From Streptomyces tricolor (GTDB taxonomy: Bacteria > Actinomycetota > Actinomycetes > Streptomycetales > Streptomycetaceae), in NCBI RefSeq assembly GCF_002155905.1, contig NZ_MUMF01000291.1:1-64000 (forward strand): a stretch of DNA of 64,000 nucleotides. The letters run 5' to 3'. Of this stretch, positions 1 through 64,000 are shown one piece after another. The notes below the pieces were generated by a model. That model saw only the letters and a list, made by a program, of their open reading frames with translations, searched no databases and was not told where the DNA came from. Each line of letters begins with the position of its first letter. Within the stretch, counting starts at the first letter, position 1. Position numbers and translations under genes: made by a program.

Positions 1-6
1 GTGGAG

Positions 7-50
7 CCGGGACCCGCCCGATCGTCGGGTGCGGGACGAGCGGGTCCCGG
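7..50 (-). terminator. Hairpin terminator after the GH12 gene
   Basis: A perfect 11-bp inverted repeat (CCGGGACCCGC at 7-17 and its complement at 40-50) with a 22-nt loop lies 15 nt beyond the stop codon of the endoglucanase gene. No T-run follows, which is usual for Streptomyces terminators. Confidence 0.6.
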
Positions 51-64
51 AGCGGGTGGGGGTG

Positions 65-1183
65 TCACGCGGTGGTGCAGGCGGTCCCGTTCAGGCTGAA
101 GCCGGCGGGCTTGGCGAAGGTGCCGCCGTAGCTGCCCTGGAACCCGAAGGACACCTGGCCGCCGGGCGCGATCTGCGCGTTGTGGGCGAGAGCGCTCGCC
201 GTGACCGCGCCGGAGGAGGGTGTCACGGTGGCGCCCCAGGCGCTGCTGATCTGCTGCCCGGACGGCAGGGTGAAGGCCAGCTTCCAGCCGTTGACGGGGG
301 AGGAGCCGGTGTTGGTGACGGTGACGTCGGCGGTGAAGCCGCCCGGCCAGACGTTCGTCGCGTACGCCACCTTGCAGGCCGTCGAGCCGCCGGAGCCGCC
401 GCTGCCGGTGTTGACGGTGGAGGAGAAGGAGTTCACGGCGAGGCCGGCGCCGTTCTGCCAGGGCTCGAAACCGGCCTGCACACTGGTCAGGTACCAGCTG
501 TCCTGCGCGAGCCCCCGGGAGACGGCCTGCCGGACGAAGTCCATGACGTCGAAGCTCCAGCTGGTGATCGCCGACGGCGCGACGAAGGACAGGACGTCGT
601 TGGAGCCGTTGTTCCCGGACCACACCTGCCACTGGCGCCCGGCCACGGTGGCGGTGCCGACCTGCGAGCCGACGGGCTGGACGGGACCCACCTTGTTGAA
701 CCAGACCATGATCTCCGTCCGGCTGACGCCGTCGGTGCGGGGCGTGGGGTCGAGCCAGATGTCGTACGCGGCGTCGTACACGGCGTTGCTCACGTACGTG
801 TACGAGATGCTGGTGGGCGCGCTGGAGATGGTGCCGAGCCGGGCCGGAAGGTTGGTTCCGGGCGAGCAGTTGGTGTAGTGGCAGCCGTTGAAGACGGACG
901 GGTACGACTTCGGGGCACCGTTCGTCGGCACCGAGCCGTCGGCCTGTGTGACGCGGAATCCGGAGTCGGTGACCGAGATGCACTGGGTGTCGCTGGTGCC
1001 CCAGCGGTTGTTCTGGACGACGTAGCGGTTCTGGATCGTCGTCGACCCGTACTGTTCGCAGATCGTGGTGTCGGCCTGCGCCGCCGGAGCGACGGTGAGC
1101 AGCGCCGCCAGCGCTGCCAGGGCGGTGAGGAGCACGCCCAGCAGGCCGCGCGTGCCACGGACATGGTGCTTGGACGGTCGCAT
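65..1183 (-). CDS. Secreted GH12 endoglucanase with C-terminal CBM2
   Basis: Hydrolyses beta-1,4-glucan (cellulose) outside the cell. The 372-residue product has a signal peptide (about 1-37, ending APAAQA), a GH12 jelly-roll domain (about 38-257), a short Gly/Ser linker (258-267) and a family 2 cellulose-binding module (268-372, with the expected surface Trp at 279, 300 and 316). E157 in RTEIMVW and E240 in AGFEPW are 83 residues apart, as are the nucleophile and acid/base of S. lividans CelB. The start at 1183 is chosen because GGAGAGGA precedes it by a few bases; an upstream ATG at 1198 and longer extensions lack this. The gene has its own promoter and three CebR-type operators upstream, so it should be repressed unless cello-oligosaccharides are present. 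The family call is strong; substrate range is inferred. Confidence 0.93.
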   Translation of the reverse strand: MRPSKHHVRGTRGLLGVLLTALAALAALLTVAPAAQADTTICEQYGSTTIQNRYVVQNNRWGTSDTQCISVTDSGFRVTQADGSVPTNGAPKSYPSVFNGCHYTNCSPGTNLPARLGTISSAPTSISYTYVSNAVYDAAYDIWLDPTPRTDGVSRTEIMVWFNKVGPVQPVGSQVGTATVAGRQWQVWSGNNGSNDVLSFVAPSAITSWSFDVMDFVRQAVSRGLAQDSWYLTSVQAGFEPWQNGAGLAVNSFSSTVNTGSGGSGGSTACKVAYATNVWPGGFTADVTVTNTGSSPVNGWKLAFTLPSGQQISSAWGATVTPSSGAVTASALAHNAQIAPGGQVSFGFQGSYGGTFAKPAGFSLNGTACTTA

Positions 1184-1215
1184 GCGGGTCCTCTCCATGA
1201 CGGTGGAGCACAGTG

Positions 1216-1255
1216 CGGGAGCGCTCCCATGTGCGCAGGGATGGGAGCGCTCCCA
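1216..1255 (-). promoter_or_regulatory. Two CebR-type operators in the GH12 leader
   Basis: CGGGAGCGCTCCCA at 1216-1229 and TGGGAGCGCTCCCA at 1242-1255, 26 bp centre to centre. The second is the exact 14-bp palindrome known as the CebR operator of streptomycete cellulase genes. Both lie downstream of the predicted transcription start and upstream of the ribosome-binding site, fitting repression by roadblock. Confidence 0.9.
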
Positions 1256-1274
1256 TTTCCCCCGTTGGGCTGGG

Positions 1275-1303
1275 ACTCTAGGGAGAGTCCATGTCCCTGA
1301 CAA
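1275..1303 (-). promoter_or_regulatory. Vegetative promoter of the GH12 gene
   Basis: On the minus strand TTGTCA (1303-1298) and TAGAGT (1280-1275) are 17 bp apart, close to the HrdB consensus. The predicted start point is near 1268, about 85 nt before the start codon. Confidence 0.65.
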
Positions 1304-1380
1304 GACTGAGGGCGGAGGAAGCGTCGAAGAACTTTCGAAGCCGCAGGTCGGAGCGGGGCGCCTGCGCGGCCGTCCCGCGC

Positions 1381-1394
1381 TGGGAGCGCTCCCG
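1381..1394 (-). promoter_or_regulatory. Third CebR-type operator
   Basis: TGGGAGCGCTCCCG, one mismatch from the palindrome. It lies about 80 bp upstream of the GH12 -35 box and 44 bp beyond the stop codon of the LacI gene. Confidence 0.75.
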
Positions 1395-1437
1395 AAGTGC
1401 CGGCCGAGTCACCGAGCGGCCGGTGCGGCAGCGCCTC

Positions 1438-2460
1438 TCAGGCCGAGTCGCGCACCACCAGCTCCGTACGGAGGATCACATGCCGCCACGCCACGGACGA
1501 CTCCTCGACCTCCTCCAGGAGCAGCCGGACCATGGCCCGCCCGATCTCCTCCAGCGGCTGCCGTACGGTGGTCAGCCGGGGCTGGGTCCGCTCGGCCAGC
1601 GGGAAGTCGTCGAAGCCGATGACGGCGACGTCCTCCGGCACCCGGCGGCCCGCCGCGCGCAGCGCCTGCAGGGCCCCGGCGGCCGTGGTGTCGGAGGCGG
1701 CGAGCACACCGTCGATCTCCGGATGCCGCTCGATCAGCCGTTCCATGGCGCGCCGGCCGCTCTCCTCGGTGAAATCGCCCTCGGCGACCCAGGACGGCAG
1801 CGCCTCCAGCCCGGCCTGGGCCAGGGCCTCGCGGTAGCCGCGCAGCCGGCACTGGGCGACGTACATGTCGAGCGGCCCGGTGATCGTGGCGATCGTCCGC
1901 CGGCCCGACTCCAGCAGGTGGGCGACCGCGCTGCGGGCACCGCCGACATTGTCCGCGTCGACGTAGCTGACGTGCTCGTCGGCCGAGCGGCGGCCCAGCA
2001 GGACCGTCGGCAGCCGGGCCTCGGCGAGCATGTCGGGCAGCGGATCGTCGGCGTGCACGGACATCAGCAGCACCCCGTCGACCCGGCCGCCGCGGGCGTA
2101 CTCCAGGAAGCGCCGCCGCTCGGGGTCCGAGCGGACCAGCGTCAGCAGCAGCTGCATCCCGGTGTCCGTCAGGGCGTCGCCGAGCGAGGTGACGATCTCC
2201 GAGAAGAACGGCTCCGCGAACATCCGCCAGTCCGGCTCCGTCATGACGAGCGCGACGGCGTCGGCGCGCCGTCCGGCGAGCGAGCGGGCCGCGAGATTGG
2301 GCACGTAGCCCAGTTCCGCGATGGCCTGCTGCACCACCCGGCGTGTCGACTCCTTCACGCCCGCCTCGTTGTTGACGACGCGGGAGACCGTGCCCCGGCC
2401 CACTCCGGCGTGAGCGGCCACCTCCTCCAGCGTCGGCGTGCCAGGACGCCGCTTGCCCAT
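1438..2460 (-). CDS. LacI-family regulator, CebR-like
   Basis: Probable repressor of the adjacent cellulase gene. The 340-residue protein has an N-terminal LacI helix-turn-helix (TLEEVAAHAGVGRGTVSRVV, about residues 10-30) with the hinge-region ARSLAG, then a periplasmic-binding-protein-like sensor domain to the end (VIGFDDFPLAERTQPRLTTV is the typical late motif). Length is normal for the family. The start ATG at 2460 has GGGGAGG five bases upstream; an ATG at 2484 would bury that site. It reads in the same direction as the GH12 gene 254 bp downstream, and the gap holds three copies of the CebR palindrome. Cellobiose or cellotriose as inducer follows from known CebR proteins and is not visible here. 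A minus-strand TAATAT at 2492-2487 could be its -10 box. Confidence 0.88.
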   Translation of the reverse strand: MGKRRPGTPTLEEVAAHAGVGRGTVSRVVNNEAGVKESTRRVVQQAIAELGYVPNLAARSLAGRRADAVALVMTEPDWRMFAEPFFSEIVTSLGDALTDTGMQLLLTLVRSDPERRRFLEYARGGRVDGVLLMSVHADDPLPDMLAEARLPTVLLGRRSADEHVSYVDADNVGGARSAVAHLLESGRRTIATITGPLDMYVAQCRLRGYREALAQAGLEALPSWVAEGDFTEESGRRAMERLIERHPEIDGVLAASDTTAAGALQALRAAGRRVPEDVAVIGFDDFPLAERTQPRLTTVRQPLEEIGRAMVRLLLEEVEESSVAWRHVILRTELVVRDSA

Positions 2461-3263
2461 GACCACCTCCCCCCACGAGATCACCGATATTACGGGGCAC
2501 GCGACGGCGGGCGCACAGCATGTCTTCGGCCGAACGCGGGGCGGGCGGCGCGGCGTATACGATCACCGCCGGACCGGAGCGCGAGGGGTGCGGGGACGAC
2601 CGGTGGACGCGGCCGGACTGCCCGACCGGACAGACCACGGTTCCATGCCGCACAGGGTTCGCACGCCGCCGGCGCCGAGGCTGTGCAGCGGCGCGCAGCG
2701 CCCGCGAGGTCGCCACGCTCGGTACGGTCTCCGGCGCCCACCTGGTCGCGCCGACCGCCGCCGGCGCCCGGACGGAGGCCGGCATGGACGATCCTGGCTG
2801 CTCCGCCACCGCCTGCGGGCCGCTGGAGTGCACCCCGGGGGGCGGATTCGCCCGGGCCGTCGCACCGCCGGGTGAGCGCGTCCGCGTCCGGATCCGGTGC
2901 CCGGTGTCGCCCGGGCGGAGGCCCTCCGTACGGCATGGACGATCCCGGCTGCTCCGCCACCGCCCGCGGGTCGCCGGAGTGCACCCCGGGGGGCGGGTCC
3001 GCCTGGGCCGTCGCACCGCCGGGTGAGCGCGTCCGCGTCCGGATCCGGTGCCCGGCGTGGTGCCGTCCGTGCCTCGGTCCGCGGGAGCCCTGGCCGGCCT
3101 GCCGGGGCAGCGGTTCGTCGCCCAGGTCGCCTTGCCGTAGCTGCCGGGCCGACTCTTCGCGCACACCAGGCACCGCGCAGGACCGGGCGCGCCCAGTTCG
3201 CGGTCCCCGCCTTCGCCCCCCATGACGCCGCCGCACCGTCGCGCGCCCCCGGCCCGGTCCGCG
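2461..3263. other. Long gene-poor gap before the phosphatase gene
   Basis: About 800 bp between the LacI gene and the end of the phosphatase gene. It holds a pair of 122-bp direct repeats (listed separately). No frame on either strand gives a recognisable protein. The best coding-like stretch is on the minus strand from an ATG at 3223, where about 50 codons have high GC at third positions and encode three Cys, but it lacks a clear ribosome-binding site and then loses coding character. Confidence 0.5.
2783..3055. repeat. Two 122-bp direct repeats
   Basis: 2783-2904 and 2934-3055 are the same sequence with seven substitutions, at a period of 151 bp. Each copy begins CATGGACGATCC and ends GGATCCGGTGCCCGG. 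The last 45 bp are identical in both. The substitutions are mostly transitions and do not favour silent positions in any frame, so there is no sign of a conserved peptide. Confidence 0.9.
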
Positions 3264-6050
3264 TCAGAGTTCCATGAAGTCGAACAGGGCCGACGGATCC
3301 GGTTCCGGGACGCTGTCCAGCGTCTGCTCCGCCCAGATGACCTTGCCCCGCGCCGCGTAGCGGGTCCCCCAGATGTCCGCGAACTGGGAGACCAGGAACA
3401 GACCGCGGCCTCCCTCGTCGGTGGTGGCCGCGCGGCGCAGCCGGGGCGAGGTGTTGCTGCCGTCCGACACCTCGCAGACCAGGGTGCGGCCCAGCAGCAG
3501 CCTGACCCGCACGGGCGGAGCGCCGTAGCGGAGGGCGTTGGTGAGCAGTTCGCTGAGGATCAGCTCCGTGGCGAACGCCGTCCCCTCCAGCCCCCAGTCG
3601 GCGAGCCGTCGGCTCACCTCCCGGCGCACCCGGGGCACGGCCTCGACGTCGAACGGGACGTCCCAGGTCGCCACGCACGAGGGGGCGAGCAGCCGGGTCC
3701 GGGCGACCAGCAGCGCCACGTCGTCCCGGGGGTGCAGGGGCAGCATCGTCTCCACCAGGGCCCGGCAGGTCTCCTCCGGCGTCCGGTCCGGATGGGCGAT
3801 GGCCGCGGAGAGCATCGCCAGGCCCTCGTCGATGTCCCGTCCGCGGTTCTCGATCAGGCCGTCCGTGAACAGGACGAGACGGCTGCCCTCGGGCAGGTCC
3901 AGCTCACCGGACTCGAAGGGATGCCCGCCCACGCCCAGCGGCGGCGAGAGGGGAAGGTCGGGGAAGGTCACCCTGCCCTCGGGGTCCACCACGGCGGGTG
4001 CGAGGTGCCCGGCGCGGGAGAGCGTGCAGTGCCCGCCGACCGGATCGTAGATGGCGTAGAGGCAGGTGGCCCCGGTCAGCGGCACCCGGTCGTCGTCGGC
4101 GGTCGCGGACTGCGTGTCCAGCCGGGTCACCATCTCGTCGAGGTGGCCGAGCAGCTCGTCCGGGGCCAGGTCCAGCGAGGAGAAGTTCAGTACGGCCGTA
4201 CGCAGCCGCCCCATGGTCACCGCGGCCTGCAACCCGTGCCCCACGATGTCACCCACGACCAGGGCCACCCGGAAACCGGGCAGCGGGATGACGTCGAACC
4301 AGTCGCCGCCCACACCCGAGCGCGCCGGCAGATAGCGCGAGGCGATCTCCAGCGCGTCCTGCTCCGGCAGGCCCAGCGGCAGCAGGTTGCGCTGCAGCGT
4401 CACCGCCAGCTCGTGCTCGCGGGAGTACCGGCGCGCGTTGTCGATCGCGACGGCGGCCCGGGCCACCAGCTCCTCGGCCACGGCGACGTCCTCCTCGTCG
4501 AACGGGAGAGCGCCCGCACCACGCCAGAGGTTGACCATGCCGAGGACCACCCCGCGAGCCCGCAGCGGCACCGCGATCAGCGAGTGGATGCCGTAGTCCA
4601 GCGCCCGCTGGGCACCCTCGGGGTCCTGCGCCCGCCAGTCCTGGGCGGTGTGCAGGTCGGGCACCAGGACGGCCTTGCCCCGGCGCAGGGCCGCCACCAT
4701 CGGCGTGTCGGCCATCACGAACCGGATCACATCGCCCACCGGCTGCAAAGGATGCCCGCTCTGCGACGCGCGCAGCGCGGTACGACGCATCTCGCGCACC
4801 GCGCTCGACGGCTCCTGGCCGCGCAGCACGGAGTCGAGGAGTTCCACGGTGACGAAGTCGGCCATCCGGGGGACCGCCACCTCGGACAGCTCCTCCGCCG
4901 TACGCTGCACGTCGAGTGTGGTGCCGATCCGCACGCCCGCCTCGTACAGGAAGGACAGCCGGCCCCGCGCCACCTCGGCCTGGCCGGACAGCGCCTGCAG
5001 CTCCGTGGTGTCACGGAAGGTGGCGACCAGCCCCTGAACGCCGCCGAACGGGGCGGTGGGCCGGATGTTCACCGCCAGCAGCCGGTCCCCGGCCGGGATC
5101 ACCTCGTCGGTCGCCGTCTCCTCCGACTCCAGCAACCGCGTGAGCCGCGGCCCCAGCCCCAGCTCCCGCACCTGCCGCTGGTCGACGTCCCCGGGCAGGT
5201 CCAGCAGCCGCTGCGCCTCGTCGTTGGCGAGCCGGACCCGCCCGTCGCCGCCGACGATCAGCACCCCTTCGCGCACGGCGTGCAGCACCGCGTCGTGGTG
5301 CTCGTACATCCGGGTCATCTCGGCCGGCCCCAGCCCGTGGGTCTGCCGCAGCAGGCGGCGGCTGACCAGAGCCGCGCCGCCGGTCGCCAGGACGAGCGCC
5401 CCCGCCGCCGCGCCGAGCAGCAGCGGCAGCTGCCGGTGCAGCACATGGCCCACGTTGGCGTACTGGATCCCGGCGGTGACCATGCCGACCACACGCCTGC
5501 TCGCGTCCGTCACCGGGACGACCGCGCGGACGGCGTCGGTCGGCCGGCCGTGGAACGTCTCGGTGAACGCCTCACCCGCGGCGGCCCGGCCGACGCCCTG
5601 GGCCTTCGTGCCGATCAGGGCGGGATCGGGGTCGGTGAGGCGGACGCCGTGCTTGTCCAGGACGCTGATGAAATCGACGCCGGCGCCCTTCTGCGCCTGC
5701 TCCGCGGCCGGCTGCAGCCGGGCCGTCGGATCCGGCGACCGCAGCGCGAGCGCCGTCCCGGGGGCGTGCGCGAACGCCTCCGCCGCGGCCAGGGACCGGT
5801 CCGCGGCGCTGCGCTCGGCGTCGTAGAGCCCCTGCACCACCAGGGCGGCGGACGCCACCGCGACCAGCAGCAGCATGATCAGCGCCTGGAGCACGAACAC
5901 CTGCGCGGCGAGCGTGCGGACGCTCAGGGACGACGAGAGGCGGCGTCCGCGTGACGGCCAGGGCCTTCGTCTACGGGACGGATCGGATGACCCACGTGTG
6001 CCGGGCGGCGGCGCCGCGCTCGCCCATGGCCAGCGGGAACGTCCGCTCAT
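3264..6050 (-). CDS. Membrane sensor PP2C/SpoIIE phosphatase with PAS, GAF and anti-sigma-type ATPase
   Basis: Likely a multidomain stress switch combining an RsbU-like phosphatase and an RsbW-like kinase domain. In 928 residues: a first membrane helix (about 45-68), an extracytoplasmic sCache-like sensor (about 70-215), a second helix (about 218-240), PAS (about 255-365), GAF (about 370-555), PP2C/SpoIIE (about 565-785, metal-site motifs GGDWFDV, VGDIVGHG, FTDGLIE and RDDVALLV) and a C-terminal HATPase_c domain (about 797-915, with LTNALRYG and GGRGLFLV). The ATG at 6050 is the only upstream start in frame; GGGAG abuts it, so the true start may differ. It is divergent from a second PP2C gene. 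Partner anti-sigma factors are not in the window. Confidence 0.9.
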   Translation of the reverse strand: MSGRSRWPWASAAPPPGTRGSSDPSRRRRPWPSRGRRLSSSLSVRTLAAQVFVLQALIMLLLVAVASAALVVQGLYDAERSAADRSLAAAEAFAHAPGTALALRSPDPTARLQPAAEQAQKGAGVDFISVLDKHGVRLTDPDPALIGTKAQGVGRAAAGEAFTETFHGRPTDAVRAVVPVTDASRRVVGMVTAGIQYANVGHVLHRQLPLLLGAAAGALVLATGGAALVSRRLLRQTHGLGPAEMTRMYEHHDAVLHAVREGVLIVGGDGRVRLANDEAQRLLDLPGDVDQRQVRELGLGPRLTRLLESEETATDEVIPAGDRLLAVNIRPTAPFGGVQGLVATFRDTTELQALSGQAEVARGRLSFLYEAGVRIGTTLDVQRTAEELSEVAVPRMADFVTVELLDSVLRGQEPSSAVREMRRTALRASQSGHPLQPVGDVIRFVMADTPMVAALRRGKAVLVPDLHTAQDWRAQDPEGAQRALDYGIHSLIAVPLRARGVVLGMVNLWRGAGALPFDEEDVAVAEELVARAAVAIDNARRYSREHELAVTLQRNLLPLGLPEQDALEIASRYLPARSGVGGDWFDVIPLPGFRVALVVGDIVGHGLQAAVTMGRLRTAVLNFSSLDLAPDELLGHLDEMVTRLDTQSATADDDRVPLTGATCLYAIYDPVGGHCTLSRAGHLAPAVVDPEGRVTFPDLPLSPPLGVGGHPFESGELDLPEGSRLVLFTDGLIENRGRDIDEGLAMLSAAIAHPDRTPEETCRALVETMLPLHPRDDVALLVARTRLLAPSCVATWDVPFDVEAVPRVRREVSRRLADWGLEGTAFATELILSELLTNALRYGAPPVRVRLLLGRTLVCEVSDGSNTSPRLRRAATTDEGGRGLFLVSQFADIWGTRYAARGKVIWAEQTLDSVPEPDPSALFDFMEL

Positions 6051-6394
6051 CTCCCTTTTCTAGCACTGGACCTCCGTGCTCGGCGACCGGTGTGCCCGCG
6101 GATGGCGCAGGCACCGTGAACGTCCTGCGAGACGCCCCCTGCGCACGCGGGGCGCGCACCACCAGCGCAGGGCGCCCACCGCCGCTCCGGCGCGCTCCTG
6201 ACGCCGATGGCCGGGGCGCGGTCATCAGGCTTGGCGCCCCCGCGTCGCGCCCGGCGGGGAGGGTCGCGCGCGGCTTCCCGCCCCGCACTCCCCGGCCGTG
6301 GTGGAACATGCCGTGGAGTGGAGCAATCGTTGGCGCGTCGCCGCGCGGCCGACCAGGCTGGACGTCTTGTCGAGTTGCCGTGACAGGAGTCCGT
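6051..6394. other. Divergent intergenic region between two phosphatase genes
   Basis: 344 bp that must hold the promoters of both phosphatase genes. No strong -35/-10 pair, operator palindrome or small gene was found. Confidence 0.4.
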
Positions 6395-7591
6395 GTGCGC
6401 AGACCACGTATGCCGAAACCTGGACATACCGGTCGGGAGCCGGAGGACGGCGCCGGTGCGCGGACGCAGTTGCCGGCGCCTCCGGCGTGGATGCGGTGGC
6501 TACCGGTCCTGTACGTCGCGGCCCTCCTGCTGCTGGAGCCGGCGACGCCGGTGGAGTGGCCGGTGAGCTTCGTGCTGATCGCCCTGCCCCTGGTCGCCGC
6601 CTTCGCCCACGGACCGGCCGTCGTCGCCGGCACCACGGTGTTCGCCATCGTCATGGAAGGCGTCCTGGCCGGCACCCCGTGCTGCGCGGGCCGCTCGGTC
6701 GGCTACCTGTGGGACCGCCACTACGTCGCCGCCTACGTCTGCACCGCTCTGGTGGGCGTCCTCGGCACGATCCTCGCCGCGCACCGCACGCACCGGGAGC
6801 GCACCCTGGCCGACGTCCGGTTCGTGGCCGACATCGCCCAGCGGGTCCTGCTGAGACCGGTCCCGCACCGGATCGGCAGTCTACAGCTGGAGAGCCTCTA
6901 CCTGTCCGCCGCGGCGGAGGCCCGCATCGGCGGCGACCTCTACGAGGCCGTCCCCACCCGGTACGGGGTCCGGCTGCTCATCGGCGACGTCCGGGGCAAG
7001 GGCCTGCTCGCGGTGGAGACGGCCGCGGCCCTGCTCGGCGCGTTCCGCGAGGCGGCGCACGACGAGCCCGATCTGCCCGCGCTGGCCGACCGGGTGGAGA
7101 CCAGCATGGACCGCAGGGCGGCACTGCTGGGCGGAGGCGAGGTGGGCGAGCGGTTCGTCACCGCGGTGTTCGCCGAGATCCCCGCCGAGGAGCCGCTGGT
7201 CCGCGTCGTCAACTGCGGCCATCCGCCCCCCGTCCGCATCCGGGACGGACAGGCGCGGGAACTGGACAGCGGCCGTTCGGCTCCGCCGCTCAACCTCGGC
7301 ATGCTGGTCGGGGAGCCGTACCACGTCGACACCTACTCCTTCCGGCCCGGCGACCAGCTCCTGCTGTACACGGACGGCATCACGGAGACGCGCGACGCGG
7401 ACGGCGCCTTCTACCCCCTGCTCCAGCGCCTCCGTGCCTGGTGCTCGCTGCCGCCCCGGGAGCTGCTGGAGCGGCTCCATCATGATCTGATGGCCTACAG
7501 CGGCGACCGGCTGGAGGACGACATCGCGGCGCTCGCCGTCTGCCTCCCCGCCCACGCGCCCTCCGTTCCGCCGCCGTCCCCGGCCGGATGA
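6395..7591 (+). CDS. Membrane PP2C/SpoIIE-type serine phosphatase
   Basis: 398 residues. The N-terminal third is hydrophobic with four or five membrane helices (about 27-135). After a linker comes a complete SpoIIE/PP2C domain (about 150-390) with the acidic metal-site motifs IGGDLYEAV, IGDVRGKG, LYTDGITE and EDDIAALAV. The family dephosphorylates anti-anti-sigma factors. The GTG at 6395 is chosen because AGGAG (6385-6389) sits five bases upstream; an in-frame ATG at 6410 is the alternative. There is no visible ligand-binding domain, so the membrane part itself or a partner must sense the signal. It is divergent from the large phosphatase at 3264-6050. Confidence 0.88.
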   Translation: MRRPRMPKPGHTGREPEDGAGARTQLPAPPAWMRWLPVLYVAALLLLEPATPVEWPVSFVLIALPLVAAFAHGPAVVAGTTVFAIVMEGVLAGTPCCAGRSVGYLWDRHYVAAYVCTALVGVLGTILAAHRTHRERTLADVRFVADIAQRVLLRPVPHRIGSLQLESLYLSAAAEARIGGDLYEAVPTRYGVRLLIGDVRGKGLLAVETAAALLGAFREAAHDEPDLPALADRVETSMDRRAALLGGGEVGERFVTAVFAEIPAEEPLVRVVNCGHPPPVRIRDGQARELDSGRSAPPLNLGMLVGEPYHVDTYSFRPGDQLLLYTDGITETRDADGAFYPLLQRLRAWCSLPPRELLERLHHDLMAYSGDRLEDDIAALAVCLPAHAPSVPPPSPAG

Positions 7592-7725
7592 GCCGGGCCT
7601 CGGCTCAGCAGACGGTGCGGGCGGCCGGAAACCGTCCGGGCCCGGCCGTACCCGCCGCCACGCCTCGCCGGTGTCCGTGCACCCGCACCCGCACGCGCGC
7701 GCCCCGCCGTCGCCGCGCGGCTTCG

Positions 7726-7920
7726 TCACCGCGTGGGGGCGAAGAGCCCCGCGCACGGCAGATCGACCAGGAACTCGTCCGCCCCGTCCGCCGCGCGCAC
7801 CGGAACCAGGTCCGGTGCGCGGCCGACGGCTCGCTCCGCGCCCACCCGGTGCACCAGCGTCCCGAAGAGCGTCCGCCGGGCCCGTGACCGGGCGCGCCGG
7901 TCCTCGCCCCGGGCCCGCAT
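7726..7920 (-). CDS. Small hypothetical protein
   Basis: 64 codons, ATG to TGA. The case for coding is composition: most third positions are G or C, and the C-terminal half (residues about 18-64) looks like a folded protein with alternating hydrophobic residues, ending CAGLFAPTR. There is no strong ribosome-binding site, only a G-run about 6 bases upstream. It may instead be the degraded end of a longer gene. I do not recognise a family. It lies beyond the methyltransferase terminator on the same strand. Confidence 0.35.
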   Translation of the reverse strand: MRARGEDRRARSRARRTLFGTLVHRVGAERAVGRAPDLVPVRAADGADEFLVDLPCAGLFAPTR

Positions 7921-7994
7921 CGTCGCCCCCGGATCCGTGTCCCGCACGCCGTACGGCCGCCGCCTCAAGCACCCCTGCGCGCACGCAGAGCCAC

Positions 7995-8025
7995 GGGCCG
8001 CCGTCACAGGGAAGGACGGCGGCCC
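7995..8025 (-). terminator. Hairpin terminator after the methyltransferase gene
   Basis: Perfect 11-bp stem GGGCCGCCGTC (7995-8005) and GACGGCGGCCC (8015-8025) with a 9-nt loop, 36 nt beyond the stop of the methyltransferase gene. Confidence 0.75.
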
Positions 8026-8060
8026 GGGGCAGGCGGGGGCGCGGACGGGCGCGGCACCGG

Positions 8061-8849
8061 TCAGGGGATGCGGGCGACCCCCGCGTAGATGCCGCTGCCC
8101 TCCGGTTCCGCGTCCGCGGCCGAGGCGCTCCACTCCGTGGCCGTCACCAGGCCGGGCGGCACGAGGTCGAGGCCGTCGAAGAAGCGCTCCACCTCCGCGC
8201 GCGACCGGAATGCGAGCTGGATGCCGCCCTTGGCGTACTCGGCGGTGACCTGTGCGGCGAGTTCCGGATACAGGTCGGACGCGGCGTGCGACAGCACCAG
8301 GTAACTGCCTGGGGGCAGCGTGTCGACCAGCCTGCGGACGATCCCGTGGGCGTCCTGCTCATCGGTGATGAAGTGCATCAGCGCGATCAGCGACAGCGCC
8401 ATCGGGCGGGTGAAGTCCAGGACCTGCCGGGCGTGCCGGACGATGGACTCCGGCTGCCGCACATCGGCCTGGACGTAGTCGGTGACCCCCTCGGCGCTGC
8501 TGACCAGCAGGGCCTCGGCGTGGCGCAGGACGATGGGGTCGTTGTCGGTGTAGACGACCTTCGCCGACGGGACGATGCCCTGCACGATCTGGTGGAGATT
8601 GGGCTGGGTGGGGATGCCCGTGCCGATGTCCAGGAACTGGTCGATGCCCTGCGCGGCGAGCCAGGCCGCGGCCCGGTGCATGAACGCACGGTTCTGCCGT
8701 GCCGCGTCCCTCGCCTCGGCCGGCAGCCGCTCGCCCACGGCCTCGTCGATCGGGTAGTTGTCCTTGCCGCCCAGCAGCCAGTCGTAGACCCGCGCGGGAT
8801 GCGCCTTGCTGGTGTCGATCGCCAGGGGCGACGGTGACTCGGTCGTCAT
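8061..8849 (-). CDS. SAM-dependent methyltransferase, DUF574 type
   Basis: 262 residues, normal for the actinobacterial S-adenosylmethionine methyltransferase family often annotated DUF574 (methyltransf_19). The opening IDTSKAHPARVYDWLLGGKD is the family signature. FLDIGTGIP is the SAM-binding loop, followed by VVYTDNDPIVL (acidic ribose-binding end of strand 2), and VARIP closes the protein. Start ATG at 8849 has GGAG five bases upstream; the open frame continues further but without signals. The substrates of this family are largely unknown and the neighbours give no hint. Confidence 0.88.
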   Translation of the reverse strand: MTTESPSPLAIDTSKAHPARVYDWLLGGKDNYPIDEAVGERLPAEARDAARQNRAFMHRAAAWLAAQGIDQFLDIGTGIPTQPNLHQIVQGIVPSAKVVYTDNDPIVLRHAEALLVSSAEGVTDYVQADVRQPESIVRHARQVLDFTRPMALSLIALMHFITDEQDAHGIVRRLVDTLPPGSYLVLSHAASDLYPELAAQVTAEYAKGGIQLAFRSRAEVERFFDGLDLVPPGLVTATEWSASAADAEPEGSGIYAGVARIP

Positions 8850-8898
8850 GACAACTCCGGTGCGCGGATGAGCGGTTCGGGCAGTGAGTTCGATCATC

Positions 8899-9726
8899 CT
8901 ACTCGGGCGGACGAGGGGGCGTCGCCGCGCGGCCCGGCGCGGCCGCCTGCGCGCCGGTGGCCTCGGCGCCCCGGTACGCCGTCGGCGGCCGGCCGAGGAG
9001 CTTTCTGAACGCGGTGGTGTAGGCGGCGGGGTTGTCGTAGCCCAGCATGGCCGCGACCCGCGTGACGGGTGTGCCCGTGGCGAGGTGCCGCAGGGAGTGC
9101 AGGACACAGGCACGCTGCCGCCACTGCGAGAAGCTCAGGCCGGTGCCGCGCCGGAACAGGCGGGCGAGGGTGCGTTCGCTGATGTGGAGCGCCGCGCACC
9201 ACCGCGCGGGCGGGTCATGGACGTCCGGCCGCCGCAGGAACGCCTCGCACAGGCCGCGCAGCCGGGGATCGGCCGGCAGCGGCAGGTCGAGCGGCAGCGG
9301 GGCGAGGTTCCGCAGCTCGTGGAGGAGCAGATCGGCGACCGCGGCGTCACGGCTGTGCGCGGGGTAGCGCGGCTCCATCTCGACGGCCTCCAGGATCAGC
9401 GCCCGGAGCAGGGGGGAGACGTCGACGGCCCGGCAGCGGGCGGGGAACCACGGCACGGCGGCCGGTTCGATGTAGAGGCTGCGGGTGCTGACCCCCGTCA
9501 TCGCGACCTGGTGCCGGGTCCCGGGCGGAATCAGGACCGCACGGGCGGTGGGAATCGTCCAACTGCCGTCCGCCGTCTCGACCCGCATGACGCCCGTGGC
9601 CGCGTACAGCACCTGGGCACGGCGGTGTGCGTGCCAGACGAGCAGGTGGTCAGGAGGGTAGTCGGTGCCGATGGCCAGCACCGCGCGATCGAGATCGTCC
9701 ACCTCCGCGACCGGGACGTTGCGCAT
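8899..9726 (-). CDS. AraC-family transcriptional regulator with cupin sensor
   Basis: 275 residues. The N-terminal half is an AraC-type cupin (VWHAHRRAQVLYAATG, then a proline-histidine turn IPPGTRHQV). The C-terminal part (about 160-255) holds two helix-turn-helices, including HISERTLARLFRRGTGLSF and the family signature AAMLGYDNPAAYTTAFRKLLG. The ATG at 9726 lacks a good ribosome-binding site; leaderless translation is possible. It is divergent from a TauE/SafE-type exporter gene 81 bp away, an arrangement that suggests it controls that exporter. The ligand is unknown. Confidence 0.9.
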   Translation of the reverse strand: MRNVPVAEVDDLDRAVLAIGTDYPPDHLLVWHAHRRAQVLYAATGVMRVETADGSWTIPTARAVLIPPGTRHQVAMTGVSTRSLYIEPAAVPWFPARCRAVDVSPLLRALILEAVEMEPRYPAHSRDAAVADLLLHELRNLAPLPLDLPLPADPRLRGLCEAFLRRPDVHDPPARWCAALHISERTLARLFRRGTGLSFSQWRQRACVLHSLRHLATGTPVTRVAAMLGYDNPAAYTTAFRKLLGRPPTAYRGAEATGAQAAAPGRAATPPRPPE

Positions 9727-9807
9727 GCCGCGAGCGTACGCGGGACGGTACGGTCCTGTCCGCTGCGCGTAGGAAGTCGGCGCCTCATCGATTGTCCGCC
9801 AGGAGCC

Positions 9808-10632
9808 GTGATCCCTAGCGTCGCACCCGTGCAGACCTCCTTCCTCACCCTCCTGTGCTTCGGCTGCCTGACCGGCGTCACCACCGTGCTCTTCGGCTTC
9901 GGCGGCGGCTTCGTCACGGTCCCCGTCGTCCACGGCGTCCTGACCGCCACGGCACGTCCTGGAGACGCCATGCACGTCGCGGTGGCCACCTCGGCCGCGG
10001 TCATGCTCGTGAACGCCGCGACGGCGGCACTCGCGCAAGGGCGGCAGGGCCGGCTGCGCCGCGCGTACGTCTGGCCGCTGGCGGCGTACATCGCGATCGG
10101 CGCCGCCGCCGGGTCCCTCGCCGCCACCGCGCTCGGCGACACGGCGCTGCGTCTGCTGTTCGCCGCCTACCTGCTGGTGACGATCACCGACAGTCTCCTG
10201 CGCGAGGGCTTCCTCTCCGTGGCGCACCGGCCGCGTCCCGAGCCGCTGGGCCGGGCCACCACCACCCTCGGCGGCATGGGCATCGGCCTGGTGGCCGCGG
10301 CCCTGGGCGTGGGCGGCAGCGTCATGACGGTCCCCCTCCTGCGTCGCAGGGGCCTTCCCATGGCCGAGGCGACCGCCCTGGCGAACCCCCTCAGCGTCCC
10401 CGTCGCCGTGGCCGGCACCCTCGTCTACGCCGTAGCCCCCACCACGGCCGCAGGCCCGGGACAGCTCGGCTACGTCGATCTCACCGCCGGCGCCGCCCTG
10501 CTCCTCGGCTCGCTGCCCGCCATCGCCGTGGCCAGGCGGATCACCGGCCGCGTCCCCGACCGCGTCCACTCCGTCGCCTACGTCCTGCTGCTCCTGCTGG
10601 TCCTGATCGTGACGGTGTCCCTGGGCGTCTGA
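9808..10632 (+). CDS. TauE/SafE-type membrane exporter
   Basis: 274 residues and about eight membrane helices, arranged as the two repeats of the TSUP family: FGFGGGFVTVPVV near the start and LGVGGSVMTVPLL in the second half. Members export sulfite, sulfoacetate or related organosulfur acids. The GTG at 9808 has AGGAG two bases upstream, which is tight; GTG 9829 is an alternative giving 267 residues. Its divergent AraC neighbour probably regulates it. A second TauE-type protein at 54637 belongs to a sulfide module, while this one has no sulfur genes around it. Confidence 0.85.
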   Translation: MIPSVAPVQTSFLTLLCFGCLTGVTTVLFGFGGGFVTVPVVHGVLTATARPGDAMHVAVATSAAVMLVNAATAALAQGRQGRLRRAYVWPLAAYIAIGAAAGSLAATALGDTALRLLFAAYLLVTITDSLLREGFLSVAHRPRPEPLGRATTTLGGMGIGLVAAALGVGGSVMTVPLLRRRGLPMAEATALANPLSVPVAVAGTLVYAVAPTTAAGPGQLGYVDLTAGAALLLGSLPAIAVARRITGRVPDRVHSVAYVLLLLLVLIVTVSLGV

Positions 10633-11001
10633 GGCCCGGCCGTGCGTTCCGTCCGGGGCCGCGCGGCGCACTCTCCGCACGAGCTGACACAACGTCAGGC
10701 CCTCGTTTCATGCGTGCATCCCGCCGGACGGGGCAGCAGGTCAAGCTCCGGCCGCGCTCGCGGCCGAGGGACGCGGCACGCGTTGGACAGTGCGGAGGGA
10801 GGTGTGGCAGAAAGATCGTCGGCATGCACGGCCGTGCCTGGCCTGGCTTTCACCACCGATCGCGGCGGGGTACTCTGCATCTTATTTGCTATACGACAAT
10901 GATCCGGACGATGTCGTGCGGCGTCGAGGGGGCGGTCCGTCGAGGGCCGTGACGGTGTCCCGCATGCCGGCGGAACTCCTGGTAATCAACGAGGATTGGT
11001 C
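10633..11001. other. Upstream region of the poly-HAMP kinase
   Basis: 369 bp without a convincing gene. It contains one short AT-rich patch around 10880-10900, unusual for this genome and consistent with a promoter region, and a candidate sigma-B-like promoter (listed separately). Confidence 0.45.
10846..10873 (+). promoter_or_regulatory. Candidate sigma-B-like promoter
   Basis: GCTTT (10846-10850) and GGGTAC (10868-10873) are 17 bp apart, matching the Streptomyces SigB pattern GNNTN / GGGTAY with a spacer one base over the usual range. It lies about 130 bp before the hybrid kinase start. A regulon link to SigB would fit the RsbU-like proteins nearby but is inferred. Confidence 0.3.
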
Positions 11002-14000
11002 ATGGCTGAGACGACGGTCGACGATGTGCGTCCGGTACCGCGCAGCCGCGCGCGCAAGGTGGGGGAGCCGGAGCTGCGGCAGCTGTTGGCCGGACTGACG
11101 GCGGTCCGCGACGGCGACTTCGGCACCCGCCTGCCGGACGGTGCGGACGGCCTGCTGGGCGAGATCGCCACCGTGTTCAACGGCATGGTGGACCAACTCT
11201 CCCTCGTCACCTCCGAGGTGACCCGGGTCGCCCGCGAGGTGGGCACGGAGGGCACCCTCGGCGGCCAGGCCCGGGTTCCGGGCGTCTCCGGCACCTGGGC
11301 CGACCTGACCGATTCGGTCAACGCGATGGCGGGCAACCTGACCACCCAGGTGCGTGACATCGCGCAGGTGGCCACGGCGGTCGCGAAGGGCGACCTGTCC
11401 CAGAAGATCGACGTGGACGCGCGCGGCGAGATCCTGGAGCTGAAGAAGACCATCAACACGATGGTCGACCAGCTGTCGTCCTTCGCCGAGGAGGTCACCC
11501 GGGTCGCCCGCGAGGTGGGAACCGAGGGTAACCTCGGCGGGCAGGCCGACGTCAAGGGCGTGTCCGGCACCTGGCGGGACCTGACCGACTCCGTCAACTC
11601 CATGGCCGGCAACCTCACCGCGCAGGTGCGCAACATCGCCCAGGTCACCACGGCGGTGGCGCAGGGCGACCTGTCGCAGAAGATCACGGTGACGGCGCGG
11701 GGCGAGATCCTGGAGCTGAAGGAGACCATCAACACGATGGTCGACCAGCTGTCCGCGTTCGCCGAGGAGGTGACCCGGGTGGCCCGCGAGGTGGGCACGG
11801 AGGGCATCCTCGGCGGGCAGGCCGATGTCAAGGGCGTGTCGGGCACGTGGCGGGACCTGACTGACTCCGTCAACTTCATGGCGGGCAACCTCACCGCGCA
11901 GGTCCGTTCCATCGCCCAGGTCGCCACGGCGGTGGCGCAGGGCGACCTGTCGCAGAAGATCACGGTGACGGCGCGGGGCGAGATCCTGGAGCTGAAGGAG
12001 ACCATCAACACGATGGTCGACCAGCTGTCCGCGTTCGCCGACGAGGTCACCCGCGTCGCCCGCGAGGTGGGAACCGAGGGCAACCTCGGCGGGCAGGCCA
12101 CCGTGCGGGGCGCCTCGGGCACGTGGAAGGACCTCACGGACAACGTCAACGTGATGGCCTCCAACCTGACCAACCAGGTGCGGTCCATCGCGCAGGTCGC
12201 CACCGCCGTGGCCCGCGGCGACCTCTCCCGGAAGATCACGGTCGAGGCCAAGGGCGAGGTCGCCGAACTCGCCGCGGTCATCAACACCATGGTCGACACG
12301 CTGTCCGCGTTCGCCGACGAGGTCACCCGGGTGGCCCGCGAGGTCGGTACCGAGGGCCGGCTCGGCGGGCAGGCCCGGGTGCCGAACGTCGCCGGCACCT
12401 GGAAGGACCTCACGGAGTCCGTGAACTTCATGGCGAACAACCTGACCGGGCAGGTGCGCAACATCGCCCTGGTCACCACGGCCGTCGCCAAGGGAGACCT
12501 GTCGAAGAAGATCGACGTTGACGCCCGGGGCGAGATCCTTGAGCTGAAGACGACGATCAACACGATGGTCGACCAGCTGTCCTCCTTCGCCGCCGAGGTC
12601 ACGCGAGTGGCCCGCGAAGTGGGCAGCGAGGGCCGGCTCGGCGGCCAGGCCGAGGTCGAGGGCGTGTCCGGCACCTGGAAGCGCCTCACCGAGAACGTCA
12701 ACGAACTCGCGGGAAACCTCACCCGCCAGGTACGGGCCATCGCCGAGGTCGCCAGCGCGGTCGCCGAGGGTGACCTCACCCGTTCCATCACCGTCGACGC
12801 CTCCGGCGAGGTCGCCGAACTCAAGGACAACATCAACGCGATGGTCGGCTCCCTGCGCGAGACGACCCGGGCCAACCAGGAACAGGACTGGCTGAAGTCC
12901 AGCCTCGCCCTGATCTCCGGCCTGATGCAGGGCCACCGTGACCTCGCGGTCGTGGCCGAACTCGTGATGGACGAGCTGACGCCGCTGGTCTCGGCCCAGT
13001 ACGGCGCCTTCTACCTCGCCGAGGAGACCCCGGACGGCACGGAACTGCGACTCGTCGGCTCGTACGGCCGCCCCGCCGGCGACGGAGCGACCCGCCGCTT
13101 CAAGCTGGGGGAGTCGCTGGTCGGCCAGGCGGCCCGCAGCAGGCGTGTCATCGCCGCCGACGGCGTGCCCGGCGACTACGTCACGATCTCCTCCGGGCTC
13201 GGCAGCACCGCCCCCGGCAGCCTGATCGTGCTGCCGATCGTCGTCGACGACCAGGTGCTCGGCGTCATCGAACTCGCCTCGTTCACCGCGTTCACCCCCG
13301 TCCACCGGGACTTCCTCGAACAGCTGATGGAGACGGTGGGCGTCAACGTCAACACCATCCTCGCCAACGCCCGCACCGACGAACTGCTCGGCGAGTCCCA
13401 GCGGCTCGCCGCGGAACTCCAGGCGCGCTCCGAGGAACTCCAGGTCCAGCAGGAAGAACTGCAGCGCTCCAACGCCGAACTGGAGGAGAAGGCGGCGCTG
13501 CTCGCGGCGCAGAACAGCGACATCGAGGCCAAGAACCTGGAGATCGAACAGGCGCGTCAGGAACTGGAGGACCGCGCCCAGCAGCTGTCCCTCGCCTCCA
13601 AGTACAAGTCGGAGTTCCTGGCCAACATGAGCCACGAACTGCGCACCCCGCTCAACTCGCTGCTCATCCTGGCGAAGCTGCTGGCCGACAACGCCGAGGG
13701 CAACCTCTCCCCGAAGCAGGTCGAGTTCGCCGAGACCATCCACGGGGCCGGCTCCGACCTGCTCCAGCTGATCAACGACATCCTGGACCTGTCGAAGGTC
13801 GAGGCGGGCAAGATGGACGTCTCCCCGACGCGGATCGCGCTCGTCCAGCTCGTGGACTACGTCGAGGCCACCTTCCGGCCGCTGACCACCCAGAAGAGCC
13901 TCGACTTCACGATCACGACCGCCCCCGGCGTGCCGTCCGAACTGATCACGGACGACTCCCGGCTGCGGCAGGTCCTGCGGAACCTGATCTCCAACGCGGT

Positions 14001-15309
14001 CAAGTTCACCGAGCGGGGCAGCGTGGAACTGCGCATCGAGACGGCCCCGGAGAACGCCCTGCCCGCCGCCGCGCAGCGCGACGGCGCCGTCCTCGCCTTC
14101 CGCGTGAAGGACACCGGCATCGGCATCGCCGAACAGCACCTCGAAGCCATCTTCGAGGCGTTCAAGCAGGCGGACGGCACCACCAGCCGCAAGTACGGCG
14201 GCACCGGCCTCGGCCTGTCGATCAGCCGCGAGATCGCCCACCTGCTCGGCGGCGCCCTGACCGCGGAGAGCACCCCCGGACAGGGCAGTACGTTCACGCT
14301 GTACCTGCCGGTGACCCGCGCCGACTTCGAGCACGAGGCCGGCCGTACGGCGGAGGGAGCCCCCGCCACCGGCCGCCCGGCCGCGGAGACGGCGAGCGAG
14401 AGCCGGCGCTCGCCCGGCCCGCAGAGCGAGCCCCGCAGGCCGCGCAGACTGCTGGTCATCGAGGAGCGCCCGCGCGGACTGCTGTCCCTCGTCGCCGAGA
14501 GCGCCGTCGGCGAACTCGCCGGCGGACACGACCGGGAACCCTTCGAAGTGATGACGGCGGTCGGACCGCGGGACGCGGCCAGCATCCTGGCGACCGCTCC
14601 CGTGCACTGCGTCGTCCTCGAACTCGACATGGCCGACGGCGAGGCACTGCACTTCCTCGACGCGATGGACGGCGACGCGGCCCTGCGCAGCGTCCCCGTA
14701 CTGGCGCACAACCACCGGCGCCTGGAAGCGGAATACGAACGGACGCTGCAGGACCGGGCGCGCACGCGCCCCCTGGAACTGCTCTCCAGCCTCGACGAAC
14801 TGCGCGAGCGGATCGCCCTGCACCTGTCCGCCGAGCAGCCGGGCGCCGTGGTGCCCCTGGTCCGTGCGGAGAAGACCCCGCCGCAGCCGTCGGAGACCGT
14901 CGACGACTCGCTGCACGGCTGCACCGTGCTCGTCGTCGACGACGACGCCCGCAACCTCTACGCCCTCAGCGGCATCCTCGAACTCCACGGCATCGACGTC
15001 CTCCACGCGGAGAACGGCCGCAAGGGCATCGAAGCGCTCCTCGACCACCCGGACATCGACCTGATCCTGATGGACGTCATGATGCCCGAGATGGACGGCT
15101 ACGCCGCCACCGCCAGGATCCGGCAGATGCCCGAACACACCGATCTGCCCATCATCATGGTCACCGCCAAGGCCATGCCCGGCGACCGGGAGAAGAGCCT
15201 CGCCTCCGGCGCCAGCGACTACGTCACCAAGCCGGTCGACGCCCATGACCTCATCGCCTGCATCCGCCGCTGGGTGAAGCCCCAGGACGACGCCCAGGGA
15301 GTGTCATGA
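11002..15309 (+). CDS. Poly-HAMP hybrid sensor histidine kinase
   Basis: 1435 residues. After a short N-terminal HAMP-like segment come six tandem repeats of about 92 residues (about 73-630), each starting [13 protein letters not shown] and ending [11 protein letters not shown]; each repeat is a pair of HAMP units. Then GAF (about 650-790), a coiled coil, HisKA with phospho-acceptor H878 in NMSHELRTP, HATPase_c (to about 1110, with DTGIGIAE and GGTGLGLS), a degenerate receiver without the acidic pocket (about 1150-1280) and a true receiver (about 1310-1430) with D1358 in [13 protein letters not shown] and the KP motif. No membrane helix is seen, so it is probably cytoplasmic. The layout resembles group III (Nik1-type) osmosensing kinases. 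ATG 11002 has GAGGA six bases upstream. It overlaps the next phosphatase gene by 4 bp. Confidence 0.93.
11218..12873 (+). repeat. Six in-frame 276-bp HAMP repeats
   Basis: The kinase gene carries six tandem coding repeats with a period of 276 bp. Units two and three are almost identical at the DNA level, including the run encoding [20 protein letters not shown]. This suggests recent duplication or gene conversion and is a likely place for repeat-number change or assembly error. Confidence 0.85.
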
Positions 15310-17819
15310 CCTCCGCCGAGAACACCGACGGCGAGGAGACCGTCCGCCCGCCGGACCCGGCGGGCGACCAGCCGCCCGTCCCCCTCCGCGACATCGCCGC
15401 GGCACACGTGATCACGTCGGCGGAGGCGGGCCTCCTGCCCGCCGACGCCCTGCACCCGCAGGCGCCGGCCCACCCCCGGCGGGGCTCCGCCGTCGGCCGC
15501 CTGGCCGCCACCGTGGAGCGACTGCGCGCCGAGGTGCGCGCCGCGCACGCCGCGGCCGAGGGCCGCGCCCTGGTGGAGATGGCCAAAGGCGTGCTCGTCG
15601 AGCGGCTGCGCTGCGGGCCCGCCCAGGCGGCACGGCAGCTGACCGAGCTGGCCCACGAGGCCGGTGTGTCCCCGCTGGAACTGGCCGCCGACATCGTCAA
15701 CCAGGCTGCCCGCGACCACCTCGCCGAGGTGGCGGAGGACTTCGTCCGGCAGGCCAGCGGACAGGCCTCCCCGGGCGCGGCGGCCGGCGCGTCCGTCGCC
15801 GTACGGCTGCGTACCGCCGAGAGCGCCGCGCTCGCCGCCGGCGACACCCAGGCCGTCGCGGAGTCCCTCCTGGCACACGCGCTCGCCCCGCTCGGGGCGA
15901 GCGCCGTCGCCGTGTGGACCGCCGGCTCCGACGCCTCCCTGACCCTGTGCGGTCACGCCGGCTTCAGCGCGGACGAGGCGGACCGCTGGCGGTACGTACC
16001 GCCCGGGGTCGTCACCGTGGCCCGCCAGGCCCTCGGCGAGCGGCGCACCGTACGCGTCGACTCCCTCGCGGCGGTGGGGCTGCCCACCATCGGCCGCGCC
16101 GAGTTCCTCGACGGCGGTCGCGTCGCGCTGCCCGCGGGCACCGGAGGCCGGATCCACGGGGTCCTGGAGATCTGCTGGCCGGAACCGCTCGCACCGCACC
16201 CGCCGGCCATCGTCCGCCAGATCGAGGCCCTGGCCGAACTGTGCGCCCACACGCTCGAAAGCCTGCCGACGGCCGTCCGGAACCCGGCGGGCGCACGCGA
16301 ACCGGGAGACGTCGGGGAACTCATCGACCTCTCCGACGGCCTCTACGACCCCGCCCTCGTCCTCACCCCCCACCTCGACCCCGAGGGAAACCTCGCCGAC
16401 TTCCGGATCCGCCACGCCAACAGCTGCTTCGTGGACCCCGCGGGGCGGCCCCGCAGCGCCGTGGACGGAGCCCTGCTGCTGGAGGCCTACCCGATGGCCG
16501 CCGGCGACAGCGAACTCTTCGAGAAGATCGAACGCGTCTACGCGACCGGCGAGCCCTTCCGCGCCCAGCGCATGACGCTGACGGCGCTCGTCGACCAGGT
16601 GCCGCTGTCGGCCGTCGCCGACCTCAGCATCAGCCGGCACGGCGACAGCGTCCTGCTCATCTGGCGCATAGAGGACGAGACCGCGCGGCTCGCCAGCCTG
16701 CTCCAGCACGCGCAGCGCCTCGGACGCGTCGGCGCCTTCGAGGAGAACCTCGTCACCGGTGAGATCACCTGGAACGGGCAGCTCTTCGCCCTCTACGGAC
16801 GAGCCGTCAGCGAGGCGCCCGTGTCCCTCCAGGACCTCGCCGAGCATGTGCACCCGGACGACGCCGTCGCCATCGGCCGCTTCCTGCAGGCCGTACTGCA
16901 CCACCGGCGCGCCACGTCGACCGCGTTCCGCCTCCAGCGCCGCGACGGCGTCACCCGCCACATCCGGGTGATCGCCGAACCCGTCCTCGACGCCGACGAC
17001 CGGCTCCTCGCCGTACGCGGCGCCTACCAGGACATCTCCTCCCAGCACTGGACCGAGGTGGCCCTCGCCGCCACCCGCGACCAACTGGCCCAGACCGAAC
17101 AGGAGTCGGCCGAGCGCAACCGGCTGGCGCTGCAGTTGCAGCACGCCATCATGCCCCCGACCCGCGCCCCGCTCGACGCGCCGGGACTCCAGGTCGCGGT
17201 GCGCTACCGGCCCGCGGAGTCGGAGGCTCTGGTCGGCGGCGACTGGTACGACGCCGTCGTCCTGCCCAACAAACGCGTCCTGCTCTGCGTCGGCGACATC
17301 GCGGGACACGGCATAGAGGCCGCGACGGGCATGGTGGTGCTGCGCAACGCCATGCGCGGCCTCGCCGTCACCGGCGCCGGCCCCGGCCAGCTGCTGTCCT
17401 GGCTCAACATCGTGGCCCACCACCTCACCGAACAGGTCACCGCGACCGCGGTGTGCGGCGTGTACGACCCCGAGACCCGCGTTCTGCGCTGGGCCAGGGC
17501 CGGTCATCTGCCGCCGGTCCTCGTCCGTGGGCAGGAGGCCACCACCCTGCCCGTGATCCGTGGACTCCTGCTGGGGGCCCTCGCGGAGGCCGAGTACGAG
17601 GAGGAGGAGCTCCAGCTCGAACCCGAGGACACGCTGCTCATGTACACCGACGGTCTCGTCGAGCGCAGGGACACCGCCGTCCAGGAGTCGCTGACCCAGC
17701 TGCTCGCCGTGGCCCAGGACCCCGCCTCCTCGCTCGAACGGCGCCTGGACCGGCTGCTGTTGTACAGCAAGTCGGACACCGACGACGACACCTGCCTCAT
17801 CGGCGTAAAGGTGTCGTGA
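15306..17819 (+). CDS. PP2C/SpoIIE phosphatase with ANTAR-like, GAF and PAS domains
   Basis: 837 residues. An ANTAR-like helical segment (about 85-140; ALVEMAKGVLVERLRCGP) is followed by GAF (about 155-320), a PAS-like region (about 335-470), a second PAS (about 480-590) and the phosphatase domain (about 615-835) with GGDWYDAV, VGDIAGHG, YTDGLVERR and DDDTCLIGV. Its ATG overlaps the kinase stop in ATGA (15306-15309), so the two are translationally coupled. The pairing suggests that the phosphorelay of the kinase and this phosphatase act in one pathway, probably on an anti-sigma/anti-anti-sigma switch. ANTAR domains usually bind RNA; here it could instead be a dimerisation element. No membrane segment is present. 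Confidence 0.88.
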   Translation: MTSAENTDGEETVRPPDPAGDQPPVPLRDIAAAHVITSAEAGLLPADALHPQAPAHPRRGSAVGRLAATVERLRAEVRAAHAAAEGRALVEMAKGVLVERLRCGPAQAARQLTELAHEAGVSPLELAADIVNQAARDHLAEVAEDFVRQASGQASPGAAAGASVAVRLRTAESAALAAGDTQAVAESLLAHALAPLGASAVAVWTAGSDASLTLCGHAGFSADEADRWRYVPPGVVTVARQALGERRTVRVDSLAAVGLPTIGRAEFLDGGRVALPAGTGGRIHGVLEICWPEPLAPHPPAIVRQIEALAELCAHTLESLPTAVRNPAGAREPGDVGELIDLSDGLYDPALVLTPHLDPEGNLADFRIRHANSCFVDPAGRPRSAVDGALLLEAYPMAAGDSELFEKIERVYATGEPFRAQRMTLTALVDQVPLSAVADLSISRHGDSVLLIWRIEDETARLASLLQHAQRLGRVGAFEENLVTGEITWNGQLFALYGRAVSEAPVSLQDLAEHVHPDDAVAIGRFLQAVLHHRRATSTAFRLQRRDGVTRHIRVIAEPVLDADDRLLAVRGAYQDISSQHWTEVALAATRDQLAQTEQESAERNRLALQLQHAIMPPTRAPLDAPGLQVAVRYRPAESEALVGGDWYDAVVLPNKRVLLCVGDIAGHGIEAATGMVVLRNAMRGLAVTGAGPGQLLSWLNIVAHHLTEQVTATAVCGVYDPETRVLRWARAGHLPPVLVRGQEATTLPVIRGLLLGALAEAEYEEEELQLEPEDTLLMYTDGLVERRDTAVQESLTQLLAVAQDPASSLERRLDRLLLYSKSDTDDDTCLIGVKVS

Positions 17820-17834
17820 GCGGCGCCTGAGAGG

Positions 17835-18320
17835 TCACGGAAGGCGGGTGGGGGCGGTGTTGCTCACCTGCTGGAAGATGACCGAGGTGCGGAAGCCGGT
17901 GACTTCGCCGCGCTTGCTGAGCTGGTCCGTCAGGAAGGCGTGCAGGCGGTCGAGATCCTGCACGGCGACATGGAGGAGGAAGTCGTCGTCTCCGGACAGC
18001 ACGAACACGTGCAGGACTTCCGGCAGTTTCCCGGCGAAGGTCTTGAACGCGTCGATGACGGTCCGGCTGAGCGGGCGTACCCGGACCGACACCAGCGCCT
18101 GGACCCCGCGGTTGAGCGCGGCCGGGTCGATGTCCGCGTGGTAGCCGCGGATGACGCCCCGGCGGTGGAGCGCCCGGACCCGTTCCAGGCAGGTGGAGGG
18201 GGCGATGCCGAGCTGCCGGGCGAGTTCGCGGTTGGACTGCCGTGCATCTGTCTGGAGCAGCCGCACAATCTCCGAATCAAGTTCGTCCACGGTCGGCGAC
18301 CCTAGCCCATCTTCACCCAT
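17835..18320 (-). CDS. Lrp/AsnC-family regulator
   Basis: 161 residues, the usual Lrp length. The N-terminal winged helix contains LDSEIVRLLQTDARQSNREL and LGIAPSTCLERVRAL; the C-terminal half is the RAM/AsnC ligand domain (about 80-150) with VLSGDDDFLLHV. ATG 18320 is chosen to place the helix-turn-helix near the N-terminus; the ribosome-binding site is poor, and a GTG about 30 bases further in is possible. It is divergent from an amino-acid dehydrogenase gene 82 bp away, so it most likely activates or represses that gene in response to a branched-chain or aromatic amino acid, as for known Lrp/BkdR pairs. Confidence 0.9.
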   Translation of the reverse strand: MGEDGLGSPTVDELDSEIVRLLQTDARQSNRELARQLGIAPSTCLERVRALHRRGVIRGYHADIDPAALNRGVQALVSVRVRPLSRTVIDAFKTFAGKLPEVLHVFVLSGDDDFLLHVAVQDLDRLHAFLTDQLSKRGEVTGFRTSVIFQQVSNTAPTRLP

Positions 18321-18402
18321 TCGTTCGGCGAAGTCCCCGGACAGCGGCTCGTTCAGGCACTGTGAGGGCATCCAGCTGGACGAATGACAGGAGGATGCAG
18401 TC

Positions 18403-19455
18403 ATGCTCGATCACGAGCAGGTCGTGGTCCGTTCCGGTCGCCGGTCCCGGTTGCCGGTGATCGTGGCCGTCCACTCCACGGCACTCGGCCCGGCGGCGGG
18501 CGGCCTGCGGCTGTGGCACTACCCCGACTGGCGGGACGGCCTCACCGACGCGCTGCGCCTGTCGGCGGCGATGACCGCGAAGTTCGCCGTGGCGGGGCTG
18601 CCCAGCGGCGGCGGGAAAGCGGTCGTGGCCCTGCCGGAGGGCATGGTGCTGGACCCGGACCGGCGCCGTGACGTCCTGGAGGACGTGGCCGACACCGTCG
18701 AGTCGCTGGGCGGCACGTACGCCACCGGACCCGATGTCGGAACGGGCCCGGACGACATGGCGGTGATCGGCACGACCACCCGGCACGTGTTCTGCCGGCC
18801 GGCGCGTCTGGGCGGCAGCGGCGACTCCTCCCCGCACACCGCGCGGGGGACGCTCGCCGCCCTGCGGGCCGTCAGCCGGCGGCTGTACGGCACCGCGAGC
18901 CTGGACGGACGCCGGCTGGCCGTGGCCGGCCTGGGCCGTGTCGGCACGGAACTCGCCCGGCTGCTCGCGGCCGAGGGCGCCGCGCTGACGGTGACCGACG
19001 TCGACCAGGACAAGCGGAAGACCGGCCACGAGCTGGGCGCCGACTGGGTCGCGCCCGACGAGATCCTCGCCGCGCCCGTCGACATCGTGGTCCCCGCGGC
19101 CCTCGGCTCCTGCCTGACCCGGCAGAGCGTGACACGGCTGCGCTGCGACGCCGTCGTCGGGCCGGCCAACAACCAGCTCGCCACGCCCGATGTCGCCGAC
19201 CTGCTGCACCGGCGCGGCGTCCTCTGGGTGCCGGACTACGTCGCGAGCGCGGGCGGGGTCGTCCACGCCGTCAGCGTCGAGGTCCACCGCCTCTCCGCCG
19301 AGGAGGCGCGCGCCCGCGTCGACGCCATCGAGCACACCGTCACCGACCTGCTGACCACCGCGGACGCCCAGGACCTGAGCCCGGCACAGGCGGCGACCGC
19401 ACTGGTCCGGCAGCGTCTGGCCGCCGCCGACCCTGCCGGCCGATCCGCGGCCTAG
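18403..19455 (+). CDS. Leucine/valine/phenylalanine dehydrogenase family
   Basis: Oxidative deamination of a branched-chain or aromatic L-amino acid with NAD+, giving the 2-oxo acid. 350 residues. The N-terminal substrate domain carries HSTALGPAAGGLR and the two lysines of the active site 12 residues apart (K60 in MTAKFAVAG, K72 in GGGKAV), the same spacing as in leucine dehydrogenase. The second domain is a Rossmann fold with VAGLGRVGTELA, and GPANNQLA precedes the C-terminal helix. AGGAGG lies eight bases before ATG 18403. It is divergent from the Lrp regulator. It is shorter and divergent from the classic Streptomyces valine dehydrogenase as I recall it, so a paralogue with different substrate preference is likely. 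Confidence 0.9.
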   Translation: MLDHEQVVVRSGRRSRLPVIVAVHSTALGPAAGGLRLWHYPDWRDGLTDALRLSAAMTAKFAVAGLPSGGGKAVVALPEGMVLDPDRRRDVLEDVADTVESLGGTYATGPDVGTGPDDMAVIGTTTRHVFCRPARLGGSGDSSPHTARGTLAALRAVSRRLYGTASLDGRRLAVAGLGRVGTELARLLAAEGAALTVTDVDQDKRKTGHELGADWVAPDEILAAPVDIVVPAALGSCLTRQSVTRLRCDAVVGPANNQLATPDVADLLHRRGVLWVPDYVASAGGVVHAVSVEVHRLSAEEARARVDAIEHTVTDLLTTADAQDLSPAQAATALVRQRLAAADPAGRSAA

Positions 19456-19692
19456 CGCCCGTCGTCCGGATCCTCCCGGCGTCGCGGCACCTGGCACTCG
19501 CCTGTGCGTCGTCGTCGGCCGCCACGCCCCCCACGGCGGGGGATCCCCGCAGCCGCGCGCACCGGGCCCCGCCCCGGGCGGGCCGGCAGGCGCCGCACCT
19601 GACCGCCGGCCTGAACCGGACGACAGGCCCCGGCACCGGTACGCCCCGGGCACCCCCTGGGAGGGCCGCGGTCGCGCGGGCCTCCGCCCGGG

Positions 19693-20862
19693 TCACCGGG
19701 GTTCGACGGCGAGTTCGTCGACGACGGCCTGGAGACGGCCCCCGTGCTGGTCCGCGACCCGTCGCTGGCGCGCGGAGCCGGGGCCCTGGCGCTGGACCTC
19801 GCTCAGCCAGTCGCCGACCCACCGGTCGTCGCCGTAGCGGCTGAGGTGCGGCTCGACACGCTTCCACAGCTCCTCGACCAGCCGGCCGACGGACGTGGGG
19901 GCGCAGTCATGGGTGTGGGTCGCGGGCAGGGTGCCGTGCGTCCCGTGCCGGGCGGCCTGCCAGCACGCCGCCCGCAGCAGCAGGTCGGGGACGGCGGGCG
20001 CGGGTTCACCGGCGCGCACCGCGTCCACCGCGCAGCCGACGAGGGCGCGGACGAGGAGCGCGTACGCCGTGGTGGCCGCGGGATCGGGCAGCACGTCGGC
20101 GACGCGCACCTCCACCGTGGGAAGGTGCGGTGAGGGGCGGACGTGCCAGTAGACCATCGCCGGGTCCATCGCCGCCCCGGAGGCCACGAGGTGGCCCACG
20201 ACACGCTCGTAGTGGGCCGCGCTGTGCAGGTAGGGCGGCGGACCCGCCACCGGCCACCGGCCCCAGACCACGGAGCGCCAGCTCGCGTAGCCGGTGTCCG
20301 TCCCGTCGCTGAACGGGGAGTTGCCGGTGACGGCCAGCAGCAGGGGCATCCAGCCCCGCACGTGGTTGATCGACCGTACGGCCTCTTCGCGGTCGGCCAC
20401 CCCGACGTGCACGTGGCAGGCGTTCACCCCCTGGTCGTGGGCCAGCGGCCCGAAGCGCCGGGCGAAGGCCCGGTAGCGCGCCTTGTCCACGACGGGCGGC
20501 GGGCCCGGCCGGCCGAGGACCGCGGTGCCGGTGGGCACCAGGAGACAGTCGTACTCGGCCGCCGCCGCGGCCGCGCCGCTGCGCAGCCGGACGATTTCCG
20601 CCGCCAGGCCCTCGGCGGTACGGCACACCGCGCTGACGGTCTCCACCTGGGCCTGCGAGACCTCCACCGTGACATGCGGCGCGCCGAGGCGAACGCGCGC
20701 GGCACCCACCACGGCGGGGGCCCGGTGCACGGCCGCCCTGCTGTGCCGCGCGGCCAGGACGAACTCCTCCTCCACGCCGACCGTCGGCGGTGCGGTCACC
20801 TCCGCCGGAGACGCGGGCGTACCGGCGGGGACAGGGGTCACGGCATCAAACGGCTCTGGCAC
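19693..20862 (-). CDS. YbdK-like carboxylate-amine ligase (GCS2 family)
   Basis: 389 residues of the glutamate-cysteine ligase family 2. GVEEEFVLA near the N-terminus provides the metal-binding glutamates, and NACHVHVGVADREEAV, TGNSPFSDG and PTVEVRVADV are typical family motifs. E. coli YbdK has weak glutamate-cysteine ligase activity; actinobacterial members are mostly uncharacterised. Start is GTG 20862 with GGAAGG seven bases upstream. It stands alone between unrelated genes, so no pathway can be assigned. Confidence 0.87.
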   Translation of the reverse strand: MPEPFDAVTPVPAGTPASPAEVTAPPTVGVEEEFVLAARHSRAAVHRAPAVVGAARVRLGAPHVTVEVSQAQVETVSAVCRTAEGLAAEIVRLRSGAAAAAAEYDCLLVPTGTAVLGRPGPPPVVDKARYRAFARRFGPLAHDQGVNACHVHVGVADREEAVRSINHVRGWMPLLLAVTGNSPFSDGTDTGYASWRSVVWGRWPVAGPPPYLHSAAHYERVVGHLVASGAAMDPAMVYWHVRPSPHLPTVEVRVADVLPDPAATTAYALLVRALVGCAVDAVRAGEPAPAVPDLLLRAACWQAARHGTHGTLPATHTHDCAPTSVGRLVEELWKRVEPHLSRYGDDRWVGDWLSEVQRQGPGSARQRRVADQHGGRLQAVVDELAVEPR

Positions 20863-21259
20863 GACCAGCCCTTCCGGAAGACACGGGACACCGACATCCG
20901 CACGGCACGGGCTCTGCGCGGCCCTCGATCACTGCTGTCGCGTTCGGAGACATGGGGCCACTCCCTGTCGAACAGCGGGCGGGGTCCCTCATGCTCGTCC
21001 CGGCGCCGAGCGCACGGCAAGCGCCAACCCAGTCACCATCAGGGCGCGCCCGCCGCCCCTGCCCCGGGCGCCGCCGGCGACCACGCCGTCCCGAGAAGAC
21101 GCAGGTCCGGCGGCGGTTCCCGTACGGTGCGCCCCTGCCGGCCCAGGTCCCACACAGATCCACCGCACCGCACGCGGCCTGACGGCTCGCCACCGCGTGG
21201 CCGAACTCCGACGCACCACCCGGTGCCGTCCGGCCGCACGGGGGGCAGGAGCGGGTCCT
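20863..21259. other. Intergenic gap, no gene seen
   Basis: About 400 bp between the ligase start and the end of the ABC operon. No frame has good coding statistics, and no clear hairpin terminator for the operon was found. Confidence 0.4.
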
Positions 21260-22537
21260 TCAGGAGCGCCGGGCCTTCAGGTACTCCTCCGCGCCCGGGA
21301 TCCGGTGCGCCTCCTCCGCGCCCACCAGACCGCCCAGCGCCTTCGCGTCCGGCTTGAGCACGTACGTGGACAGGCTCGCCGGACGGTCCACGTCGGAGAA
21401 GTCCTGCGGGACGCCCAGACCGGTGTCGGCGTTCTCCTGCGCGCGGTGCGCCTTCACCACGTCCTCCCGGGCGAGACTCCCGGCGGCGCAGGCCTTCTTC
21501 AGGCCGGCACCGAGGAGCTGGGCGGCGTTGTAGCCGGACAGCACGCCGGAGTCGACGGGGGAGCCGGCGTACTTCTTCCGGTAGGCCGTCACCATCCGGC
21601 GTACGCCGGGCAGCTCGGAGCTGACCGCGGGCGCGGAGCTGACCACATGGAGGAGGGCGGCCAGGGCCGGCGCGGCCGGGGTCTTCATCAGCTGCGGAGC
21701 GAAGCCGGGCGCGCTGCTGACCACCGGGACGCGCAGGCCGCGGGAGGCGGCGACGCCGACGAGGGACGCGGTCTGCGCGGGCCCCGCGCTGATCAGGATC
21801 GCCTTCACGCCCTCCTTGCGCAGCGCGGAGACCTGCGCGGACAGGTCGGTGTCGGTCGCCTTGATCTTCTGCCCGACCACCTTCACCCCCGCCTTCCGCG
21901 CCGCCCAGGAGGAACCCTCCAGCGCGTTGGCGCCGTAGTCGCCCTCGAAGTACACGTGGCCGATGGTGTCGCCCTTCCGCACGCCCCGGGTGCGGGTCAG
22001 GAAGTCGACGGCGGCGATCATGTCGAGGTCGTAGGTGGTGCCGACCACCTGCACGGACTCCTTGCCGAGCAGGGAGGCGGCCCAGGCCTGCGGAAACGTC
22101 AGCAGGTGATCGCGCTGGACGTCGTCGAGCAGGGCGGCCACCACCGGGGAGCCGATGACCTGGGGCAGGGCGACGACGTCCGGGGAGATGTCGGCGTAGG
22201 CGGCGACCGCCCGCTGCACGTCGTAGCCGTGGTCCTTGACGGTGATCTCGACCTTGCGGCCGCAGATGCCGCCGGCGGCGTTGGTCTCGTCGGCCCACAT
22301 CTGCTGGGCCTGCACGATGCTCTTGCCGAGGGTGGCGTAGGGGCCGGTCAGGTCCGTGAGGGCGCCGAGCCGGATGGTCTCGGCGGAGACGCCGGGGCCG
22401 GTGCGGACGCCGTCGGCGTCCTGGCCGCCGCTGCCGCCGTCCGCCTTGGCGCTGCATCCGGTGGCGGCGACCAGCAGGGCGAGGGCCGCGGCGAGGACGG
22501 CCGTGGTGGCGCGGTGTCCGGGGTGCGGGGTGTTCAC
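21260..22537 (-). CDS. Branched-chain amino-acid-type ABC substrate-binding lipoprotein
   Basis: 425 residues. A lipoprotein signal peptide ends LLVAATGC, with the modified Cys near residue 28. The mature part is a type I periplasmic binding fold of the LivJ class (IRLGALTDLTGPYATLG, ADETNAAGGICG, GSPVVAALL). It captures the solute outside the membrane for the permeases encoded upstream. GTG 22537 has GAGGAG eight bases upstream and overlaps the LivM stop by 4 bp. It is the last gene of the operon, an unusual place since the binding protein often comes first. The substrate could be a branched-chain amino acid, an amide or an aromatic acid. Confidence 0.9.
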   Translation of the reverse strand: MNTPHPGHRATTAVLAAALALLVAATGCSAKADGGSGGQDADGVRTGPGVSAETIRLGALTDLTGPYATLGKSIVQAQQMWADETNAAGGICGRKVEITVKDHGYDVQRAVAAYADISPDVVALPQVIGSPVVAALLDDVQRDHLLTFPQAWAASLLGKESVQVVGTTYDLDMIAAVDFLTRTRGVRKGDTIGHVYFEGDYGANALEGSSWAARKAGVKVVGQKIKATDTDLSAQVSALRKEGVKAILISAGPAQTASLVGVAASRGLRVPVVSSAPGFAPQLMKTPAAPALAALLHVVSSAPAVSSELPGVRRMVTAYRKKYAGSPVDSGVLSGYNAAQLLGAGLKKACAAGSLAREDVVKAHRAQENADTGLGVPQDFSDVDRPASLSTYVLKPDAKALGGLVGAEEAHRIPGAEEYLKARRS

Positions 22538-23667
22538 GGGGTGTGCTCCTCGGGTCGTACGGGTGCGATGGGCGGCGCGGAAGGACGGGCGTGCGGCCCG
22601 GATCCCGGCCCGGACCGGCGTGCCGCCCGGAAGCGGTCGCGCAGGCGGCGGGTGAGGCCGTGCAGGCCGTCGGGGGCGTGGAGGAGGACGACGACGACGG
22701 CGGCGCCGTAGAGGAAGCGGGCCGCTTCCGTCGGGCCGACCGCGCCGTCCGCGGTGCCGGGCGCGGCCACCAGGGGCAGCTGGTCGGCATAACGGCTGAG
22801 CAGCAGGGGCAGCGCGGTGACGAAGACCGCGCCCGCCGTGGCCCCGGCGACGGAACCGAGGCCGCCGAGCACGATCATGGCGAGGTAGTCCACCGAGAGG
22901 GCGAGGGAGAAGTAGTCGGGGACGATACGGCGGAAGGCCAGGGCCAGCAGGACCCCGGCCGTCCCCGCGTACATCGACGACACGACGAAGGCCGCCGCAC
23001 GGTGGCGGGCCACGTCCACCCCCAGCACCGCGGCGGCGGTCTCGCTGTCCCGCAGCGCGGCGAGCGCCCGGCCGGGCCGGGAGCGCAGCAGGCCGCGGGC
23101 GGTGAACCAGGTCAGCCCGAGCAGCGCCAGGGCCAGGTACCACAGGCGTTCCTCGGCGCCGAACGGCACACCCAGCACGGTCAGTTCGGGCTCGCCGGCC
23201 GTGAAGCCGAACCCGCCGAGACGGAGCGGCGGCACCGAGCGGCCGTTGAAGCCGCCGGTGACGGAGTCCGCGGTGAGCAGCACATGGTGGCCCAGGAAGA
23301 CCAGGGCGAGGGTGGCCACGCCCAGGTAGATGCCGCGCACCCGGCCGGCGACCGGGCTGAACAGGCCGCCCGCCGCTCCGGCCAGCAGCACCGCGAGGAC
23401 GGCGGCGACGGCGGTGGGCAGGCCCGGCCCCGGCTCACCGGCCAGCCACGTGTAGCCGTAGGCGCCGACGGCGAGGAAGAAGGCGTGGCCGAGCGAGAGC
23501 TGGCCGGCGGTGCCGCTGAGCAGCGACAGACCCACGGCGCCAATGGCGGCGGCCACCGAGAACAGGCCGACGCGCAGCCAGAAGGCGTCCAGGTAGAAGG
23601 GCGGCACACACAGTACGAGGGCGATCAGGAGCGTCCTCACCGGTGTGCGCGGGCGGCGGTCAGACAC
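22534..23667 (-). CDS. LivM-type ABC permease
   Basis: 377 residues with about nine membrane helices. GLSLLSGTAGQLSLGHAFFL is the LivM signature, and LRDSETAAAVLGVDVARHR in the cytoplasmic loop is the coupling motif for the ATPase. The last 35 residues are Pro/Arg-rich and probably disordered. Start is GTG 23667 with GAGGAG six bases upstream; it overlaps the LivH end by 8 bp and the binding-protein start by 4 bp. Confidence 0.9.
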   Translation of the reverse strand: MSDRRPRTPVRTLLIALVLCVPPFYLDAFWLRVGLFSVAAAIGAVGLSLLSGTAGQLSLGHAFFLAVGAYGYTWLAGEPGPGLPTAVAAVLAVLLAGAAGGLFSPVAGRVRGIYLGVATLALVFLGHHVLLTADSVTGGFNGRSVPPLRLGGFGFTAGEPELTVLGVPFGAEERLWYLALALLGLTWFTARGLLRSRPGRALAALRDSETAAAVLGVDVARHRAAAFVVSSMYAGTAGVLLALAFRRIVPDYFSLALSVDYLAMIVLGGLGSVAGATAGAVFVTALPLLLSRYADQLPLVAAPGTADGAVGPTEAARFLYGAAVVVVLLHAPDGLHGLTRRLRDRFRAARRSGPGSGPHARPSAPPIAPVRPEEHTP

Positions 23668-24556
23668 GGGCCGCTCCTCTCGTGCCGAACAGCCCGGTGG
23701 GCCGGACCAGCAGGACCAGGACCATCACGGCGTACGGGGCGACGTCGGCGAAACCTTCGCCCAGCAGGCTCAGTTCGGACTGGTGGCCGGCCACCAGGGC
23801 CTCGGTCAGCCCGATGAGGAGGCTGCCGGCGAGCGCGCCGACGGGGGAGGCCATGCCGCCGAGGACGGCGGCCGGGAACGCCTTCAGCGCGATCTGACCG
23901 GTGGTGCGCTCCAGGCCGGGCGCGGGGAACGCGGCGAGGAACACCGCCGCCAGCGCGGCGAGCCCGCCCGCCAGACACCAGGCGAGCGTCCGCACCCGGG
24001 ACAGCCGGACACCCATCAGCGCGGCCGCCTCCACGTCCTCCCCGGCGGCGCGCAGGGACAGGCCCCAGCGGGTGTAGCGGAACAGGGCGAAGACGGAGGC
24101 GATGGACACCGCGGACACCACGATCGCGGCGAGTCTGCTGTCCGCGACGGTGACCGGCCCGAGCCCGGTCACCGCGTCCCCCCAGGGGTCGCCCAGCGGC
24201 AGCAGGTCGCCGCCGATGCGCCGGGACAGCTCGGTGAGCAGGACGATGTCGACGCCGATCGTGACGATGGTCTGCACGTGCGCGGCGCCCGGGCCGGGAT
24301 CGCCGCGCTGGAGCAGCAGCCGGTCGAGGGCGCCGGCGAGGAGGGCCGTGGCGAGGACGGCCACCGCGAGCGCGCCGGCGAAGCCCAGGTCGTCGTGCAG
24401 GACGGCGATCAGGTAGCCGCCGAACAGGAGCAGGGAACCGTGGGCGAAGCTCAGGACGCCCGACGCCTTGAAGATGACGACGAATCCGAGCGCCACCAGG
24501 GCGTACACGGCACCCAGGGCGAGGCCGCCCAGCAGGTCGTCGAGGAGACCGGTCAC
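23660..24556 (-). CDS. LivH-type ABC permease
   Basis: 298 residues with about eight membrane helices. GLALGAVYALVALGFVVIFK and GVLSFAHGSLLLFGGY near the N-terminus are typical LivH motifs, and RAAGEDVEAAALMGVRLSRV is the ATPase-coupling loop. Its GTG start overlaps the stop codon of the preceding ATPase in GTGA (24553-24556). It forms the inner-membrane channel together with the LivM-type protein. Confidence 0.92.
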   Translation of the reverse strand: MTGLLDDLLGGLALGAVYALVALGFVVIFKASGVLSFAHGSLLLFGGYLIAVLHDDLGFAGALAVAVLATALLAGALDRLLLQRGDPGPGAAHVQTIVTIGVDIVLLTELSRRIGGDLLPLGDPWGDAVTGLGPVTVADSRLAAIVVSAVSIASVFALFRYTRWGLSLRAAGEDVEAAALMGVRLSRVRTLAWCLAGGLAALAAVFLAAFPAPGLERTTGQIALKAFPAAVLGGMASPVGALAGSLLIGLTEALVAGHQSELSLLGEGFADVAPYAVMVLVLLVRPTGLFGTRGAARV

Positions 24557-25332
24557 GCGGCTCCCTCCCGGGGTGTGCCGAGGTAGGCACGCAGCACCTC
24601 GGGGTCGCGACGGACCTCGTCGGGGGTGCCGTGCGCGATCCGGCGGCCGAAGTCGAGGACCGTCACCTCGTCGGCGAGGCGCATCACCAGCCCCATGTCG
24701 TGCTCCACCAGCAGCACGGACAGCTCCAGTTCGGCGCGGACGCGCGCGATCACCTCGGCGGTGCGGGCCCGTTCGGCGGCGTTCATGCCGGCCACCGGCT
24801 CGTCCAGGAGCAGCACGCGCGGCTCCAGGCACAGGGCGCGGGCCAGCTCGACACGTTTGCGGTCGCCGTACGACAGCAGCTCCACCGGGCTGTCGAAGTG
24901 CGGGCCCAGGCCGGTGAGTTCGGCGATCTCCCGGGCGCGGGCGAGATGCTCGCGCTGTTCGCGCACCGCCCACGGCAGGCGCAGCGCGCTCGCGGTGAAC
25001 CCGGCGCGGGAGTGGAGGTGCCGGCCGAGCATCAGATTGTCGGCGACCGTGCCCGCCGTGGTGACGATGTTCTGGAACGTGCGGGCCACCCCGAGCGCGG
25101 CGATGCGGTGCGGAGCGAGCCGGGTCAGCTCCGTGTCCCCGAGCCGGACCGTGCCGGCGGCGGGGCGGGCCAGACCGGAGAGCACGTTGAAACAGGTGGA
25201 CTTGCCGGCGCCGTTGGGCCCGATGAGGGCGTGCACGGTGCCGGGCGCGACGGCGAAGGAGACGCCGTCCAGGGCGGTGAGACCGGCGAACCGGACGGTG
25301 ACGTCCCGCACGCTCAGGCCGGGCACGGTCAT
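24553..25332 (-). CDS. LivG-type ABC ATPase
   Basis: 259 residues. Walker A GPNGAGKST (about 38-46), a slightly unusual signature LLSYGDRKRVE in place of LSGGQ (a common LivG variant), Walker B LLLDEPVAGM and the H-loop LLVEHDMGLVM. It hydrolyses ATP to drive the importer. The ATG at 25332 overlaps the LivF stop in ATGA. Confidence 0.93.
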   Translation of the reverse strand: MTVPGLSVRDVTVRFAGLTALDGVSFAVAPGTVHALIGPNGAGKSTCFNVLSGLARPAAGTVRLGDTELTRLAPHRIAALGVARTFQNIVTTAGTVADNLMLGRHLHSRAGFTASALRLPWAVREQREHLARAREIAELTGLGPHFDSPVELLSYGDRKRVELARALCLEPRVLLLDEPVAGMNAAERARTAEVIARVRAELELSVLLVEHDMGLVMRLADEVTVLDFGRRIAHGTPDEVRRDPEVLRAYLGTPREGAA

Positions 25333-26099
25333 GCCGCCCCCTCCTCGCCCAGATAGAGCCGGCGCACCGCGTCCGTGCCGGCCAGATCGGAGGCGGGGCC
25401 CGACAGCCGTACCTCCCCGGTCTCCAGGACATGGGCGTGGTCGGCGAGGGACAGGGCCATCCCGGCGTTCTGCTCCACCAGCAGCACGGCGGTGCCCTGG
25501 GCGTGGATCTCGCGGACCACCTCGGCGATCCGGTCCACCATGAGCGGGGCGAGGCCCAGCGAGGGCTCGTCCAGCAGGAGCAGGCGCGGGGCGGCCATGA
25601 GGGCGCGGCCGATGGCCAGCATCTGCTGCTCCCCGCCGGACAGCAGGCCCGCGGCCTGCCGGCTGCGCTCGGCCAGGCGCGGGAACAGCGTGAAGACGCG
25701 GTCGCGGGCCTCGGCCGTCTGCGCGGGTCCGCGGCGGCCGAGGCCGAGGCCGCCGCTGCGCAGATTCTCGTCGACGGTCAGGCCGGCGAAGACCCGCCGT
25801 CCCTCGGGCACCTGGACCACACCCGCCCGTACGGCGGCGACGGGGTCACGGCCGTCCAGGACGGTACCGCCGTAGCGGACCCGGCCGGCGGTGATCGCGC
25901 CGCGGTGCAGGCGGAGCGTGCCCGACACGGCACGCAGCAGCGTGCTCTTGCCGGCGCCGTTGGCGCCGAGCAGCGCGACCACGCGGCCGTGCGGCACGGT
26001 CAGGGACACATCGCGGAGGGCGGAGACGGCACGCCCGTACGTCACGTCCACATGCTCGACGTACAGGGCGGGCGGGTCGTCCGGTGGTGCTTCGGGCAT
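25329..26099 (-). CDS. LivF-type ABC ATPase
   Basis: 256 residues. Walker A GANGAGKSTLL, signature LSGGEQQML, Walker B LLLDEPSLGLAP and H-loop VEQNAGMAL; the last two are characteristic of LivF. It is the first gene of the five-gene importer operon (LivF-LivG-LivH-LivM-binding protein in transcription order) and has AGGAG five bases before ATG 26099. The operon promoter should lie in the gap upstream. Confidence 0.93.
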   Translation of the reverse strand: MPEAPPDDPPALYVEHVDVTYGRAVSALRDVSLTVPHGRVVALLGANGAGKSTLLRAVSGTLRLHRGAITAGRVRYGGTVLDGRDPVAAVRAGVVQVPEGRRVFAGLTVDENLRSGGLGLGRRGPAQTAEARDRVFTLFPRLAERSRQAAGLLSGGEQQMLAIGRALMAAPRLLLLDEPSLGLAPLMVDRIAEVVREIHAQGTAVLLVEQNAGMALSLADHAHVLETGEVRLSGPASDLAGTDAVRRLYLGEEGAA

Positions 26100-27066
26100 C
26101 GCGGCTCCTGGGGGCCGGGCCGGCGCGCGGCACGGGCTCGTGGCGGGGAAGGAAGCTCACGACAGCACGGGTGGCCGAAGCGGGTACAGGAGCGCGGGCA
26201 CGGTCGGTGCGGCGGCCCAGCGGGGACGCGGGGCGGCTGTGCGGGTGCCCAGCGGTGACGGCGTTCCGGGCCGGGGAGGAGCGGCGGCGGCCGGGTTCGG
26301 GGGGTGTCAGGAGAGGCGGCACAGGAAGAAACCGGCCGCCTCCCCGCCGAACCGCAACCGGGCTGCCGGGCGGGCGAGTTCGGGGGCGGAGAAGTCCTCA
26401 CGGCGGACGTCGGGCCGGCCGGGCAGCCGCTCGCGGTGCGATGTGCTCCGGGTACGGCCTGGTGCCGACCGTGTACGGGCCGGCCGGGCCCGCTCCGCCC
26501 CAGCGGATGCCGCACCGGCACCCCTGCCGCGGCCGGGCTCTCCGCGGTCACGAGGCCGCCGCTCCGGGCGCCACCCGGACGACCGCCCGCACGCGCGGGT
26601 CCGAGAGGTCCGCCGCGGCCCGGTCCGGCGCGCGACACCGTGCCGGCTCGCCCGGCGGGCTCTTCCCGCGCAGCGCCTCCGGCACGCCGGGGAGGCCGGG
26701 GACCGGCGGCAGCGGGACCGCCCCGTCCGCACCGCCCACGGGATGAGGGGATCGGGGCGGGCCCCGGCGCGTGCCGCCGCCGCGGAACCGCCGAGGGGCA
26801 GAAGCCCGCCGCACCGACCGGGGCGAGGGGCTGCTGCTCGCGGGCGAGCGCGCCGAGGGCGAAGGACAGGTCCCGAGGCCGCTCCCGCACAGGGAGGAGC
26901 GGGCACGGGTGACGGACGGACCGGCTCCGACAGACACCGGCGGACGGGACGCGCACGGGCCGGATCGCGCAGGCCGTCGCGGGACGCGTCGTACCGAACC
27001 CGGACCAGCGGCTGCTCCGGCGTCTGTCACGCGCAGAGCGTCATGGCGCCCTCGTGGGAACCCCGG
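26100..27066. other. Gap of nearly 1 kb upstream of the ABC operon
   Basis: No intact gene was found. It must contain the operon promoter close to 26100, but no clear -35/-10 pair stands out. Part of it has coding-like composition on the minus strand (see the possible pseudogene entry). Confidence 0.45.
26307..26740 (-). pseudogene. Possible decayed gene
   Basis: Three consecutive minus-strand pieces in different frames have the strong G/C third-position bias of real genes. About 26740-26548 ends VVRVAPGAAAS and stops; a stretch after it from a GTG near 26552 continues for about 40 codons; and a third piece ending at 26307 reads EDFSAPELARPAARLRFGG and closes GFFLCRLS like a natural C-terminus. 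Frameshifts in a former gene would explain this. I cannot name a family, and chance bias in GC-rich DNA is a real alternative. Confidence 0.25.
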
Positions 27067-28323
27067 TCACGGTCGTGCCGCGAGGAGGCGGCGGGCGGTC
27101 AGGGCCAGGGTGACCTCGACCAGGTCGGCGGGGCGGGACAGGGAACGGCCGGTCAACTGCTCGTAGCGGCGCAGGCGGTTCAGGACGGTGTTGCGGTGGC
27201 AGTACAGCCGCCTGCTCGCCCGCTGCGCGGAGCCGTCACAGGCCAGCCAGGTGGCCAGGGTGTCCAGCAGCACGTCGGCGTCGGCCGGTTCCAGCCGTGC
27301 CAGCGGGCCGAACGCGCGCTCCACCAGCAGGGCGGCCAGGGACGGGCAGGACACCACGAGGGCCTCGGGAAGGTGGCCGTCGAGCCGCACCGTGCCGCCC
27401 GCGTCCGGGCACAGCCGCAGGGCGGTGTCCGCCAGCCGGCGCCCCTCGCCGACGGCGGCCAGTCCGTCGACGGCCAGGCCGATCCCGACGCGCAGCCCGG
27501 GCGGCGCGTCGGCCGGCGCGGGCACGACGCCGTCCTCGACGAGGACGATGCCGTGATCCGTCTCCGGCCCGGTGTGCCAGTGCACCCGCGCGCTCGGCGG
27601 CCACAGGGCGCGCACGGCGCCGGCGGACCGCGCGCCCGCGACCGCGACGACGACGTACCGTCCCTGCTCGGGCAGACCGAGCGCCTGTGCGGTCTCCGGC
27701 AGGTCGGCGATGCGGCCGGTGCCGTCGAGCAGGGCGGCGGCCAGCAGCCGCACCCGGTTCTCGCGCCGCCAGGCGAGCTGCCGCTCGGTCTGCCGGTAGG
27801 CGTCCGCGACGAGCGTGCAGTGCTCGTCCACGAAGTCCCAGACGTCGCCCGCCACATGCACCAGGAGCCGGACGTCCTCGGGAGCGGTGCGGGAGGTCAC
27901 GTCGACGAGTTCCTGCCACACCAGGGAGCCGCCCAGCCGGAAGGCGTGCAGCAGCGCGTCCAGCGGCAGCCCCTGCTCGGCGCGGGAGACCCCGATGCGC
28001 CAGGAGCAGCGGTGCGCGGCCTCCCGGGTGCCGCGCGGGTCGAGCAGGGAAGTGACGCTGTGCCGCAGCGAACGGTGCACCTCCTGCCAGGTGCCCGGGT
28101 GGTCGTCGTCCAGCGCGGGCCGGTAAGCCGGTTCGCGTTCCCGCAGGGCGGCGACCAGCCGGTCGGTGAGGCCGGGCAGGTCGTCCAGCAGCACCCGGGC
28201 GGCGCGGTGCAGCACCCGCAGGGCCTCGGCGTCGATCAGCGACCGGGTGTGCGGTCCGCGCGCCCGGGGCGCGGCCTGCGGCCCCGGGCGGAGCGCGGGT
28301 CGTGGCCGTACGGCAGGGTGCAT
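27067..28323 (-). CDS. PucR/CdaR-type helix-turn-helix regulator
   Basis: 418 residues. The N-terminal half (about 35-200) is the helical RsbRD-like/PucR-associated domain, the middle is a diverged GGDEF-like region, and the C-terminus (about 350-415) is the PucR helix-turn-helix (LYCHRNTVLNRLRRYEQLTG). ATG 28323 follows GGGGGAA by five bases; the open frame upstream is not coding. The ABC importer operon lies downstream in the same orientation, beyond a gap. Regulators of this type often control amino-acid or purine catabolism, so the importer is a reasonable but unproven target. Confidence 0.88.
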   Translation of the reverse strand: MHPAVRPRPALRPGPQAAPRARGPHTRSLIDAEALRVLHRAARVLLDDLPGLTDRLVAALREREPAYRPALDDDHPGTWQEVHRSLRHSVTSLLDPRGTREAAHRCSWRIGVSRAEQGLPLDALLHAFRLGGSLVWQELVDVTSRTAPEDVRLLVHVAGDVWDFVDEHCTLVADAYRQTERQLAWRRENRVRLLAAALLDGTGRIADLPETAQALGLPEQGRYVVVAVAGARSAGAVRALWPPSARVHWHTGPETDHGIVLVEDGVVPAPADAPPGLRVGIGLAVDGLAAVGEGRRLADTALRLCPDAGGTVRLDGHLPEALVVSCPSLAALLVERAFGPLARLEPADADVLLDTLATWLACDGSAQRASRRLYCHRNTVLNRLRRYEQLTGRSLSRPADLVEVTLALTARRLLAARP

Positions 28324-28388
28324 CGCGGTTCCCCCAGGGTCGGCTGGCGCGTCCTTGGTCGAAGAATGACATACCGTCCGGTCGGTCC

Positions 28389-31300
28389 CTAGAGTTGTGC
28401 AGCGGTCTTTTCCGCCTGCTCCACCAGACGCGCCAGCTCCATCCGGGAGCGGACACCGAGCGCGGCGAAGACGTTGCGCAGGTGGTAGTCGACGGTGCGG
28501 GTGCTCACCGACAGGCTCAGGGCCACCTCCCGGTTGGTGAGCCCCTGCGCGACGCCGCGGGCGATGCGCATCTGCTGCGGCGTGAGCCGGGACAGCCCGT
28601 GCGGCACGGCCCCGCCCGGGACCGAGACTCCCTCCGCCCCGGCCACCCCGTTCGCCCGCAGCTCCGCCGCCGCCTGATGCGCCCACGGGCGGGCGCCGCA
28701 GCGCTCGAAGCCGAGCAGCGCGGCCCGCAGCTGGGCGCGGGCCTCGCCGAGCCGCCGCCGGCGGCGCAGCCACTTGCCGTACAGCAGCTCGGTGCGGGCC
28801 CGCTCGAAGTCACCCGCGGCCTCCCCGTGCCGTCGCAGCGCCTGCCGGTACACCGGATCGGCGGCCTCCGGCGGGGCCAGCAGGGCCCGGCAGCGCAGCA
28901 GTTGCGCGGGGGCCTGGGGGTCGGCGTCGCACGCCGACCAGCGTGCGAAGTCCTCGACCGCCTCCCGCGCCTGCTCCGGCTGCCCGGCGAGGGCGCACGC
29001 CTCCACGTAACACGGCACGGCGAGCATCCAGACGGCGAAGTGGCCGCGCCCCGGGCCGGGCCGCACCAACGGGCCGAGCCGCTCGGCGGCCTCACGGGGC
29101 CGGCCGTGGCCCAGATCCGCCCGGGCGGCCGCCCACTGGGCCAGCGCGGCGGCCTGGGCCAGCCCGTGCCGGCGAGCGGTGGCCAGCGCGGCCGTCACAT
29201 GCTCGGCGACGGTCTGCGCCTCGCCCTCGATCGACGCCGCCAGGGCCAGTACGGCGTGGTGGTGCGCGGCGGTGTTGCGCTGCCCGGTGCGGTACGCGCT
29301 GCGCAGCCCCTCCTCGGCGTGCGTCCGGGCCAACGCGTGCCGGCCCGCCCGGAGTTCGCCGTAGGCCAGATATTCCAGGGCCCGCGCCTCGTGCACCGCG
29401 GACCGGTTCGTGCGCGCCACCGCGAGCGCCCGCGCCCCGGCCCGCCGGGCGGCGGCGGTGTCTCCGAGCAGAAGAGCCGCCGAGGCGGCCCGCAGAAGCC
29501 GCCCGGGCTCACCGGCCGCACCCGGCGACCGCGACGAGCCGCCTGCCGTCCGTGGCGGTCGGTCGGGGTCGTGTGCGGTGTGCGGTGGCTGTGCCGGGGT
29601 GTCTGTTGTGTGTGCCGGTCGGTCCGGGTTGCTCGCTGTGTGCGGCGGTTGTCGTCGGTCGTCTGTTGGGTGCGGAGGCCGGTCCCGGGCGTCTGCCGCG
29701 GGCGTTGACGGCTCGCGGTCGCCCACCGTGACCGGCGGCTCCGCGGCGGAATCGCCCGCCGCGTGCGGCGGCTGTCCCCAGCCGTCCGCTGTGCGCGGCG
29801 GTTGCTCCGAGGCGTCCGTCGTGGTCGGTGGCCGTCCGGGGGCGTTGGCCGCGGGCGTCGGATGCTCCCGGTCGCCCCTCGCGCCCCGCGCCTCCGCGGG
29901 ATCGCCCGTGGCGTGCCGGAGCGCTTCGCGGTCGCCCGCCGTCCACGCGCCGTCCACGACCCGCCGCAGGGGCGCGGTGGCCAGGTCGAAGCGGCCCTCC
30001 AGGACGGCTCGCATGCCCGCGCGGTGGTCCCGCAGGACCGCCGACGGTACGGCCGCGCTGCCGCCCGGCCGGTCCACCGGGCGCGGACACGGGCCCCCGG
30101 GCGGAGCGCCCTCGCCGTTCCGGTCGTCGGTGTGCCCCCCGCTGTCGGCGTCGGACCGCAGGCGGTCCCCGGCCGGTTCCTCCGCCAGCGCCCGCAGGCA
30201 CGCCGCGCGGTCGCCCGCCGCCCAGGCGGCGTCCGCGGCGGCCAGGGCGGCCTCGGCGGATCGCTCCGGGTCGTGCGGAGCGAACAACTCCGCGGCCAGG
30301 AGCAGCGTCTCGCGGGCGTCGTCGACCGGTCCGTCCCAGCGCAGCACCGCCCCGCGCAGCAGCTCGGCACGCGCGCGTACCGCCGAGGGCGCCGGGCGAC
30401 CGCGGGCCGTGTCGAGCAGGCGCAGCGCCCGGTCGGACTGCCCGGCCAGCAGGGCCTGTTCGGCGGCGGCCGTGTACCACCGGACCTGCCGGGCGCCGTC
30501 CGACGCGAGGTCGGCGGCGCGGGTGAGGGCCGTGCAGCGCAGCGCGGGCGGCGCCGAGGGGTCCGGGCCGGCCGCGGCGGCGGCGAGGTCGGCCGCGAGC
30601 GCGGCGGCCGGAGCCGTGACGGCCCACGAACGGTGCAGCAGCGCCGGCAGAGCGCCCCCGTCGGGCAGCGCGCGGGCCAACGCGGCGTGGGCGGCACGGC
30701 GCCGCTCGGCCGACGCACCGGCGTACACCGTGCGGCACAGCACCGTGCTGTGGAAGCCGATCCGGCCGTCGGAACCCCGGAGCGGCTCGGGCAGCGGGGC
30801 GGCACCCGGTGAGAGCCGGCTGCCGCCGGGACCGTACCCGCCCGCGTCGTCGGCGAGCGGCTCCGGCAGCGCGGGACCGGCACACGGCACGGCCCCGGCG
30901 AGCCGCGCGGCGGCGCGCCGCAGGACACCGGCCTCGACGGTCGGCTCACCCGACACCTGTACGGCCGCTGCGGTCAGCACCAGCAGGTCCCGCTGCGCGG
31001 CCGGCAGACCGGTGAGGTGGCCGCCGGCCAGCGAGGCGAGGGTCTCGGCGTCGGCCAGAGGGCACGGCAGCGGCGCGAGCCCGCGCCTCTGCGCCGGGGT
31101 CAGGCGGTCGAGCACCCGCAGCAGCAGGCCGGGATTGCCCTGCGCCGCGGCCGAGATCTCGTCGCGCACCCGGGGGTCGAGCGCGTCCTGCGCGGCCTCC
31201 TCCAGCAGGGCGGCGGCGTCCGGCGCAGGCAGCGGGGCCAGGCGCAGCAGCGGCAGACCGGCGAACTCGGGATCCACGGGCCGGTGCCCGGCGACGGTGA

Positions 31301-31742
31301 GCAGGAGCGCGACCCGGCCCCCGTCGGCGAGGCGGGCGGCGAGCCGGCCCAGCGCGGCCCGGGAGGCGGCGTCCCACAGGTGGGCGTCGTCGACGCACAG
31401 GAGGACGGTCCCGGACGCGGCCGTGCCCTCCAGCGCGGCGACGAGGTCCCGCACCGGGCCGGCGGCGCGGACCGCGGGGACCCCGGCCGCGTCGCACAGC
31501 GCGCGGAGTCCGTCCGACGGCTGCCGGCAGCTCCCGGGGCGGGCGCGTACGGTCACGACGGGCCCGGCGGTGAACGCGTCGGCGGCGAAGGCGAGGAAGG
31601 CCGACCGGCCGCCTCCGGGCTCGCCGGTCACGACACAGGCCCCACCCCCGCGCAGCCGGTCCCACAGCGCGGCCACCACCCGCACCTGGGAACCCGGCCG
31701 GTACCGCGGCGCGGCGGGTCCCAGAGTCGTCAGTCCGGTCAT
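28389..31742 (-). CDS. Large LuxR-family (LAL-type) ATP-binding regulator
   Basis: 1117 residues. An N-terminal AAA/NTPase domain has a Walker A variant GEPGGGRSAF (Arg in place of Lys) and Walker B VLLCVDDAHLW; a long helical TPR-like middle follows; and the C-terminal LuxR helix-turn-helix (about 1045-1110) contains LTPQQMRIARGVAQGLTNRE and VDYHLRNVFAALGV. Between about residues 620 and 740 there is a Pro/Thr/Asp-rich insertion of roughly ten degenerate decapeptides (PPHTAHDPDR-like), unlike ordinary family members. ATG 31742 has AAGG eight bases upstream. LAL regulators commonly activate secondary-metabolite or catabolic operons; no target is evident. Conserved flanks show it is intact despite the insert. 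Confidence 0.9.
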   Translation of the reverse strand: MTGLTTLGPAAPRYRPGSQVRVVAALWDRLRGGGACVVTGEPGGGRSAFLAFAADAFTAGPVVTVRARPGSCRQPSDGLRALCDAAGVPAVRAAGPVRDLVAALEGTAASGTVLLCVDDAHLWDAASRAALGRLAARLADGGRVALLLTVAGHRPVDPEFAGLPLLRLAPLPAPDAAALLEEAAQDALDPRVRDEISAAAQGNPGLLLRVLDRLTPAQRRGLAPLPCPLADAETLASLAGGHLTGLPAAQRDLLVLTAAAVQVSGEPTVEAGVLRRAAARLAGAVPCAGPALPEPLADDAGGYGPGGSRLSPGAAPLPEPLRGSDGRIGFHSTVLCRTVYAGASAERRRAAHAALARALPDGGALPALLHRSWAVTAPAAALAADLAAAAAGPDPSAPPALRCTALTRAADLASDGARQVRWYTAAAEQALLAGQSDRALRLLDTARGRPAPSAVRARAELLRGAVLRWDGPVDDARETLLLAAELFAPHDPERSAEAALAAADAAWAAGDRAACLRALAEEPAGDRLRSDADSGGHTDDRNGEGAPPGGPCPRPVDRPGGSAAVPSAVLRDHRAGMRAVLEGRFDLATAPLRRVVDGAWTAGDREALRHATGDPAEARGARGDREHPTPAANAPGRPPTTTDASEQPPRTADGWGQPPHAAGDSAAEPPVTVGDREPSTPAADARDRPPHPTDDRRQPPHTASNPDRPAHTTDTPAQPPHTAHDPDRPPRTAGGSSRSPGAAGEPGRLLRAASAALLLGDTAAARRAGARALAVARTNRSAVHEARALEYLAYGELRAGRHALARTHAEEGLRSAYRTGQRNTAAHHHAVLALAASIEGEAQTVAEHVTAALATARRHGLAQAAALAQWAAARADLGHGRPREAAERLGPLVRPGPGRGHFAVWMLAVPCYVEACALAGQPEQAREAVEDFARWSACDADPQAPAQLLRCRALLAPPEAADPVYRQALRRHGEAAGDFERARTELLYGKWLRRRRRLGEARAQLRAALLGFERCGARPWAHQAAAELRANGVAGAEGVSVPGGAVPHGLSRLTPQQMRIARGVAQGLTNREVALSLSVSTRTVDYHLRNVFAALGVRSRMELARLVEQAEKTAAQL
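29530..29880 (-). repeat. Degenerate ~30-bp tandem repeats inside the LuxR gene
   Basis: About ten copies of a roughly 30-bp unit encode peptides of the form PPxTAxDxxR/Q, for example PPRTADGWGQ, PPHPTDDRRQ, PPHTASNPDR and PPHTAHDPDR. T content at third positions on the plus strand is higher than in the surrounding gene, consistent with a minisatellite expansion. Confidence 0.8.
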
Positions 31743-31904
31743 TCCTGTGACCTTACTGACGCGTAAGGAAGCGCGGAAGCCTTACGTCCGGGTAGGCCGT
31801 CCAGGCCGTCGCGGCCGTCACCTGCGGGTTCCCGGGAATCCGGCGGAGCACGGCCTGTGCCGCGGCACAACGCACGCGCCCCCGCCCGGTGCACCCGCAC
31901 AACG

Positions 31905-31940
31905 CCGGCGGCGACCACCGCCACGGGTGGTCGCCGCCGG
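31905..31940 (-). terminator. Strong hairpin after the polyester hydrolase gene
   Basis: Perfect 15-bp stem CCGGCGGCGACCACC (31905-31919) and GGTGGTCGCCGCCGG (31926-31940) with a 6-nt loop, 38 nt beyond the hydrolase stop. Confidence 0.85.
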
Positions 31941-31977
31941 ATCACGGGCCGCCGGTCGGCGCGGGTGCGACAGCCGG

Positions 31978-32940
31978 TCAGGAGGTGTGCGGGCAGTTGC
32001 CCCGGTACTCCTCGATGGTCAGGCTCGGCCGCGGCAGCGGGCACAGGAACTGCTCGTAGCGGGTGTCGTTGTCGATGAACCGCTTCAGCCACGAGATGCT
32101 GTACTTCGCGATCGTCGTGTTGGAGGTGTTCGGCGTGAAGTGGGTGGCGCCGTTCAACTCCAGGTACGCGCGGTCGAGGGAGCTGGGGAGAGCGCTGTAG
32201 AAGGGCTCGGCGTGGGTGGCGACGGGGGCGATCGTGTCACCGTCGGCGCCGACGATCAGCGTGGGCGTCTGGATCTCGGGCCAGGTCTTGTCGAGGTTCC
32301 ACGGGGTCAGCGGGATCGCCGCCTGCAGCGAAGGCCGCGTCTTCGCCGCCTCCAGGCTGCCGCCGCCGCCCATCGAGTGGCCCATGACACCGAGCCGGGT
32401 GGCGTCGACACGGCCGCGGACCGAGCTGCTGCGGGTGAGGTAGTCGAGGGCGGCGAGCAACTGGTCTCCCCGGGAGTCCGGCTGGTCCAGCGTGGTGAGC
32501 GTGTCGATGGTGAAGACCACGAACCCCTGGGACGCCAGCCGCGGGCCGAGCCAGGAGATCGAGGACTGGGTGCCGGTGTAGCCGGGCGAGACGGCCACCG
32601 CGCCGAAGGTGCCGTCGGCGGTGCTGGTCGGGTAGTAGATGGTGCCGCCGCCGAAGCCGGTGACGGCGAGCCGGGAGACGGACGTCTCCGAGACGGCGTA
32701 CGGGCCGCGGAGCGCCTCGATGCTCGATTCGGTCGGCGCCGGACCGCGCTCGTAGGGGTTGTCCGCACCGTGGGCCGCCGGCCCGCCGAGCATGGTCAGG
32801 CCGACGACGGCCGTGACCGCGGCGGCGAGGGCGGCGAGCCGTCCGGAACCCCGGAGGGTGCCGCGACCGGTTGGCCGGTCGGGGCGGGCCGGGTGCGGAC
32901 GGTGGGCCGGTGCCGTGGTGCTGGTGCGCGGGTGCTGCAC
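31978..32940 (-). CDS. Secreted cutinase/polyester (PET-type) hydrolase
   Basis: 320 residues. A long signal region (1 to about 59, hydrophobic core about 35-55, ending AAHGA) precedes a mature enzyme of about 260 residues starting [11 protein letters not shown], as in Thermobifida TfCut2. The triad is S189 in GHSMGGG, D235 in [10 protein letters not shown] and H267 in GATHF; their spacings of 46 and 32 residues equal those of TfCut2 (S130, D176, H208). Y121, M190 and W214 occupy the oxyanion and aromatic-clamp positions, and C300/C316 match the C-terminal disulfide. The family hydrolyses cutin, short-chain triglycerides and aromatic polyesters including PET. GTG 32940 has AGAGGA nine bases upstream; the open frame further up is not coding. 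It has its own terminator and no operon partner. Activity on PET is inferred. Confidence 0.93.
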
Positions 32941-33191
32941 GACGAGTCGTCCTCTCTGTCGTCTGTCGTGGCGAGCCGCCCGTTCGGAGCCGACGGCGCG
33001 CACAGGCGCGCGACGGCCGAAGGACGCCGCCGATGGGCTGGCGGTGCCACTGTCGGTGCCGTGCGGGCGGGACGGGACCGGCAATGTCACCGGTCTCGTG
33101 CGGACGCGCACCGCCGCGTCGCGGAGCGAAGGCGGGGCGAAGTGGCGTATGACTGGGTGGACTTGCCCAACGCGGTGGCCAGGGAGGCCGG

Positions 33192-33992
33192 ATGACGGGT
33201 CGTACGGAATCGATCGAATCGATGGAGCAGCTCGCCGTGGTCTGGCGGGCCATGGTGCTCGACCGGGATGCCGAGGCCGACGTGCGGGACCTGCCGGGCA
33301 TCGCTGTCCGCTGGGCCGACTGCCGGTTCGCGTTCTGGAACTGCGTCACGCTGACCGAGGTCGACGCGGACGCCGCGCTGGTCGCCCGGCGCCTCGGCCA
33401 GGCGGCCGAGATCATGCGCGCGAAGAAGCACCCGGGGTTCCTGTGGCTCTTCGAGGACCTGCTCGGCGACGAGGCGCGCGGGGCGGTGCGGACGGCGGCC
33501 GAGCGGGCGGGCCTCGCGTACGCCTTCCCCGGCACCGGCATGGCCGGCGACCTCCTGCCCCTCCCCGAACCGGCCCACCCGGAGCTGACGTTCGTCCGGG
33601 TGACCACGGAGGAGCAGCTGGAGGCGTACGCGGACCTGAACTCACGCGCCTACGGCTTCCCGCTGGAGGACGGCCGCGACGGGCTGCTCGGGTCCGCGCT
33701 GTGGAAGAACCAGGTGTACGCCTACCTGGGGCTGCGGGACGGCGTCCCGGTGACGTGCGCCGCGACGGTGGAGGCGGACGGCCGGCTGTTCGTCGTGCTC
33801 GTCGCCACGGACCCCGCGTGGCAGCGCAGGGGCTACGGGGAAGCGGTGACCCGGAAGGCCCTGTACGAGGGCGCCCGGGCCACCGGCCTGACCCGCGCCA
33901 CGCTGCACGCGACGGCGGCGGGGGCGCCCGTGTATCCCCGCATCGGCTTCAAGCCGAACTCGCCGGTGCGTTTCTACAGCCTGAAGGAGTGA
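33192..33992 (+). CDS. GNAT-family acetyltransferase
   Basis: 266 residues. The C-terminal GNAT fold (about 130-265) contains [19 protein letters not shown], the acetyl-CoA-binding motif A, and ends near [15 protein letters not shown]. The N-terminal 120 residues form a second GNAT-like half without the motif. Substrate is unknown. GGGAGG is four bases before ATG 33192. It is divergent from the polyester hydrolase and converges on the SDR gene. Confidence 0.87.
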
Positions 33993-34002
33993 ACCGCCCG
34001 CC

Positions 34003-34042
34003 ACCGGCCCGACGGCCTGCCGGCGCACGCCGTCGGGCCGGT
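34003..34042. terminator. Bidirectional hairpin terminator
   Basis: Perfect 14-bp stem ACCGGCCCGACGGC (34003-34016) and GCCGTCGGGCCGGT (34029-34042) with a 12-nt loop, centred between the convergent GNAT and SDR genes. Confidence 0.85.
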
Positions 34043-34056
34043 ACCGGTGCGATGGA

Positions 34057-34776
34057 TCACCAGGGAAGGGGCCGGCCGTCGCGGTAGAAGCCGCCGGTGG
34101 GGCCGTCGTCGGGGAGTTCCGCGGCCCACACCACACCGGCGGCGCCCTCCCGGACGGGCCGGCCGCCGGGGCCGCCCATGTCGGTGGCGACCCAGCCGGG
34201 ACAGACGGCGTTCACCAGGATCCGGTCGCCGCGGAGTTCGTCGGCGAGCATCCGGGTGAGCGCGTTCAGGCCCGTCTTGGTGACGGTGTAGGCGGGGGTG
34301 CCGCCTCCCATGCCGGCCAGCGAGGCCGCTTCGCTGCTGACGTTGACGATTCTGCCGTGGCCGCTGCGCCGCAGCAGGGGGAGGAAGGCCTGCACGGTGC
34401 GCCAGGGGCCGTAGAGGTTGGTCTCGGCGGCCTCCGCGACGACACCGAGGTCGGCGGTCGCGGCGCGCTGCCATGTGTCGTAGGTGATCGCCGCGTTGTT
34501 GACGAGTACGTCCAGCCGCCCGAACCGCTCGGCCACGTCCCGTGCGGCGGCCGTGACGCTGTCCGGGTCGCGGACGTCCAGCCGCAGCGGGTGGACGAGG
34601 GAGCCGTCCCGGCCCAGCTGCTCCGCCGCCTCCTCCGCGTGCGCCAGGGTGCGTGCGGTGAGGACCACGGTGTGCCCGTGGGCGGCCAGCAGGCGGCAGA
34701 CCTCGTGTCCGATGCCCCGGTTGGCGCCGGTGACGAGGGAGACCGTGGGGCCGGGCTCGGCCGTGGGACGGGTCAT
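34057..34776 (-). CDS. Short-chain dehydrogenase/reductase
   Basis: 239 residues, a classical SDR. TGANRGIGHEV (about 17-27) binds the nucleotide; the ART after strand 2 suggests NADP(H); NNAA is present; and the catalytic set is S in NVSSEAASLA with YTVTK. The closest well-known relatives are carbonyl-reductase-like SDRs. ATG 34776 follows AGGAG by seven bases. The substrate cannot be read from the sequence. It converges with the GNAT gene and is not in an operon. Confidence 0.92.
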   Translation of the reverse strand: MTRPTAEPGPTVSLVTGANRGIGHEVCRLLAAHGHTVVLTARTLAHAEEAAEQLGRDGSLVHPLRLDVRDPDSVTAAARDVAERFGRLDVLVNNAAITYDTWQRAATADLGVVAEAAETNLYGPWRTVQAFLPLLRRSGHGRIVNVSSEAASLAGMGGGTPAYTVTKTGLNALTRMLADELRGDRILVNAVCPGWVATDMGGPGGRPVREGAAGVVWAAELPDDGPTGGFYRDGRPLPW

Positions 34777-35080
34777 GGTGGGGCTCCTGCCTGCGGAAGA
34801 GGTCGTGTGCCGATCCTCGGCCGGACGGAGGGGAGTTGTCCAAGACGTTCCGTCAGGGGGATGCGTGACGGGGTGCGCACCCGTGTGCTCCCAGGCGGTG
34901 CGTACGGGCCAGGGTCAGCCGGATGGCGTAACGAGGAAATGATTCGGCGGGTGAAAGGGGCGGACGGGGCGTGGTTCCGGCCGCGGTGAGCACTGATCAT
35001 GGGCGCGTGCCCGGCCGGGCGGCCCCGCCGCAGCCGCCGGCACGGTTCTCCTTTCCCCGCCTTCCTCTGAGAGGTCCGTC
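34777..35080. other. Divergent gap between the SDR and small secreted protein genes
   Basis: 304 bp. It contains a perfect 12-bp palindrome GGGTGCGCACCC (34871-34882) that could be an operator, and nothing else recognisable. Confidence 0.4.
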
Positions 35081-35371
35081 ATGCCTGTCCGTCGTCTGCT
35101 GACCGCTGCCCTCGGTTCCCTCGCTCTCACCCTGGGTCTGCTCGGCGCCGGCACCGCCACCGCGACCCCGGCGGCCGCCGATCCGTGCGGCTTCTACGAG
35201 ACCGGCTCCGACGCCTACTACAACCACTGCACCTCCGACGGCTCCCACGTCGTGATCAAGGTCGAGGTGGCCCTGGCGCCCGACTACGAGCGGTGCGTGG
35301 CCCCGGGCCGGACCTGGCTGGGTTCCGCCGGCAAGATCCAGGGCGCCTACTACGTGGGCCGCACCTGCTGA
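35081..35371 (+). CDS. Small secreted protein, DUF6355-like
   Basis: 96 residues. A signal peptide (about 1-33, ending TPAAA) leads to a 63-residue mature protein with four Cys (CGFYETGS, NHCTSDG, ERCVAPG and the C-terminal Cys), likely two disulfides. As I recall, this matches DUF6355, annotated as a natural-product-associated family; the link to natural products rests on gene context in other strains. Here it sits 21 bp from the end of the RiPP operon on the opposite strand. GAGAGG is six bases before ATG 35081. Confidence 0.75.
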   Translation: MPVRRLLTAALGSLALTLGLLGAGTATATPAAADPCGFYETGSDAYYNHCTSDGSHVVIKVEVALAPDYERCVAPGRTWLGSAGKIQGAYYVGRTC

Positions 35372-35392
35372 TCCGTCGGCGGCTGCGCCGGG

Positions 35393-36061
35393 TCAGATGG
35401 TCATCGGCTCCTGGAGCCAGCGGCTGATCCGGTACGGCAGCCACCAGGCGAGCGGGCCGGCCTCCAGCACGAGCTTCTCGCCGCGGAAGTCGTCGAGCAC
35501 GGCGGCCGGCACCGAGTCCGCCGGCGCTCCGTAGGCCAGACGCTCGATCGCCCGCTCGTAGTGCGGCTCGTCGGCGGTGAAGCGGCGCAGTTCCCCCCAG
35601 CGGCGGTCCCGTATCTGCACGAAGCCCGGGCCCTTGCGCCACAGGCACTTGCACAGATAGTGGCCCTGCCGCCAGGCGCGCAGTGCCTCGGCGGCCTCGG
35701 CGGGCCCCTCGATACGCCGGGGCGGCTGCAGGTGGCTGAGGACCTGCCAGGTGCCGTCCGGCGTCGGGGGCAGCCGCAGGTCCCACTCGACCAGGACGGC
35801 CCGCGCGGTCAGGTCCCGCACCAGGCTCAGCGCGCCCACCGCCGCGGCGGCCCGCTCGTCGTCCCCTCCCGAAGCGAGGTCCACGGTCGCGGGCAGCCGC
35901 ACGCGCCGGGCGCCCAGCCGCCAGAGCCGCTCGCTCTCCCCCTCCAGCGGACCGGGAAGGGCGAGTTCGCCCAGGAACATGCCGGGGAGTGCGCAGGCGG
36001 CGGGGTCGTAGTCGCGCCAGGCGAGGACGGCGGGCGGACTCGTGGTGCTCGACGTGCTCAT
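35393..36061 (-). CDS. DUF5825-like RiPP cluster protein
   Basis: 222 residues, soluble, with no signal peptide, membrane helix or cofactor motif. From memory it matches DUF5825, a family found next to B12 radical SAM RiPP maturases; its role is unknown and could be substrate recognition or presentation. ATG 36061 has GAGGAGGAG about seven bases upstream, and the gene starts 25 bp after the radical SAM stop, so it is the last gene of the operon. The strong ribosome-binding site suggests it is made in amounts similar to the maturase. Confidence 0.7.
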   Translation of the reverse strand: MSTSSTTSPPAVLAWRDYDPAACALPGMFLGELALPGPLEGESERLWRLGARRVRLPATVDLASGGDDERAAAAVGALSLVRDLTARAVLVEWDLRLPPTPDGTWQVLSHLQPPRRIEGPAEAAEALRAWRQGHYLCKCLWRKGPGFVQIRDRRWGELRRFTADEPHYERAIERLAYGAPADSVPAAVLDDFRGEKLVLEAGPLAWWLPYRISRWLQEPMTI

Positions 36062-36086
36062 GGGCGTACTCCTCCTCGGGGCGCGG

Positions 36087-37991
36087 TCACGCGTGGACGG
36101 GCTCGGCCCGCGTCGCGTAGGTGTGGCGCATGAAGTCCAGCCGCAGCAGATCCTCGTTGACGGCGGCCGGGGCGATGTGCACGTACTGCCCGCCGTCGGT
36201 GAAGACGATCCCGAGGCGGAGCCAGTGGTCGAGGAGGCGCTGCGCACCCGCCTCGTCCCGGGCCGCTCCGGGCGCGCCGCGCGCGGCCTTGCGGGTGAGG
36301 GCGGCGACGGTGTGCGGCTGGTCGAGGAGGCGGAACGCGGCCAGCTCGAAGGGGTCGGCCAGCTCGGTCGTCCGCCAGTCGAAGGCGCGGCGCCGGGAGA
36401 CCAGGACGATCCGGTCGCCCAGGTCGGCGTGGGTCAGGCGGGCGTCGGCGTGGTGCTTCTTCCACGCGGCCAGGGCGTCGTTCAGCGCGGTGACGGTCGG
36501 TTCGCCGATGCCCCGCTCCGGTGCCTCGAAGACGTACGCGAGGTCGTACAGCTCCTCCTCGGGCAGGTCGTAGGTGAAGCGGTAGTGCTCCTCGGGCCGC
36601 AGGCCCGTGAAGCCGAGTTCGGGCCGCTCGAAGTAGGGGCTGAAGCGTTCGATGGCGATCCGGGCCGACAGGTCGACCGGCGGGTCGAGATGTTCCAGCG
36701 CCGGTATCTGGGCGATCACCGGCTCGTAGTCCCGGTCGGTCTCCCCGGGGAAGCCGTGCAGGTAGTTCCAGGCGACCGACAGACCGGTCTCGGCGCCGTC
36801 ACGGAGCATCCGGACGTTCTGGCAGCCGCTGACGCCCTTGTCCATCAGGTCCAGGACCCGGTGGTTGAGCGACTCGATGCCGGGCTGGACGTAGATCATC
36901 CCCGCGTCGGCGAGGGTACGGAGCTGGGGGCGGCGCATGTTGGCCTTGATCTCGATGTGCAGCCGCAGGTCGTACCCGCTGTCGATGATCCTGGGCAGCA
37001 CGGTCGTCAGGTAGCCCATGTCGAGGATGTTGTCCACGACGTACATGTCCAGGACCCGGTGGCGGCGGGCCAGTTCGACGATCTCCTCGTAGAAGGTGTC
37101 CGGGCTCTTGGAACGGAACTGCATGAACGATCCGTTGAGCCCGCAGAAGGTGCAGTGGTGCTTCTCCCCCCACCAGCAGCCGCGGGCGCCCTCGACGACC
37201 AGCTTGGGTTCGACCCAGTGACGGGCGGCGGAGGCGGCGAGGCGCTCGAAGTAGCCGCTGTAGTCGGGCGGCAGGATCGCGGCGGGCGGCAGCGGACGGG
37301 TGGCCATCGGGTTGGCACGGCTCGCGCCGCCGGCTGCCCGGTGGCACAGTCCGGGCACCCCGGCGAGGTCCGAGCCGTCGGCGAGCGCGGTGAGCAGCTG
37401 CGGGAAGGCCGCCTCCCCCTCGCCGCGTACGACGTGGTCGACGAACGGGAAGTTGCGGTGGACGGCGGCGCCCTGCGCGCCGTCGCAGTTGGCCCCGCCC
37501 AGCACGGTGACGATGTGCGGGGCGAGCTGCTTGACCCGCCGGGCGGCGGCCAGCGCCGCGGTGTTCTGCTGGAAGGTGGAGGTGAACCCGACGACATCGG
37601 GTGCCTGCGCGACGATCCGCCGCGCGATCTCGTCCACGAACTCCGGCACCACCCGGTGCAGTGCCCGGGTCATGGCCATCCGCGACTTCTTCAGCTTCCC
37701 GCGCATCACCGCGGTGAACTCCTCCTCGCGCCAGTGCGGATCGTCGTACAGGGCGGAGGAGAACACCCAGTCGCCGCAGCCCATGAAGTAGGACGACAGG
37801 GCGTAGTACTCGTAGTCGTCGCCGGTGAACGGGGTGCGCGCGGTGATCCAGTCGGTGAATTCGAGGTTGGCGTGCAGGACCTCGGCCTCGGCGCCGGGCA
37901 CGCGCTCGTCCACGCTGCGTTTGAGGATCCCCAGCGCGAGGGACGGGAGGTCGATGGGCGACCAGGGCATGTTGACCAGCAGGACACGCAT
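36087..37991 (-). CDS. B12-dependent-type radical SAM RiPP maturase
   Basis: 634 residues matching the ribosomal-peptide maturation radical SAM protein 1 family (TIGR03975 type, often called RiPP C-methyltransferase). An N-terminal Rossmann cobalamin-binding region (about 1-215; MRVLLVNMPWSPIDLPSLAL, VGFTSTFQQ, VLGGANCDG) precedes a radical SAM barrel (about 262-480) whose cluster cysteines are C272, C280 and C283, the CX7CX2C spacing of this family. GVEPG-like YVQPGIESLN lies in the barrel. The C-terminal domain (about 500-634) has a winged-helix-like region seen in peptide-binding maturases. It should install methyl groups on unactivated carbons of the precursor. GAGGAG is five bases before ATG 37991; a strong hairpin separates it from the precursor gene. 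Confidence 0.88.
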   Translation of the reverse strand: MRVLLVNMPWSPIDLPSLALGILKRSVDERVPGAEAEVLHANLEFTDWITARTPFTGDDYEYYALSSYFMGCGDWVFSSALYDDPHWREEEFTAVMRGKLKKSRMAMTRALHRVVPEFVDEIARRIVAQAPDVVGFTSTFQQNTAALAAARRVKQLAPHIVTVLGGANCDGAQGAAVHRNFPFVDHVVRGEGEAAFPQLLTALADGSDLAGVPGLCHRAAGGASRANPMATRPLPPAAILPPDYSGYFERLAASAARHWVEPKLVVEGARGCWWGEKHHCTFCGLNGSFMQFRSKSPDTFYEEIVELARRHRVLDMYVVDNILDMGYLTTVLPRIIDSGYDLRLHIEIKANMRRPQLRTLADAGMIYVQPGIESLNHRVLDLMDKGVSGCQNVRMLRDGAETGLSVAWNYLHGFPGETDRDYEPVIAQIPALEHLDPPVDLSARIAIERFSPYFERPELGFTGLRPEEHYRFTYDLPEEELYDLAYVFEAPERGIGEPTVTALNDALAAWKKHHADARLTHADLGDRIVLVSRRRAFDWRTTELADPFELAAFRLLDQPHTVAALTRKAARGAPGAARDEAGAQRLLDHWLRLGIVFTDGGQYVHIAPAAVNEDLLRLDFMRHTYATRAEPVHA

Positions 37992-38014
37992 GTCGGCTCC
38001 TCGGGGAGGGGGGA

Positions 38015-38050
38015 CCGGCCGGCCCGGCGGCGCACCGCCGGGCCGGCCGG
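38015..38050 (-). terminator. 16-bp hairpin between precursor and maturase genes
   Basis: Perfect stem CCGGCCGGCCCGGCGG (38015-38030) and CCGCCGGGCCGGCCGG (38035-38050) with loop CGCA. It starts 6 nt after the precursor stop and ends 23 nt before the radical SAM start. It probably works as a partial terminator or mRNA stabiliser that raises precursor over enzyme levels, as known for other RiPP operons. Confidence 0.8.
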
Positions 38051-38056
38051 CGGGGG

Positions 38057-38176
38057 TCAGTCCTCTTCCGCGTCCTCGGCGTTGCGGAACGGGACGGTGA
38101 CGGTGATGCCGACGCTCGGCTTGCGGTTCTCCTCGTCACCCGCGAGCGGGTCGTTGTGGATGATGTCCTTCTGCAC
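38057..38176 (-). CDS. Candidate RiPP precursor peptide, 39 residues
   Basis: A GTG-started ORF of 39 codons with GAGGAG eight bases upstream, placed between the S9 peptidase and radical SAM genes. The N-terminal half is charged (QKDIIHNDPLAGDEENRK) like a leader, the middle is a beta-branched stretch SVGITVTVPF, and the tail is acidic (RNAEDAEED). There is no Cys and no Trp, so thioether or lanthionine chemistry is unlikely; V, I and T carbons would suit a C-methyltransferase. Pro residues are at 10, 20 and 29; cleavage after P20 and P29 would release SVGITVTVP. Its first 41 bp overlap the end of the peptidase gene in another frame. Coding is well supported by position, RBS and third-base bias; the precursor role is inferred. 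Confidence 0.75.
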   Translation of the reverse strand: MQKDIIHNDPLAGDEENRKPSVGITVTVPFRNAEDAEED

Positions 38177-39980
38177 GGGACCTTCTCCTCTCCGTGAGGT
38201 GTTCGGCGGTGTGGTGCTCCCCGCTCCGGGCGGAGCGGGGCGTCTGGGGCCGGTGGTGCGCCGGGCCGCGCAGTTCCCGGTCGAGGAAGACCACGCCCCG
38301 GCGCAGCACGGTGACGTGGTCGCCGCCGTCGTAGCCGTCGTGGCCGGAGTCCAGCCACAGCGCCGCGTGCCGCACCCCGGCGGCGCGCAGCGCGGCGAGG
38401 TAGGCGCGGATCTGACCGGGCGGGCACTTGGCGTCATGGATGGCGGCCGCCACGAGCAGCGGGGCGCGGACCGCGGCGGCGTAGTGGATCGGTGAGCTGC
38501 GCGCATACCGTTCGGGCACCTCGTCGGGGGTGCCGCCGAACAGCCGCTCGTCCAGGGCGCGCAGCGCGGGAGTGGTGGTGCGGTACGCGGCCGCGCAGTC
38601 GGCGACCGGCTTCACCGCGACCCCCGCCTGCCACAGGCCGGGGCGGGTGCCGAGGGCGAGCAGCACGAGGTAGCCGCCCCAGGAGGTGCCCCACAGCCCC
38701 ACGGCGTCCGCGCGGATCAGCCGGCGGGCGACGAGGTCGGCGCGGACGGACGCCAGGTCCGCGACCTGGGTGAGTCCGACACCGTCCCGGAAGGCCCGCC
38801 GCCAGCGCGGCCCGTAGCCGGTGGAGCCGCGGTAGTTGACGCGGACGACCGCGAAACCGGACGCGACGAGGGAGTGGACGACGCCGTCGTAGGCGTCCCG
38901 GTCGTGGTCGGCGGGCCCGCCGTGCACCAGGAACACCGCCGGGACCGGACCGCGCGGCGCGTCGGGCAGGCTGAGCAGGCTGTGCACGGGGCCGTCCGGG
39001 CCGGGCGTCCACACGTCCCGGTGGGTACCGGGGAACGGCTGGGGCAAGGCGGGCAGTTCGGGCAGGGCGGTGCCCCGGGTGGAGCACAGGCGGGGCGGAC
39101 GGCCGGCGGCCGTCCAGAGGTAGTGCAGGTCGCCCCCGGGCCGGGTGGCGGCGTCCAGCACGGTGCCCGGGGGAGTGGGGACGGGGGAGAGGGTGCGCGC
39201 GGTGAGGTCGGCGCGGTGCAGCGTCGAGCGGCCGTGGCGGTCCTGCCGTACCAGGACGGACCGGCCGTCCGGGTCCCAGCGGGCGGTGATCTCCGTGTCG
39301 AAGGCGCACCAGTCGTGCGTGGCGGGGCCGCTGCCGGGCCGCCAGGACGCCAGGACGTAGCCGTCCTCCCGCTCGCGGATCAGCAGGAGTTCCTCGCGGT
39401 CGGGGCCGGGGGCGAAGCCCAGGGACCACAGCCGGCCGGTGTCGCCGCCGGGCAGGACGGCCCGTACGACACCGTCGCAGGTGAGCACGGTGACCGCGTC
39501 GGCGCCGGCGAGCGCCAGCAGCCGGCCCCCGGGGGTGATGCCGGTGAGGGTGACATGGCCCGGGAGGCGGGCCACCGTGCGGGCCCGGCCGCCGCGCGGG
39601 CCCACGTGGACGGTGGTGGCGCGGCCGTCCCCGGCCGCGACGGCGACGGTGCCGTGGTCGCTCACCGCGAGGCCCCGGGGGAGCCCGGGCGGGACGTCGG
39701 TCAGACCGGGCCGGTCGGGACCGCCGGTGAAGGGCTGGAACCGCCAGCAGCCCGCCCCGTGCGCGTCCTCGTCGAACCACCACACGTGCGCGTCCCGGTC
39801 GACGGCGCCGTGCAGGGTGCCCCGGGCGCGCCGGGTGACCTGCCGCGCGCGACCGGCCGCGGCGTCCCAGGCGAACACCTCGCACCGGCCGCCGGCGTCG
39901 GCGGTGAACACCATCCTGGCCGGGTCGGCGGCGCACACCTCCGGCAACGCGGCCCGGTACACCTGGTAGCCGCCGCTCAT
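38136..39980 (-). CDS. S9 prolyl-oligopeptidase-family peptidase
   Basis: 614 residues. An N-terminal beta-propeller (about 1-315, with repeated blade motifs) covers a C-terminal alpha/beta hydrolase (about 325-575). The triad is S433 in GTSWGG, D516 in AIHDAKCP and H547 in SGHDGY; VFLVHGGP and VNYRGSTGYG are typical of S9 dipeptidyl/acylaminoacyl peptidases. No signal peptide is visible, so it acts in the cytoplasm. The start ATG overlaps the exporter stop in ATGA (39977-39980). The last 13 residues, Arg/His-rich, lie over the precursor start and its ribosome-binding site. In this operon it is the obvious candidate for leader removal or peptide trimming after proline. Confidence 0.9.
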   Translation of the reverse strand: MSGGYQVYRAALPEVCAADPARMVFTADAGGRCEVFAWDAAAGRARQVTRRARGTLHGAVDRDAHVWWFDEDAHGAGCWRFQPFTGGPDRPGLTDVPPGLPRGLAVSDHGTVAVAAGDGRATTVHVGPRGGRARTVARLPGHVTLTGITPGGRLLALAGADAVTVLTCDGVVRAVLPGGDTGRLWSLGFAPGPDREELLLIREREDGYVLASWRPGSGPATHDWCAFDTEITARWDPDGRSVLVRQDRHGRSTLHRADLTARTLSPVPTPPGTVLDAATRPGGDLHYLWTAAGRPPRLCSTRGTALPELPALPQPFPGTHRDVWTPGPDGPVHSLLSLPDAPRGPVPAVFLVHGGPADHDRDAYDGVVHSLVASGFAVVRVNYRGSTGYGPRWRRAFRDGVGLTQVADLASVRADLVARRLIRADAVGLWGTSWGGYLVLLALGTRPGLWQAGVAVKPVADCAAAYRTTTPALRALDERLFGGTPDEVPERYARSSPIHYAAAVRAPLLVAAAIHDAKCPPGQIRAYLAALRAAGVRHAALWLDSGHDGYDGGDHVTVLRRGVVFLDRELRGPAHHRPQTPRSARSGEHHTAEHLTERRRSRAEGHHPQRPARG

Positions 39981-41239
39981 CCGGTGACCTCCGCCGCTCG
40001 TCCCGCGGCCTCCGGTGCGAGCACGCCGCGCACCGGGCGCCGGGAGCTGTGCGCCGCCAGCAGGGCCAGCAGCACACCGCAGACGGCCGCGGGCGCCGCG
40101 GCGGACACCCGGTCGGCGAGGCCGCCGGCGAGGACCGGGGCCAGCGCGGCGGCACCCGTGGTCGCGGTGGCCAGCACCGCGCCGGTACGGGCCTGCAGCG
40201 CGGGCGCCGTGACCTGGACGGCCCGGGCCTGGAGCACGACGGAGGCGAGCGGCATCAGCAGGCACACCAGGCCGAACAGCAGCCCGTACGCCCACGCGCT
40301 CGTGACCACGGCGAGCGCGGCGGCGAGCGGGACGAGCAGCCAGGTCACGCCGGGGACGACCCGTGGCGCGCCGAACCGCCCCGCCACGCGCGGCGCGGCG
40401 AGCGCGCCCACCAGACCGGCGGCACCCGACAGGGCGAGGACCGCGCCCAGCACGGCGCCCGCGTGGCCGTCCCGCCGGAGGGTGAAGACGGCGCCGTAGT
40501 ACAGCGCCACCACCACGGCGTTGACGGTGGCGCCCCACACCAGGACCAGCCGCAGCAGCGGAGCGGAACGCACCAGCCGCAGCCCGGCCGCGCCCTCCCG
40601 CAGCAGCCCCGCCCCGCGCTGCCGCGGCGACGCCGCCCTGAGGTCGGCACGCATGGCCGCAACGCACAGGGCGCTGACCAGGTAGGAGAGGGCGTCGGCG
40701 AGGAACGGCAGCGCGCGGGCGGCCTGGTAGAGGAGCCCGCCCAGCGCCGGGCCGGTGATCAGCGCGCCCTGGTCGGCGGCGGCGAGCCGGGCGATCGCCC
40801 GGGGCTGCTCGGGGCCCGGGCTGACCAGCGCGACCGTCCCGCGCGCCGCCGCCTCGAAGCAGGCGGTCGCCAGCCGCTCGACCAGTACGGCGGTGAGGAT
40901 CAGGCCCAGCGGCGGGTGCCCGGCGGCCAGCGCGAGGGCCACGCAGCCCATCGCGAGCGCCGAGACGGCCGCGGACCCGGTCATCACGCGTTTGCGGGCA
41001 CCCCGGTCGGCGGGAAGGGCGACGAGCGGGCCGAGGAGCAGCCCGAGGGCGGTGGAGGCACCGGCGATCAGACCGACGGTCTGGGGCGAGTTGCCCAGCC
41101 CCAGGAGGAGCAGCGGGAGCACGGTCCCCGAGGCCTGGCTGCCGACCCCGTCGGCGGCGTTGGCCCACCACAGGAGCCGGAAGTCACGTGGTTCCGCCCG
41201 CTGGTGGGACGGTCGTGCGGTCGACGCTGGCCGTTCCAC
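39977..41239 (-). CDS. MFS exporter of the RiPP cluster
   Basis: 420 residues with twelve predicted membrane helices. FRLLWWANAADGVGSQASGT opens the protein, and ALPADRGARKRVM is the MFS loop 2-3 motif A, as in the macrolide-efflux (MefA/enterobactin exporter) branch. GTG 41239 follows GAGG by five bases; a longer frame upstream lacks signals. It is the first gene of the operon and overlaps the peptidase start by 4 bp. Probable role: export of the finished peptide or self-protection. Confidence 0.85.
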   Translation of the reverse strand: MERPASTARPSHQRAEPRDFRLLWWANAADGVGSQASGTVLPLLLLGLGNSPQTVGLIAGASTALGLLLGPLVALPADRGARKRVMTGSAAVSALAMGCVALALAAGHPPLGLILTAVLVERLATACFEAAARGTVALVSPGPEQPRAIARLAAADQGALITGPALGGLLYQAARALPFLADALSYLVSALCVAAMRADLRAASPRQRGAGLLREGAAGLRLVRSAPLLRLVLVWGATVNAVVVALYYGAVFTLRRDGHAGAVLGAVLALSGAAGLVGALAAPRVAGRFGAPRVVPGVTWLLVPLAAALAVVTSAWAYGLLFGLVCLLMPLASVVLQARAVQVTAPALQARTGAVLATATTGAAALAPVLAGGLADRVSAAAPAAVCGVLLALLAAHSSRRPVRGVLAPEAAGRAAEVTG

Positions 41240-41249
41240 AAGCACCTCA

Positions 41250-41282
41250 CCAATGTGGCGAAATTGTGCAGAAAGTGTGGCG
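41250..41282 (-). promoter_or_regulatory. Three 11-bp direct repeats, SARP-type binding site
   Basis: Read on the minus strand: CGCCACACTTT, CTGCACAATTT, CGCCACATTGG, end to end with an exact 11-bp period. SARP activators bind direct heptamers spaced by one helical turn, so this is the expected site architecture. It lies 11-43 bp before the exporter start and faces a SARP gene 1.2 kb away. Confidence 0.65.
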
Positions 41283-41299
41283 AGAGCGGAGCGAGCGGG

Positions 41300-41329
41300 A
41301 GCGTAATCGAGCGCGAACAAGCGTCACAA
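41300..41329 (-). promoter_or_regulatory. Candidate promoter of the RiPP operon
   Basis: TTGTGA (41329-41324) and TACGCT (41305-41300) are 18 bp apart on the minus strand. The predicted start is near 41293. The direct repeats lie downstream of it, which does not fit activation of this promoter; a weaker -10 nearer the gene could be the activated one. Confidence 0.4.
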
Positions 41330-41736
41330 GAGCCCGAGGAGGCTGGCCGGATCCGTGTGGTGCGGCGGTGCGACGGGGCCGGTCCGCCGTACGCGCGAAG
41401 AGGGACTGATCCTTCCGCACCAACACGGCGGGACGCCGCCTTTCCGCCAGGGAAAACCCGCGACGGCGCCCATGCCCCTGCCCGGGTGGGCCGGACGGGC
41501 GGGCCGGAACGGGAGGCCGGCCGTCCGGGGCACGGCGGCACCGGCGGCGCGCCGCTTTCGGCCGAGAACGTGCGCCGCACCCACCCGCCGCGGGGCGCCC
41601 CGCCGTACGAGCACCCGGTCCACGCGAGGGGCGGGCCAGGGCGGCCGCCTGGATCATGCGGGCCGGCAGCGCGCGCCGCACGGTTCCCCGCGGCGGCGCG
41701 CACCTTCCGCCCGGGCCGTCGCGTCCGCGGACGGAC

Positions 41737-42291
41737 TCACGCAGCGCGGGAGGCCGGAGCACCGGCGTGGCCGGGGGCCGGGTCGTCGGCGGTCGCGACG
41801 AGCGCGCCCGACGTGTCGCGGGCGACCCGGAGCACGGACGGAAAGCGGATGACGGCGAAGGCCCGCGACACCGGCCCGCCCCGCTCCTCGACGACCACCC
41901 GTGCCACGGGGGCGAGCCGGGCGGCGTACGCGGCGGCCGCCTCCTCCGCGCCGACCACGACGGCCAGCGCCTGCCGGCGCCCGCCCGGAAGACCGCGCGC
42001 GTACTCCAGGAACCCCGGCAGCCTCTCCCGGCACCTCGTGCAGCCGGGCAGGAAGAAGGCGACCGCCGTGTCGTCCAGCAACTGCTCCCGGTCCAGGGGT
42101 ACGCCCTCGGTGGTGACGGTCCGGAAGGGGTGCACCCGCCCGCCCCGGGCGAGGCAGGACGCCGGGTCCCGGCCGGCCCGCGCCGGTTGCTCCGCCTGCT
42201 CCACGAGCCGTTGCATCGCCCCCACACAGAGCACCAGATCCCGCACGCAGAGCAGGCCCACGAGCGCGACCAGCCCGAACAGGACAGACAT
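41737..42291 (-). CDS. Membrane-anchored TlpA/thioredoxin-fold protein
   Basis: 184 residues. One N-terminal membrane helix (about 3-22) is followed by a thioredoxin-like domain with the redox pair in FFLPGCTRCRERLP (CTRC) and a later RAFAVIRFPSVLRV strand carrying the cis-Pro position. Similar proteins accompany methylamine and cytochrome biogenesis genes as disulfide reductases facing outside the membrane. AGGAGG lies four bases before ATG 42291. It is divergent from the SARP gene and in line with the RiPP operon, but 497 bp separate it from the exporter. The precursor has no Cys, so any role would concern a partner protein, not the peptide. Confidence 0.75.
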   Translation of the reverse strand: MSVLFGLVALVGLLCVRDLVLCVGAMQRLVEQAEQPARAGRDPASCLARGGRVHPFRTVTTEGVPLDREQLLDDTAVAFFLPGCTRCRERLPGFLEYARGLPGGRRQALAVVVGAEEAAAAYAARLAPVARVVVEERGGPVSRAFAVIRFPSVLRVARDTSGALVATADDPAPGHAGAPASRAA

Positions 42292-42483
42292 GTCACCTCC
42301 TCGCGCCATGGCGGACGGAACGGCTCGGCAAGGCCGTCGAGGCCGGCGGGCGCGCCGCCGCCCGCCGGCCGTCCGGCCGTTGGAATACTGATGGGCGCCC
42401 GTTGGGCAAACCTTGGAAGATCCTTGAATGCGCAGGCCGGTCCGCTGTGGCGACCACCGGCCGTCGACGCGAGGGGGAAGAGG

Positions 42484-45291
42484 ATGTCCGTGGATTTCGT
42501 TCTGCTCGGCGGCATCGAGGCACGCGTGGACGGGGTTCCGGTCGACCTGGGCCATGTCCGCCAGCGCTCGGTGCTCGCGGGCCTGCTGGTCGACGCGAAC
42601 GCCCCGGTGCCGACCGCCAGGCTCGTGGACCGGGTCTGGGGGGACCGGCCCCCGCAGCGCGCCCACGCCACGCTCTACAGCTATGTGTCCCGCCTGCGCG
42701 GCGCCCTGGCCACGGCGACGCAGGACGTACGCATCACCCGGCGCACGGGGGCCTACGTCCTCACCGTCGATCCGTCCGCCGTGGACGTGCACCGCTTCCG
42801 CGACCTGGTCGCGCGGGCCCGCACCGCCGGCGAGGACCGCGCCGCGACGCTGTTCGCGCAGGCGCTCGCCCTGTGGCGCGGCGACGCCTTCGGCGACCTG
42901 GACGTCCCCTGGTTCAACGCCCTGCGCGCGTCCTGGCACCGGGAGCGGCACGCGGCCGAACTCGACCTCACCGACGTCCGGCTGCGGCTCGGCCGGCACG
43001 CCGAGCTGCTCGCCGAACTCCCCGCACGCACCGAGCGGCACCCGCTGGACGAGCGTCTGGCGGGGCAGCTGATGCTGGCCCTGTACCGCGGCGGCCGACG
43101 GGCCGACGCCCTGGCCCACTACCAGCACCTCCAGCGCCGATTATCGGCGGAGCTGGGCGCCGAGCCCGGCCCGGAGCTACGACGGCTGCACCAGCGGATC
43201 CTCACCACGGACCCCGCGCTGTCCCTCCGCCCCGCGCCCGCTCCGAGCGCGCACCGCTCACCGCACCCGGTGCCGCGCCAACTGCCGTCCCCGCCCGGCC
43301 CCTTCGTCGGCCGGACCCGCGAGATCGCCGCGCTCGACAGGACGCTCCACGCGGGCGACGCACCGGGCGCCACCGTGGTGATCTCCACGATCGGCGGGAT
43401 CGGCGGCATCGGCAAGACCTGGCTCGCCCTGCACTGGGCCCACCACAACGCCGCGGCGTTCCCCGACGGCCAGCTCTACGCCGACCTCCGCGGCTTCTCC
43501 CCGGCCGGGGACCCCGCCTCCGCCTCCGAGGTGCTGCAGAACTTCCTCCACGCCCTCGGGCTCGCGTCCACGGAGATACCGGCCGACCTGCCGGGCCGGG
43601 CGGCGGTCTACCGGAGCCTGGTCGCGGACCGGCGGATGCTGATCGTCCTGGACGACGCCCGCGACGCCGAGCAGGTCCTCCCCCTGCTGCCGGGATCCCC
43701 GTCCTGCACGGTCCTGATCACCAGCCGCCGCCGGCTCGCCGGGCTGGTCACCGCCTACGGGGCCCGGCCGCTCGCCCTGGACGTGGTGTCCGAGGCGGAG
43801 GCCCGGGACATGCTGGTGCGGCGCCTCGGCGCCGAACGGGTCGCCCGGGAGCCGCAGGCGGTGGCCGCGCTCCTCGGCTCCTGCGCGGGTCTGCCGCTGG
43901 CCATCAGCGTGGTGGCGGCCCGGGCGAGCACCCACCCCGGCTTCCCGCTGGCCGCGCTCGCCGAGGAACTCCGCGACCGGTCCGCCCGGCTGGACGCCCT
44001 CGGCACCGACGACCCCGTCGCCGACCTGCGGGCCGTGCTCTCCTCCTCCTACGACGCCCTCGACGCGGCGACCGCGCGGGTGTTCGGACTGATGGGCCAG
44101 GCGCCCGGCCCGGACATCAGCCTGGCCGCGGCGTCCGCCCTGACCGCGCTGCCCGTCCCGCGGGTGCGGTCGCACCTGCGCGGGCTGGAGGAAGCGCATC
44201 TGGTGCAGGAGACCCGCCCCGGCCGCTACCGCATGCACGACCTGGTACGGCTCTACGCGGCCGAGCGCGCGGCACAGGACCAGCCCGGCGACGCCCTGGA
44301 CTCCGCGCTGCGCGGGCTGGCCGACTTCTACGCCGCCACCGCGCACGACGGCGACCGGTTGCTGTCGCCGCAGCGCACCCCGTTCGGGACGGACCTGCCG
44401 GACGTCACACCGGGCGCCCACCCGCTCGGGACCGTGGAGACCGCGCTGTCCTGGTTCGAGGCCGAACACCTCTGCCTGCTCGACACACACCGTTGCGCCA
44501 TGGCCCGGGGCCACTACCCGCAGGCATGGCAGCTGGCCTGGTCCCTGGACACCTTCCACTGGCGGCAGGGGAACCTGGACGACCGCACCGCCATGCTGCG
44601 GGCCACGCTCGCCGCGGGGGACAGCATGGGCGACCGGGCACAGCGGGCACTGGCCCACCGGCTCCTCGGGCGCGCCCATGCCGCTCAGGGCCGGCACGAG
44701 GAGGCTCTGGCGGACCTGCACGTGGCGCTCACGCTGTTCGAGGAGGCGGGCGACCCGGCGGGGCGGGCACAGACCCATCTCAACCTCGCGCTGGCCTGGG
44801 AGAAACACGGCGACGACCGGCAGGCGCTGGCGCACGCCCTGAAGAACCTCCGCGTCCGCAGGACGCTCCACAGCCCGCCCAGGGAAGCCGAAGCCCTCAA
44901 CGCGGTGGGCTGGTACCACGCCCGGCTGGGCCACCACGAGCGGTCCCGCCGCTACTGCGAGGAGGCGCTCGCCCTGTGCCGCCGGCACCGGTTCCGGGAG
45001 GGGGAGGCCTTCACCCTGGACAGTCTCGGCTACCTCGCCCACCGCACCGGCGCCCACGCCCTCGCCCTCGCGCACTACGGGCGGGCCCTGGCCCTGCGCC
45101 GGGAACTCGGCGACGCCTTCGAGGAAGCGGACACCCTGGCGAAGATGGGCGACGTCTGCCACGCCTTGGGCCGGCCCGCCGAGGCCCGCGAGGCCTGGGA
45201 ACAGGCCCGGTCCCGCTACCTCGCGCAGCGGCGCCTCGGGCAGGCCGCCGAGGTCGAGGGGAAACTGGCGCGCAGCGGCCCGCCGGACTGA
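42484..45291 (+). CDS. SARP-family activator with NB-ARC and TPR domains (AfsR-like)
   Basis: 935 residues. Domains in order: OmpR-like winged helix (about 5-95), bacterial transcriptional activation domain BTAD (about 100-240), NB-ARC ATPase (about 275-560, Walker A GGIGGIGKTWLA near residue 306, Walker B RRMLIVLDDA), and a C-terminal TPR array (about 690-930). This is the AfsR architecture. ATG 42484 follows GGGGGAAGAGG; GTG 42490 is equally possible and would give a more typical SARP start. Divergent from the TlpA-like gene and close to the RiPP operon, whose upstream region has 11-bp direct repeats, so it is probably the pathway activator. Confidence 0.9.
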   Translation: MSVDFVLLGGIEARVDGVPVDLGHVRQRSVLAGLLVDANAPVPTARLVDRVWGDRPPQRAHATLYSYVSRLRGALATATQDVRITRRTGAYVLTVDPSAVDVHRFRDLVARARTAGEDRAATLFAQALALWRGDAFGDLDVPWFNALRASWHRERHAAELDLTDVRLRLGRHAELLAELPARTERHPLDERLAGQLMLALYRGGRRADALAHYQHLQRRLSAELGAEPGPELRRLHQRILTTDPALSLRPAPAPSAHRSPHPVPRQLPSPPGPFVGRTREIAALDRTLHAGDAPGATVVISTIGGIGGIGKTWLALHWAHHNAAAFPDGQLYADLRGFSPAGDPASASEVLQNFLHALGLASTEIPADLPGRAAVYRSLVADRRMLIVLDDARDAEQVLPLLPGSPSCTVLITSRRRLAGLVTAYGARPLALDVVSEAEARDMLVRRLGAERVAREPQAVAALLGSCAGLPLAISVVAARASTHPGFPLAALAEELRDRSARLDALGTDDPVADLRAVLSSSYDALDAATARVFGLMGQAPGPDISLAAASALTALPVPRVRSHLRGLEEAHLVQETRPGRYRMHDLVRLYAAERAAQDQPGDALDSALRGLADFYAATAHDGDRLLSPQRTPFGTDLPDVTPGAHPLGTVETALSWFEAEHLCLLDTHRCAMARGHYPQAWQLAWSLDTFHWRQGNLDDRTAMLRATLAAGDSMGDRAQRALAHRLLGRAHAAQGRHEEALADLHVALTLFEEAGDPAGRAQTHLNLALAWEKHGDDRQALAHALKNLRVRRTLHSPPREAEALNAVGWYHARLGHHERSRRYCEEALALCRRHRFREGEAFTLDSLGYLAHRTGAHALALAHYGRALALRRELGDAFEEADTLAKMGDVCHALGRPAEAREAWEQARSRYLAQRRLGQAAEVEGKLARSGPPD

Positions 45292-45315
45292 CCCGTCGCC
45301 CCTCCGGGCCGGCCA

Positions 45316-45399
45316 CGGGGTCGATCAGGGGCGGCCGGGGCTCGATCAGGGGCGGCCAGGGCTCGAACAGAGGCGGCCAGGGCTCGAACAGAGGCGGCC
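45316..45399. repeat. Four 21-bp tandem repeats
   Basis: Four units with exact 21-bp period (GCGGCC at 45331, 45352, 45373, 45394), consensus like GGGCTCGAACAGAGGCGGCCA, between the SARP stop and the phosphotransferase promoter. Not within a recognised gene; 21 bp is two helical turns. Confidence 0.85.
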
Positions 45400-45438
45400 G
45401 GGGGCCGGTCCCGGTGGCCGACGGACCGACAAAATCCG

Positions 45439-45467
45439 TTGCCCCGCGGCGGCCGTCGGCCTAGGTT
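45439..45467 (+). promoter_or_regulatory. Promoter giving a leaderless transcript
   Basis: TTGCCC (45439-45444) and TAGGTT (45462-45467) are 17 bp apart. Only seven bases separate the -10 box from the ATG at 45475, so transcription should start at or next to the start codon. Confidence 0.65.
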
Positions 45468-45474
45468 CCCGATC

Positions 45475-46398
45475 ATGCTGCCTCCGGTGGAAACAGACGA
45501 AGAGTGGGACGCGATCGTCCCCGACGAGACCGTGATGCGCCCCGCAGTGGAGCACCTGTGCGCACGCCTCGGCCTCGCCGGCGCACCGCTGACCCGCTTC
45601 CCGGACGGCTCGCAGCCGGTCTACGCGGTGGGTGACGAGCACGTGCTCAAGCTGTTCCCCGGCGCCGCCGCCCAGGACGGCGTCACCGAAGGCGCCGTCC
45701 TCAGCCACCTCCAGGGCCGGCTGCCCGTACCGACACCGCGGGTGCGCGACGCCGGACCGTACGACAACGGCTGGCGGTACGTCCTGATGTCCCGGCTCCC
45801 CGGCGAGAACCTGGCCCGCACCTGGGACCTCGTGCCGCCGAGCCACCGCGAACGGCTCGTCACCGAGGTCGGCGAAACCCTGGCGGTGCTGCACTCGCTC
45901 GACCCCGAACCCCTCGCGGACGTCGTCGGCCCCGGGGACTGGGGCGCCTTCCTGGACCGCCAGGGCGCCGGCGCCGTGGCACAGCAGCGGGCCCGCGGAC
46001 TGCCGGCCCCGTGGCTGGAGCAGATCCCGGACTTCCTCGCCTCCGTCCCGCTGCCCCGTGCCCCCCACCGCTCCCTGCTGCACACCGAGGTGATGCAGCA
46101 GCACTTCCTGGTCGACCCCGACGGGTGGCGGCTGACCGGGTTCTTCGACTTCGAACCGGCCATGATCGGCGACCGCGCCTACGACTTCGTGGGCGTCGGC
46201 CTCTTCGTCACCCGCGGCGACCCGGCTCTGCTGACCCGGCTCACCAGGGCGTACGGCCACACCTTCGAGCCGTCCGCACTGCTCGCGTACACGCTGCTCC
46301 ACGTGTACAGCAACCTCCCCTGGTACCTGAGGGAACTGGGCGCACCGGCCGAAGCAACCCTGCCCGCACTGGCCGAGGCGTGGTTCGGCACGAGCTGA
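45475..46398 (+). CDS. Aminoglycoside-phosphotransferase-like (APH) protein
   Basis: 307 residues with an APH/choline-kinase fold. HVLKLFPG near residue 60 carries the ATP-binding lysine, and GFFDFEPAMIGDRAYDF supplies the metal-binding Asp. The catalytic loop reads LLHTEVMQQHFLVD in place of the canonical HGDxxxxN, so Glu replaces the usual catalytic Asp and His the Asn. The substrate may be an antibiotic, a small alcohol or none. There is no Shine-Dalgarno sequence, in agreement with the predicted leaderless transcript. It ends near a convergent GNAT gene. Confidence 0.85.
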   Translation: MLPPVETDEEWDAIVPDETVMRPAVEHLCARLGLAGAPLTRFPDGSQPVYAVGDEHVLKLFPGAAAQDGVTEGAVLSHLQGRLPVPTPRVRDAGPYDNGWRYVLMSRLPGENLARTWDLVPPSHRERLVTEVGETLAVLHSLDPEPLADVVGPGDWGAFLDRQGAGAVAQQRARGLPAPWLEQIPDFLASVPLPRAPHRSLLHTEVMQQHFLVDPDGWRLTGFFDFEPAMIGDRAYDFVGVGLFVTRGDPALLTRLTRAYGHTFEPSALLAYTLLHVYSNLPWYLRELGAPAEATLPALAEAWFGTS

Positions 46399-46465
46399 CG
46401 CGGGACGACACGAGCCGACGCCGGACGACCGGGCGCATCAGCAGGGACCAGGACCAGGGAGCGCG

Positions 46466-47170
46466 TCAGGGAGTGCGGAATCCGCGGAACGTCACCTGCC
46501 TGCGGCTTTCGAAGCCGATCCGCTCGTAGAGCGCCCTCGCGTGCGTGTTCGCCTCGGCCACGTGCAGGAAGGGCCGCTCGTTCCGCGCCAGGACGCGGGC
46601 GACCAGCGCTCGCACCAGGCGGGCGGCGTGCCCGCGCCCGCGTGCTTCGGGCGCGGTGCAGACCGAGCTGATCTCGGTCCATCCGGGAGGCCGCAACCGC
46701 TCGCCCGCCATCGCCACCAGCCGCCCGCCGTCGCGGATGCCGAGATACGTGCCCAGTTCGTGCGTGCGCGGCCGGAACGGCCCCGGCCGGGTCCGCGCCA
46801 CGAGGTCGAGCATCTCGGGTACGTCGGCCGCACCCAGTTCGACCACGCCGGTGCCGCCCGCGGCGTCCGGACGCCCCGGCCGGCCGCCGCCGGGCCAGAT
46901 CATCTGCCGGCCCTCCAGCACGAACACCGGTTCCCAGTCCGGCGGCGGGATCACCGGGCAGCTGAACATGTCGGCGAACTCGCCCCGGCCCAGCAGCCGG
47001 GCGAGGTCCGCCCAGTCCGCCGAGTCCGGATCGCCGGACACCGCCGAGAAGGTCGCGACGCCCGGCAGGTAGGTGGCGGCCCGGCCGAGACGGCGGGCGA
47101 AGCGCGCATGGGGACCGCGCAGCGACGCGCCCACCGGATCGTCGAGTACGACGGCCTCGCCGCTCACCAT
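46466..47170 (-). CDS. GNAT-family N-acetyltransferase
   Basis: 234 residues. The N-terminal part is an all-purpose GNAT-associated region; the C-terminal acetyl-CoA fold has SVCTAPEARGRGHAARLVRA (motif A) and FLHVAEANTHARALYERIGF (motif B). It resembles the FR47-like branch. ATG 47170 has GGAGAGG nine bases upstream; an upstream ATG at 47191 lacks one. Substrate unknown. Confidence 0.87.
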   Translation of the reverse strand: MVSGEAVVLDDPVGASLRGPHARFARRLGRAATYLPGVATFSAVSGDPDSADWADLARLLGRGEFADMFSCPVIPPPDWEPVFVLEGRQMIWPGGGRPGRPDAAGGTGVVELGAADVPEMLDLVARTRPGPFRPRTHELGTYLGIRDGGRLVAMAGERLRPPGWTEISSVCTAPEARGRGHAARLVRALVARVLARNERPFLHVAEANTHARALYERIGFESRRQVTFRGFRTP

Positions 47171-47292
47171 CGCCCAGCGCCTCTCCTTCATGCCCGGCCG
47201 GCCGGTGCGGTCGGCGGATGCCCGGTCCGATCGTCTCATCCGGCCCGGGCCCCCTGGCCCACCTGCCCGGCCCCATCGGCACCTGCCCCCGT

Positions 47293-47326
47293 GGTGATCC
47301 CGGCCTACGGTGGAGACGGGATCACC
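47293..47326 (+). promoter_or_regulatory. Inverted repeat before the dehydrogenase gene
   Basis: GGTGATCCC (47293-47301) and GGGATCACC (47318-47326), a perfect 9-bp inverted repeat with a 16-bp spacer, ending 22 bp before the GTG start. Spacing of two and a half turns suits a dimeric repressor; the binding protein is unknown. Confidence 0.45.
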
Positions 47327-47348
47327 CGAAGCGACGGGAGAAGGCCAC

Positions 47349-48365
47349 GTGGAGATCGTTGCGTACGGCGTCCTGTCGGACGAGGAACCGCTGCTGCGGG
47401 AGGCGTTCGACACGGCGTTCGCGGGCCGGCACGAGCTGCGCTGTCTGGGGCTCTTCCTGGACCGGGACACCGTGCCGACCGCGCACGGCCACGAGGTGGT
47501 GCTCAGCAGCGTCAACGACACCCTGGACGCCGGCGTGCTGCGCGCACTCGCCGAGGGCGGCACCCGGATGATCGCCCAGCGGTCCACCGGCTACAACAAC
47601 ATCGACCTCGGCGCCGCCGAGGACGTGGGCCTGTCGGTGGCCCGCGTCTCCTTCTACTCGCCGTACTCGGTGGCCGAGTTCGCCTGGACCCTCGCGCTCG
47701 CGGTCAACCGCCGGATCGTCCGGGCCGCGCACCGCACCCGGGAGTTCGACTTCCGGCTCGACGGGCTGATGGGCCGGGACCTGCGCGGCCGTACCGCCGG
47801 CGTGGTGGGCACCGGGAAGATCGGCACCGCGTTCACGCGGATCGCCCACGGATTCGGCATGCGGCTGCTCGGCTGGGACCTCGTGGAGAATCCCGACTGC
47901 CTCGCCCTCGGCATGGAGTACGTCCCGCGCGAGCGGCTGTTCGCCGAGGCCGACCTGGTCAGCCTGCACGTACCGCTGCTGCCGGACACCCACCACCTGG
48001 TCGACACCGAGGCGCTCGCGCTGATGAAGGACGACGCCGTCCTGGTCAACTCCAGCCGCGGCGGCCTGGTGGACACCGACGCCCTGCTGGAGACGCTGCG
48101 CGCGGGACGGCTGACCGGTGTCGGGCTCGACGTGTACGAGGAGGAGGCCGGAGTGTTCTTCCTCGACAAGTCGCTGGAGGTGATGACCGACGAACGCCTC
48201 GCCCGGCTGATGACCTTCAGCAACGTCCTGGTCACCTCGCACCAGGCGTACTTCACCCGCGAGGCCGTCGGCCAGATCGCGCGGACCACGGTGGCCAACA
48301 TCGAGGACCACTTCGCCGGCCGCACCGGTGACAACACCCTGGTCGGGCCCGGAAGGACGCTCTGA
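47349..48365 (+). CDS. D-lactate dehydrogenase-type 2-hydroxyacid dehydrogenase
   Basis: 338 residues. The Rossmann motif GVVGTGKIGTAF binds NAD; the Asp at the end of strand 2 (LLGWDLVENP) indicates NADH preference. Catalytic residues are R in VNSSRGGLVD, E in DVYEEEAGVFF and H in TSHQAYFTREA. The YEEE.GVFF and HQAYFT wording is that of the fermentative LdhA branch, which reduces pyruvate to D-lactate. GTG 47349 follows GGGAGAAGG; the longer frame upstream lacks signals. It opens a run of stress and fermentation-type genes, which supports a role under oxygen limitation. Confidence 0.88.
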   Translation: MEIVAYGVLSDEEPLLREAFDTAFAGRHELRCLGLFLDRDTVPTAHGHEVVLSSVNDTLDAGVLRALAEGGTRMIAQRSTGYNNIDLGAAEDVGLSVARVSFYSPYSVAEFAWTLALAVNRRIVRAAHRTREFDFRLDGLMGRDLRGRTAGVVGTGKIGTAFTRIAHGFGMRLLGWDLVENPDCLALGMEYVPRERLFAEADLVSLHVPLLPDTHHLVDTEALALMKDDAVLVNSSRGGLVDTDALLETLRAGRLTGVGLDVYEEEAGVFFLDKSLEVMTDERLARLMTFSNVLVTSHQAYFTREAVGQIARTTVANIEDHFAGRTGDNTLVGPGRTL

Positions 48366-48492
48366 CCTCGCGGCACCCGGTGCGGCACCACCGCTCCGCG
48401 CGCCCGCGCGGCCGGTGCGCGGGAGGGGGAAACGGACCGCCCTGTTGCCCGGGCATCCCGCGAGGGCCACCGTGGAGATGGGGAGCGAGGAA

Positions 48493-49530
48493 GTGAGTAC
48501 CGTGCGAGCGCTCGTCTACCACGGCCCGGATCAGATCTCCTGGGACATGGTCCCGGACCCGGTGATCGAGGAGGTGACCGATGCGATCGTGCGCGTCGAC
48601 ACCACCACCATCTGCGGCAGTGATCTCCATATCCTCCGGGGACGCCTTCCCGAGGTGAAGCCGGGGACGGTCCTCGGCCACGAAGCGGTCGGCGAGGTCG
48701 TGGAGGTCGGTCCCGAAGTGAACCACCTGCGCCCCGGCGACCAGGTGATCGTCTCGTCCGTCTCGGCCTGCGGCCAGTGCTGGGCGTGCCGCGACGCGAT
48801 GTACGGCCAGTGCGGCGGGGGCGGCGGCTGGGTGCTGGGAAGCCTGATCAACGGGACCCAGGCCGAGTTGGTCCGGGTGCCCTTCGCCGACGGCTCCACC
48901 ACCCGCTGCCCCTCCGACGTGCCCCTCGACGACGCGGTGCTGCTCGCCGAACTGCTGCCGACCGCCTACGAGGTCGGTGTCCGCAACGGCCAGGTGGGCC
49001 CGGGGGACATCGTCGTCGTGGTGGGCGCGGGACCCGTCGGGCTCGCCACGGTGGTCGTCGCGCGGCTGTACTCGCCCAGCCGGATCATCGTGGTGGACAT
49101 GGCCCGTGCCCGGCTGGAGACCGCCGTCCGGCTGGGCGCCGATGCCGCCGAGTCACCGGGGAGTCTGCTCGCCGACCTGGCCGAGGGGCCGGGCGCCGAT
49201 GTGGCGATCGAGGCGTCGGGCGATGCGGACGGCTTCGTGCTGTGCACCCGGGCCGTGCGCGCGGGCGGACGCATCGCCAACATCGGTGCGCACGGCAAGC
49301 CGGCGACGCTGCACCTCGAATCCCTGTGGCGCAAGAACGTGACCATCAGCACGGGCCAGGTGGACACGTCCTCCACCCCGCGGCTGCTCGAACTGCTGCG
49401 GTGCGGGCGCCTGCCCGCCTCCGGGCTGGTCACCCACATCTTCGGTCTCGACCGGATGGAGGACGCCTACGAGGTGTTCGCGGACGGCACCCGTACGGGC
49501 GCCCTCAAAGTCGTCCTGCACCACGAGTGA
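48493..49530 (+). CDS. Zinc-dependent alcohol dehydrogenase (first copy)
   Basis: 345 residues of the medium-chain dehydrogenase family. Catalytic zinc ligands lie in TTICGSDLH and GHEAVGE; structural zinc is bound by the four Cys of SACGQCWACRDAMYGQC; nucleotide motif VVGAGPVGLAT. The GGGGGGWVLG loop after the zinc site is typical of the formaldehyde/alcohol dehydrogenase-like group. GTG 48493 has GGGAG seven bases upstream; GTG 48502 is a close alternative. A very similar paralogue is at 52539, each followed or preceded by a universal stress protein gene, a pattern of dormancy regulons. Confidence 0.9.
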   Translation: MSTVRALVYHGPDQISWDMVPDPVIEEVTDAIVRVDTTTICGSDLHILRGRLPEVKPGTVLGHEAVGEVVEVGPEVNHLRPGDQVIVSSVSACGQCWACRDAMYGQCGGGGGWVLGSLINGTQAELVRVPFADGSTTRCPSDVPLDDAVLLAELLPTAYEVGVRNGQVGPGDIVVVVGAGPVGLATVVVARLYSPSRIIVVDMARARLETAVRLGADAAESPGSLLADLAEGPGADVAIEASGDADGFVLCTRAVRAGGRIANIGAHGKPATLHLESLWRKNVTISTGQVDTSSTPRLLELLRCGRLPASGLVTHIFGLDRMEDAYEVFADGTRTGALKVVLHHE

Positions 49531-49549
49531 ACCCCTGCCGAGGTGCGTC

Positions 49550-50434
49550 ATGGGAGATCCGGTCGTCGTCGGAGTGGACGGTTCCGCGTCGAGCCTGGAA
49601 GCGGTGGGGGTCGCCGCCCACGAGGCGGGCCTGCGGGACGTGGGGCTGCGGCTGGTGCACGCGTTCGGGTCGCCGTCGATGCGGCTGCCGCCCGGAGGAC
49701 CCCGCTGGAGTCCGGCCATGGCAGGGGTGCGCGAGCTGGTCGACGGGACCCTGGCCAGGGCCGAGCAGCGGGCGCACGCAGCCGCCCCGCACGTGGAGAT
49801 CACCCGCGACGTCACCGTCGGCGAGCCGCTGACCGTGCTGGAGATCGAGTCGCGCACCGCCTCGCTCGTCGTGGTCGGCAGCCGTGGCCGGGGAGCGTTC
49901 GCCAGCCTCCTGCTGGGCTCGACCGCCGTACACCTGGCCGGCTACAGCCGATGCCCGGTGCTGGTGGTGCGCGGACGCCCGGACCCGGGCGGTCCCGTGC
50001 TGCTGGCGGCCGACGGCTCACCGGCCGGCGAGCCGGCCGTCGCCTTCGCCTTCACCGAGGCGTCGCTGCGCGGCACGGGCCTGGTGGCGCTGCACGTCTG
50101 GAACACCTGGACCGAGCGCTCCGCCGAGGGGCCGGTCGACCCGCTGAACGTGGTGACCGACGCCGAGCACCTGCGCGAGAAGGCCCAGCGGTTGCTGGAC
50201 GACACGCTGTCCCCCTGGCAGCGGCGCTTCCCCCACGTCGGGGTGGAGAAACGGCTGGTCCGCTCCCGGGTCCGCCCGGCGCTGATCGAGGCCAGCCGCG
50301 ACGCCCAGCTGGTCGTGGCCGGCGCCCGGGGACACGGCGGCTTCACGGGCCTGGTGCTCGGCTCGGTCAGCCAGGCCCTGCTGCACCACGCGCACTGCCC
50401 CGTCGCCGTGGTGCGCGGCGAGGAGCGGTCATGA
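49550..50434 (+). CDS. Universal stress protein, two UspA domains
   Basis: 294 residues, tandem UspA domains (about 1-142 and 150-292). Both keep the ATP-binding pattern: VVGSRGRGAFASLLLGS and VAGARGHGGFTGLVLGS. GAGGTG is four bases before ATG 49550. It starts 20 bp after the alcohol dehydrogenase stop, so the two are probably one operon. In actinobacteria such proteins are induced by hypoxia and redox stress. Confidence 0.92.
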   Translation: MGDPVVVGVDGSASSLEAVGVAAHEAGLRDVGLRLVHAFGSPSMRLPPGGPRWSPAMAGVRELVDGTLARAEQRAHAAAPHVEITRDVTVGEPLTVLEIESRTASLVVVGSRGRGAFASLLLGSTAVHLAGYSRCPVLVVRGRPDPGGPVLLAADGSPAGEPAVAFAFTEASLRGTGLVALHVWNTWTERSAEGPVDPLNVVTDAEHLREKAQRLLDDTLSPWQRRFPHVGVEKRLVRSRVRPALIEASRDAQLVVAGARGHGGFTGLVLGSVSQALLHHAHCPVAVVRGEERS

Positions 50435-50683
50435 ACGCGGGGCGCCGGCCGGCGTGAAGCCTGGTGCCCGAAGCCTGGTGCGATGCATGACGGACACGGA
50501 CCTCGGCGGCCCGGGCGCCCAGGGCGCTGCCGGTCGCGCACACCCCCCGTCCGACCCGCGGACACCGGATCGAGGCGGACGGGGCGGCGACCGTGCCGGC
50601 AGCGGAGTTCCGGACCCTTCCCGCCTGTGCGCCCGCACGGGTGCCGCCCTCCGCCGTCGACTCACTCCGGAGCCCGGCGGCCG

Positions 50684-51340
50684 CTACCGCGTCCCGCCGT
50701 CGTCCGCGAGGTCGAACGTCACGTCGACCACCCCTTCGACGGCCCTGACCAGGCGCGCCGCCACGGGGACCAGGGCGGTGTCACGGACCCGGCCGGTGAG
50801 GGTCACGACACCGTCGTGGACGTCCACGTGGACGACCGACGACGGCGGCGGGAAGAGGTACGACGCGATCTCGCGCCGGACCTCCTCGGCGATGTCCTCG
50901 TCGTCGCGCAGGAAGACCTTGAGCAGGTCCGCCCGGCTGACGATGCCCGCCAGCAGACCGGTGGCGTCCACCACCGGCAGCCTCTTGACCCGTGCCCGGG
51001 CCATGGCGTGCGCGGCCTCGGCGAGGGTGGCGTTCGCCCGGACCGTGACGGCGGGGGAGGACATGAGGTCCCCGGCGGTGAGCGCGTCGGCCTTCGCCAG
51101 GGCGGCCGGCGGACGCGGCCGGAGACGGCCGCTGTCCGGATCGTCCCGCAGCGCCTCCTTGGGCAGCAGATCGGCCTCGGAGACCACACCGACCACCCGG
51201 CCCTCACCCTCGATCACGGGCAGGGCGCTGACCTGCCAGTCGTGCATCAGGCGCACGATCTCCTTGAAGGGGGCCCGCCGGCCGACGGCGGCGACCGTGT
51301 GGGTCATGACGTCGCTGACGATGTGCGGGGTGCCGTACAT
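50684..51340 (-). CDS. CBS-pair protein with C-terminal BON domain
   Basis: 218 residues: two CBS motifs (about 8-60 and 92-145; VSDVMTHTVAAVGR, MSSPAVTVRANATLAEA), then BON (about 150-215; VVHVDVHDGVVTLTGRVRD). CBS pairs bind adenine nucleotides; BON is a phospholipid- or small-ligand-binding fold. ATG 51340 has GGAG five bases upstream. It is divergent from a universal stress gene, and the gap holds a perfect 14-bp palindrome. A close paralogue is at 57215. Confidence 0.9.
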   Translation of the reverse strand: MYGTPHIVSDVMTHTVAAVGRRAPFKEIVRLMHDWQVSALPVIEGEGRVVGVVSEADLLPKEALRDDPDSGRLRPRPPAALAKADALTAGDLMSSPAVTVRANATLAEAAHAMARARVKRLPVVDATGLLAGIVSRADLLKVFLRDDEDIAEEVRREIASYLFPPPSSVVHVDVHDGVVTLTGRVRDTALVPVAARLVRAVEGVVDVTFDLADDGGTR

Positions 51341-51412
51341 GGTGACTCCGTAGGTCCTCGGCTGCGATGCCCGGCCATCTCCAGCGTGTGCCGGGACGGC
51401 GGCAGGCACCAG

Positions 51413-51426
51413 GGGCCGTACGGCCC
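51413..51426. promoter_or_regulatory. Perfect 14-bp palindrome GGGCCGTACGGCCC
   Basis: Located between the divergent CBS-BON and universal stress genes. Its GGGCC-GGCCC arms resemble, from memory, the boxes of DevR/OsdR dormancy regulators; the genes on both sides are typical targets. No OsdR/OsdK pair is in the window. Confidence 0.45.
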
Positions 51427-51489
51427 TGGCCGCGGCGCCACCGCGGCGCCAACCTGGAGACAGGGACTCTCACCCCGGAGGCGGAGACC

Positions 51490-52398
51490 ATGTCAGCACC
51501 TGTCACCGTAGGTCTCGACGACTCGCCCGAGAGCCGGGCCGCGGTCGAGTGGGCGGCGCGGGAGGCGCTGCTGCGCGGTCTCCCGCTGAAGATCGTGCAC
51601 GTCGAGGAACCGGCGCCCGTGCGCCTGGCCCAGTCCCCGCTGTGGGATCCGGGGGCGTACCGGGACCGGGCCGAGCGGATGGTACGGGAGTCCGTGGAAG
51701 GCGTCCGTCTGCGCCACCCCGGCGTCGAGGTGACCGGCGAGCGGCGCTCGGGGACCGCGGCCGACCTCCTCGGCGAGGCGGCGGGCCGCGCCGGACTGCT
51801 GGTGCTGGGCTCGCGGGGCCACAGCGCGCTGAGCGGGTTCCTGGTCGGCTCGGTGAGTCTCGCCGTCGTGGCCCGCGCCGAGCGTCCGGTGGTGCTGGTG
51901 CGGGCGGGGGAGCAGGCCGCCGACGAGCACATGATGGACCCGGCGGGCGTCCCCTCCGCCGCGGCGCCCTTCCGGCCCGTCGTGCTCGGCCTCGACGTCG
52001 ACGCCCCCGACGACACGCTGCTGGAGTTCGCCTTCGTCGCCGCCGCACTCCGCGAAGCCCCCCTGCGGGCCGTACACGCCTGGTGGGTGGCACCGACCTC
52101 CTTCCACGGCTTCTACGGTGACGACGACCTCTACGACTCCCTCGCACGCGGACAGGCCGACCACCTCGCCACGGTGCTGCGCCCCTGGCGGCGGAAGTTC
52201 CCGGACGTCGACGTGACCGAGGCGACCCGGTGCGGCAGCGCCGCCCAGATCCTCGTCGACGACGCCCGCGACGACGCCTCGCTGGTCGTCGTCGGCCGGC
52301 GCATCCGCACCCGCCCGCTCGGCGCGCACATCGGGCACGTCACGCACGCCGCCCTGCACCACATCGCCGCCCCCGTCGCGGTCGTCCCGCACGGCTGA
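51490..52398 (+). CDS. Universal stress protein, second UspA domain degenerate
   Basis: 302 residues. The first domain has the ATP motif VLGSRGHSALSGFLVGS; in the second the motif has become VVGRRIRTRPLGAHIG, losing the glycine pattern, so it probably does not bind ATP. A family-typical insertion FHGFYGDDDLYDS lies in domain two. ATG 51490 follows GGAG by three bases, with a second GGAGG further upstream. Confidence 0.9.
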   Translation: MSAPVTVGLDDSPESRAAVEWAAREALLRGLPLKIVHVEEPAPVRLAQSPLWDPGAYRDRAERMVRESVEGVRLRHPGVEVTGERRSGTAADLLGEAAGRAGLLVLGSRGHSALSGFLVGSVSLAVVARAERPVVLVRAGEQAADEHMMDPAGVPSAAAPFRPVVLGLDVDAPDDTLLEFAFVAAALREAPLRAVHAWWVAPTSFHGFYGDDDLYDSLARGQADHLATVLRPWRRKFPDVDVTEATRCGSAAQILVDDARDDASLVVVGRRIRTRPLGAHIGHVTHAALHHIAAPVAVVPHG

Positions 52399-52422
52399 CA
52401 CACCGGCCCGGAAGGAGACCCC

Positions 52423-52530
52423 ATGGACGCCAGGGCAGCACGGCCTCCGGCGCGACCGAGGAGCGCGCGGCGCTCCCGGCACCGGCCCGGAACCCCCCGG
52501 ACTCCGCGGTACGGCCGCGGAGAAGGGTGA
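52423..52530 (+). other. Short ORF with good RBS, possibly frameshifted
   Basis: AAGGAG lies five bases before ATG 52423, opening a 35-codon ORF very rich in Arg. Third-position bias, however, favours a different frame (the one of the downstream dehydrogenase), which reads STASGATEERAALPAPA here. Either a small gene that has shifted frame, or a leader ORF. It ends 8 bp before the dehydrogenase start. Confidence 0.25.
52502..52522 (+). promoter_or_regulatory. Inverted repeat before the second alcohol dehydrogenase
   Basis: CTCCGCGG (52502-52509) and CCGCGGAG (52515-52522), 8-bp arms with a 5-bp spacer, 16 bp before the ATG. Could be an operator or an RNA hairpin just before the ribosome-binding site. 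Confidence 0.35.
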
Positions 52531-52538
52531 GGAGCACG

Positions 52539-53606
52539 ATGAAAGGCTTCGTCTTCCACGGTCCCGGACAGGCCTCCTGGCAGGACGTCCCGGACCCCGC
52601 CGTCACCGAACCGACCGACGCCGTCGTCCAGGTCGACGCGGTCACCATCTGCGGGACGGACCTGCACATCCTCAAGGGCGACGTGCCGGAGGTGCCGCCC
52701 GGTACCGTGCTCGGCCACGAGGCGGTCGGCGAGATCGTCGACGTCGGCGGCGAGGTCCGCGGCGTACGGCCGGGCGACCGGGTGCTGGTCTCCTGCATCA
52801 CCTCCTGCGGCCGGTGCCGGTTCTGCCGGGACGGCTCCTACGGCCAGTGCCGCGGCGGGGGCGGCTGGATCCTCGGCCACCTCGTCGACGGCACGCAGGC
52901 CGAGTACGTCCGCGTCCCGCACGCCGACCTGTCCGTCCACCCGCTCCCGGGCGCCGTGCGCGGCGCGGACGCCGTCCTGTTCGCGGACGTCTTCCCCACC
53001 GCCTACGAGGTGGGCGTCCTGAACGGGCGGGTACGCCCCGGGGACACCGTCGCCGTCGTGGGTGCCGGACCCGTCGGCCTCGCGGCCATCGCCACGGCCC
53101 GCCTGCTGTCCCCCGAACGTGTCATCGCCGTCGATCTGGCCCCGGCCCGGCTGGAGGCCGCCCACCGGCTCGGCGCGGACGCCGTGGCCGACGTCCACGA
53201 GGCGCCCGGCCAGCTGGTCGCCGATCTGACCGACGGACTCGGCGCGGACGTGGTCGTGGAGGCGGTCGGCCTGCCGGAGAGCTTCGAGCTGTGCACCCGC
53301 ATGGTCCGCCCCGGCGGGCACGTCGCCAACATCGGCGTGCACGGCAAGCCGGCCGCGCTGCACCTCGAAGACCTGTGGAGCAGGAACGTGACCATCACGA
53401 CCGGCCTGGTGGACACCTACTCCGTCCCCGCGCTGCTGCGGATGGCCGCCGCCGGCCGGTTGCCGACCGGACAGTTGGTCACCCACACCTTCCCGCTGCA
53501 CCGCATGGAGGAGGCGTACGAGATCTTCTCCCGGGCCGCGGAGACCGGCGCGCTGAAGGTGGTGCTCGGCGAGGAGCAGCACGCCGAAGTGGTGCCCGCG
53601 GCCTGA
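52539..53606 (+). CDS. Zinc-dependent alcohol dehydrogenase (second copy)
   Basis: 355 residues, paralogue of the enzyme at 48493 along its whole length. Catalytic zinc region VTICGTDLH and GHEAVGE; structural zinc Cys in SCGRCRFCRDGSYGQC; nucleotide motif VVGAGPVGLAA. It has a 10-residue C-terminal extension ending VVPAA. AGGAG is four bases before ATG 52539. Expected to oxidise or reduce small alcohols/aldehydes with NAD(H); the substrate is not known. The universal stress gene precedes it in the same direction. Confidence 0.9.
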   Translation: MKGFVFHGPGQASWQDVPDPAVTEPTDAVVQVDAVTICGTDLHILKGDVPEVPPGTVLGHEAVGEIVDVGGEVRGVRPGDRVLVSCITSCGRCRFCRDGSYGQCRGGGGWILGHLVDGTQAEYVRVPHADLSVHPLPGAVRGADAVLFADVFPTAYEVGVLNGRVRPGDTVAVVGAGPVGLAAIATARLLSPERVIAVDLAPARLEAAHRLGADAVADVHEAPGQLVADLTDGLGADVVVEAVGLPESFELCTRMVRPGGHVANIGVHGKPAALHLEDLWSRNVTITTGLVDTYSVPALLRMAAAGRLPTGQLVTHTFPLHRMEEAYEIFSRAAETGALKVVLGEEQHAEVVPAA

Positions 53607-53667
53607 CGGAGCAGCGGCGGAGACGGAGCCGCCGGCACCGGGCCCGCGCCCGGCGCGGGGGCGGCGG

Positions 53668-54246
53668 TCAGCCCCGGCGCAGCGCCGCGAGTGTCGCGGC
53701 GAGGTCGGCCGGGCGGGGACGGTTGTGCGGAAGCCTGGCCAGCACGACGGCCATGCCGCAGGTGTCGGTGAGCGCGGAGAGGACCAGGCCGCCCGCGATG
53801 CCGGCGGAGAGGAGCTGGAAAGCCGGGTGGACCAGCAGACCGAGGAGCAGACCGAGGAGGACCGCCGTGCCCGCCGTGAAGCGCACCTGACGCTCCATGC
53901 TCCAGCCGGCACGGCTGTCGTAGCCGGCGGGCCGCTCCAGGGCGTGCCCGTCGGCGGCCCAGGCACTGGTGCCGCCGGACAGGGCGGCGCTCGGGATGCC
54001 GTGCTCGGCGAGGAGCGTGCGGGCGCTCTCCGAGCGCGCCCCGGACGCGCACACCAGGAGCACCTCACCGCGGCCGGCCGCGTGCCGGATCTCGGGCAGG
54101 GCCCGCCGGACCTGGTCCAGGGGGATGTTCAGGGCTCCGGGCAGGTGGCCGGAGGCGTACTCGCCGGGGGTGCGGACGTCGATGACGGTGAGGTCGTGCA
54201 GCCGGGCGTGGGCCTGGTCGGTGCCGAGGGTGAGGTGGCTGGTCAT
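53668..54246 (-). CDS. Rhodanese-like protein with membrane DUF2892-type tail
   Basis: 192 residues. An N-terminal rhodanese domain (about 1-110) has VIDVRTPGEYASGHLPGA and the active-site loop LLVCASGARS with C66. The C-terminus (about 118-175) has two membrane helices of the DUF2892 type. It probably receives sulfane sulfur at the membrane, like CstA-type proteins. It is divergent from the CsoR-family regulator across a 78-bp gap containing one regulator-type palindrome, so it should be induced by sulfide or persulfide. Confidence 0.9.
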   Translation of the reverse strand: MTSHLTLGTDQAHARLHDLTVIDVRTPGEYASGHLPGALNIPLDQVRRALPEIRHAAGRGEVLLVCASGARSESARTLLAEHGIPSAALSGGTSAWAADGHALERPAGYDSRAGWSMERQVRFTAGTAVLLGLLLGLLVHPAFQLLSAGIAGGLVLSALTDTCGMAVVLARLPHNRPRPADLAATLAALRRG

Positions 54247-54297
54247 GGCAGATCTGATCCTTGGCTGGTCGCCGCCGTCCCGGACCGGGACGTACAG

Positions 54298-54615
<318 letters not shown>

Positions 54616-54636
54616 GCCGTTCGCGGCGCGCGGTCG

Positions 54637-55401
54637 TCACACCACCACGTCCAGCAGCATGAAGCCGGCCACGGCCAGGAGGACGAGGGCGAAGGCCCGC
54701 CGCAGGGTGTCCCCGGACAGCTTCGCCGACAGACGCCTGCCGTCCCAGGCGCCGAGGATCGCCGCACCGGCGAACGGCCCCGTGACCGCCCAGTCCAGGC
54801 CGTCGGCGGTACCGGTGCGCATCGCCAGGGCGGCCAGCGAGTTGACCGTGACGACGAGCAGGCCGGTGCCCACCGCCGCGCGCATCCGCAGACCGAGGAC
54901 GCCGACCAGCGCGGGCACCGCGAGGAAGCCGCCTCCGACGCCGAGGACACCGGTGAGCCCGCCCAGTCCGGCGCCGGCAGCCGCCGCCCGGCCCGGCCGT
55001 ACGGGGACGGCGCCGTCCGGCTGTCCGCGCAGGGTCCCGGCCGAGGGGGGCCGGAGCATGCGGACCGCGGCGCCGGCCGCGACCACGGCGAAGGACACGG
55101 TCAGCACGGCGGCGGGCAGGTGCCCGGCGAGCGCGCCGCCCAGCAGCGCCGGGCCGATCCCCGCCGCCGCGAACACCAGCCCTTCGCGCCAGCGGACATG
55201 GCCGTCGCGGGCGTGCGCGGTCAGGGCGGCGGCGCAGGTGAGGGTGACGATGACCAGGCTCGCCGTGGTAGCCGCGACGGGCGTCACGCCGAGCAGGTAG
55301 ATCAGGGCGGGGACGGCCAGCACGCTTCCGCCGCCGCCGAGCGCGCCGAGCGCCAGACCGATGACGGCTCCGGCGGCCAGAGCGAGTATCACGGTGCTCA
55401 C
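54637..55401 (-). CDS. TauE/SafE-type exporter of the sulfide module
   Basis: 254 residues, about eight membrane helices with the duplicated TSUP motif (ALGALGGGGSVLAVPALIYL and GVLGVGGGFLAVPALV). In cst-type clusters this protein exports sulfite formed by persulfide oxidation. Its GTG start overlaps the stop of the small upstream ORF in GTGA (55398-55401), so it depends on translation of that ORF. It converges with the CsoR gene 21 bp away. Confidence 0.88.
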   Translation of the reverse strand: MSTVILALAAGAVIGLALGALGGGGSVLAVPALIYLLGVTPVAATTASLVIVTLTCAAALTAHARDGHVRWREGLVFAAAGIGPALLGGALAGHLPAAVLTVSFAVVAAGAAVRMLRPPSAGTLRGQPDGAVPVRPGRAAAAGAGLGGLTGVLGVGGGFLAVPALVGVLGLRMRAAVGTGLLVVTVNSLAALAMRTGTADGLDWAVTGPFAGAAILGAWDGRRLSAKLSGDTLRRAFALVLLAVAGFMLLDVVV

Positions 55402-55574
55402 GCGACGGTCCCGCCCGCGCCGGCCCGCAGCCGGCGCCGGCCCCGGACGTCCGGGCGTACGGCGACTGCGGCGCCTCCTCCGCGTCCGGTGCGGTCGGCG
55501 GCCTCCCGCAGGCCCTTCTGTGGTCCGCCGGGGATCGATCCCGGCACTCCTGGGTGGCCTCGGAAGAGGCTCAT
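55398..55574 (-). CDS. Small protein coupled to TauE; possible rhodanese remnant
   Basis: 58 residues, MSLFRGHPG... It has a good AGGAGAG seven bases before ATG 55574 and ends in a GTGA overlap with the TauE-type gene, both signs of real translation. The order LREAADRTGR...DVRGRRRLRAGAGG recalls the start of small rhodaneses (EAAxRTG...LDVREPxEWRAGHAPG), but the rest of the domain and the catalytic Cys are missing. It may be a decayed rhodanese kept as a leader for coupled translation. The resemblance is by eye only. Confidence 0.55.
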   Translation of the reverse strand: MSLFRGHPGVPGSIPGGPQKGLREAADRTGRGGGAAVAVRPDVRGRRRLRAGAGGTVA

Positions 55575-55627
55575 CGTGGTTCTCTCTCCTGTCCGTCTTC
55601 CGGTGCGCTGATCGGCGGCGGGCGCCG

Positions 55628-56992
55628 TCATGCCGTCCGGACGGTGAGCCCGGCCCGCTCGGCCGCGTCGAAGGAGTCGTCCACGGCGACGACGTCACGG
55701 CCCGCGGCGTCCAGCAGGGAGGCGGCGATGGCGGCGCGCATGCCGCCGGCGCAGTGCACCCAGACCTGTCCCTCGGGGACCTCGTGAAGACGGTGGTGCA
55801 GGGTGTGGAGGGGGAGGTGGACCGAACCCGCCACGAACCCCGTCGCCCGTTCGGCGTCCCGGCGGACGTCCAGGACGACCACGCCGTCCCTCGGACGCCC
55901 CGCGAGGTCCGCGAACGTCGCCCGCCGGAAGGAGGCGAGGCTCTCGCCCCTGCGGGCCCAGCGCGCCGGTCCTCCGGTGGCCGCGGCGGCCGGCCGGTCG
56001 ATGCCGACCCGGACCAGCTCCCGCTGGGCGGCGGCGAGCTGTCCGGCGGACTCGGCGAGCAGGGTCACCGGCTTGCCCCACGGAATCAGCCAGGCCAGGT
56101 AGGTGGCGAGCTGCCCCTCGGCCTCGAAGTTGAGCGAACCCGCCACATGCCCCTCGGCGAAGGCGACCCGGTTGCGCAGGTCGACCACCCACTCCCCGGC
56201 GGCCAGCCGGGCGGCGATCTCCTCGGCGTCCGCGACGGCGGGCGGGGTCAGGTCGACCGGCGCCGGCCCCGCGGTGTTGGCCGGCCCCATGTGCGCGTAG
56301 TACGCGGGAACGTCGTCCAGACCGGCGAGCAGGGCGGTGACGAAGCTGTCGACGTCCCGCACCAGCGCCTCGTTCCTGGTCTTCTCCTCGCCGATCGTGG
56401 TGGACCCGCCCTCCGCCCGGCCGGACGAGCAGAAGCTGCCGAAGCCGTGCGTGGGCAGCACCGCGGTGTCGTCCGGCAGCTCGGCGGCCAGGCGGTGCGC
56501 GGAGGCGTGCTGCGCCCGGGCGAGGTCCTCGGTCAGCCGTGGTTCGACCAGGTCGGGCCGGCCGACGGTGCCGATCAGCAGCGAGCCGCCGGTGAAGACG
56601 GCGACGGCCGTGCCGTGCTCCTCCAGCACGTAGGAGGTGTGGTGCGGGGTGTGGCCGGGGGTCGCCAGCGCGCGCAGCGACAGGCCGGCGGTCGCGTCGA
56701 TCTCCAGGCGGTCGCCGTCGTGCACCGGTACGCGGTCGTAGGAGACGCGGGCCCCGGCGGGGACCAGGTACGCGGCGCCCGTGACGCGGGCCAGCTCCAG
56801 GCCGCCGGTGACGTAGTCGTTGTGGACGTGCGTCTCGACGACGTGGGATATCCGCACCCCCCGCCGTGCGGCCGCCGCGATCAGCCGGTCGATGTCACGC
56901 GGCGGGTCCACCACCACGGCCGTCCGCTCGCCGCCTGCCAGATGGCTGCGGTTGCCGAGTCCGGACACCTCGATCGTGTCGACGAAGAACAC
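55628..56992 (-). CDS. Persulfide dioxygenase-rhodanese fusion (CstB-like)
   Basis: 454 residues. An ETHE1-like metallo-beta-lactamase domain (1 to about 235) has ETHVHNDYVTGG (H55, H57, D59; Tyr replaces the usual second His of HxHxDH) and TPGHTPHHTSY. A middle rhodanese (about 255-340) has lost its Cys (loop LLAESAG). The C-terminal rhodanese (about 355-454) is active with C414 in VHCAGGMRA. The family oxidises persulfide to sulfite and can pass sulfur on to thiosulfate. GTG 56992 has AGGGAG six bases upstream. Two CstR-type operators precede it. It heads an operon with the small ORF and the sulfite exporter. Confidence 0.92.
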   Translation of the reverse strand: MFFVDTIEVSGLGNRSHLAGGERTAVVVDPPRDIDRLIAAAARRGVRISHVVETHVHNDYVTGGLELARVTGAAYLVPAGARVSYDRVPVHDGDRLEIDATAGLSLRALATPGHTPHHTSYVLEEHGTAVAVFTGGSLLIGTVGRPDLVEPRLTEDLARAQHASAHRLAAELPDDTAVLPTHGFGSFCSSGRAEGGSTTIGEEKTRNEALVRDVDSFVTALLAGLDDVPAYYAHMGPANTAGPAPVDLTPPAVADAEEIAARLAAGEWVVDLRNRVAFAEGHVAGSLNFEAEGQLATYLAWLIPWGKPVTLLAESAGQLAAAQRELVRVGIDRPAAAATGGPARWARRGESLASFRRATFADLAGRPRDGVVVLDVRRDAERATGFVAGSVHLPLHTLHHRLHEVPEGQVWVHCAGGMRAAIAASLLDAAGRDVVAVDDSFDAAERAGLTVRTA

Positions 56993-57015
56993 GGGGTACT
57001 CCCTTCCAGCGAAAT

Positions 57016-57063
57016 TACCCCGGGGGGTATGTCTGGACGGTAGCACGATTACCCCCCGGGGTA
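57016..57063 (-). promoter_or_regulatory. Two CsoR/CstR-type operators
   Basis: TACCCCGGGGGGTA (57016-57029) and its exact reverse complement TACCCCCCGGGGTA (57050-57063), 34 bp centre to centre, 24-71 bp upstream of the dioxygenase start. A TACCGT between them on the minus strand may be the -10 box. Opposite orientation of the asymmetric tract suggests two tetramers bound symmetrically. Confidence 0.85.
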
Positions 57064-57214
57064 TTTTTGAGGGGGTGTCCGCCGGCGCGACGTGGACGGA
57101 GCGGCACCGCGGGGGATCGATGCCGCTCCTGGACTCACTGTCTCCGGTGACGTACACGTACCCCCAGTGCCGGTCGGCCCCGAGCGGGGGGCCACCCGTC
57201 CCTGCCGCCTGCCG

Positions 57215-57910
57215 TCACCCGGTGCGGCGGCTGTCCGCCACCGGTTCGTCGGAGCCGGAGTCGGAGCCGGCGGCGGTGAGCCGGCAGTCCACGCCCACGA
57301 TCCCTTCGACGCCCCGGACCAGACGCACGGCCAGGGGAATGCGCTCGGGGTCGCCGACGCGTCCGGTCAGTGTCGCGACGCCGTCGGTGACCATGATGTG
57401 CACGGGTTCGACCGGGGCCGGGAAGAGGACGTCGACGACATCGCGGCGGATCTCGTCGGCGAGGTCGTTGTCCGGTCGGAGGAACACCTTCAGCAGGTCG
57501 CCGCGGCTGATCACGCCGTCCAGCACACCCTCGGCATTCACCACGGGCAGCCGCTTGACCCGCTTCAGCGCCATGATGCGCGCGGCCTCGGCGAGCGTGG
57601 CGTCGGCGTGCACGGTGACGGCGGGGGAGCTCATCAGCTCCTCGGCGCACACCGCCGCGGCCTTGGCCAGGTCGGGCAGGCGGCGCAGCCGGGTCGACCG
57701 GTCGGGATCGCGGTCCCGGAACTCCTCCTTCGGCAGCAGATCCGCCTCGGACACCACACCGATGACCCGGCCGTCGCCCTCCAGTACCGGCAGGGCGCCG
57801 ACGTTCCACTGCTGCATGCGTTCGACGATGTCCTTGAACAGGGCCTTGCGGCCCACGGCGACGACGGCGCGCGTCATCACATCACTCACCCGGTGAGGAC
57901 CGCTGTCCAT
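57215..57910 (-). CDS. CBS-pair protein with BON domain (second copy)
   Basis: 231 residues, same layout as the protein at 50684: CBS (about 8-60; VSDVMTRAVVAVGRKALFKD), CBS (about 92-145; MSSPAVTVHADATLAEA) and BON (about 155-210; VHIMVTDGVATLTGRVGD), with a Ser/Asp-rich tail. AGGAGG is about five bases before ATG 57910. Divergent from a smaller CBS protein gene. Probably a nucleotide-sensing stress protein. Confidence 0.9.
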   Translation of the reverse strand: MDSGPHRVSDVMTRAVVAVGRKALFKDIVERMQQWNVGALPVLEGDGRVIGVVSEADLLPKEEFRDRDPDRSTRLRRLPDLAKAAAVCAEELMSSPAVTVHADATLAEAARIMALKRVKRLPVVNAEGVLDGVISRGDLLKVFLRPDNDLADEIRRDVVDVLFPAPVEPVHIMVTDGVATLTGRVGDPERIPLAVRLVRGVEGIVGVDCRLTAAGSDSGSDEPVADSRRTG

Positions 57911-58154
57911 GACCTCCTCCTGGAACGTCCTCCTCCCCGACCGCATGGGCTGCCGATACCAGCCTGCGCGCCACCGGGTGCCCGCACCACCCGGTCACCC
58001 GGGTCGGGCCGCGGGGCTCTGCGGGGCTGGTCCGGCCTGCCCGAAGGCGTGATTCTGGGGGTGGGCGAGGTCGGGCACCCGCCGCCCGCCCTGCCGGGCG
58101 AGAACGCCGGGCACGTTCGCCGGCCCGGCCGGCGCCGATCGGGAGGAGACGGCC

Positions 58155-58652
58155 ATGGACGAGAGGCTCTCCGTGGGCGCCATGATGAACGGGGCGCCGT
58201 ACTCCATCGGCGAGGACGAGACGGTGCTGATGGCCTGGGAGGTGGTCGAACGGTCCGGGCAGAGCCATCTGCCGGTGGTCCGTCAGGACGGCTCCTGCGC
58301 CGGCCTGCTGGAGCGCGCCGAACTCGCCGTCGCCTGCGCGGACCCCACGGTGACACTGTCCCGGCGCAGCGTGCGGGACCTTGTGCGCGGGCGGCGCACG
58401 GTCACGGTCCACCCCGAGGAGCCGGCCCTCCGCGCGGCGGCCGTGATGACGGAGGAACACAGAGACGCGCTGCCGGTCACCGACCCGCACGGGCGGCTGA
58501 CCGGCCTGCTCACGGCGCAGGACTACGTGGCCGCCGCCGCCGGCCTGCGCCGCACGGCCGGGCCGGCGCGGCAGGCGCCGCACCTGCGGGCCACGCTGCC
58601 CGGACTGCCGCCTCGCCGCAGGGAGGAGGCCTGCGGCATTCCCATTCCGTAG
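58155..58652 (+). CDS. CBS-domain protein
   Basis: 165 residues: two CBS motifs (about 5-60 and 72-130; MMNGAPYSIGEDETVLMAWE, VRDLVRGRRTVTVHPEEPAL) and a basic, Pro-rich tail. No BON domain. GGGAGGAG is six bases before ATG 58155. Stand-alone CBS pairs of this kind are frequent in actinobacterial dormancy regulons; partner unknown. Confidence 0.88.
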   Translation: MDERLSVGAMMNGAPYSIGEDETVLMAWEVVERSGQSHLPVVRQDGSCAGLLERAELAVACADPTVTLSRRSVRDLVRGRRTVTVHPEEPALRAAAVMTEEHRDALPVTDPHGRLTGLLTAQDYVAAAAGLRRTAGPARQAPHLRATLPGLPPRRREEACGIPIP

Positions 58653-58763
58653 CGCCCGACGCCCGCGGGAGCGAGACGCGCCACGCAGGGAAACGCGCAG
58701 GGCAGGGGAAGGCGCACGGCAGAGACACGCTCGCGGCACGCCCGGCCCCGGCGGTCCGGCGCC

Positions 58764-59342
58764 TCACGCCCGGCGCGCTCCCGTACGCAGTCCGTCCATG
58801 ATCAGGTCGAGGAGCCGGGTCGCGCGGGGCCGCCAGTCGTCGTGCGGGTCGAGCTGCCACAGGCCGGCGATGGCGAGGAGGAAGTCGTCCGCGGTGACGC
58901 CGGGCCGGATGGTGCCGGCCTCCTCGTTCGCGCGGAGCAGCAGTTCCGCCGCACGGGCCACCGGAGTGGGCGACGGCTTCGCGGGGCCGCCCGGCGCGCT
59001 GGTGGCCTGCCGGATCGCGTCGGCCAGCCCGGCCTTGGTCATGGCGAACTCGGACAGCCGGTCCATCCAGGCGCGCAGGGCCTCGTCGGGCGCCCGGGTG
59101 CCGAGCAGATGCTCCGCGCTGTCGGCGACCTGCTGCATCTCGTGGCGGTAGATCTCCAGCACGAGGGATTCGCGGTTGGGGAAGTTGCGGTAGAAGGTGC
59201 CCTGTCCGACACCGGCCTTCTTGGCGATCGCGCTCAGCGGGGCGTTCGCGCAGCGCGACAGCTCGGTGAGTGCCACCTCCAGGATGCGCTCGCGGTTGCG
59301 CTGTGCGTCGGAGCGCCGGGGTGAGTCCTTCTGCTGAGGCAC
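58764..59342 (-). CDS. TetR-family repressor of the molybdenum oxidoreductase operon
   Basis: 192 residues. TetR helix-turn-helix (about 15-60; RERILEVALTEL, AIAKKAGVGQGTFYRNFPNR) and a ligand domain with the common SBP-like ending DLIMDGLRTGARRA. GTG 59342 follows AGGAGG by four bases. It is divergent from the xanthine/aldehyde oxidoreductase genes, and two identical palindromes lie between, so it very likely represses both itself and that operon. The inducer may be a substrate aldehyde. Confidence 0.9.
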   Translation of the reverse strand: MPQQKDSPRRSDAQRNRERILEVALTELSRCANAPLSAIAKKAGVGQGTFYRNFPNRESLVLEIYRHEMQQVADSAEHLLGTRAPDEALRAWMDRLSEFAMTKAGLADAIRQATSAPGGPAKPSPTPVARAAELLLRANEEAGTIRPGVTADDFLLAIAGLWQLDPHDDWRPRATRLLDLIMDGLRTGARRA

Positions 59343-59376
59343 TCGTCCTCCTCAAGGCGTGGCCAAAACCTCGCCC

Positions 59377-59405
59377 TTGCTAAGCGGACAGCTGTCCGTT
59401 AAGTT
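59377..59405 (+). promoter_or_regulatory. Promoter with operator in its spacer
   Basis: TTGCTA (59377-59382) and TAAGTT (59400-59405) with a 17-bp spacer, pointing to the molybdenum enzyme operon. The first TetR palindrome fills the spacer exactly. The leader would be about 200 nt. Confidence 0.65.
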
Positions 59406-59428
59406 TCCAAGTAGCGGACAGCTGTCCG
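59385..59428. promoter_or_regulatory. Two identical TetR-type operators
   Basis: CGGACAGCTGTCCG at 59385-59398 and 59415-59428, perfect 14-bp palindromes with a 30-bp period. The second covers the predicted transcription start. Binding at both should shut the divergent promoters. Confidence 0.85.
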
Positions 59429-59609
59429 GTCACGTCCACCATAGCGGTGGACGCACCCCCGCGGCAGCCGCCAGCTGCACTGTTCCGGTCCCAGCACCTT
59501 GCACCTTCGCTTCGCCCCCGTGGCACAGGCCCGCACGACGCACTACCCGCCGCCCGACACCTCGGCTGCCGGCCCACCCGTCTGTCCTGAAATGCGAGAG
59601 AAGCAGCCC

Positions 59610-60191
59610 ATGGCCTCATCGACGTCCAGTGTCATCACATTGAAGATCAACGGCGAGAAGCACACACTGCCCGTCGATCACCGCACCACCCTGCTCGACG
59701 CGCTGCGCGAGCGTCTCGACCTGACCGGCACCAAGAAGGGCTGCGACCAGGGCCAGTGCGGCGCCTGTACGGTCCTGCTGGACGGGCGGCGGGCCGTCGC
59801 CTGCCTGCAACTGGCCGTGGCGGCCGAGGGCCGGGAGATCACCACGATCGAAGGCGTGGCCGACGGCGAGCGGCTGCACCCCGTGCAGCAGGCCTTCCTC
59901 GACCTCGACGGTTTCCAGTGCGGCTACTGCACCCCGGGCCAGATCTGCTCGGCGATCGGCATGATCGAGGAACACGCGGCGGGCTGGCCGAGCGCCGTCA
60001 CCGAGGACGTCCGCCCCGAAGCGGGGCCGCCGCCCCTGACCGCCGACGAGATCCGGGAACGGATGAGCGGAAACCTGTGCCGCTGCGGCGCGTACGTCGC
60101 GATCGTCGAAGCGGTGGCCCGCGCGGCGGAAACTCACCCGGACGAGGGACACGCGACCCTCGCCGAGGGCACGAAGGAGACCGTGGCATGA
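59610..60191 (+). CDS. Molybdenum oxidoreductase 2Fe-2S subunit (PaoA/YagT-like)
   Basis: 193 residues, small subunit of a xanthine-oxidase-family enzyme. Plant-type 2Fe-2S site C45, C50, C53, C65 (GCDQGQCGACTVLLDG) and a second cluster with C104, C107, C157, C159 (QCGYCTPGQ, NLCRCGAY). It passes electrons from molybdenum to FAD. Unlike E. coli PaoA no twin-arginine signal is seen, so the enzyme is cytoplasmic. ATG 59610 is preceded by AGAGAAG; an in-frame ATG at 59592 is possible. Overlaps the next gene by 4 bp. Confidence 0.92.
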   Translation: MASSTSSVITLKINGEKHTLPVDHRTTLLDALRERLDLTGTKKGCDQGQCGACTVLLDGRRAVACLQLAVAAEGREITTIEGVADGERLHPVQQAFLDLDGFQCGYCTPGQICSAIGMIEEHAAGWPSAVTEDVRPEAGPPPLTADEIRERMSGNLCRCGAYVAIVEAVARAAETHPDEGHATLAEGTKETVA

Positions 60192-61180
60192 GGGAGTTCG
60201 ACTACCAGCGGGCGCACGACGTCGCCGGCGCCGTCGCCCTGCTCGACGCCGACCCGGACACCCGCTTCCTCGGCGGCGGCACCAATCTCGTCGACCTCAT
60301 GAAGACCGGTGTCGAGCGCCCCGCACGGCTCATCGACATCCGCGAGCTGCCGCTCGACCGGATCGAGACGACACCCGAGGGCGGGCTGCGGATCGGCGCC
60401 ACCGTCACCAACGGCGACCTGGCCGCCCACCCAGAGGTCCGGCGCCGCTACCCGGCGCTCGCCCAGGCGGTCCTGGCCGGGGCGTCGGGGCAGCTGCGCA
60501 ACATGGCCACCGTCGGCGGGAACCTGCTGCAGCGCACCCGCTGCGGCTACTTCGCGGACGTCAGCCGGCCCTGCAACAAGCGGGTGCCCGGCAGCGGCTG
60601 CCCCGCCGTCGCGGGCGAGCACCGCAACCACGCCATCCTGGGCGCCTCCGACCACTGCGTGGCCGTGCACGCCTCGGACATGGCCGTGGCCCTGACCGCC
60701 TTCGACGCCGTGGTCCACTTCGAAACGGCGGACGGACCCGGCGACTTGCCGCTCACCGACTTCTACCTGCCCGTCGGCGACACCCCGCACCGGGAGACCG
60801 CCCTGCCGGCGGGCGCGCTGATCACCGGCATCACCCTGCCGCCCGCCCCGGTCGCCGCCCACTCCCGCTACCGCAAGGTGCGCGAGCGCGCCTCCTACGC
60901 CTTCGCCATCGGCTCCCTGGCCGCCGCGCTCGACATCCGCGACGGCGTCGTGCGGGACGTACGCCTGGCCTTCGGGGCCGTCGCGTCCCGCCCCTGGCGG
61001 GCCGCCGCGGCCGAACGGGTCCTGACCGGCGCACCGGCCGGACCCGAGACGTACGCCGCCGCTGCGGACGCCGAGCTGGCGGCGGCACGGCCGCTGCCGC
61101 ACAACGGCTACAAGGTGGACCTCATCCGCAACCTCGTGGTGGCCGTGCTGACCGAACTCGCCGAGGAGACCCCCCGATGA
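60188..61180 (+). CDS. Molybdenum oxidoreductase FAD subunit (PaoB/YagS-like)
   Basis: 330 residues. FLGGGTNLVDLMK and NMATVGGNLLQRTRC bind FAD; TRCGYFADVSRPCNKRVPGSGC provides the Cys-rich loop that carries an extra 4Fe-4S cluster in PaoB, absent from classical xanthine dehydrogenase. That loop favours a PaoABC-type aldehyde oxidoreductase over xanthine dehydrogenase. ATGA overlaps on both sides show tight coupling within the operon. Confidence 0.93.
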   Translation: MREFDYQRAHDVAGAVALLDADPDTRFLGGGTNLVDLMKTGVERPARLIDIRELPLDRIETTPEGGLRIGATVTNGDLAAHPEVRRRYPALAQAVLAGASGQLRNMATVGGNLLQRTRCGYFADVSRPCNKRVPGSGCPAVAGEHRNHAILGASDHCVAVHASDMAVALTAFDAVVHFETADGPGDLPLTDFYLPVGDTPHRETALPAGALITGITLPPAPVAAHSRYRKVRERASYAFAIGSLAAALDIRDGVVRDVRLAFGAVASRPWRAAAAERVLTGAPAGPETYAAAADAELAAARPLPHNGYKVDLIRNLVVAVLTELAEETPR

Positions 61181-63312
61181 CCGCCGTCACCACCGGAACA
61201 ACCGCCCGGACAGCCTCCGTCGGCACCGGCCACACCCGCGTCGAGGGCCGGGACAAGGTCACCGGAGCGGCCCGCTACGCGGCCGAGGTGCCCTTCGCCG
61301 ACCTCGCCCACGGCTGGCTGGTGCTGTCCACCATCGCCCGCGGCCGCATCCGCGCCCTCGACACCGACCCCGTCCTCGCCATGCCGGGCGTCCTCGCCGT
61401 CCTCGACCACCGCAACGCCCCGCACCTCGACACCGACTACACCGGAATGCTGGGCAAGCCCGACCCGACCTGCGCCGTCTTCCAGCACGACCGGGTGCCG
61501 CACCTGGGCTGGCCGGTGGCACTGGTCGTCGCGGAGACGTCCGAGCAGGCGAGGGAGGCCGCCGAGGCCCTCGTCGTGCACTACGAACAGGAGCCGCACG
61601 ACGTCGAGTTCACGGCCGACCACCCGGACGCCCGCCCCGTGGACGGCCACATGCCGGCGGTGACGGAGAAGGGCGACCTGGACGCCCGACTGGCCTCCTC
61701 GGCCGTCGTCGTGGACGCCGAATACACCACCCCCGAAGAGCACCACAACCCGATGGAACCCCACGCGGCGACCGCCCGCTGGGACGACGGACGGCTGGAG
61801 GTGATCGACTCCAACCAGGGTGTCACCTGGGTCGCCGGGGAACTCGCCAGCCTCTTCTCGCTCGACCCGGCCTCCGTGCGCGTACGCTCCGAGCACGTCG
61901 GCGGCGGCTTCGGCAGCAAGGGGGTGCGAGCCCACCAGGTGGCCGCCGTGATGGCCGCGACCCTGCTCCAACGGCCCGTCCGCGTCGTCCTGACCCGGCG
62001 GCAGATGTTCTCGCTGGCCGGCTACCGCAGTCCCACCGCCCAGCGGGTCCGGCTCGGCGCCGACGCCGACGGACGCCTGCGCGCACTGGAGCACCGCTCC
62101 GTCAGCCGCACCTCCACGGTGCACGAGTTCGTCGAACCGAGCGCCGGGGTGGCCCGGGTGATGTACGACGCCGACGCCCACCACACCGCCAATCACGTCG
62201 TACGGCTCGACGTGCCGACCCCGACGTGGATGCGCGCCCCCGGCGAGGCCCCGGGATCGTTCGCGCTGGAGGCGGCGCTCGACGAACTCGCCGAGAAGTG
62301 CGGGATCGACCCGATCGAGCTGCGCCTGCGCAACGAACCCGAGACGGGTCCGGTGTCGGGCCTGCCGTTCGCGGGCCGCAATCTGGCCGCCTGCTTCCGG
62401 GAGGGCGCCCGCAGGTTCGGCTGGGCGGACCGGGACAGCCGTCCCGGAGTGCGCCGGGAGGGACGCTGGCTGCTCGGCACCGGTACGGCGGCGGCCTCCT
62501 TCCCGGCCGGTGCCGCCCCGTCGACCGCGACCGCGACCGCGCATCCGGACGGCACCTTCACCGTCCGGATCTCCGCGGCCGACATCGGCACCGGGGCCCG
62601 TACCGCGCTCGCCCTGGTCGCCGCCGACGCGCTCCAGGTGCCCCCGGAGCGGGTCCGGGTGCGCATCGGCGACAGCGACTTCGGCCCGGCCATGATCGCC
62701 GGCGGCTCGATGGGCACCCGCTCCTGGTCCTGGGCCGTCAAGACGGCGGCCGGCGAACTGCGCGAACGGCTGGCCCTCGGCGCCGACATCCCCGTGGAGG
62801 GCCTGACGGTACGAGCGGACACCACCGAGGCCCTGGGCGCCCTCGCCCCCGCCGAACGGCACTCCTTCGGGGCGCAGTTCGCCGAGGTCGCCGTGGACGT
62901 CACCACCGGCGAGGTCCGCGTACGGCGCATGCTCGGCATCTTCGCGGCGGGCCGGATCGTCAACCCGCTCACCGCGCGCAACCAGTTCCTGGGCGGCATG
63001 ATCTGGGGCATCTCCATGGCCCTGCACGAGGAGGCGGTCCGGGACCGCGCCTCCGGCGGCCCCGTCGGCGCGGACCTCGCGGGCTACCACGTCGCCACCC
63101 ACGCCGACGTCCCCCGTATCGAGGCCGACTGGATCGACGACACGGACCCGGACGACCCGGTCGGGATCAAGGGCATCGGCGAGATCGGCGTCGTCGGCGC
63201 CGCGGCCGCCGTCGCCAACGCGGTCTGGCACGCGACCGGCGTACGCCACCGCAGCCTGCCCATCCGGCCGGACCGCGTCCTGTCGGCCGCCGCGGGAGCG
63301 CGGGATGCTTGA
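61177..63312 (+). CDS. Molybdenum oxidoreductase catalytic subunit (PaoC/YagR-like)
   Basis: 711 residues. N-terminal TGAARYAAEVPF and the molybdopterin regions EHVGGGFGSKG and GSMGTRSWSW are visible; the catalytic base is E669 in GIKGIGEIGVVG. The length fits the compact PaoC group. Likely oxidises a range of aromatic or aliphatic aldehydes to acids; purine substrates are less likely given the PaoB-type partner. The molybdenum cofactor type (MCD in PaoC) is inferred. Confidence 0.93.
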   Translation: MTAVTTGTTARTASVGTGHTRVEGRDKVTGAARYAAEVPFADLAHGWLVLSTIARGRIRALDTDPVLAMPGVLAVLDHRNAPHLDTDYTGMLGKPDPTCAVFQHDRVPHLGWPVALVVAETSEQAREAAEALVVHYEQEPHDVEFTADHPDARPVDGHMPAVTEKGDLDARLASSAVVVDAEYTTPEEHHNPMEPHAATARWDDGRLEVIDSNQGVTWVAGELASLFSLDPASVRVRSEHVGGGFGSKGVRAHQVAAVMAATLLQRPVRVVLTRRQMFSLAGYRSPTAQRVRLGADADGRLRALEHRSVSRTSTVHEFVEPSAGVARVMYDADAHHTANHVVRLDVPTPTWMRAPGEAPGSFALEAALDELAEKCGIDPIELRLRNEPETGPVSGLPFAGRNLAACFREGARRFGWADRDSRPGVRREGRWLLGTGTAAASFPAGAAPSTATATAHPDGTFTVRISAADIGTGARTALALVAADALQVPPERVRVRIGDSDFGPAMIAGGSMGTRSWSWAVKTAAGELRERLALGADIPVEGLTVRADTTEALGALAPAERHSFGAQFAEVAVDVTTGEVRVRRMLGIFAAGRIVNPLTARNQFLGGMIWGISMALHEEAVRDRASGGPVGADLAGYHVATHADVPRIEADWIDDTDPDDPVGIKGIGEIGVVGAAAAVANAVWHATGVRHRSLPIRPDRVLSAAAGARDA

Positions 63313-64000
63313 CCTGGCCGCGGAACTGCACCGGTGGACCGAGGAGGGCCGGGAGTTCGCCGTCGCCACCGTGGTGGCCGTGGGCGGCAGCGCCCCGCGC
63401 GGGCCCGGTGCCGCCCTCGCCGTCGACGGCGCGGGCACCGCCGTCGGCTCGGTCTCCGGCGGCTGCGTCGAGGGCGCGGTGTACGACCTGTGCCAGGAGG
63501 CGCTCCGCACCGGGGAGAGCGTCCTCGAACGGTTCGGCTACAGCGACGAGGACGCGTTCGCCGTGGGACTGACCTGCGGCGGGACGATCGACGTGCTGAT
63601 CACGCCGGTGCCCGCCGGGGCATCCGCCCGGACGGTCCTCGGCCCGGCGCTGTCGGCCGCCGCCCGAGGCGAGCCGGCGGCCCTCGCCCGGGTCGCCCGG
63701 GGCCCCGCCGAACTCCTCGGCCGGGCCCTGCTGGTCCGGTCCGACGGCACGTGCGAGGGCGGGCTCGGCGGTCACCCGGACCTGGACCGGACGGCGGCGG
63801 CCGAGGCCCGGGCGCTGCTGGAGGCGGGCCGCACCGGCACGGTGGATCTGTCGGCGGACGGCTCGCACTGCCCCGGCGGAGTGACCCTGCTGGTCGAGTC
63901 GAACGTGCCGCCCCCGCGCATGATCGTCTTCGGCGCGGTCGACTTCGCGTCGGCACTGGCCCGGGCCGGCAAGTTCCTCGGCTACCACGTGACCGTCTGC
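63305..64000 (+). CDS. XdhC/CoxI-family maturation factor (3' end missing)
   Basis: The first 232 codons are present; the gene runs off the window. XdhC_CoxI domain at the start (ATVVAVGGSAPRGPGAALAV, GSVSGGCVEGAV, TCGGTIDVLI) and the beginning of the XdhC Rossmann domain (RMIVFGAVDFASALARAGKF). Proteins of this family insert or sulfurate the molybdenum cofactor of the partner enzyme (PaoD in E. coli). The Rossmann glycine motif reads FGAVDFA, poorer in Gly than the usual GAGHVG, a subclass trait. ATG 63305 overlaps the catalytic subunit by 8 bp. Confidence 0.9.
   Translation, partial: MLDLAAELHRWTEEGREFAVATVVAVGGSAPRGPGAALAVDGAGTAVGSVSGGCVEGAVYDLCQEALRTGESVLERFGYSDEDAFAVGLTCGGTIDVLITPVPAGASARTVLGPALSAAARGEPAALARVARGPAELLGRALLVRSDGTCEGGLGGHPDLDRTAAAEARALLEAGRTGTVDLSADGSHCPGGVTLLVESNVPPPRMIVFGAVDFASALARAGKFLGYHVTVC

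Follow-up and report, generated by a model that had tools for sequence, protein, structure and literature searches.

The 64,000-nucleotide stretch of Streptomyces tricolor DNA analysed here (the window) raises two questions. Is a 39-residue open reading frame with a GTG start, squeezed between a peptidase gene and a radical SAM gene, the precursor gene of a RiPP, and if so, what kind of product does its operon make?

Operon organization

Five genes, all on the minus strand, form an operon at positions 35393–41239. In the order of transcription they encode an MFS transporter, probably a peptide exporter (39977–41239; PF07690, 84 bits); an S9 prolyl-oligopeptidase-type peptidase, probably an MpcP-like leader peptidase (38136–39980; PF00326, 120 bits); the 39-residue precursor peptide (38057–38176); a B12-dependent radical SAM C-methyltransferase (36087–37991; TIGR03975, 615 bits with a cut-off of 282, as well as PF04055 and PF02310); and a DUF5825 protein, the partner of the radical SAM enzyme (35393–36061; PF19142, 258 bits). 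The MFS gene also matched TIGR00900 with 94.6 bits, under the cut-off of that model. The MFS and peptidase genes overlap by 4 nt and the peptidase and peptide genes by 41 nt, followed by gaps of 65 nt (peptide to radical SAM) and 25 nt (radical SAM to DUF5825). All five genes were thus found where the original prediction had placed an operon for an exporter, an S9 peptidase, a short peptide, a B12-type radical SAM enzyme and a DUF5825-like protein, and the domain matches agree with that assignment.

The ribosome-binding region of the peptide gene, GAGAGGAGAAGGTCCC (38177–38192, minus strand), lies within the peptidase gene, with GAGAGGAGAAGG immediately 5' of the GTG start. A stretch beginning with GAGAGGAGAA was also present upstream of the precursor gene at other loci (L084, L093, and others).

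Unfiltered tblastx coverage by itself was uninformative, with GC-rich stretches all matched in nearly all loci, and a collinear test (same-strand matches, 60-bit threshold, diagonal within 900 nt) was therefore used instead. Against 70 loci, conservation extended from about 35.25 to 41.25 kb, with next to none beyond; the low counts directly beyond 35393 and 41239 belong to the edges of the conserved block. Repeats at 35 and 45 bits, on both strands and with a shifted control, gave the same picture. At the protein level, collinear conservation is limited to the five genes; neither a regulator nor an immunity gene nor another small open reading frame is conserved in place with them. Upstream of the MFS gene, alignment revealed a promoter-like element on the minus strand (41300–41329), consisting of TTGTGA (41329–41324), an 18-nt spacer, and TACGCT (41305–41300); its consensus, CTTGT...TA.G.T, was kept in 12 aligned regions.

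Conservation of the precursor gene

A 39-residue open reading frame is by itself unremarkable in GC-rich DNA, and conservation is therefore the test. A scan of named genome contigs with a 24-row precursor alignment matched 70 loci, all with Streptomyces titles except one "Actinobacteria bacterium". The neighbours were an S9 peptidase (70 loci), a radical SAM gene (69), an MFS gene (68) and a DUF5825 gene (68), and all four occurred together at 66 of the 70 loci; the expected homologues beside TIGR03975/DUF5825 genes were thus found. At L111 the peptidase match covered the C-terminal half only, while the sequence ended near the missing neighbour at L128 and L094. The MFS gene was absent at L111 and L141, though 7 kb of upstream sequence free of N was examined. 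Starting from the partner gene instead, 40 DUF5825 loci of the same genus carried a peptide of the same family directly upstream of the radical SAM gene in 33 cases. Among the other seven, L071 had another peptide type, L056 had no radical SAM gene on the contig piece, and L064–L067 and L070 had no candidate peptide under the ORF filter used. The precursor profile matched 3 of 396 genomes of the phylum, each time adjoining a DUF5825 gene.

The pattern of substitution was evaluated with precursors of at least 39 residues carrying Pro29 (the main class; 58 sequences, 53 of them distinct at the DNA level), which also served for the invariance and collinearity analyses. Diversity by codon position was 0.147/0.096/0.239, highest at the third position. 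The pN/pS ratio was 0.53; calculated likewise, those of the peptidase (0.54) and DUF5825 (0.56) were similar, and that of the radical SAM gene was lower (0.35).

The GTG start is untypical: the S. clavuligerus homologue and 70/70 scan loci start with ATG, a count biased by the scan pattern, which began with M. GTG was found in six homologues of the 40-locus DUF5825 set (L034, L038, L043, L051, L055, and L057). That gene callers tend to skip the peptide, as had been anticipated, was borne out by 16 matching S. clavuligerus plasmid records: in a gene table that describes itself as incomplete, 12 had only a hydrolase or S9 peptidase at this place and four had no gene. The 41-nt overlap with the peptidase gene and the GTG start could be taken as signs of an open reading frame that arose by chance where the peptidase gene ends, but conservation in numerous loci, the constant neighbours, the pN/pS ratio and the collinearity leave that explanation practically no weight. 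Judged by its sequence conservation, the precursor gene at 38057–38176 is real and easily missed. The two findings that would have spoken against it, an unconserved reading frame in related clusters or a different conserved small one near the radical SAM gene, were both absent: the 39-residue frame is conserved, and collinear conservation stops at the ends of the operon.

Anatomy of the precursor

With Met for the initial GTG codon, the precursor of the window has the sequence MQKDIIHNDPLAGDEENRKPSVGITVTVPFRNAEDAEED. Its leader (residues 1–20; 38117–38176, minus strand) contains the invariant residues of the N-terminal part and ends in R-K-P. Across the 53 distinct main-class genes, K3, D4, I6, N8, P10, L11, R18, P29 and R31 were invariant, and Pro20 was present in 52; among the 56 distinct complete precursors Pro20 was present in 55. 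As judged from the sequence, cleavage after Pro20 would suit a prolyl oligopeptidase. L139 and L052 have Val instead of Pro at the expected cut and keep the peptidase.

The leader is followed by a hydrophobic core, SVGITVTVPF (residues 21–30; 38087–38116), the putative region of C-methylation, and an acidic tail, RNAEDAEED (residues 31–39; 38060–38086), with a net charge of −4. Precursor tails were acidic in general, with a mean net charge of about −3.9. The Pro29 class comprised 48 of the 56 distinct precursors, with Val or Ile at positions 22, 24, 26 and 28 in 48/48 and mostly Thr at positions 25 (42) and 27 (44); the alternation of Val/Ile with Thr/Gly suggests an amphipathic strand. The remaining eight had a second core type without Pro29, GVGVV(V/I)Y(F/L)RS. 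One of the 70 precursors (L153), in which the core is masked, was excluded from the core counts. The window peptide lacks Cys and Trp, as originally noted, and none of the 56 distinct precursors contains Cys, which the thioethers of lanthipeptides and sactipeptides require. S. noursei B-3066 (L093) and Streptomyces sp. NRRL S-118 (L101) encode the very same precursor as the window, and the exact core of the window is therefore not unique.

Relationship to clavusporins

The original prediction knew of no product for this gene combination. This part of it did not hold, since clavusporins are described for B12 radical SAM, DUF5825 and prolyl-oligopeptidase genes: the B12 radical SAM/DUF5825 pair C-methylates clavusporins (PMC12257519) and the prolyl-oligopeptidase MpcP removes their leader (PMC12951456). 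These genes are common to the clavusporin (mpc) operon and the window operon. The window has the genes of a clavusporin-type system: adjacent radical SAM and DUF5825 genes, a PF00326 peptidase with Ser-Asp-His, and a homologous short precursor. The primary description of clavusporins reportedly appeared in Nat Chem Biol in 2025, and they are said to lower surface tension and to help aerial growth.

The plasmid pSCL4 of S. clavuligerus, which from its name we presume to be the clavusporin producer, carries the same five genes in the same order, with identities to the window of 90% (radical SAM), 76% (DUF5825), 78% (peptidase) and 71% (MFS). Its precursor, MQKDVIHNDPLAGDEENRKPSVGITITVPFRNAEDADED, is identical to that of the window at 36 of 39 residues and differs by I5V, V26I and E37D, only one of which, a Val/Ile exchange, falls in the core; going by the species name, it would be the published clavusporin precursor. 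The RiPP reading of the region is therefore well supported as to cluster, precursor, maturase type and peptidase, and its novelty is lost to the near-identical S. clavuligerus operon. We assign the window operon to the clavusporin type with high confidence. Very probably it makes a small hydrophobic peptide with added methyl groups, a close relative of clavusporins.

According to PMC12257519, clusters for biphenomycin-like peptides (YHxYxY) have a second B12 radical SAM gene adjoining a DUF5825 gene, as in the window, but they also have an MNIO with its partner and an aromatic precursor motif, which the window operon lacks. Among Pfam and NCBIfam models, none matched the window precursor up to E = 1, including those of the long nitrile-hydratase-like and Nif11-like leaders of proteusins. 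In proteusins of the polytheonamide type, a beta-branched core is C-methylated by B12 radical SAM enzymes; this likeness is shared by our reading of the window, whose precursor has only 39 residues.

Maturation enzymes and the chemistry of the modification

In the peptidase alignment of 70 sequences, Ser433, Asp516 and His547 were each conserved in 69. In the radical SAM enzyme, the CX7CX2C cluster motif CWWGEKHHCTFC (residues 272–283; 37143–37178, minus strand) was identical in 69/69 aligned sequences, that of the window included, and the closest sequence with a solved structure was TokK (7kdx; E = 7e-15).

The pathway proposed here joins what this analysis found (the linked genes, their catalytic motifs and the conserved precursor) with C-methylation and leader removal from the literature on relatives, in a presumed order of steps. 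The DUF5825/B12 radical SAM pair would bind the 39-residue peptide via its leader, and the radical SAM enzyme would move methyl groups from SAM by way of methylcobalamin onto unactivated carbon atoms in the Val/Ile/Thr-rich core (residues 21–30), at sites that we infer from the alignment. The S9 peptidase would then cut off the leader, presumably after Pro20, and the MFS protein would export the product. By analogy, shifts of +14 Da (C-methyl) in the beta-branched centre are a well-supported expectation.

Not all B12 radical SAM enzymes of RiPP pathways are methyltransferases: PbsB, according to PMC12257519, forms a C–C cross-link, and the pair might carry out cross-linking or epimerisation instead. 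We regard this as improbable: the enzyme matched TIGR03975, the model of RiPP maturation C-methyltransferases, with 615 bits, with ApyD and other models far lower; the core offers one aromatic residue (Phe30) and neither Cys nor Trp; and the DUF5825-paired relative is reported to methylate.

Predicted structure of DUF5825

The full-length model of DUF5825 had a pLDDT of 89, and its C-terminal half showed a three-strand plus winged-helix order. Weak matches of this half were ThcOx (5lq4, Z 4.2–4.3), CteB (5why, Z 3.9) and LynD (4v1u, Z 3.7), found among 50 rows that were mostly generic winged helices, with Z below any safe level. We take the matched stretches to be the RRE domains of these RiPP enzymes. 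When this half was put to an RRE test, the best Foldseek E was 0.84; the whole model had no Foldseek match at E ≤ 0.001, the DUF5825 sequence had no match among solved structures up to E = 1, and no sequence match to PqqD (PF05402) was found at the locus. Folded alone, the half reached a low-confidence pLDDT of 64.7, which leaves the full-length model and the weak matches as the basis of the RRE idea. The model thus hints weakly that the C-terminal half is an RRE-like winged helix and might bind the leader. The N-terminal half was considered as NifB-like, and the candidate was rejected as too weak (best VIA row NifB, 7jma, Z 5.0, rmsd 4.7 over 115 residues).

A speculative extension, to which we give only a small chance of being right, is that an RRE-type half grips the invariant leader (K3-D4-x-I6-x-N8-x-P10-L11) and presents the core as an extended strand, on which the radical SAM enzyme methylates every other side chain, the Val/Ile residues at positions 22, 24, 26 and 28. 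With the acidic tail kept, the product would be an amphiphile of 19 residues whose hydrophobic head is methylated, and the second core type (GVGVVVY-F/L-RS) would give a different surfactant.

Role of the product

SapB/AmfS lantibiotics are surface-active peptides of Streptomyces development; they rely on lanthionine chemistry, in contrast to the clavusporin-type precursors, which lack Cys (56 distinct). By analogy with clavusporins, we infer that the product of the window operon is most likely a surface-active peptide aiding aerial growth. The idea that the operon replaces SapB was dropped, because a hand cross-count in Streptomyces gave no mutual exclusion: a SapB/AmfS precursor was matched in 22 of 33 genomes with a DUF5825 match and in 84 of 166 others. 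The window's own genome, a single case, had no match to the SapB-type precursor model in a search that gave no match in the control genomes either; in the wider survey the model matched 106 of 199 genomes.

With the same chemistry, the product might instead be an antibiotic or a signal, a less favoured alternative that nevertheless deserves serious consideration. The MFS exporter belongs to a drug-efflux-like family, the operon is patchy (a DUF5825 match of at least 212 bits in 33 of 199 Streptomyces genomes), and it is no substitute for the SapB lantibiotic, all of which would suit such a role. Against it stand the reported role of clavusporins, which the title of the cited paper also conveys, and the conservation of neither an immunity gene nor a regulator with the operon. 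A morphogenetic surfactant is thus the preferred reading.

A second DUF5825 locus and significance

The same genome contains a second, different DUF5825/radical SAM locus (G000:C656; L072) with a PNKP-ligase (RNA-repair) gene, a 30-residue peptide (...EIKKVVVREDERSTTRRPAILEKRPTR) that ends just before the radical SAM match, a radical SAM gene, and a DUF5825 gene. Twelve loci were of this type: seven with both peptide and PNKP, two with the peptide without PNKP, and three with neither. In the survey of DUF5825 places in 199 Streptomyces genomes, 52 of 55 were looked at (G185:C94, G077 and G048 were left out). A literature search for PNKP, radical SAM and Streptomyces found no paper linking them, and the L072-type locus may be the more novel lead.

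The window operon is a further example of an already described system, to which this analysis adds the precursor survey, the operon limits, the promoter-like element, the hint of an RRE in DUF5825, and the second locus. Methylation of unactivated peptide carbons by B12 radical SAM enzymes is of interest for peptide engineering, and the natural alignment of 56 distinct precursors with two core types indicates clear candidate methylation sites. The peptide of 39 residues, whose gene is absent from the gene tables consulted, would be the substrate of a widespread C-methylation pathway of Streptomyces.

Variation in the precursor and in gene content

The residue at the expected leader cut was Pro in nearly all precursors, but Val in those of two loci, L139 (7001-7117) and L052, with the surrounding sequences RAV-GVSVKV and RHV-SWSVGV, respectively; both loci retained the S9 peptidase gene despite this residue. 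Divergent relatives in which the peptidase was also present were observed at L061, L063, and L062. Their precursors had 30 residues and lacked the acidic tail; the core formed the C-terminal end (NRP-IIVIIVSS or NRP-IVVIIVSS).

No MFS match was found in L111 (= L032) or L141 (7 kb upstream searched), and the peptidase match in L111 covered the C-terminal half only. L068 and L069 contained rSAM and DUF5825 genes without an S9 peptidase match. Their peptides, 28–32 residues long, shared an NDP or SDP leader, and L069 carried two of them in tandem.

A second locus with TIGR03975 rSAM and DUF5825 genes was detected in the window's own genome (L072, contig G000:C656, 8665-12797). It comprised a PNKP-ligase gene, a 30-residue peptide (10319-10411) ending in EKRPTR, the rSAM (540 bits against TIGR03975), and DUF5825; S9 peptidase was absent from this locus. 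The same arrangement was present in 7 of the 12 examined loci of this type, with peptide identity of 73–96%.

Upstream motifs and plasmid location

Two motifs, GTTCTCGG(C/T)CGAAA and CGGAATGATC, were repeated in several of the 12 aligned regions upstream of the MFS gene (41390-41640 in the window, and homologues). Both are possible regulator sites, located farther upstream than the promoter-like element at 41300-41329.

In S. clavuligerus the operon is located on the large plasmid pSCL4 and in S. nigrescens on the large plasmid SNP1; in Streptomyces sp. NBC_01237 it is likewise carried by a large plasmid (loci L084 and L085, sequence match H18).
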